64,000 nt of DNA from Bolinopsis microptera (Eukaryota; Ctenophora; Tentaculata; Lobata; Bolinopsidae): positions 4,133,408-4,197,407 of the forward strand of contig NC_087082.1 of NCBI RefSeq assembly GCF_026151205.1, given 5' to 3'. Below, one piece after another: positions 1 to 64,000 of the stretch. Position 1 is the first letter of the stretch, and each line of letters starts with the position of its first letter. Below the pieces are notes generated by a model that did not search any database, had not been told where the DNA came from, and saw nothing but the letters and a program-made list of their open reading frames with translations. A program made the position numbers and the translations under genes.

Positions 1-233
1 GTTCCTCGTCCGAGTGGCCAGCTGTAATTGTGCTGCACGAAATGACGAGGTACAGTGAGAGGGATCTGACAATACTTTACTTAGCTATATCACGAGCACG
101 TGTCCACTGCTCTGTTATTTTATACCCCTTAGAGGGTACAACTTTGGAGGATAACATACAAATGATGATCTATTTGCCGGATAGACTGAAGAGTTATGCT
201 CAGATCATACGACATAAGAATGGAGGGAAATAG
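1..233 (+). CDS. 3' end of a gene with a UvrD-like (SF1) helicase C-terminal motif
   Basis: The frame is open from the left edge (reading from base 3) to a TAG at 231-233, giving about 76 residues, so the 5' part lies outside the window. The segment LYLAISRARVHCSVILYP matches the end of superfamily-1 helicases, where motif VI (consensus VALTRAR) carries the arginine that contacts ATP. EWPAVIVLH upstream resembles the strand before it in UvrD_C-type domains. In invertebrates such domains often sit in large multidomain NTPases, but only this tail is visible, so enzyme activity and architecture are unknown. An AATAAA lies 26 bases after the stop. The gene converges on the AMBRA1-like gene. It could instead be a degraded fragment, but the frame is clean. 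Confidence 0.5.
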   Translation, partial: SSSEWPAVIVLHEMTRYSERDLTILYLAISRARVHCSVILYPLEGTTLEDNIQMMIYLPDRLKSYAQIIRHKNGGK

Positions 234-258
234 TTCTGGATACTGTTGGGAGCTTCTG

Positions 259-264
259 AATAAA
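259..264 (+). promoter_or_regulatory. Polyadenylation signal AATAAA
   Basis: A canonical AATAAA lies 26 bases downstream of the TAG that closes the helicase-like reading frame. The spacing suits the 3' end of that transcript. Confidence 0.45.
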
Positions 265-300
265 TGAGCTTTTGGTCAGCGAGGCACTTCATAACATACT

Positions 301-390
301 TTCAATGGCATATTTTTCTCTGGTACACTGTTTTCGCGGGAAGCCGTGTTAAAGTTGATGTCGTGGTGTCAGTAAAATAGTAACAGATAT
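301..390 (+). repeat. Fragment of dispersed repeat family F
   Basis: This stretch (TTCAATGGCATAT, then TTTTCGCGGGAAGCCGTGTTA, then GTGGTGTCAGTAAAATAG) matches, with divergence, the right part of 31180-31420 and the inverted copy near 45830-46130. No coding potential was seen. Confidence 0.5.
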
Positions 391-639
391 ATAAACATTA
401 AACATGTATAATAAATATATTGTCTCACTTAACTATAGTAAGATATATACGTTTAATTAATTATATATTTTTAAAATAATGAGTATAATAACTGCTTCGC
501 TAATAACGAGTGACATTTTTAATTGGTTATCATTTAATTTACAAAAATGAGCCTACGTTCTAATTAAAAGTAAACAGAAATTTGCAATCGTTTGGTTAAT
601 GAATAGTCGTGGCTAATATAAAATATATTATAAAGTAAC
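391..639. other. AT-rich spacer between convergent genes
   Basis: I see no open frame of note and no further AMBRA1-like exon here. If the AMBRA1-like exon at 640-881 is not spliced, its frame runs on to a TAA at 596-598, adding about 13 unrelated residues. Confidence 0.4.
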
Positions 640-2442
640 CTTGGCTAGCACCACTATTGGCAGTGGAGAAGGACCTCTTTTGTCCAGCGTATATAAGTTT
701 GTTGAGCGCATTCTTTACTGTATTAAGCTTGCTGTAACGTCCGGTTTTAGGGCGTTTTGGAGTCCACGTTTCCACCTTGACCTCGGGAACTGGGGAAGCT
801 GCAGCCGGGATCACCGGAGTGGGGACTACTCGTCTTATTGCTGTGACTAGGTACCTACCGTACGGGTCAAACAGCACTCCTCTGTAAACGGAAACATATA
901 TTAATTAATATGCATGAATGTTAATTATAATATGAAAGCTAATTATAATATGATTGTTATTATATCATTAATGTTATTTAGTATTATTAATAATAATGTC
1001 AATGATTTTAATTAATAATATTGATTAATAATTAACAATGGTATTAATAAGCTAAATCAACTTTATTATATATGATATCGCGAATAATAATATCATCTTT
1101 ATCACTTTTTCATCAAACAGCAAAAATGATCTAAAAATCTTATCAATGCTGTTATCTATGCCAATACAATCCATAATGCACTTGTTGCACTTTGTTATGT
1201 CTTTAATTTCACCCAGCTCAATTTAATAAAATTCATCAATAGTTTATTTTAAAAATAGCATCATAACGTCAACATTAAATCAGCAATTCAGTGATTTTAA
1301 GAATAAAGTGTTCATAACTTGATAAATCCTATAATTTTAACAAGAACAAGATAAGAATAAAAGCAAGTACCTGATTCTCTCACTCTCGTGCTCGGTAAAC
1401 ACAGTATTGATTGGTTGGGAGGGTTGTTTAGATTCAATGTCCCACAGGGTGAGCTGCCTACATCTGCTTGCCACCAAATGTCTCCCATTAGGGTGGAATG
1501 CTATTGAGCCAATTGGGAGGTGAACAACTGAGTGCATAACCTGAGCAAACGAGAATTATATTTAAATTGAGGGTAATTTTTATTAACGTGGCAAAACTTA
1601 CTCTGAATTTTAATTAAAAAGATACCAAATATGGTTAATAACCTCATGAGTGGTGGGTTGTTGAAGAAAAGGGCACAGTTGGTGCATTTTGGTGCCCATC
1701 ATGGACTGTAAGTTCCAAAGGAAGACCTGACCTGCCAAACACCCACTAGCTAGGATGTACCGGTTTTTGGGGTGGAACTGCAGGCTTATTGGAGATCTGA
1801 CATGACCCCGCAACGTGTGGGTCAGACCAAACGGCTCGTAGCTGGTAAAATATTATTTTGTAAACAAATAGCAGTAAATGAAGCATTTAAATTGCTTGGA
1901 TGCAAAGATGATATCTACATGATGCTATACAGAACAAATTCACTTTAGGAATAGCTAATGATTATTTTAGATTCATTTCTAACAAAATGTTGTTAAATAC
2001 TTTATAACCAATATTCATGATATAATTGAAAACTCACAATAGTACTCTGATAGTATGGTCTGCATGAGTTGATGCTACTAATGTTCCGTCATGGGAGAAA
2101 GCAACAGCAAACACTGACTTAGTTTGGATATCGTGTAGCCTGAGGAGGATCAGCATTATATGCCAGTATAAAATATAGATAGACATCAAAAATATACATA
2201 GGCATCAAAAAATTCATGGGGGAAAAACAAAACGAATCTATTTTTTGATGATTTCTAGACAACACAAAGTTGATAATCCAGAACCGAAACGGCATTGAGA
2301 TTGCAATGAAAACTTACTTCACTGATGTGTAAGATGATTTCTTGAGGGTGAAAAATTTGTCCTCAACAAGACCACCAATAAGTTTATGTTCTTTTGGTGT
2401 AAACTTTCCGTTGAGTTGTCGATTATAAATAGCTTTTATCAT
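640..2442 (-). CDS. AMBRA1: AMBRA1 orthologue, N-terminal WD40 exons (3' part not visible)
   Basis: Five exons join in phase: 2318-2442 (start ATG 2440-2442, in-frame TAA upstream), 2038-2139, 1643-1841, 1371-1540 and 640-881. They encode about 279 residues. AMBRA1 is a scaffold in autophagy initiation and a substrate receptor of DDB1-CUL4 E3 ligase; its WD40 region binds DDB1. Collinear matches to vertebrate AMBRA1 include LVEDK near residue 30, VAFSHDGTLVASTHADHTI (first WD repeat), LRGHVRSPISLQFHP then LASGCLAGQVFLWNL (second), SIAFHPNGRHLVAS (third), and VLFDPYGRYLVTAI, which ends the WD block in the family. Donors and acceptors are GT-AG; the donor at 1643 (GAG/gttatt) is weak. The last exon ends with a phase-1 donor at 640 but no further exon is seen, although the family is usually over 1,000 residues. 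The rest must lie beyond the left edge, with the helicase-like gene nested in an intron, or the gene is truncated. Confidence 0.85.
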
Positions 2443-2514
2443 GACACTAGTCCGGTGTTTTGAGGTTAACTGTTAATTGACTTGATCTATTTGGTGTTTC
2501 GGGTTAAAAACTTA

Positions 2515-2548
2515 TTATTGATAACCTTACGAATAAGGTTATCAATAA
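2515..2548 (-). promoter_or_regulatory. Perfect 15-bp stem hairpin upstream of the AMBRA1-like start
   Basis: Arms TTATTGATAACCTTA (2515-2529) and TAAGGTTATCAATAA (2534-2548) are perfect complements. On the gene's sense strand the loop reads TTCG, a UUCG tetraloop if transcribed. It lies 73 bases upstream of the ATG, in 5' UTR or promoter. Its role is unknown. Confidence 0.5.
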
Positions 2549-4379
2549 AAGGTTATTTGATTAAAGGTCAGAGTGTTATAAACTATAAAGTATACATAAT
2601 GTTTGGGGATCAGCTTTTGGGTGAGCTTCAATTATAGGTCAAACAGCAAGGTTGTACAATGGTACAAGGTTGTAGCAATGCCATTCATAGTCAGAAAAAA
2701 ATACAAAACAACAGGGTCTCCATTGTCACAAGACTGTCCCCTTGCTACCAAAAGAATTGTACAGTAAAACCACGATTTACCTTACATTTTGGAAAAGGAA
2801 CACAATACAGTAAATCGAGCTTTTAATTCATGGGTCCCAGTTGGATAACATTGTTTCTTTCTGCACAGTACTAGTTCTCAATGAGGCGTAATCATTGTCA
2901 AGCACCCAATTAAAGAGTATTATCATATAATATAGTCTGACAAGCTTGCTAGACATCAGGGTCCTGTTTCACGGTATCAGGTGATAATAAGCTACAGAAC
3001 CTGTTCCCAAATATTTTGGGGAAAGGGGAGAGGTATAGCAAATCAGGGTTTTAATGTAGTTCTACAAAGATTAAATGACCTTTTTAACAATTTTTAACTT
3101 GTTGTACTGAAAATTGCTATTTTCACCATTTTCTGTCAACTTTGGAGTCCCGTTGTGATCCAAGTTCATTTTGAAATCTTTTGAAACTTTGCATGCTATC
3201 AAAATATATATAAAACACCAACATGCACAAATTTACGGAAAGGTGAGAATTTTTCTCATTCGTGATTTCGAACAAATTTTGCTTTTCCACGACAGTTAAA
3301 TGGCATTATATTTGAATTTAATGCCAACTTGAATGAGTATAAAGTTCATTTACAATTGTAATATATTAAGAAGAACTACCCGAAGGCAGTTGTACTCGGC
3401 AATAAAGATTCAATGAACATCAGCTAATTGGACACTAACTACCAACTATCCCGAAATACTATCCGAAAGCAACCCAAAGAGATTTTTACAGCATGTGATT
3501 GATGCAATTAATCGAAACTTATTACAATTCGTAAGCCGTGAATGAATGGGAGAAGTGAGCGACCGATTTCATTCTCTGTATCATTTTGCATTTGCAGGAC
3601 GCGGACGGTTATTCAAATTAATATCATTTCCTTTTGTTTGTGAAAGACTGAGAGACACTGGCCTGGCAGCCGTCCACTCTACCCATGATAATGGTCAAAT
3701 TGTCTATCGTTAGTTCAACATTATTACTTGATTAAACAGTATACATCTTTATATTACCGAAATTTTGAATGTAGCCCTATCCTTGAAAATGAAATAGTAA
3801 CAATATGTCCAGTGTCCACATTGAAAATATTAGTTTAACTATACATTAAATATAGTCCGAATTTAGAAACTATAGAGTAATAAAACTCGATAAAGTTGAG
3901 CACAAATAACAAAATTAAAATGGTAGATCAGAGCATATTCCATAACTAATAGATTGCGAACATGCAGCTCATGCGGAGCAGGGTTCTTTGATCCGAACTT
4001 ACGACTTTCACTTCATGTTTGGTTCAATTTCACGACTTTGGGAAACTTAAAGGAGCCGTAATTCTCCGTTAAACTACAGTTTATAGTGTTTGCAGTTTGA
4101 TTCATCAGTTGGGTTGTAATTTAAAAGCTAATGTGACAAGGAGTGGAGCTGATCGCGTCACTCAATGTCACCTGAAGATCAGTTAAACGACTGGGAAGCT
4201 AAAAAGTATATGATCCTCATGCGATAGATCCTTGTGTTTGGCTTGTACTAGCCCTAATTGGGTACTTCGTCATCAGTCATGCATTAAGATACCCAGAAAA
4301 CATTGCTGGCTGGCGGGCTAGCTGGAGGTGCTCTTTTTTACAGCCGGTTTGAGCTCGAGCGCGACATTAAGTACACTGG
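2549..4379. other. Intergenic, no gene recognised
   Basis: AT-rich sequence with no convincing exon. A short block at 3369-3400 (ACTACCCGAAGGCA, then TACTCGGCA) matches the putative 3' end of LINE-A at 8638-8675 and is probably an old LINE relic. I see nothing else I can support. Confidence 0.4.
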
Positions 4380-4640
4380 TTGCACGCCTGACGCAATTCA
4401 TCAAATCAGAGCACAGGAATCTGCAAAGTTAAAGTTGCAAACTTTTATTTTATTCGGCCCAAAATAAGACTTTTCCGGATAACTCAAAATTTACGTTTTT
4501 CCAAATTGTGCTCCTGAGTCCTGGGGAGCTAACTTTAAATTTACAAAACGAACATTTTGCAAAAAACCGGAAGTCTCTATCTCTTTTACTTTCGGAGATA
4601 GGCCCCAGCCAGTAAGGTTTCCTGTGAGTATTATACTTTC
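4380..4640. repeat. Dispersed repeat family E, copy 1
   Basis: This segment matches the reverse complement of 22380-22650 with moderate divergence. Shared blocks include CTGCAAAGTTAAAGTT, TCTATCTCTTTTACTT and GTAAGGTTTCCT. A short related block (CAGTAAGGTTTCCTGGGT) occurs at 47819. The other copy sits next to a LINE 3' tail, so this is probably LINE 3' UTR sequence. Confidence 0.55.
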
Positions 4641-5110
4641 TATTTTTGCTGTGAACAGCTGGTTTAATACGATGTGCTGGTTTAATAAGATGTGTCGTTT
4701 TCTCTCAATTGTTCCCATCAAGTATTCATTCACAAATAATCAATGATTTATTGTACGTTACGTTTGATTGATGTAATAAACCTAACGATGCAAGACACAA
4801 TGTGACATAACGCTGAATAACGAATTATTTCACATCTCAATGGGGTTACTCAGTGGACAGTGTGTGAGTGGTAAGCCCGAGATTTTATACGCTAAGTATA
4901 AAAAAGGCGATAAAAAACGCTTTAATTTTATTTGTATATTACTGGTAACAGTAACACACTAATTATATACCTTTATCTTAATATCCACGAGACACAGTGC
5001 AAACGTTCCCTCATGAGCACAAGTCAGCTCCTATAGCTCTGAAAATTATACAAATTATACAAATTATGTAGACAATAGAACAGTTACTGTTTAATTATAT
5101 ACAAATTATA
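4641..5110. other. Intergenic, no gene recognised
   Basis: AT-rich spacer between repeat E and the foldback at 5.1 kb. I see no exon, RNA gene or clear repeat. Confidence 0.35.
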
Positions 5111-5577
5111 ACTGGTAGTGAGGAGAATTAATCTTTGGAACAAATCCAGAACAGCTATAATCTAAGAAAAACGAGAAGATGTCAGTGACGTTGCCTGTAG
5201 AGCCAGGGAATGTTCATCTTCATAATTTTATGATAACCGAATTGAACTACGATAGAACTATAGAAGACAGTATAAAGTACCATCTAATTATATAACTGCA
5301 ATATTAATGTTAAATTATAATTCAACATTATAATATTGCAGTTAGGGGTCGTTCACGGTCAGGCCATGATTACGTAATATTGCTGTCAGGAGGGGGGGGG
5401 GGGGGGGGGGGTTGGGTCTTAATTACAGTTGATTACGGAAGGGGGGAGGGGGGTAAAAATTGCTAAAATATTGATTACGTAATATGTGAACGAACCCTTA
5501 TATAATTAAATGGTACTTTATACTGTCTTCTATAGTTCTATCTGGATTTGTTCTAAAGATTAGTCCTCACTACCAGT
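5111..5577. repeat. Nested inverted-repeat (foldback) structure
   Basis: Left-arm blocks at 5111-5160 (ACTGGTAGTGAGGA, AACAAATCCAGA) and 5250-5297 (TAGAACTATAGAAGACAGTA) are mirrored at 5541-5577 and 5499-5543. Inside is a further palindrome, 5298-5343 (CTGCAATATTAATGTT / AACATTATAATATTGCAG), beside a small TIR element. A third partial copy of the outer block lies at 5602-5640. The nesting suggests repeated insertion of small hairpin elements. Confidence 0.65.
5345..5497. mobile_element. MITE with GGGGTCGTTCAC terminal inverted repeats, copy 1
   Basis: The element starts GGGGTCGTTCAC and ends GTGAACGAACCC, with subterminal ATTACGTAAT motifs. Flanks show TTA on both sides (5342-5344 and 5498-5500). 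It contains a pure G run of about 20 at 5391-5411 and a second G-rich block. A related copy lies at 26785-26904. It has no coding capacity. Confidence 0.65.
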
Positions 5578-7295
5578 TCTATAGAACCATGGTAGCAAGG
5601 GCCGAGGACTAATCTATAGGCCAAATCCAGAAAAGCTGTAAGTATAGTCTAGGAACAGCAACACTTAACTGTAACGGGATTCAGTTGTCGTTTAGTCAAA
5701 GCAAGGTGATCATAGAAAGTGGCGTAACGTTGCACGCCCCTACCCCCTGGGCCCTGGCAGTGGTTGTTGATATATACCCCTGCCCTTATATTGAATTTAT
5801 ATATCTGATATTTACTGATATTGATACTTTAATTGAAGATTGACTATTCCAAGATATTTTATGATATACCTTACAAGACATATTTATGTGGATCATAATT
5901 AGCGGGGATCAAAATTATGGGGGAACGAAAATATGGGGATTTTTTTCAGAAATTCAGTAATTCAGTACGAAATTTCAGAAATTCAGTACAAAAATATGGG
6001 GATTTTTTCCCATTTTTTCCAAAAATCCCTGAATTTTGTACCATATAATAAATATATCTCGTAAGGTATTATGTATTCGTTATTTTATCTAACCAATGTT
6101 CACTTACAAGTAATAGTCTCCTGCTATTACATGATGAGATGTTTAGTGGTATGATGTGGAATGGTGGATAGCTGACAACTGCAACGCATCTTGAGTACAA
6201 TGGACAAATGTCAACAGAGCTACGTCTAAGTTGGTACAGCTACTGCAGAGTGACATGGTTGGTGACTTTTGAGTTGTTGATTGAACAGTGGGACTCACTA
6301 CCAAGGTTTTAGTTGTTAAACTATGTATGTTTTAGCAATTGGACTGAAGTGTTAGATCGGTGTGCATAAGAACACTGGTTAAATAGAGACAATTTTAGGA
6401 TATTTTCTGTTAATGCTCGTAGATAGAGTAACATCAGTCTGTAATGATCGTGGTAATCCAGATAATGAGAGATCTGGTGGTGTAACACTTTGGTTAGACA
6501 TTTATGATAGTGTAGAGGTAGTCTGCGGGAATAGTCAATAGGTATAATCGATCTGATGATTTGTATTGTTATCATTATATTTATCTTTACATGATGTTAC
6601 AATAATATTGTGTTCATGTTTGAATGAATGTGTATAAGTTTTTCGATCCATGATAATTGATTAAAGTGGTTGTTTAATGAACCTGAACTCACCCAATTTA
6701 ACACTGGCCACACTTTTGAGTGTTTAGTGATACAGATAAAGAGCAAATTTACTATACCAACTCTGGTAAATTATCTTAAGCTTAAATTATAATTATCATC
6801 AGTTCTTCAATCTATAGTTTACTCTATCAAAATGGTTTAGGTTACTACTACTACTGCCCACACCTCAAGTAATTATTTCTCTGGAATGACTATCATAATA
6901 CGGCTAGTCATTGTCATTTTTATTGTTATTCGAATCGTAGGCACGAAAGAATGAGCTAGAACGTGTTGAAATATTACTGTATATTTCAATTTTATCATGC
7001 TTAATATGAAACAACTTTTAAAATTATGAGCGATGTACGTAAACTGAAACGTTTTGATGAACAATATTAAGGAAGATGAAGACTACAAAAGAATTTGAGA
7101 ATATAATAAAAGTGTTAAGATTTGATGTTGGCAGATTGAGAGTTAGTCAAAAAGTTTTTGTTTTGGAGCCCTGACACTGCAAATCCAATGGGGCACGTAA
7201 GCGGACGCCCTGTGACGCTGACGAGACTGGAGACATCTCCTTATGGCCAGGAAACCTTCTCATTCTCGACATTTTCATTTCTCGACTCTGCCTGA
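5578..7295. other. Intergenic, no gene recognised
   Basis: This contains the extra foldback arm near 5602-5640 and a direct duplication of AAATTCAGTA-type sequence near 5948-5990. The rest is AT-rich with no convincing exon. 7140-7295 is more GC-balanced and probably 5' UTR or promoter of the pentraxin-like gene. Confidence 0.35.
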
Positions 7296-8096
7296 ATGTT
7301 TCTGTTTTATCTAACACTCCTGATCCTGTCCTACTCCGTGGAGCAGTCCTCGGCTCACGGTACCGCCACTGCTCTGAGCTTTGGCAACGATTTCCAGAGC
7401 TACATGATGCTGCAACTGGACATGGAACCGGTAAAGGAAGCCATTTCGGTCTGTTCATGGATCAACAAGAAAACAGCTGATAATGTTCATGATGCCTGGT
7501 TCACGTACAATGCACCTTCCAGGAATTATGAGATCTTAATTTCAGGCAGGATAAGGGGTTATGCTTACATGAACAAGAATGATATAGTTAACAGCCAGGC
7601 CGTTCCTTCAAATGAATGGCACCACGTCTGCATTACATGGGGCTATGAAACTAAGACCAGGGTACTATATTTTGATGGTGAGGCAATAGCACAGGAAGCA
7701 TCTGGTGACGTAAAACTGACTGTGGGAGGAACAATCGCTATAGGACAGTACCACAAGACAGCAACAATGGAGGCTTCATTCAACAACCATCCATTTGGAG
7801 GTGAACTCCTAAAGCTGAATGTCTACAAAAGGCAACTGGAAGCTGGGGAAGTAGAAGAGATGTTCTCCTCAGGGATGTGCTCTGACTTTGAGGATTCTCT
7901 TATAGCAGATACTTTCCTGCGGTGGGAGACCATCCTATATGCTACTGAGAAGTACGGAACAATCACTGAAGTGCCGATTTCATGCCATTCAGTGGTGATC
8001 ACTAAAATTTGCTCTACTTCACAGACTTTTATAATAAGGTTAGAAATGGTAATATTGTTGAAGTGCGTGACTAAAAAACTCAAAAATAACTCATAA
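7296..8096 (+). CDS. Secreted pentraxin / LamG-like domain protein
   Basis: The frame gives 266 residues. Residues 1-21 (MFLFYLTLLILSYSVEQSSA) look like a signal peptide. The rest forms one concanavalin-like (LamG_3/pentraxin) domain: ALSFG opening strand, EWHHVCITW near residue 109 matching the HxCxTW core of the pentraxin signature (the usual final Ser/Thr is replaced), YFDGE, a GTIAIGQ strand, FGGELLKLNVYKRQLEAGEV, then FLRWETIL matching the family's final W-containing strand. Secreted pentraxins bind ligands, often with calcium, in innate recognition or adhesion. The start is the first ATG and directly gives the signal peptide. The last ~40 residues do not look like the family, so a donor after about residue 220 is possible, but AATAAA at 8202-8207 also suits a single-exon 3' end. 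Confidence 0.7.
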   Translation: MFLFYLTLLILSYSVEQSSAHGTATALSFGNDFQSYMMLQLDMEPVKEAISVCSWINKKTADNVHDAWFTYNAPSRNYEILISGRIRGYAYMNKNDIVNSQAVPSNEWHHVCITWGYETKTRVLYFDGEAIAQEASGDVKLTVGGTIAIGQYHKTATMEASFNNHPFGGELLKLNVYKRQLEAGEVEEMFSSGMCSDFEDSLIADTFLRWETILYATEKYGTITEVPISCHSVVITKICSTSQTFIIRLEMVILLKCVTKKLKNNS

Positions 8097-8201
8097 ACTG
8101 AAATTGATAATTCGATAAAGTAAAGTATTTAAGTATAATTTATGACATCACATCATCACACATGTCTACAAAATATCATAGCACTATGTGAAAAAATATA
8201 T

Positions 8202-8207
8202 AATAAA
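8202..8207 (+). promoter_or_regulatory. Polyadenylation signal AATAAA
   Basis: An AATAAA lies 106 bases after the stop of the pentraxin-like frame, plausible for its transcript end. In DNA this AT-rich chance matches are common. Confidence 0.35.
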
Positions 8208-8295
8208 TATTTCCCCACCAACATTAATTATTTATCAAATACAATATTTAAAAAATGTTAATTATCAAAAACATTACCCTATTTTAAAAACTTCT

Positions 8296-8355
8296 TGTCA
8301 TACGTTGTATGGTCAGGACGATAGTGAAACGACCGTGGGGGTCGCAACGTGATAC
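8296..8355. repeat. Short dispersed repeat K, copy 1
   Basis: This 60-bp block (TGTCATACGTTGTATG, then AACGACCGTGGGGGTCGCAA) is present inverted at 20866-20955, where a GC-rich hairpin is added in the middle. Confidence 0.6.
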
Positions 8356-8629
8356 AAAAAACTTCCCAGTGGAATAAAGATTTATAAAACGCTTCTTTGC
8401 CACATAAGGATGGAACCAAAGATAATTGTTATGTTTCTCTTTGACATAACTGGCCCCTTCAATTCTTACTAAAACTTCATTAGAAACATTCCAAAAAAAG
8501 CAATCATTTGTAATACTTTTAGCATATCTTTCGAAAGTGGAAAATTTTTAGCTGCCGGTATTCTAACTTACTAATCTTTTTGACACTTGCGACGATGATA
8601 AACCATTTTAAACATAAAACTGCGTTATA

Positions 8630-11207
8630 AATTACTGGTGAGGAGCACTACCCGAAGGCATTACTCGGCACTAACGCCTTAAAATCTTTAATTACAATCA
8701 AATATAAATATATGCACACAATGTATAAAGTATTAATAATGTATAAAATATGATTATGCTATTAGCAAATTTAAATAGTATTATTAAGAATTTTAAATAA
8801 CTCTTATCTCTTGACATAAATTTAGAACAGCGACACAGGGTCTGAAGAATGCGCGGTGATATTTTTATCTTTTAAAAGTTGTAAATGACAGTGAAATTGC
8901 GCGGTGTCGATAGCATTGTAAAAAATGCTCGAAGATAGTCATATTTTGTTATGAGGTTAAAGTTTTGTTGCTCGTTATTATGATCAACGTATGTTGTACC
9001 AAATTATTTAAATTTCTAAAAGTACGAAATTTGAGTTGTCCCAGTCCTTGTCATCCGGTTTATGTGCTTGTGCAGTAAGCACATGCTTGTTGACTGTAGA
9101 CTTGAATGAATTTAGGAATTTGTCTTGTAGGCAAGTGGTGACATATTTTATGTCCTTGTTAATAATGTTGACTGTTTGGTTATATAACTTAGGCCCAATG
9201 TAAGAAATGCTCTTGTCTGAATTACATAAACGGTTAAATGGTACTGCAAAGAACTCAGGTTCTCTTCTAGGTGCGTTTAAGTTTGAAACAGTGAACATTC
9301 TTATAATATTTGGTGGTGCAGTGTTAGAATAAACTTTGTGCATTAAGCATAATATACATTTAGCTATCACGTTCGGTAAAGCTAATACTTCTAGTTTATT
9401 GAAAATTTCCTTTGTGTGTGAAGGTGTGCTATTCAGATCTTTGTCATAAAAATAGCGGTGGTATTGGTTATCTGCAGCGCGAATGCCCTTTTTCTGGGCC
9501 GAGAAGACTCTTTTAACGGAGTTTAGCGATCTTGTTCCCCAAACTGTGCAGCAGTAGTACAAGCGAGACTGAACAAAGCTGTTGTATATCAACTTGAGTG
9601 CTTTGTTAGGTACTGAGCCTTTGAGTTTGTAGAGAATACCCGCATTTCTAGATACTTTAGTGGCTAAATGTCTAATGTGGTGGGCCCAATTTAGCTTAGT
9701 ATCAATGATCACGCCAAGAAACTTTTCGTGATAACTTTGCTTTAGTCGCTCACCTCCCATGTAGATTTCTATATCCTTAGTTTTCTTATTTGTAAAGATC
9801 ATATATTTAGTTTTGCTAGCATTTAATTTAAGCCCGTTATTAGTAGCCCAATCAATTATCAAAGTCAGAATCTCATTCACCAATGCATTAAGTTGTTCAA
9901 ATGTATCTGTACTTATTATTAGGTTTGCGTCGTCAGCGAAATAAATATGTTTAGCTAAATTACTAATCTGAGGAAGGTCGTTGATGTAGATTATGAACAG
10001 AATTGGTCCGAGAATGGAGCCCTGTGGTACTCCGTAGTTAAGTTTGAGGTGAGAGGACTTGCAGTTGTTGACGCTCACGTATTGCTCTCTATCGGTTAGA
10101 TATGAGTGAAACCAAGATAAAGCCAACCCCCGAACTCCATAGTGCTCAAGTTTTCTCAGAAGAATACTGCTGTCAACCATGTCAAAGGCCTTGCTGTAGT
10201 CCAATAGAAGCAGTGCTGTGACCTGCTTTTTTTCTAGTGCCCTGTGAATATGGTTTTGGGCTTCTAGTAAAGCATGTTCGCAGCTGTGCCCAGCCCGAAA
10301 TCCGTATTGAGAGTCAAATAGGATTTTCTCTGTCTTTAAGTGATCTAATAGTCGCGCTTGCATAATTTTTTCAAAGATTTTTGAGAAACATGAGAGTAGT
10401 GAGATAGGTCGATAGTTTGAAACTTCAGCACGTGACCCACCTTTGTGAAGTGGAACAACTTTGGCGATTTTCAATTTATGCGGAAACTTCCCCTGATGTA
10501 GAGACGCAGAGACTAGGCAGCTAAGCACTGGTGCAAGTATATTGCTCACTTTTTTCAGGGGAAGTATACTCATATCAGAAGTCGACTTAATCTTCAAACC
10601 CTTAACTATTTCAATTATTTCTGATGCGGACGAATCTTCTAGATTCATGCTCCGCTGGCATTTGCTATCTTGAGTTTCTGTTACGATAGTCCTGCCCTCA
10701 GAGCATACGAGTCCATTTTCTCTCTTAAGAGTCTCAGCTATATTGCAGAAATAGTCATTGAAGCTATTCGCAATTTGCTGAGAATCTGTTATCTCGCTCC
10801 CATTATAGTTAATTTTGTTTATCTTAATTTTGCCTTTTTTCTTTCTGTTTAACAAGTTATTAACCATTTGCCATTGTTTTCTGCTGTCGCTAGAATATTT
10901 TGTAAAGTACGCGTTGTAATATTTGCTTTTGGCCTTATCCACGTGTTTATTCACAAATTTCTTCATTTTCTTGTACCTAATATCATTTTCAGTGGTCGGG
11001 TTTGTGACAAAATCTTCATAAAATTTATTTTTGCGATCACATGCGCACCGTAACCATTCTTGGATCCACGGCTTTGTGTTTTTACGGCGGCCTGGTTTAC
11101 TCTTTTTTGCCTTAATTGGGAAATTTCGGTCGTATAGTTCACTATATTTTTTATCGAAAGCCTCAAATTTTTCATCTACAGAATCATAGTTATTAACCAA
11201 GTTCCAG
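8630..11207 (-). mobile_element. LINE family A, 5'-truncated non-LTR retrotransposon
   Basis: The element holds the 730-residue RT frame and a 3' UTR running to about 8630. The endonuclease domain is missing. The putative 3' end contains a short block (CCGAGTAATGCCTTCGGGTA on the minus strand) found again near 3370. Boundaries are approximate and no target-site duplication was identified. Confidence 0.65.
9008..11200 (-). CDS. LINE-A reverse transcriptase ORF (endonuclease lost)
   Basis: The 730-residue frame is intact. Residues 1-130 form the basic linker between endonuclease and RT. The RT core follows: NYRPISLLSCFSKIFEKI, YGFRAGHSCEHAL, LLDYSKAFDMVDSSILLRKL (finger/palm), GVPQGSILGPILFIIYINDL, and catalytic YFADDAN near residue 420, then FLGVIIDTKLNW and the C-terminal domain. 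These blocks place it in the CR1/L2/Jockey group of LINEs, which copy their RNA into DNA at a nicked target. Lack of the upstream AP-endonuclease means this copy cannot move on its own. The frame has no internal stop, so insertion may be fairly recent. The stop is TAA at 9008-9010. Confidence 0.9.
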   Translation of the reverse strand: MVNNYDSVDEKFEAFDKKYSELYDRNFPIKAKKSKPGRRKNTKPWIQEWLRCACDRKNKFYEDFVTNPTTENDIRYKKMKKFVNKHVDKAKSKYYNAYFTKYSSDSRKQWQMVNNLLNRKKKGKIKINKINYNGSEITDSQQIANSFNDYFCNIAETLKRENGLVCSEGRTIVTETQDSKCQRSMNLEDSSASEIIEIVKGLKIKSTSDMSILPLKKVSNILAPVLSCLVSASLHQGKFPHKLKIAKVVPLHKGGSRAEVSNYRPISLLSCFSKIFEKIMQARLLDHLKTEKILFDSQYGFRAGHSCEHALLEAQNHIHRALEKKQVTALLLLDYSKAFDMVDSSILLRKLEHYGVRGLALSWFHSYLTDREQYVSVNNCKSSHLKLNYGVPQGSILGPILFIIYINDLPQISNLAKHIYFADDANLIISTDTFEQLNALVNEILTLIIDWATNNGLKLNASKTKYMIFTNKKTKDIEIYMGGERLKQSYHEKFLGVIIDTKLNWAHHIRHLATKVSRNAGILYKLKGSVPNKALKLIYNSFVQSRLYYCCTVWGTRSLNSVKRVFSAQKKGIRAADNQYHRYFYDKDLNSTPSHTKEIFNKLEVLALPNVIAKCILCLMHKVYSNTAPPNIIRMFTVSNLNAPRREPEFFAVPFNRLCNSDKSISYIGPKLYNQTVNIINKDIKYVTTCLQDKFLNSFKSTVNKHVLTAQAHKPDDKDWDNSNFVLLEI

Positions 11208-11281
11208 TCTACCGCAGAAAGGTGAAGTACCTAATCAAGGGGGGTACCTAAATTCGTAAATTGTAACGTTTCGTATCCCAG

Positions 11282-11395
11282 GTTGTGAAGGATGACATTC
11301 TGAAGAAGATGAAGGACCAATTCGAAGTTCTCGAAGAATTTCTGGGCCACAAAATAGGCGACCCTCTCATCCACCATCTCAGAGATCACCACTAA
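11282..11395 (+). CDS. Orphan terminal coding exon, unidentified
   Basis: After an acceptor (TTTCGTATCCCAG) the frame reads 37 charged, helix-prone residues beginning VVKDDILKKMKDQFEVLEEF and ending with His-rich LIHHLRDHH before TAA at 11393-11395. Base composition is more balanced than its surroundings, and residue choice looks protein-like. It could be the last exon of a plus-strand host gene whose earlier exons lie to the left, perhaps with LINE-A in its intron. A link to the pentraxin-like gene is conceivable but unproven. I do not recognise the protein. Confidence 0.35.
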   Translation, partial: VVKDDILKKMKDQFEVLEEFLGHKIGDPLIHHLRDHH

Positions 11396-11766
11396 ACGAA
11401 CAGTACAGCTAGAGGGGAATAATGTTTCGGAACTTTTTGTCTTAAAGCAACAGACAAGAATAGTTCCTTGACATTGAAACGTTGAATATCCATTGTTTCT
11501 CGGGCAAAAATTGTGAATTTCGGGAACTTTTATTTTTCAGCATGATTTTTAGCAAATAGTCTGAATTATTTTTCGGGAAACTTGATGGAAAATCCGCAAA
11601 ATCTATGGGTCAACTACTGAAACTGTATTGTATACTATCTTAATCATTATCAGTCTTATGATCATCATCAGTCTTATGAGTCTCAGAAATTTGTTTTTGT
11701 TGGTTACAATTCTGTCCGTCCAATTTCCTATCTGCTTGTCCTTTTCTTTTTTCTTTATCAGTTGTG
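11396..11766. other. Spacer, no gene recognised
   Basis: Possible 3' UTR of the orphan exon followed by AT-rich sequence up to the large inverted repeat. I see nothing further. Confidence 0.35.
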
Positions 11767-12693
11767 ATACTCTAGTAGCAGGGTGTAGTTGAGTGTGCAC
11801 TTCGATGTCCACGATTTCTGACAACACAGGGTTGTTTGTTAGGTCATCCTAAACCAAAATCGTTTAGGTGCGCAATTTGTATCGCTAGAGACAACCCTAC
11901 AGGGCAAATTTTCTAAATTACCCTCAGTCGCATATACGGGATTTTTGTATTTCGGCTCCTAAAGGTCATAGCGACTTCATTTTTAGCGTAAAATTACCAC
12001 AATGTCCACATTTATATACAACTTATTAATCAATGTATGGTCTAAAATTGTTTGTTTCCGAGATATCTGCAAAAAACTAATTTTAAGCTCAGGCGTAGGC
12101 ACAAATTTCATCAAATTTGTATCTCAGCTTCTGAAAGTCTTAGAGGCTCAAATTTGGCTTAAAATGACCGCAATGCACATGTTTATATTGACACTATAAA
12201 GGTCATAAAGGCCCAAAATGCTTACTTTTGGACAAAATCCAGAAAAACTGATTTTCACTGGGGCGAATGAAAAAAATCTACTCTAGAAGCTAATTGAAAT
12301 CGAGTATGCAGTTTGGTGTCTACAACGTTTCTAGAAACCAGATCCTTTTAAGGTCATTCTGGATCAGAATTGATGAGGTACGCAATTTCTATCAGTAGTT
12401 CCAAACCTAGGGGGGAAATTTCTAAATTACCCTCAGGCGCAAATATATAACTTTTGTATCTCGGCTTCTGAACGTTGTAGGGGCCTCTCTTTTAACTCAA
12501 ACTAACTGCAAAGGCCACATTTACATACAAGCTATAAAGCAACATAGGGTTTAGTGCTTAGTTTTGGAAATATTCATTAAAAACTGTTTTAACTTTCGTG
12601 CATCCTAAAATAGTAACATCAAACATGTACTTAATTTTGGTATCCCAGGCTAAAAAAGTCTTACAGACACTTTACTTGCAGCACAGCAAAAAA
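11767..12693 (+). repeat. Outer left arm of the giant inverted repeat
   Basis: The arm contains internal direct repetition. A block of about 505 bp starting near 11797 recurs, diverged, near 12302 (shared: TCTAAATTACCCTCAG, then TTTTGTATyTCGGCT). A further partial unit lies at 12116 (TTTGTATCTCAGCTTCTG). Such tandem units resemble promoter monomers of LINE 5' UTRs or subterminal repeats of foldback elements. It has no supported ORF. Confidence 0.7.
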
Positions 12694-13049
12694 TAAAACA
12701 AATATCTAATAAAACAAATATTTATTTTTACGGCACAATCAAACAATATCAATAATAAATAAATCAGGGGAGGTTTGAAGAGGTTTCAAGTGCCGAAGTG
12801 CTTATCTTTAGGATTTGAGAGTGACCTGTGCTTGAAACCCCCTCAACCATCCACTACGTCAGTCGTCAATATACTTGTTATACAAATATAGAAAAATATA
12901 ATAATCTAAAATTACTTATTGGTTTAGTTTGGTGACATAGGAGAGCCCAGTTGAGTTTTAGTTTAGGTTTAGGTTTTAAATCATAGTTTAAAAGGTTAGC
13001 CATGTTTCATGGCAGAGAGAGATATCATGTGTGCAGAGCCGTTCAGCAT
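12691..13049 (-). mobile_element. Short LINE 3' fragment inserted in the left arm
   Basis: This segment is absent from the right arm, where GCACAGCAAA runs directly into the inner arm. On the plus strand it begins with two copies of a 16-bp unit AATAAAACAAATATCT, the type of terminal repeat seen at other LINE 3' ends here, so it is read as a minus-strand LINE 3' end. The right boundary is approximate. It has no coding remnant. Confidence 0.5.
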
Positions 13050-13076
13050 GAAGTTCAGCATGAACACATTCAGATA

Positions 13077-14117
13077 ATATTTATGCAACACAAGTTTCAG
13101 AAGCTCCTTCCAGCTATCTTGTCTTATCCCCAAATGTATATAATATCTAATCATCTCTCTGGTTACTTCAAACTACTTCAATCCCCAAATTTATACATTA
13201 ACATCTAACTATCTCGTTATAGCTACCACAAGTTGGGCTCTCTCCAGTACTGTTTGACTATTATGGCTAATCAACTTCAATCCCACCTCATGAAGTAATA
13301 TCTACTTTTAGTTACCTTTAATTCTGCTACCTCTATGCCATGCCTATTCTACCCAGCTACCACCAACACGTTATAGTTGTAGCTCTTTCTAGCAACCTCT
13401 GAATGCTACCTCCTGCTCTATACAGGTACCATCAGTGGGCAGAAACCACCAATTCCAGCTCTTTTCACGTACTTCGGCTAAATCTATTTAGCTACTACTG
13501 CAAGGTTGCCTGGCCCCTCCAACTTCTGTTCTTTCTACTTTCTAGCAAACTTAACTTAAGCTACCTCTTGCTTTTTATAGCACCACCAGCAACAATTTAT
13601 TCTGGCTCTTTCCGGCTGACTGAGCTGCATTCAACAATTTTCAGCTCATTAAGGTAGAGGAAACCTGCTATTTCTAGCAATCTCTGAATGCTACTTCCTG
13701 CTCTATCTAGCTCCCACCAACACCCACTAATTGTTGTTGAGCTACCACTAGCACCCTCAAATTCTAGCTGGAGCCTGGAGGTAGCCTAAATTAGATAAAA
13801 ACAGATAGAATTTGAGAGTGATCAACCAACTGAATAAGGAAGGATGTAGCCCGAAGTAGCTAGAAGAAGCTAAAATTTGTGGGTACCGTTTGCTAGTGTT
13901 AGCTGGATACAGCAGAAAGTAGTCTGAGGTTGCTGGAATTAGTGCTAGAATTTGCAGGTTCTGGTGATAGCTGAACAGAGTAGGAGTAAGTCTGAGGTTG
14001 CTGGATAGGGCTAGAATTTACAGGTGCTAATAGTAGCATAACAACAACTATTGGATGTTGGTGGGAGCTAGATAGAGCAGGAAGTAGCATTCAGAGATTG
14101 CTACAAAGAGCTAGAGT
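13077..14117. repeat. Inner arm and palindromic core of the giant inverted repeat
   Basis: 13077-13340 pairs with 15100-15439 (for example AGCTCCTTCCAGCTATCTTG and CTCTCCAGTACTGTTTG). The core has its own smaller symmetry: a block containing CAATCTCTGAATGCTACTTC at 13673 is repeated near 13390 and inverted at 14060-14105. The sequence is rich in degenerate GCTA/AGCT words. I see no gene. Confidence 0.6.
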
Positions 14118-15090
14118 GGAGATTCAGTTAAACAAAAATTCAGTTAAACAAAAATTCAATTTTATGCCATTTATTACAGAGTAAACAAGTTTACAATAAA
14201 TCAATTTGATATTTAAAGGAATCCTAATTCAATGTGTAGTATGGTTGTCACTCTTTAAATAGATTAGATATAGGTTGACGGGGCAAAGGAGTGTTCGTGC
14301 TGTTCGCTATTGCTCACACCAAACGGCAACCTAGTAAAATTTTTGTATGGACACCGGTCTCCATCACGATACAAAATTAGGATTGTAGAATTTATTGTAT
14401 AACTTTTAGTGCAGTGGAGGAAGCGGTGTGGTGCATTAATAGAGTGACAGCCTACTGATTTAGAGTTGTTTTTACGTGAGCATAATGGGTATATTTTTGG
14501 ACCTAAAGGCTTTACTATGGCAACTTTAAAATTGGTTCTTTTAATCATTTATTAAATATCACTTAAAAATATATAAATCTGGAATCTGTTCACACTGTGA
14601 ACCAGTCCTATAAAAATAAAATAAAAACCTCTTAAATCAAATATTTAAAACGTCTCAATAATGGAAATAGTCATACAATTAAGAAATTTACCAAATTCTT
14701 AATATCTACCTTAAGAGAAAAATACCTACCTAAGTCAATGTCTACCTGTAATACACTAAATATTAGGTTAAATACATAGGTGGTGGAGTCAGCACACATT
14801 TACCAAAATCAAAAATTTTTTAATAGGAGGAACCTGTGGGCCGAGAAGTGAGAACACTGGATTACATTTGTTGAAGGGGATTGTTTTCAAATGACAGCTG
14901 CATTATGTCATAATCGCTTGAAGTCCATGCTGAATCATTATAAGCATGTTGCAGCTTTAGAAGTGCCTTTTTCAGGCGACTTTTAGCAAGGCTAATCTTG
15001 TAGGAGTAGTCAAAAAGCTTAAGTTTAGGTGCAATTGTGCTCCAGATTTTTGTGGATCTTGATATGAAGTCATTAGATGGGAGTTGTGAA
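14118..15090 (-). mobile_element. LINE family C, 5'-truncated, 3' end only
   Basis: The plus-strand left edge carries two copies of the 16-bp unit ATTCAGTTAAACAAAA followed by CAATTTTATGCC, the 3' tail. On the minus strand the segment from about 15085 to 14860 translates as the last ~65 residues of a LINE RT protein (TKIWSTIAPKLKLFDYSYKI, SRLKKALLKL, stop near 14860). A 94-residue minus frame at 14264-14548 lies in the 3' UTR and is not recognised. This insertion splits the palindrome centre. Confidence 0.6.
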
Positions 15091-15099
15091 ATGAGAGTG

Positions 15100-15439
15100 G
15101 TTAGAATGGAGTGGAGCAGAATTGAAGGAAACTAGAAGTAGATTCTACTACATGATGAGGTTGGATTGGAGTTGATTAGCTATAATAGCCAAACAGTACT
15201 GGAGAGAGCACAACTTATGTTAAGACCGGAATCCGGGCTTAATCCCGATCCCTAATCCCGGTCCCGGTCTTAATACCGGTCACGGCACTTTTTCCAGTCC
15301 CAGTCTCGGCCAAAAAAGTGGTCCCGGTCGAGCCTTGGCTTTAACGAGATGGAAGCAACAAGAGAGATCGTCAGATGTATAAATTTGGGGATAAGACAAG
15401 ATAGCTGGAAGGAGCTTCTGAAACTGAATTGTGTTGCAT
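15100..15439. repeat. Inner right arm of the giant inverted repeat
   Basis: This is the reverse complement of 13077-13340 with moderate divergence. It contains an extra GT/CCCGGTC-rich stretch at 15220-15330 (repeated TCCCGGTC words) with no clear counterpart in the left arm. It is interrupted on its outer side by LINE-B1. Confidence 0.6.
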
Positions 15440-15446
15440 AAATATT

Positions 15447-18400
15447 GATTGAAATAAATTTTCGTGCACATACAGAATGAATGGTTAATAATTTAATAAA
15501 TATGTAGACCAAGCTCTGTGCACGGGATGCTTCCTGGAAGAATCCAGTTCTTTTAGCGGGGCACCCTACCTAAAGCCAAATTGAGATATAATAACCATAT
15601 TCCTAGAGAAATAATCAGAAATCGAATACCAATCAAATAATATGATATATATGAGTAGTAACCATATTTACTATGCAAAATGCCCCAACCACATAGTGTA
15701 AATTTATATAGAGTTCAAATTCCATATCATCATTAAACCTCAATACCTAGTCAATATAATAGCCCAAGCAAAATGAAATAACTTCTTATATACCTTACTG
15801 TCATACTACAAATTAATTAAACATTTGAAATCTGTTGACCAGAGAATAAATTTCTAAGCCTAATGCAAGTGAAATAATTTAGATGCAATAATGAATGCCT
15901 AATGTGAGTATCATTTGTCAATGTCCTTGTAAAAAAGTCTGTACAAGAGATATGAGTAACTAATATAGAAGAAAAAACAGGAAGTTGTCGTCTGTTGTAA
16001 AATAAATAAAATATCTAGAATATAAATTAGAATATAAAATAACATTCAGTCAATGTGTCGTCAATAAACTGTACAATTATCAAATGTTAAAACTGGGTGA
16101 TACAGTCACCAAAAAAAAATAATAAGTATGATAAGTTAATAAATTAAATGTGGTCTATAAAACTACCACTAAGTATAATAGGTCAATAAATTAAAAGTGG
16201 TTTATAAAACTACCACTGTGGGAACCCCTTCTCCAGTTAAAACATGTCAGTCATGTGCAAAATCAATCAGAATGGTAAGGTGGTAAAAAAGGGAATATCT
16301 TTTCGATACATCAATTATGTATGCCTCAGATTTAAAAGAATTAGAAGTTACTTAGTTATCGGCGACTATGATTGCAGTGTAAAATTTGTCATATGAATTG
16401 TCGACGGTATAATTAGGGTCTGTTGTTATAGATGATAGTAGCTGTTTCTTATACGAATCACTAAAGCTTTTAACATCGGGCAGATTTCGTAGATCTGTTG
16501 GAACATTATTCCAACATTTTGCCCCCAAGTATTGAAAGTTTTTATGTGATGTTGATCTATTGACATAAAGGTTGCAGCTTTCGCCGCTCCTACTACCTCC
16601 TGATATGTAACTAAATTTGTTCATAAAGTTTGTAGGACAATTGTCATGGATGATTCTAAACATATAATTTGACAGATGGAGTTGTCGTCTAAGATGGAGT
16701 GGTAACCATTTCATGTCTCTATAAACATTAAGGCTGCTCTCTGTTTTTGGAACGTTGAGAGCTATTTTGGCTACCTTTTTGTACAGAGTGTCAAGTTCAG
16801 CAAGTTTTGTCTTGCCAGCTCTACAATAGATCGTGTCTAAATAATCGAATTGTGGCAACATGAGTGCATTGGCAAACATTTTCCTATATTTAATGGGTAG
16901 CAGTGCTTTACTTCTATACATGGCACCAATTCTCTTCATGACCTTCCTAATAATATAATCTACATGGCTTTTGAAGTTTAATTTACTATCTAGAATGAGG
17001 CCAAGATATTTTGTCTCTTTGCACTCCTTGATTGTGAAAGTTACCTCATTACACTCAATGGTTATTTCATCATGTTGGTCAACAGAATCAAACAATAGGA
17101 ATTCAGTCTTCTTTTCATTGAGTGATAATTTATTAACACTGAGCCATTTAAAGATTGTCATAAGTTCTATTTTCATGTTTATAAATGTGCTTCTGCAGGT
17201 TTGATCAAAGAATAGTGCACCATCATCTGCAAATAGAAAGGGCTTAGATAGGTTACAGGCATAAATGATGTCATTTATGAAGATACTAAATAATATAGGC
17301 CCAATGATGCTTCCTTGTGGTACACCACTCAGAACTTCTAAAAATGAGCTTAGATTGCCATTGATCCTAGTGCATTGATATCTACAAGATAAGAAGTTCT
17401 TAAACCAGGTTAAAGCAATGCCACCAATTCCATAATATGCCAATTTTTGAAGCAATATTTCATGATTCACTGTGTCAAAGGCCTTCTTAAGATCAAGAAA
17501 GATGATTCCTGGTTTATAAGACTTAGATTTACTCATATATATTTCGTCCATCAGATCGTACATCAGATAAGTTGTGGAGTGATTTTTCCGAAAGCCATAT
17601 TGATGCCGGATGAAAAGTTTGTTCTCTTCCATGTAATCAGTGAGTTGCTTGCCGACAAAGTATTCTATAAGTTTTCCTACAAGTGGAAGGATGGATATTG
17701 GCCTGTAATTATTAGGATCATCTTTCATTCCTGCCTTATGGATGGGAGTTACTCTAGCTTTTTTACAAAGGGTTGGTACAACACCTGTGTTAAGGCTCAG
17801 ATTGACAATGTGGGTCAGTGGCTCAACTATGTGTGGTACAGCTTGCTTAAGTAAAAATAGAGGCACATTGTCATATGAGGCCTTGTCATTCTTGAGCGTT
17901 TCGACATACATTAGGATATCAGTTTCATTTATTTCTTGGAATCTATCAAATGAGATATTAGAAGTTCTAGGAGGTAAAAAATCAGTAAAACTAACTCTTT
18001 CAATATTGGGGGCCTGATTTTGTAATCTTGATCCAACATTTGCAAAATGAAAGTTAAATAGCTCAGGATCATTCTCATTGATAGTTTGACAATTAGTTGT
18101 ACCAGGGGTCATATTTGATGCCAGTTTGATAGTTTTCCATATCCCTTTCTGATCATTCTTGGCACTTTTAACTTGTAGATCATCGATTACATTAGCCTTT
18201 TTGCAGGTTTTAGCTAATTTATTTCTAATATTTCTCTGAATCTTGTAGCAATCCCAGGCCTCATTACACTTTATACATTTGCTACATGTACCACATTTAT
18301 TGCAATTTCCATTGTCTCTCTTATCCTTCTTTTTACGGAATTTCTTTAGAAGAAAATGTGTATGATTAATGGCATATAAAAGTTCAGTAGAAGGTTTATG

Positions 18401-19294
18401 TATGAACTTTTCATGCCTTTCTATGGTCTTGCAAGGGAAGAAGGTTGCATATGCCTGTTCAATATGATGACAAAGGCCAGCTGTGATAGCTTCAACATCT
18501 GTACTTTCCAATAGTGGACTGTAATCAGAACAGGTGTCTAGATAGTCTAAGAATTGTTTAACATTACGTTTACAATGATTTCTAATTTCAACCTTCTCAA
18601 ATTTAGGAGCTATAGGTACTTTACAATCTATCTCACACATAATAGCTTGATGATCTCCAATACGTTCATCAAGAACAGAAGATTGGACAAAATCTGCATA
18701 ACAGTTAGTGAATATTACATCAATAGTAGTCTGGGTAACATTGTCTCCACGTTTAGCAACTCTAGTTATCCCTTGAATGGTTTGAACTAGATTGTAACAT
18801 CTCAAGGTCATATCTAATTTTTTGTACTGGGTGGATGAGATATTATTCTGGTCAATGTTTATATCCCCAATCCAGATAACCTTTTTCCCATTCAATTTTT
18901 TCATGCAAAAATGAATGTATTCAATAAAGTTATCAACACTGCAATAATTTCCAGAGCGATAGAAGCAGCAAACATTGATCTTGCTATTCTTAAGCTTCAC
19001 CCATAATGCTTCAATGTTATCAAGCTTACTATCCATAACTAATTCTGTGTAAGCTAGTTTTTTGTTTATCATTAAGCCACAACCACCCCTAGAACTTTTT
19101 GGCCTGTCGCATCGCATAAGGTTGAAGGAGGAAGGAATATTTATGGTGTCTGTGTCAATAGTATCATTAAGATTCATCTCATTTAGGGAAAGTATGTCTA
19201 ATTTATGATCTCTAATAAGTTGGGAAAGTTCATTACTTTTAGCTAAATTGAGAAGCCCTCCTTGAATGTTACAATGACCAATGCAGAGGTTGTG
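15447..19294 (-). mobile_element. LINE-B1, non-LTR retrotransposon copy with 7-bp target-site duplication
   Basis: The copy is flanked by AAATATT at 15440-15446 and 19295-19301. The left arm of the surrounding palindrome shows the uninterrupted target (GATAATATTTATGCAACAC), which defines both ends exactly. The 3' end reads GTGCACGAAAATTTATTTCAATC and is shared with three other copies (50372, 59894, 63670). The 5' end is truncated just upstream of the endonuclease domain. Length is 3,848 bp, including about 0.9 kb of 3' UTR. Confidence 0.85.
16352..19294 (-). CDS. LINE-B1 endonuclease-reverse transcriptase ORF (5'-truncated)
   Basis: From the first ATG (19177) the protein has 941 residues, but the endonuclease frame is open upstream to the truncation, starting HNLCIGHCNIQGGLLNL, so the ATG is internal to the domain. 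Visible parts are: AP-endonuclease (CGLMINKK, IWIGDINID, IDVIFTN, GDHQAI); a Cys-rich segment near residues 290-310 (CNKCGTCSKCIKCNEAWDC), probably metal-binding; RT with NNYRPISILPLVGKLIEY, YGFRKNHSTTYL, FLDLKKAFDTVNHEILLQKL, GVPQGSIIGPILFSIFINDI and catalytic FADDGA near residue 648; then a C-terminal domain. The ORF has no internal stop. In the family this protein nicks the target and primes reverse transcription. The start lost with the 5' end makes this copy doubtful as an active element. Confidence 0.9.
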   Translation of the reverse strand, partial: HNLCIGHCNIQGGLLNLAKSNELSQLIRDHKLDILSLNEMNLNDTIDTDTINIPSSFNLMRCDRPKSSRGGCGLMINKKLAYTELVMDSKLDNIEALWVKLKNSKINVCCFYRSGNYCSVDNFIEYIHFCMKKLNGKKVIWIGDINIDQNNISSTQYKKLDMTLRCYNLVQTIQGITRVAKRGDNVTQTTIDVIFTNCYADFVQSSVLDERIGDHQAIMCEIDCKVPIAPKFEKVEIRNHCKRNVKQFLDYLDTCSDYSPLLESTDVEAITAGLCHHIEQAYATFFPCKTIERHEKFIHKPSTELLYAINHTHFLLKKFRKKKDKRDNGNCNKCGTCSKCIKCNEAWDCYKIQRNIRNKLAKTCKKANVIDDLQVKSAKNDQKGIWKTIKLASNMTPGTTNCQTINENDPELFNFHFANVGSRLQNQAPNIERVSFTDFLPPRTSNISFDRFQEINETDILMYVETLKNDKASYDNVPLFLLKQAVPHIVEPLTHIVNLSLNTGVVPTLCKKARVTPIHKAGMKDDPNNYRPISILPLVGKLIEYFVGKQLTDYMEENKLFIRHQYGFRKNHSTTYLMYDLMDEIYMSKSKSYKPGIIFLDLKKAFDTVNHEILLQKLAYYGIGGIALTWFKNFLSCRYQCTRINGNLSSFLEVLSGVPQGSIIGPILFSIFINDIIYACNLSKPFLFADDGALFFDQTCRSTFINMKIELMTIFKWLSVNKLSLNEKKTEFLLFDSVDQHDEITIECNEVTFTIKECKETKYLGLILDSKLNFKSHVDYIIRKVMKRIGAMYRSKALLPIKYRKMFANALMLPQFDYLDTIYCRAGKTKLAELDTLYKKVAKIALNVPKTESSLNVYRDMKWLPLHLRRQLHLSNYMFRIIHDNCPTNFMNKFSYISGGSRSGESCNLYVNRSTSHKNFQYLGAKCWNNVPTDLRNLPDVKSFSDSYKKQLLSSITTDPNYTVDNSYDKFYTAIIVADN

Positions 19295-19301
19295 AAATAT
19301 T

Positions 19302-20254
19302 ATCTGAATGTGTTCATGCTGAACAGTTTGCTGTGCTGCAAGTAAAGTGTCTGTAAGACTTTTTTAGCCCGGGATACCAAAATTAAGTACATGTTTGATG
19401 TTACTATTTTAGGATGCACGAAAGTTAAAACAGTTTTTAATGAATATCTCCAAAACTAAGCACTAAACCCTATGTTGCTTTATATCTTGTATGTAAATGT
19501 GGCCTTTGCAGTTAGTTTGAGCTAAAAGAGAGGCCCCTACAACGTTCAGAAGCCGAGATACAAAAGTTATATATTTGCGCCTGAGGGTAATTTAGAAATT
19601 CCCCCCTAGGGTTGCATTGGAACTACTGATAGAAATTGTGTACCTTATCAATTCTGATCCAGAATGACCATACAAAGGACCTGGTTTCTAGAAGAGTTGT
19701 AGACACCAAACTGCATACTCGATTTCAATTAGCTTCTAGAGTAGATTTTTCACTCGCTCCAGTGAAAATCAGTTTTTATGGATTTTGTCCAAAAGTAAGC
19801 ATTTTGGGCCTTTATGACCTTTATAGTGTCAATACAAACATGTGCATTGCGGTCAATTTAAGCCAAATTTTGAGCCTCTAAGACTTTCAGAAGCTGAGAT
19901 ACAAATTTGATGAAATTTGTGCCTACGCCTGAGCTTAAAATTAGTTTTTTGCAGATATCTCGGAAACAAACAATTTTAGACCATACATTGATTAATAAGT
20001 TGTATATAAATGCGGACATTGCAGTAATTTTAAGCTAAAAATGAAGTCTCTATGACCTTCAGCAGCCGAAATACGAAAATCCCGTATATGCGACTGAGGG
20101 TAATTTAGAAAATTTGCCATGTAGGGTTGTCTCTAGCGATACAAATTGCGCACCTAAACGATTTTGGTTTAGGATGACCTAACAAACAACCCTTTGTTGT
20201 CAGAAATCGTGGACATCGAATTGCACACTCAACTACACACTGCTACTAGAGTAT
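19302..20254 (-). repeat. Outer right arm of the giant inverted repeat
   Basis: Reverse complement of the left outer arm, with the same two diverged units of about 505 bp. The outermost shared word is ATACTCTAGTAGCAG, read on the minus strand at 20254-20240. Apparent ORFs inside are not conserved between units and are not supported. Confidence 0.7.
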
Positions 20255-20865
20255 GACGGAATTGTAATGAACAAAATCCTTATAATTATTTATGATATGT
20301 TTGATTTCTTGTTAATGTTTGTCATTCAAATTTGGTAGACGGCCCCAACGTTAATGTGGCTCTTGCTATGTGTTGGTTCAGCCGAATTAATTATTATATA
20401 ATCAAGTTTATTTTTCTCGTTAGTTGTCATCCGGCCAAACATTAAGCAACTTATATTGCAGTACCATTTATCATTTAGTATATCAAAATATGTCATTGTA
20501 ATTTTGCATGGCTTAAATGTAACGCTTGATTTATATATATATAATGATTAATTGAATTTTCAAATAAAAATACTGGACATGAGATGACGAAGTATCTTAA
20601 GCAGCACTTTTAATTATACCTCCACTTAGAACTTGATTAGTCACGAACAATAGAATCATTATAAATCATTACAATAAAACATCTTGATCAATAAATGCCT
20701 AGCAGCACCAGACAGCGGCCGTGTACCTTTTTCGACTCCACGGAGTCCCTGATGGACTTTTGTTAATAATTTGACCGCAACCTTTCTTTCTCGAAACATA
20801 AATCCTACTGTACTTCATTACAGTATTAAGATAATATAAAGCAAATCATGTGAATATTTGTATCA
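20255..20865. other. Spacer, no gene recognised
   Basis: AT-rich sequence without convincing exon or repeat boundary. Confidence 0.35.
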
Positions 20866-20955
20866 CGTTGCGACCCCCACGGTCGTTTTCACTATGTGAC
20901 GATACAGGGGGAGCCGCGCACTTCGTGCGCGGCGGGTCATACAACGTATGACAAG
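20866..20955. repeat. Short dispersed repeat K, copy 2, with GC-rich hairpin
   Basis: This is the inverted match to 8296-8355. It contains an additional near-perfect hairpin CCGCGCAC-TTC-GTGCGCGG at 20914-20932 and ends in the small palindrome TCATACAACGTATGA. Confidence 0.6.
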
Positions 20956-21162
20956 TGAATATATGACTACGAAATAGATCTATAGATTTGTCCATAATAT
21001 TTAATACCGTATTGATGGTTTTGAATTTTGTATATTGAATTTTAATGTGAAGCGTTTACTCTTCCCCCTCGGCAATTAATTAGAAAGTTAGATGAATGAC
21101 AATAATTGCCAAATGACGTAGTAGATATAAATGTTCAATATTGTAGAGTGATTTCAAGAGTA

Positions 21163-21232
21163 GTGGTCCACAGGGGTCCGAAAAAGCCGTACAGGCACTT
21201 GGGTCCTTATCCTTGTCACTAGTCCCAATTGG
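21163..21232 (+). repeat. Short repeat I, copy 1
   Basis: GTGGTCCACAGGGGTCCG, GTACAGGCACTTGGGTCCTT and the following bases match 57079-57142 in the LINE-D2 3' UTR. It may be a relic of a related LINE 3' UTR. Confidence 0.5.
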
Positions 21233-21382
21233 ATTCACTTAACACAAAACATGAACGTTTACAATTTAGACGTACACATTGGCACGATATTTATTAGAAA
21301 GCAAACAGTATAAAATAATACGTGCGTGCGCGGCTTGAGCCGCGCCGCATAACAATTTATGCGTTTAGGGGCTGGAGTACGC

Positions 21383-21469
21383 TTACCTGAGGACCCCAGG
21401 CTTTAATGTTGTTAAACAACAACCGAATAGAGGTTAGGCGGAATGACAGGCTGAGCGCGGCCCAGTAAG
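21383..21469 (+). mobile_element. Mini-element J, copy 1, 87 bp with 7-bp target-site duplication
   Basis: It begins TTACCTGAGGACCCCAGG and ends GCGCGGCCCAGTAAG, flanked by AGTACGC on both sides (21376-21382 and 21470-21476). The ends form a short inverted repeat (TTACCTG / CAGTAA). The 3' half (GGAATGACAGGCTGAGCGCG) recurs at 23088 and 23779. Confidence 0.65.
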
Positions 21470-21913
21470 AGTACGCGTGTTTACTGATTAATGAAATGTT
21501 GCATTGTAAATATTTAAAGTTGACGATATATTATATGATTTAATAGTAAATTTTTCAAAGCTGGCTTTGGACTTCGGTAAAATTATAACTTATTTATTTA
21601 AAAGAAAAAACCACGAATAGTTTTAAATTTACATAGTCGTATAACTATAATCAAGTTAATCCTGTTTTCAAGAATGCGCGGCTTTGGCGGCCAGTTATTG
21701 ACTTGTACATAAAATTGAATTTTAAATAGAAATGTGAATGTATTAAAATTTAAAACTTTCAAAACGGAGGCTTATAAATATTATTATATTATGATTGTAA
21801 AATAAAGGATAAAATTTTAAATTTGTTTCACTAATGCATTAAAAATTAGAAATGTATGTGTTTCATTTTGTTATTCACAGTATACGATCAATTAAATAAC
21901 CAATCAAGTAAGG

Positions 21914-21950
21914 GGTCGTTCACATGTTACGTAATCAGCCGAGGGGATGA
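21914..21950 (+). repeat. Partial end of the GGGGTCGTTCAC MITE
   Basis: GGGGTCGTTCACATGTTACG followed by TAATC matches the terminal repeat of the elements at 5345 and 26785. The opposite end was not found nearby. Confidence 0.45.
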
Positions 21951-22074
21951 GGTTTCCAAAAAGAGGGGGTTTGTAGCGCGATGCATTACTTGGCCGCGCC
22001 GCGCATCTTCTCGCAACCACCTTCCGCCGCGCAAACTATCATTTTTACTTCGCGTCGAACAGATCGTTGTTGCT

Positions 22075-22273
22075 TTGCTCTATCCAGAGCCCTTGCGCTT
22101 GCAGTAGCGCGCGCCCGCCTCACGACTTGACTTGTGAAACAAGCGCGCCCACAGTGGCGCGAAAGCACATGGTTAGGTGAATTGTTGCTCTAACCAGAGC
22201 CCTCTCGCTTGCAGTATCGCGCGACCGCCGTACGCGTAGACACAGTAGTACGCATAGACACATGGCTATGTGA
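22075..22273 (+). mobile_element. GC-rich SINE-like element H, two copies in tandem
   Basis: Copy one (22075-22180) begins TTGCTCTATCCAGAGCCCTT and ends GGTTAGGTGA. A diverged second copy (22185-22273) begins TTGCTCTAACCAGAGCCCTC and ends GGCTATGTGA. AGATCGTTG occurs on both outer flanks (22061 and near 22276), a possible target-site duplication. Related copies lie at 48022 (inverted) and 59544. Confidence 0.6.
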
Positions 22274-22317
22274 AAGATCGTTGCTTTGTTAATTCACAGA
22301 GCAACGATCTGGAAGGG

Positions 22318-22930
22318 TTAAGTAAAACAAAATTTAAGTAAAACAAAATATAAATTTTATTGCCGTTACAATGAATACCCAGGAAACCTTACCGTTAGAG
22401 GCCTAACTTCGGAAGTAAAAGAGATAGAAACGTTTGGTTTTCAACAAAATGTCCGTCTCGTAAAACTAAAGTAGGCTCCCCAGGAGCCAAATTCAAAACA
22501 ATGCAAATGTAGATTTTGAATTATCGCGAAAAGTCATATTTTAGGCCTTATAAAACTGCGCAGCTTTAACTTTGCAGATTTTTGTTCTCTGATTGGCTGA
22601 ATCGTTTCACGTGGTACGCGGTACAATTGCATTCTTGGAATAATTGAAGCGTGCAAATGCAATGAACTAACGAGCGCGCGCGGAGTTCAACAAGCTTTGA
22701 AAAGGCGATCATTCTGTAGTAATATCGCTAGCCGGTAAGGTCTGCTGGGTAATGATATTATAATAAATATAAGTAGACATCCGATAATAAACTTGTTAGA
22801 CGTCCAGTACAACCCAAGCTGTCGGCCGACTAACAAAATAAAAAAGCTAGTATGTTCAGTATTGTTCATAGTTTCTCAAATGAGCATACTTAGACAACGG
22901 TGAACGGAAATAGCTTTAATTCTGTGTCAT
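22318..22930 (-). mobile_element. LINE family G 3' end, copy 1 (includes repeat E copy 2)
   Basis: The plus-strand left edge carries two 16-bp units (TAAGTAAAACAAAATT) followed by TAAATTTTATTGCC, the terminal tail of a minus-strand LINE. The body contains repeat E (22380-22650) and a region 22690-22930 that matches 48400-48660 in inverse orientation. No ORF is supported. Confidence 0.55.
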
Positions 22931-23040
22931 CTTAGAAACTTTACATCATTTTTGAGATACAAAAATAAATATACATCAATTTACATCGTCAATCAATAGA
23001 TCGGCGAAATGCACCACTGGCATGGGCGGGCGGCCTCGCC

Positions 23041-23118
23041 TTACCTGGTGACCTCTGGCTATCATGTTCATAAACATAGAGATTAGGCGGAATGACAGGC
23101 TGAGCGCGGCCCAGTAAG
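23041..23118 (+). mobile_element. Mini-element J, copy 2, 78 bp with 7-bp target-site duplication
   Basis: It begins TTACCTGGTGACCTCTGG and ends GCGGCCCAGTAAG, flanked by CCTCGCC on both sides (23034-23040 and 23119-23125). The 3' half is nearly identical to copy 1. Confidence 0.65.
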
Positions 23119-23328
23119 CCTCGCCGAGCTGCGAAGGATTGACATCGTGAATCAAATCTTTTACTAAAATGACTACGCTAGTGTAATTTTGGTACTATAG
23201 CTGATAGCATTAGCTATGTGTAAAACTGATTATAGAAGGGGGAGGGGTTGTCGCGCTCACTAAATCGCTCGCCCAAACTTTTCTCATTTAACTGTTAATG
23301 CGCATTTTCGCATTGGATAAATCGCAAA

Positions 23329-23460
23329 ATTAAGTAAAACAAAATTAAGTAAAACAAAATTTAAATTTTATTGCCATATTACAATGAATAATAATATCAT
23401 AATAAATATACTTAAACTTAAACATCTGATAATAAACTCATGAATATTGGATATGCTTAC
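23329..23460 (-). mobile_element. LINE family G 3' end, copy 2 (short)
   Basis: Two copies of the 15-bp unit TAAGTAAAACAAAAT are followed by TTAAATTTTATTGCC and sequence resembling the end of 22318-22930 and of 48640-48735. Confidence 0.5.
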
Positions 23461-23778
23461 GAAATGTAAAATAATTAGCTGTCAGGCGGTTTTATTCATT
23501 ATGTTTATGATCATAATAGCCTGATGTCCCCAGGTATAGTAGTAAGGCCACGCTCATGATTAGCAAAAGATTGAAATCGTAAATCAAACGTCAAATAAGC
23601 GCAAAATAAATTGTTAGTTGTCAGTGTCCATTTAATTGTTAAAGGGTGATACTCGTAAAATAGTTGTTTCAAATATTAGGACCGCGTCGACGAGTCCAAC
23701 TCAGCGCGGGTCTTGGTAGGTTATAAACATACACCATACAATTGACAATGTCCATTGTCAATAGCAAATAGACTAAGC

Positions 23779-23809
23779 CGGAATGACAGGCTGAGCGCGG
23801 CCCAGTAAG
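23779..23809 (+). repeat. Mini-element J, copy 3 (3' part only)
   Basis: GGAATGACAGGCTGAGCGCG followed by GCCCAGTAAG matches the 3' half of the copies at 21383 and 23041. The 5' half is not recognisable upstream. Confidence 0.5.
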
Positions 23810-26783
23810 CGCTACTTTGAAGCTTTTGTGCCTAAAATTTCGAAAAGAAATAAAAGCTGCGTGCGCTACTTCGAAGAAAGTTAGACTAGTATTATCAATT
23901 ATCTGTCAAAGAATAAATAAATTATAAAACTAATTTATACATATCAAATTGTATGTGTTTCCGGTGGAAATATAGCGCGCGCTTATATTTAATACGTTAT
24001 ATTTTTGCGTTTTGACAACTTCTGTTGTAGGCTTATAAACTATTATTATCAAGACATGCGTAGAGTTGGACTTGGACGGTATTGGAACAACTTCTTTACG
24101 AGTATCACCCGTGGTAATTAACAACTTTTGGTACCAATTGGTTTATGGTTTATACTTTATAATTATATCCTCCAGATCCAGTCTAGTCTTAACCTTAAAT
24201 TTAATTGCATTGGAAATGTGGACATAACTCACAGTAGCTCTGATACGTCGGATTAGAACCTGTAAGACAGGCCTCCAGCTCGCCATTTTTGAGATTGAAG
24301 CAAATCGAGGATTTCAAAGTGTGCAGGATCAAGGATTTTCAGGTTGACAAAACACCAGTGGAAAATATTTTCGTAGGCTTTTCCATTTCCAATGTGTACT
24401 GACATGTAAATAATTTTGAAACTGATTATTTGAACAATTCTAATAGTGACAATGAAAACACCAGATTTTAAACTTATACTTATAAACTAAATATCATTAT
24501 TACGAGTCGAATGCACATATCATATATCAGTAGTATGATACTTGTTTCAGACACGGGTCACCAAGCTTCCGGTCAAAATTAAAAGATAAACAACCAAAAT
24601 GACATGGCATACAATTACAATTGTCCAGAAAACATCAGACTTAATAAAAGAATGCACCTTTTGTTCGCCAAGTAACCTTTAATACTATCATCACGTTCTA
24701 ATTGCCAGACTATATATTCGGAGATACCTAGAAACAAATATTATAAACAGCCCAAGTACATTACATATACATAATATTATCTCGACTACATTGTAATTCA
24801 TTCCATACTCTACCAATAAACTCACTTGCTATAATGAGTGGTAATCTAAATATAATTCCTCATATTACTAAATATTTGCTAGAATATTCTATAATAAAAC
24901 CTGAAGAGTTGACCAATTCGCTTTCAAGAGATTAAGATAAATTTAATTTTGAGCCAGAGAATAATTATTGTGGATCATCCAATTAAAATTTTCACATGAT
25001 ATACACAAATTAACGAATTCGGATCGTTTTCTCGTAAACTTTGTGACTTTTAACATAAATTCTGGATCAAATTTCATTCAAATATTCCACAATTAACTTA
25101 AAAAGATATTGAAATGGATGGAATCTAAGGCAAAAGTTAATGCCTATTAAGGTGATAACCTAAACGAAGCCAGTTGATAACATACTAATGAACGCAAGAT
25201 ATTTTAAACAATTTACATGATGCGACATAGTTATAACATAGTTACTTAAATATCGTTGTTCACACAAATCAAATATACAAAAAAGTAGTCCAAAATTTCA
25301 TATAACTCTCAAATGTTAACAACACAAATAGTATAATTAATAACAGAAAATTGCGGGCACAGGGTCAACGTTTTGATAAATATAGTTTCATTGTTTTAAT
25401 AGCGCTTCAAGAAAGTACCAACTGCAATGCTGGCGGGCACAGTCCAAGTTTTATACTAAGATGTTAGCTATCTAGGGTTTCCAAAAACATTACCGAATGA
25501 AATGTTTTCTTGATGTGTAGTGTAGTAGTAAGATTCAAAATCACGGATTTTCAAGTGGATAGACATTTTGAAATTTTTGAGAGAATGTATCATATTGTGC
25601 TTAAAGATAAACGGTTTGACTCCTGTGCTACAACACTGATGCCAAGGCAACAAAAAGAGTTATACTCAAAGATAACCATATATGGTAGCAAGCGGGACCA
25701 TATTTGGTATCAGGCATGCCGCATGACCATATTTGGAAAGAAACGCTGCGCTCATCTGGCATCATCAGAGTTGCATAATATATGAAGACTTCAGTTTCTA
25801 TAATACAAATACAATAACTATTACAACACTTACTATCAAATCTCACTACTCAGACTAGATAAAACCTCAGAATACTCGAATAAAACTACAATTGTTATAA
25901 TTACATAATTATAATTATACAACTTTAATCGCATAATTATATAATTATAATTATACAACTATATAAATTTATACTGTCTATTAACGTCGTTTGAAAACCT
26001 CCAATATAATATATCAACTATGTAATATGTTTCAAATCGTATCCGACTAATTTTGCACTCAGTATAAGAAAAGGTCAATACATCATATCGATGTTATTGA
26101 TTGCGAAAGCTCAGGTAATAACAAAGACCTTTAAGTTTCAGATCAATAATTTAGACCATAAATTCCCATGGGACAGAAATTAACAATAGACAATTTCATT
26201 TTTAAATCGATTAAATGAATACTTTTAGCAATAAGAGTATCTGCTAATAAACTTCAAATCCCTTGACCAAATCATCTTTTTGGTTTATTGGCGTTAATCA
26301 TGAAATTTTTCAAACAGATATAATATCTTAACGCAGTGAACGTATAAGCAATAAAAATTAAATTTTCAGTGATACCTCAGTCAGCTAAAGCTAAAACAAA
26401 TGCAGATCAAAAAACACGTGACGTGAATGATAACCCCGTTTGAAGCGAACAAGTGACGATCACAAAAATTGACACAGTATGCCACATAAAGGCGTTCAGA
26501 ACGAATTGTCCAAATACTTTCCAATACGACAGTATTAAGATAAAATTTGTCCGACTCCCTCAGCCTTAGATGCTCAATATTAACGCACTTTTAGACTGTG
26601 CTATAGTACAAACGTACAACATAATTCTCGTTCCGATAAAGCACCAAGGTCAAGGTTTGTATTCCAACATTGCTGGGGGTCGCGTCATTTTGCCATTGAT
26701 GGCGGAGATATATCTCGTCATTTTCGCCACGAATGGCGAAAAGATTGCTAAATTTTGTCATATCTATATACATTTTCACCTTT
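23810..26783. other. Long gene-free stretch
   Basis: AT-rich sequence of about 3 kb. Short frames near 24.0, 25.5-25.8 and 26.6-26.8 kb have no recognisable domain and no splice context I can support. I see only local palindromic AT words (for example 25900-25960) and no RNA gene. Confidence 0.4.
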
Positions 26784-26784
26784 A

Positions 26785-26904
26785 GGGGTCGTTCACATAT
26801 TACGTAATCGTTTTTTCGTTTTGACCGATTTTTACACATAATTATTATTTTAAAATACGCCCCCTCCTTCCCTCTCAGTGATTACGTAATATGTGAATGA
26901 ACCC
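26785..26904. mobile_element. MITE with GGGGTCGTTCAC terminal inverted repeats, copy 2
   Basis: It begins GGGGTCGTTCACATATTACG and ends as the near-complement (CGTAATATGTGAATGAACCC), about 25 bp of terminal inverted repeat. It is flanked by TA on both sides (26783-26784 and 26905-26906), which suggests a Tc1/mariner-type mover acting in trans. It is non-coding. Confidence 0.7.
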
Positions 26905-26906
26905 TA

Positions 26907-27437
26907 AACGGCAAATATGGCTACTTAATTTTTGTATTTATTGCCAAAAATGTCGAAAAAAAACTGCAGAATTATCTCTTTCACCACCCCCATTGCTGTT
27001 ATCTAGTTGGAGTCGGACCCTGTTTAAAATAAATCGATTGCCCACATTAAAATGATTCCCACATATTTGTGCTAAACGTTGCCACATAATCGAGATGCAT
27101 ACCCGAGGAACATGAACAGTTAATTAACTTATTTTAATATATCCGGAGAGGGGTGGGCAATTCTAACTTATCATATTTAGAAACCTTACTTCAAATAAAC
27201 AGCTGTCAGACGTTTTTCTACAATCAGTATAAAAATAGACAAATCCGAACTTAATTTCCCTTAAAAATCGAAAATATTCTCACTTTTAACTTCATCAACA
27301 GTTATTTGTGAAATATATTATAGATACGACCGTCATTAGAGCATTATAATGGGTGCAGTCGCAAACATTAAAAATTCCAAGATCCCAGGCCTAGGCTTGG
27401 TCAGGCCTGCAACCCAGGAAACCATGCTTTGTAAGTG
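26907..27437. other. 3' flank of the INPP5A orthologue
   Basis: Presumed 3' UTR and downstream sequence of the minus-strand gene. I found no canonical AATAAA on the minus strand within the first 200 bases after the stop. Confidence 0.35.
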
Positions 27438-46661
<19,224 letters not shown>

Positions 46662-46676
46662 TTCCCTTTTTACATC

Positions 46677-48021
46677 CTGCAACTGAGAAGATTTTTTTAG
46701 ACTCACATTATTATACATTATTATACATTATGTGAATTATGTGATAAATTACATGTTATCAGACATCAAGGCTTACAAATTGTGAAAATCATTCGATCAG
46801 CAATAATAAAAATGAAATAAGCATAACATTTTAGAATTTTATATCTATTTATTTGTAGTTGTACTATTATAACCACCACATTATCTAATTTACATGCAGT
46901 AAGGTTAGTCAACAGTTTGAACCAAACTATCTTAACTTATACCAACAAAATTGTCTATAATATTACAGTTTAAAACTTTAGGTCACGTGTACGCGTTATT
47001 AAATTTTACAACTCTTTTTTAACATACTGACAGGTTCTCTGTCCAGTATTAACTACAGTATATTATAAATGTATTATTATATATACAGATAAATGTCTCT
47101 ATATCAGGCTTCTCGGGGAAAACGAAATATACACAGAAGAAAAATAGTACAGTTAAGAGAGATTCCCAGCATCTGTAGCCAAATAAAATGCCAAGTAAAT
47201 ACCTAACCCATTGGTGTGTTGTGTTGTATTACCATGGATTACAGCTTGATAAGTACTTGCATCAACATGAAATGCAATGTGAGCTCCGTTAAATGATATG
47301 TATTGCACAAATTGGCCATACACAGACTACAGATTCTATTGGGGAATAAAATGAGCTCATTATAAATAGAGCTTCAGGGTATAGAGAGGTAAAATTACTT
47401 TATATTCAACATATTATACACTATTGCCTCCCCCATTTGGATACATAGCCAATGCATCTATACTATAATTCTGAAGATTATCTCTGTACGACCGCCCACG
47501 CGCAAATTAGGTAAACAAATATAAGTTGAATAGTATCCATGGTAACGAGGGTTATATGCGCATGAGCACGTGCAAAGATTTGCGAGCAACATTTTGATCG
47601 GTTTTGACGTAATTGCATTGTGTTTAGTGCCAACTACATTTTAATCAGCTGTATCTTTGGTTGTGACAGATATTTTTTGATGCGATAAAAACTGACTACC
47701 AAAGAATACTACTACTACTAGCTTCATCCTGTACGCAGTACAGTAAAAGCTATCTAAAATCATTTGTACAGCTAGAGCTGTTACTGGAAGTGGAAACTTC
47801 GAAAATAGGTTTTTCACCCAGTAAGGTTTCCTGGGTGAATAATGAAAATCTATTGTGAAACAAGTTAAGTCAAATTGTACTTAGGACTGTTGTACATTGC
47901 TCATGTGTAAAGTTACGTGTGTTAAATAAAAAAAGCTATCATTTAAAATGCCTATAATTAGAGGACGTCATGCATTGCTATGTGCGCCGCGCGGGTTTTC
48001 ATCATTCAGGATACAAGGATA
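46677..48021. other. Upstream region of the INPP5A orthologue
   Basis: An acceptor-like TTCTCAGTTGCAG (sense strand) ends at 46677, implying a 5' UTR intron. No non-coding first exon or promoter could be placed. A short block at 47800-47835 resembles repeat E. Otherwise I see nothing in it. Confidence 0.35.
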
Positions 48022-48124
48022 CACCTAACCATGAACCATGTGCTTTAGCGCCGCTGCGCGCGCTTGTTTCACAAGTAAGGGAGGCGGGCGCGTGCCACTG
48101 CAAGCGCAAGGGCTCTGGATAGAG
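48022..48124 (-). mobile_element. GC-rich SINE-like element H, inverted copy
   Basis: Plus strand runs from ACCTAACCATG through GCGCGCTTGTTTCACAAGTA to GGGCTCTGGATAGAG, the reverse complement of 59544-59652. It is embedded in a (GATACAAG)n array that continues on both sides. Confidence 0.6.
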
Positions 48125-48125
48125 G

Positions 48126-48241
48126 AAATACAAGGATTTAAGGATACACTGATACAAAGATACAAGGATACATGGATACAAGGATACAAGGATACAAGGA
48201 TACAAGGATACAAGGATACAAGGATACAAGGATACAAGGAT
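48126..48241. repeat. 8-bp minisatellite (GATACAAG)n
   Basis: About 14 units, the first five degenerate and the rest perfect. Two further units lie at 48008-48023, before the SINE-like element. Eight-base terminal repeats are known at 3' ends of CR1-type LINEs and their SINEs. Confidence 0.85.
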
Positions 48242-48404
48242 AAAAAAGTGATAATTCCTTTATTGAGTAAAGCGCCTAAGCAGCAAAAGAGGTATAAATA
48301 AATTCTTTTAACATACTCTGTTCTGCCAATCAGTTCTGACTGTTGATATAATTATTTAAATTTGATTCTCAAAAATGATGTAAAGTTTTTAATATGACAT
48401 AGAA

Positions 48405-48735
48405 TTAAAGCTATTTCCGTACAGCCTAAGTATGCTCGTTTGAAAAACTATGAACATGCTAGCTTTCTTTATTTTGTTAGTCGTCCGACATCTTGGGTTG
48501 TACTGGACATAAAATTGATGACATAAAATTAAAGCTATTCCCGTTCACCGTTGTCTAAGTATGCTCATTTGAGAAACTATGAACATACTAGCTTTTTTAT
48601 TTTGTTAGTCGTCCGACATCTTGGGTTGTACTGGACCTAACAAGTTTATTATCGGATGTCTATTTATATTTATTATGATATCATTATTCATTGTAATGGC
48701 AATAAAATTTAAATATTGTTTTACTTAAATTTTGA
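48405..48735 (+). mobile_element. LINE family G 3' end, copy 3, with internal duplication
   Basis: The block containing AATTAAAGCTATT, ACTATGAACAT and GTCGTCCGACATCTTGGGTT occurs twice in tandem (period about 117-127 bp). It is followed by the GGCAATAAAATTTAAAT tail and TTTTACTTAA units, the reverse complement of the tails at 22318 and 23329. Confidence 0.55.
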
Positions 48736-49140
48736 TTTACTTAATAGTTGTAATTCATTCATGAGTTGTAATTCATGAGTACTCATTCATGAGTAGAGTA
48801 AATTGTTGCTATGCAGGGCTACGACCTTGGACCTGGAAAATTTGGCATCGTCATTCGTCAATCGATGCCTATAACGTTTAAAATATTGGTTGTTTTGAAA
48901 TAAAGTTTAGTTTGTTTGGCGGCCAGCTACAAACTTTAAATATTAAAATTGCAATAGTTGGAGGGTCAATTTTTCCCGATACGAAGTGACGCAAAAATAA
49001 TTGATAATATAATTCAATAACATTGCTCATACAGAAAAGTTTTTTGGTCCCATTATATATTAACAGTTAACGTTTTTTGGTAATTGGTATAAAGGTCGTG
49101 CTAATTTAAAAAAAAAGAAAAAAAGGGGGGACCCCCAACC
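48736..49140. other. Spacer, no gene recognised
   Basis: This contains tandem TTCATGAGT words near 48757-48795 and a poly-purine run at 49107-49127. No gene is seen. Confidence 0.35.
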
Positions 49141-49149
49141 CATGTAGCT

Positions 49150-50050
49150 GAGACACCTCACAGCAAGTAGACCAAGTAGACTTTCCCCATCCCAAAGCTA
49201 CCTAGCTATGCATTCTGATGATGAATCCACGATTCTTGCCAACTAAAAAATTGTCACAATCTCCATTGGTGCAACTAGAACTGTGCTTTTTGAGTCCAAA
49301 CAAGACAGAGACCAAGATCCTGTAAAGCTTGATGTGAAGTCTAACTCACTTTACACCATGACAAGGTCTTCACAAAATTGGTACCGCCACGGTGTGCCAA
49401 AATTATCTGATGATACCTCAACAGAGGAGAGATTTTCGATCACCTTCAGATCTCTCAGCCAGTCTCGACGAAGCATCGTTTTAATCGGTGATTCGAATAC
49501 CAAAGATGTCAACTTTGGGGATGGTACAGGTAAAGTTGGTCATTCCTTCCCTGGTAAACGAGTAAAGGCTGCCCGTGTCAAAGACATCAATCCGCACCTG
49601 TGTGCTGGATTCTCCAACGCTTTCCTTATGTGTGGCACCAACGATCTACGCTGCGAAAACGTAAAAAATGTCTCAGATATTCACGAGGCAGTGTCAACAC
49701 TGAAGAATAAACTAACGGAAATACGTCAATTGTGTCCACTTACTAACATTTTTGTTGTACCTGTTTTACCATCAAGAATCCATGAAATGAATAAAAATAT
49801 AATGCTCTACAACAACTTGGTACAGGAGATGATAAAGAACTGTTTTCCTAATATTTGGTTTCAGGGTATGTATGGTTTTTTAGATAACAATAAGCTATTA
49901 TCTGTTAAGTTCACTAGGGGTAACGACATGATTCACTTAGGAAGTAGAGGTTTAGCTAAGTTTGTAAGCCACATGAAAAACTGTGTGTTTCTGAAGGAAA
50001 AGGCGTCTAGGGAGTCAGCACAGAGGGTTGGATCCACTGGTCCAACCTAA
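49150..50050 (+). pseudogene. LINE-D1 ORF1: AlkB-like dioxygenase (broken) plus SGNH esterase
   Basis: The frame from about 49150 shows the AlkB iron motif HSDDES, then TAA at 49244-49246, then TISIGATRTVLF, the distal histidine in NWYRHGVPK, and arginines in ERFSITFR. The SGNH hydrolase follows: block I VLIGDSN (catalytic Ser), block III CGTNDLR (Asn), block V DMIHLG (Asp/His). SGNH esterases in CR1-like ORF1 proteins are established and are thought to act on lipids or esters near membranes. The AlkB part is discussed under findings. The ORF ends at TAA 50048-50050, 13 bases before the ATG of the PHD frame. The internal stop and missing N-terminus make it non-functional as a full protein. 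Confidence 0.8.
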
Positions 50051-50063
50051 CCGACACATTACT

Positions 50064-50371
50064 ATGATCATGAAATTAATTAAGGAGGTCTGTGAGCCAT
50101 GCTCAAGGCCCATCAACATTGGGCAGCCCCTACTAGAATGTGAAGCCTGTCGGACAGCTATTCATACTAAATGTTTTAAAGTAGCAGGTTTCTGCCCCAC
50201 CAATGGTCTATGGGTATGTAAGGTTTGTTCACTGAACGTGATACCACGCTACAACCCCTTCTCTGGGATGATTAGTGATGGTGGTGATAAATTCTACGAT
50301 GATGAAGGTGGATGTGATGACGAAACTATTCAAAAAATTTCGAATGTTCTAGACCAATGTCAGAGCTACTT
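50064..50371 (+). pseudogene. LINE-D1 ORF2 start: PHD-type zinc finger
   Basis: From ATG 50064 the frame gives a Cys4-His-Cys3 finger: CEPC, CEAC, HTKC, CKVC, followed by an acidic linker (FYDDEGGCDDETI) and QKISNVLDQCQSY, equivalent to the same region of LINE-D2. It is cut at 50371 by a LINE-B fragment and resumes at 51144 as TADLNRVVKEL. PHD-like fingers are known in CR1-like elements and may bind chromatin or nucleic acid. Confidence 0.75.
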
Positions 50372-51143
50372 GATTGAAATAAATTTTCGTGCACATACAG
50401 AATGAATGGTTAATAATTTAATATATATGTAGACCAAGGTCTGTGCACGGGATGCTTCCTGGAAGAATCCAGTTCTTTTAGCGGGGCACCCTACCTAAAG
50501 CCAAATTGAGATATAATAATCATATTCCTAAGAAATAATCAGAAATCGAATACCAATCAAATAATAAGATATATAGGAGTAGTAACCATATTTACTATGC
50601 AAAATGCCCCAACCACATAGTGTAAATTTATATAGAATTCAAATTCCATATCATCATTAAACCTCAATACCTAGTCAATATAATAGCCCAAGCAAAATTA
50701 AATAACTTCTTATATACCTTACTGTCATACTACAAATTAATTAAACATTTGAAATCTGTTGACCAGAGAATAAATTCTAAGCCTAATGCAAGTGAAACAA
50801 TTTAGATGCAATAATGAATGCCTAATGTGAGTATCATTTGTCAATGTCCTTGTAAAAAAGTCTGTACAAGAGATATGAGTAACTAATATAGAAGAAAAAA
50901 CAGGAAGTTGTCGTCTGTTGTAAAATAAATAAAATATCTAGAATATAAATTAGAATATAAAATAACATTCAGTCAATGTGTCGTCAATAAACTGTACAAT
51001 TATCAAATGTTAAAACTGGGTGATACAGTCACCAAAAATAAATAGTTAAGTTAATAAATTAAATGTGGTCTATAAAACTACCACTAAGTATAATAGGTCA
51101 ATAAATTAAAAGTGGTTTATAAAACTACCACTGTGGGAACCCC
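50372..51143 (-). mobile_element. LINE-B 3' UTR fragment inserted in LINE-D1
   Basis: Near-identical to 15447-16218, beginning GATTGAAATAAATTTTCGTG and ending CCACTGTGGGAACCCC. Strongly 5'-truncated, with 3' UTR only. No clear target-site duplication: the D1 reading resumes with almost no bases lost or gained. Confidence 0.85.
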
Positions 51144-51690
51144 ACAGCTGATCTTAATAGGGTAGTCAAGGAGCTTCAAAACTCATGTAACCTTTCATCC
51201 ACACACTCAAAATTCACATCCTACTTTGTCAACTTAGATGGTAACAAAACCAACTTCGATTGTCTTAACGTTGAACTCAAACGAATTGAACTAAATTTCT
51301 CTGTAATTGGTATCGCTGAAACAAACACAGATGAACCTCTTAAAGAACTATACAGAATACCGCAATACAACAGTTTTTATCAGGTCACTCAGGAAAACAA
51401 GCTGAAAGGGACTGGTGTTGCCCTCTATGTAGCAAATCACCTTAATGCAGAAGTCATAGAAAATTTTGGCTACTGCACGCCTGATAGTGAATCAATCTTT
51501 GTTAAGATCACTCAATCATCCAGCAAGCTCACACTCATCTCAGGGGTCATCTATCGCCCTCCAAATGGTGACATTCATAATTTCCTTAAGTCATTTGATC
51601 ACATATGTAAACTCCTCCCTAAATCTGGTGTACGTATAATGGGGGACTTTAATGTTGACCTTCTTAAAGTGAATGGTGACGCTGGTCATG
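51144..51690 (+). pseudogene. LINE-D1 endonuclease domain, first half
   Basis: Continues D1 ORF2: FVNLDGNKTNFDCL, FSVIGIAETNT (catalytic Glu), GTGVALYVANH, LISGVIYRPPNGD, RIMGDFNVDL (catalytic Asp-x-Asn). It stops where LINE-D2 begins; the missing half resumes at 57469. AP-endonucleases of LINEs nick the target DNA. Confidence 0.8.
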
Positions 51691-52757
51691 GCAACAATAA
51701 GAAAACCGTGGAGATCCCTGATAAAATTGCTGCACTTGTCCTGAAAATCAATGAGGAGTTCTGTGCAGAAGGAAACCCTGTAATGAATAGCGTGTTGATC
51801 AACCGCTATGAAGAAGGCGAGGGTTATCTGCCTGAACATTCAGACAATGAACCGGTGATACATCCAGAGTCTAGCATATTGACTCTTTCCATTGGAGGTG
51901 AATGCAAAGTCCTCTTCACTGAAATGAACAACCCAGTTCACACGCACAAGTGTACTCCAAGATCAGTTTACAGGATGACCAGAAGGAGTCAGGCTCACTA
52001 CAAGCACTCTATCCAGAAGGGGTCAGTCACTGGTGCAGTACGATATAGTTTCACCTTCAGATCAATAGATGGAAAGAATCGTGCCAGTACTTGTATCTTC
52101 TCTGATTCAAATGGAGCAGGTATGAAATTTGGAGAGGATCACAAAAGGAGCTTTGGTAAGTGGCTGCCTGGTCGGAATGTTTGGACTCCTACAATAGATG
52201 ACATTAACCCATATCTTGCATGTGGATACAAGAACATTGTTATTATGTGTGGTATAAATGATGTTAGAAGACCATCTGTTAAATCTCAGCGTGAAATTTT
52301 TGCTATATTTAGTCATCTAGAATTCAAGATTGAGCAAATTCAAGAGGCCAATCCAACTGCCCAAGTATTTCTTTGTCCTCTTTTACCAACTAGAAATGCT
52401 GATTTAAATAGGAAAGTTCTTTACTTTATAGAACTTATTCGTCGTGAGCTACTCCCCAAAAACTTTGGTGTCCAGTTCGTTGATGGCTTTGATGACTTCC
52501 TTGACAATAACACTGGCTTACTTTGCCTAACCTTGTCCAGGGAGTTTGACAGATATGGCCGAACGGATTACCTGCACCTTAATTGGAAGGGAGTGGCCAA
52601 ACTTGCTACTTTAATCCGTAATACTGTCCTTGTTAGGATGCATGGAGGGACTGATAGGAGGAAGAGGGGGAGGAGGGACGGTAGAGCTGGTTCAACACTT
52701 TATTCTGATGCCGCCAGAGAACAGCCTCGTGTTGAAGGCTATCAGCCTCCAACATGA
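51639..52757 (+). CDS. LINE-D2 ORF1: AlkB-like 2OG/Fe(II) dioxygenase plus SGNH esterase
   Basis: The frame is 372 residues, but residues 1 to about 15 belong to the D1 endonuclease (MGDFNVDL), so D2 begins near 51690 and its true start is missing. AlkB-like part, about 25-142: NSVLINRYEEGEGYLPEHSD supplies H67 and D69, then LTLSIGGECKVLF, distal H123 in HYKHSI, and R135/R141 in RYSFTFR. This is the family's HxD...H...R...R layout; H-to-R spacings of 12 and 18 equal those I recall for ALKBH2 and ALKBH3. SGNH part, about 150-340: block I reads FSDSN (usual GDS changed to SDS), CGINDVR, and DYLHLN. AlkB enzymes oxidatively remove alkyl groups from nucleic acids; the substrate here is unknown. 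The end overlaps ORF2 as ATGA. Confidence 0.85.
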   Translation: MGDFNVDLLKVNGDAGHGNNKKTVEIPDKIAALVLKINEEFCAEGNPVMNSVLINRYEEGEGYLPEHSDNEPVIHPESSILTLSIGGECKVLFTEMNNPVHTHKCTPRSVYRMTRRSQAHYKHSIQKGSVTGAVRYSFTFRSIDGKNRASTCIFSDSNGAGMKFGEDHKRSFGKWLPGRNVWTPTIDDINPYLACGYKNIVIMCGINDVRRPSVKSQREIFAIFSHLEFKIEQIQEANPTAQVFLCPLLPTRNADLNRKVLYFIELIRRELLPKNFGVQFVDGFDDFLDNNTGLLCLTLSREFDRYGRTDYLHLNWKGVAKLATLIRNTVLVRMHGGTDRRKRGRRDGRAGSTLYSDAAREQPRVEGYQPPT

Positions 52758-55700
52758 ATGTTCTTAAAAAAGAGGTCTGTGCCCACTGTTTAAAAAGTAT
52801 TTACTTAGGTCAATCTATAATTGAATGCTATCACTGTAATTGTCCCATTCACTCTAGATGTTTTAACACCAGTGACAAACAAAATAAAAAAGTTGACTTG
52901 TACTGCAATAATTGTCTCCACCTAGCAGTAAACCGTTATAACCCATTTAAGCTTCTGAATGATGACAATGATGACAACACTGATGCAGATGATGTAATAC
53001 GTAAAATCTCTGATGTACTTGAAAGCTGTGACTCATATTCTGTAAAAGACATAAACCGCACCTTTGCTAACGAATTACAAGTGCAAAACTCACTAATATT
53101 TCAAAATCTTGATGGCAACAATTCAAACTTTGACTCGCTGGCAATTGAAATAGCTAGGTTTACTAACAAATTCTCTGTAATTGGTCTTGCTGAAACGAAT
53201 GTAGGCCCTGAAATGAAAAACTTGTACGAACTCACAGGCTATGAGAGCTTCTATCAAGATACCTTCGACTCGAAAGTAAAAGGCTCAGGAGTAGCTCTAT
53301 ATGTCCTGAACTCCTTCAATGCTGTCAAAAATAACAACCTTTCCCAAGTGACAGAAAATCTAGAAACCCTCTTTGTAACTATAGGTAGTCTAGGAAACTC
53401 TACTTCTATAGGAGTAATATACCGCCCTCCAAGTGGCAATGCTGAGCAAGCTCTCCAAGAATTGTCGTCAATACTTGATAAAGCACCAAAACATACACAC
53501 ATTGCAGGTGATTTTAACATTAATCTCCATAGTAACCACAGTAGCATTATTGCACAGTATGAAGATGTCCTATTTAGTAGAGGCTTCTTTCCATTGATAT
53601 CATTAGCAACTCATGAAAAGCCTGGATGTAATGCCTCGTGCATCGACAACATCATTACAAATGACCTAGACTCTGTTACTGCCTCTGGAGTCATAACTGA
53701 TCACATATCTCATCACCTCCCTATATTTACAATATTTGACTGGGAAATTAGCAAGACCAAAAATATTCACAAGCACACCCAATACTATGACTATTGTAAA
53801 TCAAACACTGATAAATTTGCTGAAGTCTTGGGTAACAAACTAGACAATGAACCAATTATAGATTTTACTAACTTTCATGATATCTTTAAAAACAGCATTG
53901 ACGAAACCTGCAAACTAGCTGTACCCAAAACCACTAAGCGCACTATGCAGAACAACCCATGGATTACTGGCGGGATTATAGCCTCAGTAAACCACTGCCA
54001 TGGGCTGTATGATGACTGGGCGAAAGTCAGGAAAGTTAAGTGTAAACAAGGCGAAACTGACACAAAAGGGGGCACATGCGTGTGTTCTATCTGCTGTAAT
54101 AAAAGAAACCGTTATGATGACTACAAAGAATATAGAAAGGCTCTAAAAAAGGTTCGTAAAAAAGCTGTATCTGAATATTATTCTGACAAGTTTCTTGAAA
54201 CTCAGGGAAATTCCAAGAAAACCTGGGAACTGATAAATAAAATTCGTGGCAAACAGAAACGTGATATCAGACCTATATTTACCATAGACAATGAAAAGAT
54301 AACTGATCGCAGAGTTATAGCTAATGAATTCAATAAGTATTTTGTATCCCTAGCACCTAACCTTAATGCAGCCTACACAGAACTAGGAGAGATACAAATA
54401 AATCAGCTTCCAAGTTTCTGTGACTTCTTACCTAAATCGAATACAGCTAATATATATCTACATGACTGCTCACCTGAGGAGGTGGCTAAGATCATATCGG
54501 AACTTAAGAATGGCAAGGCTAGCGACATACCAGTACATATAGTAAAGGCAGTATCAGGCAAAATTAGCCCACTACTATCGGTATTGTACAACGAATGTAT
54601 GCAACAGGGATTTTTTCCAGACGACCTAAAAGTAGGTAAAATAAGTCCAATATATAAGAAAGAAAATGCTGAGCTTCTTGAAAATTACAGGCCTATCTCA
54701 ACCTTAGCAATATTCGGTAAAATACTTGAAAAAATCATATTCTCCAGGCTTTACAGTTTCTTCCAGTCGCAAGGATTATTATATGAAAATCAATATGGCT
54801 TTAGAAAAAATCACTCGACAAGCCATGCACTCAACTTTTCTGTCGACTACATTGAAAAATCTTTAAGAGATAAAAATCACGTACTAGGCATCTTCATTGA
54901 TTTAAGTAAAGCTTTTGACACAATCTGTCATGATAAACTGCTTAAAAAACTGAATGATTATGGAATTCGAGGGACTGCAAATAAATTGATAGCCAGTTAC
55001 CTTTCTAATAGACAGCAATATGTTTCAGTACTTGGAGAAGAATCCGAAAAACTGTCTGTAATATTTGGTGTTCCTCAGGGGTCAGTATTAGGTCCCTTGC
55101 TTTTCATTATCTACATCAATGAAATATATAGAGTATCAGACCTAGGTAAGTTTATACTTTTTGCCGATGACACCAACATATTTGTTGTAGATAAATGTAT
55201 AAAAACACTTTACTGCAAAGCTAATAAAATTCTTAAACTTGTTCATCAGTATATGAAGAGTAACTTGCTGCATATCAACATAAAGAAATGTTGCTATATC
55301 CACTTTAAGCCGAACTGTAGAAATGAACCAGATTCAAACACCAATGAATTAGAACTGACACTAAATAATATAGTAATTAAAAAGGTGGAGGAAACTAAGT
55401 TTCTTGGAGTCATTATTGACCAAAAACTGAACTGGGATGCTCACTTAAGAGCGTTAAACCGTAAATTGAAATGTGAGATAGGTAGACTATGTGGAATTAG
55501 ACGCTGTGTACCTAAAAAACTATATAAGGACCTGTACCACACCCTTTTTGAATCACACCTATGTTATGGAATATCTGTTTGGGGAGGTGTATCAAATAAT
55601 AAACTAGAAGCCATATTTAAAACACAAAAGAAATGCATAAGAATTCTCTTTGGTGATAATGATGCATACTTCAATAAGTTCAAAACATGTGCCAGAGTAA

Positions 55701-56137
55701 GGCCTATCACTAGGGATAAGACCGGTAAAGTTATCAAGCAGATGTTAGGCAAAGATTTCTTTGAACTAGAACACAGTAAACCAATCTGTAACGAGTATAA
55801 CTTCCTGACTGTCCACAATCTTCATAAGTTGCACTGTTTACTGGAAATGTTCAAAATTAATAAGTTCCAATCACCAATCTCAATGTTCTCTTTATTCAAC
55901 AGGTCACCAAGACGAGACAACTACTTCATCCCACCCACTCCATCCTCACTATTCATCTATCAATCAACTAGTATTTGGAATCACTGCCGTAAGTCAACAA
56001 GTGAAATAGACTTCTCCACTCCCATCAGTATATTCAAGAATAATCTTAAGAAATCTTTGTTAGAACTACAGTCTAAATATGACCGACAACTTTGGTGCAG
56101 TTACAACTTTGATGCAAATGAATTATCATTGAAATAG
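52754..56137 (+). CDS. LINE-D2 ORF2: PHD finger, AP-endonuclease, reverse transcriptase
   Basis: Intact frame of 1,127 residues. PHD-type finger at 9-54 (C9/C12, C25/C28, H33/C36, C51/C54). Acidic linker 75-85. Endonuclease about 110-335: LAETN, GSGVALYV, GVIYRPPSG, AGDFNINL, CIDNIITND and TDHISHHLP. A Cys-rich stretch (GGTCVCSICC) near 440. RT about 590-830: ENYRPISTLAIFGKILEKI, YGFRKNHSTSHAL, FIDLSKAFDTICHDKLLKKL, GVPQGSVLGPLLFIIYINEI, and catalytic FADDTN near 803; then FLGVIIDQKLNW and the C-terminal domain. The protein would nick target DNA and copy element RNA. Start ATG overlaps the ORF1 stop (ATGA). The order of domains and intact frame suggest recent activity. LINE clade CR1 is inferred from motifs, not from a tree. 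Confidence 0.93.
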   Translation: MNVLKKEVCAHCLKSIYLGQSIIECYHCNCPIHSRCFNTSDKQNKKVDLYCNNCLHLAVNRYNPFKLLNDDNDDNTDADDVIRKISDVLESCDSYSVKDINRTFANELQVQNSLIFQNLDGNNSNFDSLAIEIARFTNKFSVIGLAETNVGPEMKNLYELTGYESFYQDTFDSKVKGSGVALYVLNSFNAVKNNNLSQVTENLETLFVTIGSLGNSTSIGVIYRPPSGNAEQALQELSSILDKAPKHTHIAGDFNINLHSNHSSIIAQYEDVLFSRGFFPLISLATHEKPGCNASCIDNIITNDLDSVTASGVITDHISHHLPIFTIFDWEISKTKNIHKHTQYYDYCKSNTDKFAEVLGNKLDNEPIIDFTNFHDIFKNSIDETCKLAVPKTTKRTMQNNPWITGGIIASVNHCHGLYDDWAKVRKVKCKQGETDTKGGTCVCSICCNKRNRYDDYKEYRKALKKVRKKAVSEYYSDKFLETQGNSKKTWELINKIRGKQKRDIRPIFTIDNEKITDRRVIANEFNKYFVSLAPNLNAAYTELGEIQINQLPSFCDFLPKSNTANIYLHDCSPEEVAKIISELKNGKASDIPVHIVKAVSGKISPLLSVLYNECMQQGFFPDDLKVGKISPIYKKENAELLENYRPISTLAIFGKILEKIIFSRLYSFFQSQGLLYENQYGFRKNHSTSHALNFSVDYIEKSLRDKNHVLGIFIDLSKAFDTICHDKLLKKLNDYGIRGTANKLIASYLSNRQQYVSVLGEESEKLSVIFGVPQGSVLGPLLFIIYINEIYRVSDLGKFILFADDTNIFVVDKCIKTLYCKANKILKLVHQYMKSNLLHINIKKCCYIHFKPNCRNEPDSNTNELELTLNNIVIKKVEETKFLGVIIDQKLNWDAHLRALNRKLKCEIGRLCGIRRCVPKKLYKDLYHTLFESHLCYGISVWGGVSNNKLEAIFKTQKKCIRILFGDNDAYFNKFKTCARVRPITRDKTGKVIKQMLGKDFFELEHSKPICNEYNFLTVHNLHKLHCLLEMFKINKFQSPISMFSLFNRSPRRDNYFIPPTPSSLFIYQSTSIWNHCRKSTSEIDFSTPISIFKNNLKKSLLELQSKYDRQLWCSYNFDANELSLK

Positions 56138-57468
56138 GTTGATTTAGTAAACATAATCACATGAGTAAACCACGGTGTTATTGCAAAAAACCATGACAAG
56201 GGTATCAGACCTATATTGATCTAAGAGACGACACAAAACGAATCATCATACAACAAATTTTAAAATCCTGCGGCACAGGATCCTGTTGTTTTCCTACTCT
56301 ACCTCTCCCAAACCCCTCTCTCCTTCTCCTCTCTTCAGGTTTATTCTTCAATTTTTTTAAATTAGATAGCAGATGTATTTTCTTTTAAATGAAGTAATGG
56401 CATTATACATTGATTGGTATCGTATGTATGTTGTGTATAGTGTTTGCTGACTGGGTATATGCTATATATTTTGAGGCTCACGACGTCTCGTCCCATGGGT
56501 GGAGTTGTAGGCTGAGTATGTGTTCTCCTTACTTCGTATGGGGAAACATTGACAGGTTTGCCTTAGCCTTTGGGACGAGTGTTTGCCCACCGGGGATCCA
56601 AAAATATGATTATCATGGACATTACTTTAACACATAAACTAATCAAACGACTTGAATGATTCCAGAAAATTTTACTAACTGCATTTAGCTAGTTTATAGT
56701 AAATACACACGATCGCAGAATAGAGGAGCACAATTGGGTTCTTTGTTCTGCGACTGTGTTTCCTCGGTGGGCCGACAGGTTTTTTGTTGTGTAGTAGTGC
56801 TGGGGAAAAAAAAAAAACGCTTTAACTTTCAATGAGAGTACAAATTTTTAATTCTTGACCTTAGTGCCACAGTTTCTGTGGTAAAAACAAATTTATAGTT
56901 AAACGTTATATAATGTAGAAGGGCATGATTTACTCACATCACTAAGCATCTGGATGGATAATTAGCACACAAGGATAAACTGACCTTTAAACATGACCAC
57001 CAACTATACCACGTAACCATAGCTCCGAAATAAATATATTGCTCTACATAGAAACATCTGGCCTGATCCTATCACATTGTGGTCCCCAGGGGTTCGGTAA
57101 AGCCCTTACAGGCAACTGGGTCCTTTTACCAGCCACAATAAAATTGGTCATGCCAGTACTGTCATAAACTGTAACCAACTATTTAAAAATTAGACATCTT
57201 TAGCTAAATTTTAAATTTTAAGTCATAGAGCAATCTTCTTAATTTTAAAATTTTTAAGAATTATATTTTACCCTAACTATGATGTGGTGGCATTTCATAC
57301 TTAACTAAATTTCAACTTTGAAAGTAAATAGATTATTAGTGACAACAAATTATAGTTTAAGACATCCATTCTGCATTGTGTTTCCAATATTAGAATTTAT
57401 GATATGTATTGATTGAATAATTGGTAATAAATTTAACTTTTGTTTTATTAAAAACTTTTGTTTTATTA
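56138..57468 (+). other. LINE-D2 3' UTR
   Basis: 1.3 kb with no supported ORF. It holds a pyrimidine-rich stretch at 56285-56350, repeat I at 57079-57142 (GGTCCCCAGGGGTTCGGTAA) and the terminal double repeat. Confidence 0.6.
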
Positions 57469-57912
57469 ACTATACTCTTTTTGAAGAATGCTTATTTAGA
57501 AATGGTTTCGCTCCTGTTATTTCGATACCTACACATGAGAGACCAAATTGCAAACCATCTTGTATTGACAACATCCTCACAAATGACCCTGGTAACTGTG
57601 TTCTCTCAGGTTGTATAACAGATAGAATTGGTGAACATGCTCCAACATTTGAATTCACTGACATCGAATTCGAGGTTGGTCCAAAAAGTGAAAAACATGT
57701 CCAGTACTACGACTTCAGCAATGCCAACCTTAATAAATTCCTAACCCTACTGAACACTGACCTCTCAAAGCTCCACACTTCTCATGAATTCTCGGATTTT
57801 ACTAAATTATTTGATCATGTACTTGATTCAACATGCAAACTTGTAAAGCCAAAAACTACTAAACGGAATCCTATCAATAACCCCTGGATAACAGATAGTA
57901 TTTCATCAGCCG
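57469..57912 (+). pseudogene. LINE-D1 endonuclease domain, second half
   Basis: Reads NYTLFEECLFRNGFAPVISI, then CIDNILTND, then the endonuclease end and linker WITDSISSAVE, matching LINE-D2 residue for residue in layout. A run of nine A at about 57917-57925 shifts the frame; the RT continues in another frame. Confidence 0.75.
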
Positions 57913-59190
57913 TTGAAAAAAAAACATGAATTAAAAGATGCCTGGATTACATCTAAAACTAAGGCAAACCCTGATGGAAACCAGGATCTCGAGCAAACCT
58001 TCAAGGTATACCGAAGGATCCTCAAATCTGTAATTAACACTGCAAAAAATACTTACTCTTGCAACCAAATCATAGAAAATAAGCACGACCGTAAGAAGAC
58101 ATGGCAAATCATTAATGAACTCAGAGGGAAGTGTAAAAAGAGTATCAAACCCTCATTTATAATCGACAACAGAAAAATAACAGATAGAAGGGTTATTGCA
58201 AACGAGTTCAACAAATACTTTAACTCCATTGCCTCCACTCTAAATGAATCAATAGCTGACCTGCCTATACAGGCTTCTGAATTTTCAACATTTGAAGACT
58301 ACCTCCTGCCATCCAACAACAACTCTATATTTCTAACTGACTGTTCACATACTGAGCTCATGGAAATAATTTCCAAGTTGGAAAATGGCAAATCTAGTGA
58401 TATCCCAATCCGTGTGATCAAAAAGTCAGCTCATCTAATCTGCCCTGTTTTAGCCCAACATTTCAACAAACTGATGATGAGCGGGGTATTTCCCGATGTA
58501 TTGAAAGTTGGGAAAGTTACTCCTATATCTAAGAAAGGAAACGAAGAGGATGTAGGAAACTACAGACCTGTCTCTACTCTGCCCATATTTGGTAAGATAT
58601 TTGAAAAGGTGATATACAGCCGTATCTATAGTTTCGCTTTGTCACAAAATATCCTTGATGAAAACCAATTTGGCTTCCGCAAGTCCCATTCTACTAGCCA
58701 TGCTGTTAACTACTCTGTTAGGATTATTGAAGAGAGCATAAAAAAACGAAACCATGTTCTAGGAATATTTATAGATTTGAGTAAAGCATTTGATACAATC
58801 GACCATAGTACACTCCTAACAAAACTAGATAGGTATGGAATAAGAGGCAATGCAAACTGTCTCATTAAAAGCTACTTATCAAATAGAACACAGTACACAG
58901 AAGTCCTCAATGAAAAATCCGAAAACCTCATCATTAAATATGGAGTTCCACAAGGCTCTGTTTTGGGACCGCTCCTTTTTCTTCTATACATAAATGATAT
59001 TTCCAATTCCTCAGATTTAGGAACTTTCATACTATTTGCCGACGACACCAACATTTTTATTAATGGCAAAACTGTAGAAGAAGCTTATGAGAAAAGCAAC
59101 AAATTGCTAAGCTGTATAAAAAAGTATATGATCCTTAACAAACTACACATCAACATGTCAAAGTGCTGTTATTGGTTATATGCATTTTAA
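57913..59190 (+). pseudogene. LINE-D1 reverse transcriptase
   Basis: About 425 residues: GNYRPVSTLPIFGKIFEKVI, FGFRKSHSTSHAV, FIDLSKAFDTIDHSTLLTKL, GVPQGSVLGPLLFLLYINDI and FADDTNIF are all present. It ends by frameshift: after KCC, a small insertion resembling a local duplication (TGGTTAT) breaks the frame, and the protein resumes at 59180. The upstream frameshift at the A run separates it from the endonuclease. RT motifs are intact but the ORF is dead. Confidence 0.85.
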
Positions 59191-59893
59191 ACCAAAGGCT
59201 AGTAACCCAGTAAAATTTCCAGATTCGCTTCAACTCCATATTGATGGCTTTCCGATTAAAAAAACCAAAGCAACAAAGTTTCTTGGAGTTGTTATTGATG
59301 AACAGCTTTCCTGGGGGCCTCATATAACAGCACTTAAACGAAAGTTAAACTATGCCTCTGCCACCTTAAATAGAATTAGGGACTCTGTACCGAAGGAACT
59401 CCATAAAGACCTATACCACACACTATTTGAATCCCACCTTACATATTGTATCTCAGTTTGGGGTGATGCAGCACTCTTTAGGACAGCAAGTATTTGGTTG
59501 TCTCAGAAGCACTGCGTACGGGTCCTCTTTGGTGATAAAGAGGTTGCTCTATCCAGAGCCCTTGCGCTTGCAGTAGCGCGCGCCCGCCTCACTTTTCTTG
59601 ACTTGTGAAACAAGCGCGCCCGCAGTGGCGCGAAAGCACATGGTTAGGTGAAATAAAGAGGCATACCTAAACAAGTTCCTAACATGTGCAAGAACAAGAG
59701 AGTTTGACAGCCAGGCACTTGACCATACATTCTTCTAACTAGAGCACTGTAAACCACTTTTCAAGCAACAAAACATCCTGGCTTTCAAAAATTTATATAC
59801 ATATCACACTTTTATGGAAGTTTTTAAAATACTGAAATTAAGATGCCCAGCATCACTGCAACAGCATTATCAGCCATCTTCTAGAAAGGATTT
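59180..59893 (+). pseudogene. LINE-D1 RT C-terminal domain, interrupted
   Basis: HFKPKASNPVKFPDSLQLHI, FLGVVIDEQLSWGPHITAL and LYHTLFESHLTYCISVWG continue the LINE-D protein. Element H (59544-59652) interrupts it; after the duplicated ATAAAGAGG the reading resumes as YLNKFLTCAR and runs to 59893, where LINE-B2 cuts it. Confidence 0.75.
59544..59652 (+). mobile_element. GC-rich SINE-like element H with 9-bp target-site duplication
   Basis: 109 bp from TTGCTCTATCCAGAGCCCTT to GGTTAGGTGAA, flanked by ATAAAGAGG at 59535-59543 and 59653-59661. The interrupted LINE-D1 protein confirms the exact insertion. Far more GC-rich than its surroundings. No poly-A tail and no clear terminal inverted repeat. 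Other copies at 22075 and 48022. Confidence 0.8.
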
Positions 59894-60794
59894 GATTGAA
59901 ATAAATTTTCGTGCACATACAGAATGAATGGTTAATAATGTAATATATATTATGTAGACCAAGGTCTGTGCACGGGATGCTTCCTGGAAGAATCCAGTTC
60001 TTTTAGCGGAGCACCCTCCCTAAAGCCAAATTGAGATATAATAATCATATTCCTAAGAAATAATCAGAAATCGAATACCAATCAAATAATATGATATATA
60101 GGAGTAGTAACCATATTTACTATGCAAAATGCCCCAACCACATAGTGTAAATTTATATAGAATTCAAATTCCATATCATCATTAAACCTCAATAGTCAAT
60201 ATAATAGCCCAAGCAAAATTAAATAACTTCTTATATACCTTACTGTCATACTACAAATTGATTAAACATTTGAAATCTGTTAACCAGAGAATAAATTTCT
60301 AAACCTAATGCAAGTGAAATAATTTTGATGCAATAATGAATGCCTAATGTGAGTATCATCTGTCAATGTCCTTGTAAAACAGTCTGTACAAGAGATATGA
60401 GTAACTAATATAGAAGAAAAAACAGGAAGTTGTCGTCTGTTGAAAAATAAATAAAATATCTAGAATATAAATTAGAATATAAAATAACATTCAGTCAATG
60501 TGTCGTCAATAAACTGTACAATTATCAAATGTTAAAACTGGGTGATACAGTCACCAAAAATAAATACTAAGTATGATAAGTTAATAAATTAAATGTGGTC
60601 TATAAAACTACCACTAGGTATAATAAGTCAATAAATTAAAAGTGGTTTATAAAACTACCACTGTGCGAATCCCTTCTCCAGTTAAAACATGTCAGTCATG
60701 TGCAAAATCAATCAGAATGGTAAGGTGGTCAAAAAGGGAATATCCTTTCGACATAAATTATATATGCCTCAGATTTAAGAGAATTAGAAGATGC

Positions 60795-61657
60795 TTAGTT
60801 ATCGTCGACTATGATTGCAGTGTAAAATTTGTCATATGAATTGTCGACGGTGTAATTAGGGTCTGTTGTTATAGATGAGAGTAGCTGTTTCTTATACGAA
60901 TCACTTAAGTTTTTAACATCGGGCAGATTTCGTAGATCTGTTGGAACATTATTCCAACATTTTGCCCCCAAGTATTGAAAGTTTTTATGTGATGTTGATC
61001 TATTAACATATAGGTTGCAGCTTTCGCCGCTCCTACTACCTCCTGATATGTAACTAAATTTGTTCATAAAGTTTGTAGGACAATTGTCATGGATGATTCT
61101 AAACATATAATTTGACAGATGGAGTTGTCGTCTAAGATGGAGTGGTAACCATTTCATGTCTCTATAAACATTAAGGCTGCTCTCTGTTTGTGGAACGTTG
61201 AGAGCTATTTTGGCTACCCTTTTGTACAGAGTGTCAAGTTCAGCAAGTTTTGTCTTGCCAGCTCTACAATAGATCGTGTCTAAATAATCGAATTGTGGCA
61301 ACATGAGTGCATTGGCAAACATTTTCCTATATTTAATGGGTAGAAGTGCTTTGCTTCTATACATGGCACCAATTCTCTTCATGACCTTCCTAATAATATA
61401 ATCTACATGGCTTTTGAAGTTTAATTTACTATCTAGAATGAGGCCAAGATATTTTGTCTCTTTGCACTCCTTGATTGTGAAAGTTACCTCATTACATTCA
61501 ATGGTTAATTCATCATGTTGATCAACAGAATCAAACAATAGGAATTCAGTCTTCTTTTCATTGAGTGATAATTTATTAACACTGAGCCATTTAAAGATTG
61601 TCATAAGTTCTATTTTCATGTTTATAAATGTGCTTCTGCAGGTTTGATCAAAGAATA
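60795..61657 (-). pseudogene. LINE-B2 RT C-terminal part
   Basis: From the insertion at 61657 down to the stop at 60795 the protein is almost identical to the last ~290 residues of LINE-B1 (FDQTCRSTFINMKIEL onward, including YLGLILDSKLNFKSHVDYII). No stop inside. It is separated from the catalytic FADD block by the 954-bp insertion. Confidence 0.85.
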
Positions 61658-62611
61658 TGTAAGCAGTCATCGCTTGCTTCAGATTCGTAGATTATTTGTA
61701 GTAATTTAGGTTACGAACAACAAAAACGAAAGTAATAATGATGGTAAAAAGGGTAAGAAACAAAATGATTAACAATTCAATTACTTACAAAATACACTTC
61801 CTAATTACTCTGACTTATACCGCCCTACATCTAAGTTGTAAAACACACGCCCTTACTCTACGTTCACCTATCACGGTTAACCATCGTTAACCGTCTCTAA
61901 CGGAGTCTTACCCTTAAACTACACTTACATAACACTTTCAGTCCTCGCTGACCGTCCTTATATCAGGCCCAAATCCACTATAGTTAATTCTCTCCACTCT
62001 CTCTACGCTTAAGCCAGACTGCTCATGTCCTCCGCACAGTTCACTAACTACAGTCTACGATAATGCTCTCTCCAGGACCCTAAAGTAACAGGTCCTGGCT
62101 CCAAAGTAACCTACATCAATGGCCCTCGAATCGGGCAAACTCAATCTCCCTCTGCCAGGTCCAGTCCCCAGATATAAATACTGCCGCGTCCGTGGTTTTT
62201 CGCCCGACCTCTCTAACCAGACTCACGTGCCCCTGCTCACAACTTTGGCAGCTGGTCTTATCTCCCACTAAAGCTTCATTGTCCCGAGTCCAGGTGTTAC
62301 GACTATTCATCTTTTATCCAAAGCTTCCTGTCTGATGACCTCTCTTAGAACTCACATCTTTTAGGAGCTATCTTCATCTACACAAAGGCTTTACGTCTGA
62401 GGTTTCCTAAATTCATTGTCTCTCCTCTAGAGGGTGATATATTTCTCGTCTGCCCAGGTGAGGTTCCACCCATTATCGCCATTGTCTTCTCTTTCCCTAA
62501 CTTTCCCTAACCACAGACCAGAACTGGATGTTCCACTTCCACTGCCTTATTACACAATACTGCCTTATTACACAATACTATATAAAATCTATTAAATAAT
62601 CACTGCTTACA
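61658..62611. mobile_element. 954-bp insertion: solo LTR or non-autonomous Ginger-like transposon
   Basis: Starts TGTAAGCAGT, ends ACTGCTTACA (10-bp perfect inverted ends), with AATA duplicated at 61654-61657 and 62612-62615. The uninterrupted site is seen in LINE-B1. TG...CA ends with a 4-bp duplication fit a solo LTR of a Ty3-like retrotransposon; TGTNR ends with 4-bp duplication also fit Ginger DNA transposons. It is less AT-rich than its surroundings. A 64-residue minus frame (62116-62310) is unrecognised. Confidence 0.75.
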
Positions 62612-62615
62612 AATA

Positions 62616-63331
62616 GTGCACCATCATCTGCAAATAGAAAGGGCTTAGATCGGTTACAGGCATAAATGATGTCATTTATGAAGATACTAAATAATATAGG
62701 CCCAATGATGCTTCCTTGTGGTACACCACTCAGAACTTCTAAAAATGAGCTTATTTTGCCATTGATCCTTGTGCATTGATATCTATTACATAATATGCCA
62801 ATTTTTGAAGCAATATTTCATGATTCACTGTGTCAAAGGCCTTCTTAAGATCAAGAAAGATGATTCCTGGCTTATAAGACTTAGATTTACTCATATATAT
62901 TTCGTCCATCAGATCGTACATCAAATAAGTTGTGGAGTGATTTTTCCGAAAGCCATATTGATGCCGGATGAAAAGTTTGTTCTCTTCCATGTAATCAGTG
63001 AGTTGCTTGCCGACAAAGTATTCTATAAGTTTTCCTATAAGTGGAAGGATGGATATTGGCCTGTAATTATTAGGATCATCTTTCATTCCTGCCTTATGGA
63101 TGGGAGTTACTCTAGCTTTTTTACAAAGGGTTGGTACAACACCTGTATTAAGGCTCAAATTGACAATATGGGTCAGTGGTTCAACTATGTGTGGTACAGC
63201 TTGCTTAAGTAAAAATAGAGGCACATCGTCATATGAGGCCTTGTCATTCTTGAGCGTTTCGACATACATTAGGATATCAGTTTCATTTATTTCTTGGAAT
63301 CTATCAAATGAGATGTTAGAAGTTCTAGGAG
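62616..63331 (-). pseudogene. LINE-B2 RT core
   Basis: Encodes the catalytic FADD region (62618-62640), GVPQGSIIGPILF, FLDLKKAFDTVNHEILLQKL, YGFRKNHSTTYL and NNYRPISILPL, matching LINE-B1. A deletion of about 45 bp near 62792 removes the segment after AYYGI and shifts the frame. Confidence 0.8.
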
Positions 63332-63670
63332 ATAAGAAGTTATTTAATTTTGCTTGGGCTATTATATTGACTATTGAGGTTTAATGATGATATGGAAGTT
63401 GAATTATATATAAATTTACACTATGTGGTTGGGGCATTTTGCATAGTAAATATGGTTACTACTCCTATATATCATATTATTTGATTGGTATTCGATTTCT
63501 GATTATTTCTCTAGGAATATGATTATTATATCTCAATTTGGCTTTAGGTAGGGTGCCCCGCTAAAAGAACTGGATTCTTCCAGGAAGCATCCCGTGCACA
63601 GACCTTGGTCTACATATATATTAAACTATTAACCATTCATGCTGTATGTGCACGAAAATTTATTTCAATC
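63332..63670 (+). mobile_element. LINE-B 3' fragment (plus strand) nested in LINE-B2
   Basis: 5'-truncated LINE-B 3' UTR in opposite orientation to its host, ending GTGCACGAAAATTTATTTCA then ATC. Flanked by TAGGAG at 63326-63331 and 63671-63676; LINE-B1 shows the single uninterrupted site. Confidence 0.85.
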
Positions 63671-64000
63671 TAGGAGGTAAAAAATCAGTAAAACTAACTC
63701 TTTCAATATTGGGGGCCTGATTTTGTAATCTTGATCCAACATTTGCAAAATGAAAGTTAAATAGCTCAGGATCATTCTCATTGATAGTTTGACAATTAGT
63801 TGTACCAGGGGTCATATGTGATGCCAGTTTGATAGTTTTCCATATCCCTTTAAGATCATTCTTGGCACTTTTAACTTGTAGATCATCGATTACATTAGCC
63901 TTTTTGCAGGTTTTAGCTAATTTATTTCTAATATTTCTCTGAATCTTGTAGCAATCCCAGGCCTCATTACACTTTATACATTTGCTACATGTACCACATT
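63671..64000 (-). pseudogene. LINE-B2 linker region, continues past the window
   Basis: Matches LINE-B1 17975-18300, the segment between endonuclease and RT, up to the Cys-rich block. The endonuclease half lies outside the window. Confidence 0.75.

Follow-up and report, generated by a model that had tools for sequence, protein, structure and literature searches.

ALKBH2/3-type AlkB domains joined to a predicted SGNH esterase in LINE and Helitron elements of the ctenophore Bolinopsis microptera

Introduction

First open reading frames (ORF1s) that encode a PHD finger (type III) or an esterase (type IV) are known from LINEs of the CR1/L2 type, for example ZfL2-1 (PMC3905857, PMC4120745). Among the lineages studied, the esterase type was found in two vertebrate groups only (PMC4120745), and the ZfL2-1 esterase is an active enzyme that binds negatively charged phospholipids (PMC3905857). 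The word AlkB occurs in neither text (PMC4120745, PMC3905857). AlkB domains in transposable elements are already known: orchid Ty3/Gypsy elements carry one of the ALKBH5-like type (PMC9289625). Among the open-licence PubMed Central titles and abstract openings listed, a set that does not include Repbase or subscription journals, none reported an AlkB-bearing LINE or Helitron.

Here we analyze a stretch of 64,000 nucleotides of Bolinopsis microptera DNA, referred to as the window. A first-pass annotation, made from the letters and their open reading frames, had proposed that positions 51690–52757 are the ORF1 of a LINE with an AlkB-like dioxygenase domain fused to an SGNH esterase. It had further suggested that the element may repair bases in its own RNA or cDNA, or undo a host mark.

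Results

Two nested LINE copies

As judged from its sequence, the window contains two AlkB-carrying LINE copies of two families, the younger nested inside the older. The features are as follows.

51696–57469, + strand: younger LINE copy; the 5' truncation falls within the AlkB domain (blastn)
51123–52757, + strand: chimeric open frame of 544 amino acids, the endonuclease piece of the older copy (51123–51695) being in frame with the ORF1 remnant of the younger
51696–52064, + strand: AlkB (2OG-FeII_Oxy_2) domain of the younger copy (Pfam; PDB match ALKBH2)
51837 (H), 51843 (D), 52005 (H), 52041 (R), 52059 (R), + strand: AlkB ligand codons of the younger copy
52086–52620 (end approximate), + strand: SGNH esterase domain of the younger ORF1 (motifs; Lipase_GDSL_2 below the curated cut-off)
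52101 (SDSN), 52251 (GIND), 52566 (DxxH), + strand: SGNH motifs of the younger copy
52754–56137, + strand: ORF2 of the younger copy with zinc finger (by eye, from the Cys/His pattern), APE-type endonuclease and reverse transcriptase (Pfam)
56138–57469, + strand: 3' UTR of the younger copy
49181–50050, + strand: older LINE copy, apparently 5'-truncated, with AlkB remnant and SGNH
49995–50405, + strand: ORF2 start of the older copy, PHD/C1-like zinc finger (all Pfam matches under cut-off)
51123–51695, + strand: 5' part of the older copy's endonuclease (Exo_endo_phos_2, E = 0.0088, under cut-off)
57470–59608, + strand: 3' part of the older copy's endonuclease and its reverse transcriptase, frames broken

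A blastn comparison of the younger copy with a copy on another contig (L013 on C10) resulted in 98.7% identity for 5,782 aligned bp. The ATG of its ORF2 overlaps the ORF1 stop codon as ATGA. ORF2 matches RVT_1 with E = 5.6e-36 and Exo_endo_phos_2 with E = 1.1e-4 (22.5 bits, Pfam cut-off 27.4). The 3' end at 57469 is common to the window copy, which starts at 51696, and to the copies L010–L013 (blastn). With endonuclease (EN) and reverse transcriptase (RT) in ORF2 and 5'-truncated copies sharing a 3' end, the element is a LINE with an APE endonuclease.

Since the younger copy begins at 51696, positions 51690–51695 and the frame upstream of them (51123–51695) belong to the older element. The frame at 51690–52757 is indeed open and contains all motifs quoted in the first-pass annotation, and its assignment to ORF1 holds from 51696 on. 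The spacings given there were exact, including His-to-Arg distances of 12 and 18; the residue numbers were shifted by 17, such that H67, D69, H123, R135 and R141 are H50, D52, H106, R118 and R124 when counted from 51690. The window copy lacks the first 42 of 169 positions of the AlkB profile as well as the PHD region, both of which are found in longer copies.

The AlkB remnant of the older copy is interrupted by an internal TAA at 49244 and is 93.3% identical to L047 over 327 bp. The reverse transcriptases of the older and the younger copy share 60% identity.

The 3' terminus of the younger LINE (57435–57469) is built up from 1.9 exact copies of the 18-bp unit AACTTTTGTTTTATTAAA, possibly a 3' recognition tail. 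A repeat of ~750 bp was observed at 15445–16204, 50370–51119 and 59892–60649, together with 343 bp on the minus strand at 63332–63670; the copies are 96–98% identical to the one at 50370, itself located within the older LINE. Positions 48128–48242 hold a tandem array of the 8-bp unit ATACAAGG (14.4 copies) with open frames on both strands, and similar repetitive frames are present in L012.

The AlkB domain and its active site

The 544-residue frame matches the Pfam family 2OG-FeII_Oxy_2 with E = 5.3e-12 and 46.8 bits at a curated cut-off of 31.2 bits, and the piece 51690–52754 alone reaches 47.2 bits. The remnant in the older copy also lies above the cut-off (E = 6.2e-10, 40.0 bits), and the complete domain of copy L009 scores 59.3 bits. 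The best sequence match of the window protein in the PDB (phmmer) is ALKBH2 with E = 2.6e-5. The AlkB assignment of the first-pass annotation is thus borne out by a clear profile match. To this we add a profile of 17 AlkB domains from the host genome (A2), all 17 of which individually match 2OG-FeII_Oxy_2 at E ≤ 0.01. Searched against the PDB, it found ALKBH3 (5.4e-21), ALKBH2 (1.9e-20) and ALKBH8 (1.7e-12), and more weakly E. coli AlkB (1.7e-8) and ALKBH5 (1.0e-3). By its closest solved AlkB proteins, the transposon domain is classed as ALKBH2/3 type; ALKBH5 was not found as the closest match of the A2 profile in the PDB (E = 1.0e-3 versus 5.4e-21 for ALKBH3).

An hmmsearch of the frames at the fetched loci yielded 49 hits, from which four cellular rows and one duplicate of the window were removed to leave 44 transposon rows (36 distinct). 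The iron ligands His and Asp and the glutamate at +4 are kept in all 42 rows that have a letter at these positions, and the distal His with both arginines (RxxxxxR) in 43 of 43; rows without a letter at the ligand sites are fragments. In A2 this glutamate (E94) and the tyrosines Y34 and Y36 do not vary among the 17 rows. Both tyrosines align with those of the PYTYS motif in ALKBH3; in the alignment with ALKBH2 only Y36 falls on a Tyr. In ALKBH2/3 the flipped base is contacted by the +4 glutamate and by aromatic residues nearby.

The M-x-G-x-x-Q stretch that precedes the distal His (51975 in the window) differs between transposon and cellular domains. Arg or Lys replaces the glycine in 38 of 43 transposon rows, whereas all four cellular AlkB rows have Gly. 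The basic residue in this M-x-x-x-x-Q stretch may be a transposon-specific signature near the active site.

The SGNH domain

Lipase_GDSL_2 matches the window frame with E-values of 2.5e-6 to 5.6e-6 (27.4–28.5 bits), which is below the curated Pfam cut-off of 32.9, and the PDB search with an SGNH profile gave weak matches (best E = 0.0076). The catalytic residues S8, N58, D161 and H164 are invariant in all nine rows of A3, and the window family has SDS in place of the usual GDS. The proposed fusion of AlkB to an SGNH esterase is consistent with this sub-threshold match and the presence of the catalytic motifs. By analogy, this part would be expected to act as in ZfL2-1.

Copies and architectures in the host genome

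The genome searched comprises 264,652,675 bases in 232 contigs. An ionotropic glutamate receptor lobe encoded in it (L038) has its best match in ML032222a of Mnemiopsis (E = 1.3e-35), ahead of 4zdm from Pleurobrachia (4.7e-23) and further animal receptors (8e-20 at best), which fits a ctenophore host; for a longer stretch of a second receptor (L039), vertebrate entries led the best 60 of 363 matches. The fused AlkB-SGNH protein gave 114 matches (922 first-look candidates, 114 scored); 23 of these, including the window, are free of stops and span 353 or more of the 355 residues with an identity of ≥93%. A query from a second family (L031) resulted in 115 matches (796 candidates), among them 28 full-length copies at 98% identity or more, the query copy included, of which 27 have no stop. 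The AlkB profile alone gave 151 matches (587 candidates, 150 scored) with host genes among them; all matches listed were over the cut-off. The long open frames in near-identical copies would point to recent activity.

Twenty copies of the window clade were fetched, picked for their long open frames. In 19 of them (L009–L026, L028) a single ORF of 596–1003 amino acids contains the AlkB motif; in L027 AlkB is split in two by a stop. We scanned the ORF1s of three of these copies (L009, L014 and L023) with Pfam. AlkB is over the cut-off in all three. The PHD finger is over its cut-off of 24.0 bits in L009 (25.8) and under it in L014 (19.6) and L023 (18.6), and the SGNH scores (26.6, 27.3 and 18.1 bits, respectively) are all below 32.9. 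ORF1 of the long-framed relatives has the order PHD-linker-AlkB-SGNH and ORF2 the order zinc finger-EN-RT, in agreement with the placement of the window domains in a LINE ORF1. Visual inspection suggests a coiled coil in the linker that joins PHD to AlkB. The ATGA overlap is found in the window and in 9 of the 18 window-clade copies for which a following ORF2 frame is listed, and suggests coupled termination and reinitiation, a feature of SART1-like LINEs. On the minus strand of L009 (669–4964), an open frame of 1432 amino acids adjoins a broken-off ORF2 start of 302 amino acids; perhaps another element has inserted into the LINE here.

Further families differ in their domain content. L031 has an AlkB-SGNH ORF1 of 551 amino acids with no PHD match at E ≤ 0.01, and AlkB is also carried by elements of F611 and F646, with RTs that are 50–53% identical to that of L031. 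F593 (L044/L051) carries AlkB, with SGNH recognized by motif only. The AlkB ORF is flanked by EN and RT in F707 (L045/L054) and F749 (L046/L055). In F777 (L036/L050; C7:5565000-5570900) AlkB is followed by a linker, an SGNH part recognized from its motifs alone (Pfam gave no SGNH match at 0.01 in L036/L050), and then EN and RT; judged by this domain order, F777 is a third LINE architecture.

For the RT comparison, 13 of the 19 sources, all from the host genome, contributed a total of 15 rows (L012, L022, L023, L024, L026 and L051 gave no usable row). Identities are 49–78% between window-clade families, 32–38% between the L031 group and the window clade, and 24–29% between L050 and all others. 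On these values, AlkB-SGNH ORF1s accompany three diverged RT groups.

Selection

We estimated dN/dS (w) for nine pairs, which have sequences in common and are not independent. For AlkB, w is 0.076–0.245 in eight of them (the pair L023/L024 was saturated) with upper 95% bounds of 0.143–0.784, all below 1; shorter segments gave similar values. For SGNH, w is 0.099–0.591 in eight pairs (L016/L021 saturated), and the upper bound exceeds 1 in three of the eight, where changes are few. PHD plus linker gave 0.145–0.485, again in eight of nine pairs. According to the point estimates, the constraint on AlkB is stronger than that on PHD plus linker in eight of eight pairs. It is about equal to that on SGNH, with w of AlkB being lower in some pairs and higher in two. 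The transposon AlkB is under purifying selection. Within the pairs L016/L021 and L024/L026, synonymous divergence differs several-fold from one part of ORF1 to another (PHD/linker, AlkB, SGNH). The ORF1s look mosaic, and families seem to have exchanged domains.

Origin of the AlkB domain and its occurrence in a Helitron

The host has its own ALKBH2 (L032, E = 3.9e-60) and ALKBH3 (L033, E = 2.2e-40). For the AlkB tree the 49 hits were reduced to 28 rows by omitting near-identical copies and fragments, and 24 of these rows are from transposons; several branches are long, which makes details of the tree unsure. One branch with a support of 100/98 has on one side 22 of the 24 transposon AlkBs, from LINEs and the Helitron (the surrounding element was examined for all of the 22 but F676). 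On its other side are host ALKBH2/3, two bacterial AlkBs and two F777 rows (L036/L041). A group of all 24 transposon rows has a support of only 81/41. The F777 AlkB has no well-supported place among the other transposon AlkBs and may represent a second capture. In this tree the Helitron AlkB is nested among LINE AlkBs; an alternative tree in which the 19 LINE-type rows are kept together was not rejected (p-AU 0.178).

A search for relatives, in which the host was the only eukaryotic genome covered, gave 39 pattern matches in viral contigs and 35 in genome contigs, none of which was confirmed. Plasmid-borne bacterial proteins do match (22 records), with 29–32% identity among the five matches listed.

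The Helitron is located on C10 (L029:1383-5501 and L034:1-5499). Its giant ORF has SGNH-AlkB upstream of Helitron_like_N and PIF1. In L029 SGNH scores 27.8 bits (under the cut-off) and AlkB 77.2 bits, and the frame runs on into L034 with Helitron_like_N (8.1e-23) and PIF1 (5.3e-22). The helicase was seen in this copy only; L030 contains the same SGNH-AlkB stretch as L029, and L035 the AlkB stretch. A 2A-like motif, DVETNPGP, is located in an upstream frame in L029.

Discussion

Proposed function

The architecture, the many copies, the spread over several element lineages, the conserved active site and the purifying selection can be read from the sequences themselves; for the substrate class, the family signal points to dealkylation of the ALKBH2/3 type over m6A erasure of the ALKBH5 type. 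Based on these data, we propose, with a probability of roughly 50%, that the element is a two-ORF LINE in which the ALKBH2/3-type AlkB of ORF1 (PHD/linker-AlkB-SGNH) dealkylates element RNA and nascent cDNA. The ORF1 protein would accompany the RNA of the element. AlkB would then oxidatively strip methyl groups that block base pairing (m1A, m3C or similar) from this RNA and from the nascent, single-stranded cDNA. This would allow reverse transcription to run through and an undamaged copy to be delivered. The esterase probably helps to direct the particle to membranes or lipids, a role that has been proposed for ZfL2-1. In the Helitron, the same enzyme class would act on the mRNA or on the single-stranded DNA stage.

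This proposal draws on three points. Single-stranded nucleic acids with m1A or m3C are substrates of ALKBH2/3-type enzymes. Lesions of the m1A/m3C type stop reverse transcriptases, and treatment with AlkB relieves the block in vitro. Finally, the Helitron carries the same pair of domains, and LINEs and Helitrons have single-stranded stages in common and nothing else. Two observations speak against an RNA role. The PHD region could point to a role at chromatin. In addition, RNA binding by SGNH-type ORF1s is doubtful, as constructs of the ZfL2-1 coiled coil and esterase did not form a stable complex with oligo(A) RNA (PMC3905857).

An ALKBH5-type activity would instead strip element RNA, or transcripts of the host defence, of m6A written by the host, by which decay or silencing would be escaped; this has been proposed for the orchid Ty3/Gypsy AlkB. 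The orchid AlkB demethylates m6A in ssRNA in vitro (PMC9289625), which is in favor of such an eraser. The ctenophore domains, however, resemble ALKBH3 and ALKBH2 (5e-21 and 2e-20) and not ALKBH5 (1e-3), and they keep the +4 glutamate; the ranking of ALKBH3/2 far above ALKBH5 by the A2 profile lowered the eraser from its place as first choice. Helitrons, moreover, do not move through an RNA genome. Since the domain is not ALKBH5-like, and since human L1 is promoted by m6A and suppressed by ALKBH5 (PMC7873242), we consider m6A erasure unlikely.

DNA as the substrate appears slightly less likely still. Here PHD and endonuclease would guide AlkB, which would remove DNA marks or lesions (6mA, DNMT-caused m3C) at the target or on the new insertion and so keep the insertion open and intact. 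The PHD finger in ORF1 (L009, 25.8 bits versus 24.0), the ALKBH2/3-type profile and the sharing of AlkB with a Helitron, which replicates through DNA, are all compatible with it. On the other hand, the host already possesses ALKBH2 and ALKBH3 genes, and LINE ORF1 proteins are usually partners of RNA.

A non-catalytic role is improbable. AlkB might have been retained as a nucleic-acid-binding fold replacing the RRM or zinc knuckles found in ORF1s of other types, and a part that binds RNA may be wanted, as the published esterase-type ORF1s are tabulated with neither RRM nor CCHC (PMC4120745). Yet no row with a letter at these sites has lost any of the five Fe/2OG ligands, and a pure binding fold needs none of them. 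A single chance capture of a host ALKBH exon in the window, for which nothing speaks beyond the AlkB match itself, is refuted by 114 fused-protein and 151 AlkB profile matches, by a transposon group separate from host ALKBH2/3 (100/98) and by an AlkB domain that is family-wide and under purifying selection.

Dealkylation of element RNA and cDNA can be placed in a wider context. AlkB recurs in several LINE RT groups and a Helitron although the host has ALKBH2 and ALKBH3 of its own, and this suggests that the mobile elements of the genome are under a common pressure. Tentatively, and at somewhat less than even odds, AlkB and SGNH could form a kit for replication or counter-defence, passed between unrelated ctenophore elements (LINEs of three RT groups, RepHel Helitrons) and shared by them, that dealkylates single-stranded nucleic acid during mobilisation. 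If so, enzymatic nucleic-acid repair would be a general transposon strategy, of which we found no description among the open-licence papers listed. Should the enzyme be active, animal LINEs would possess a dealkylase of their own. One could then test directly if retrotransposition is limited by base methylation of RNA or ssDNA, and if hosts use such methylation as a defence. Reverse transcriptase and demethylase, two enzymes that sequencing laboratories combine by hand, would in this case be paired in nature.

Comparison with known systems

The elements share with CR1/L2-type LINEs such as ZfL2-1 the two ORFs, EN and RT in ORF2, and SGNH or PHD in ORF1; unlike in these published ORF1s, AlkB is located here between PHD/linker and SGNH. 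The Phalaenopsis Ty3/Gypsy element likewise encodes an AlkB with intact Fe/2OG ligands. It is an LTR retrotransposon with an extra, separate AlkB ORF that is ALKBH5-like and was reportedly acquired recently (PMC9289625), whereas in the ctenophore, an animal, LINEs and a Helitron carry an ALKBH2/3-like AlkB in the same ORF as SGNH. Plant RNA viruses with AlkB (Alpha-/Betaflexiviridae, Closteroviridae; PMC9289625) are also selfish elements with an RNA stage, for which RNA repair has been proposed; as RNA viruses, they differ from the retroelements described here. With cellular ALKBH2 and ALKBH3, the best profile matches in the PDB, the transposon domains have the Fe, 2OG and +4 Glu residues in common, but 22 of 24 transposon rows form a group of their own (100/98) and 38 of 43 carry Arg or Lys in place of the glycine.
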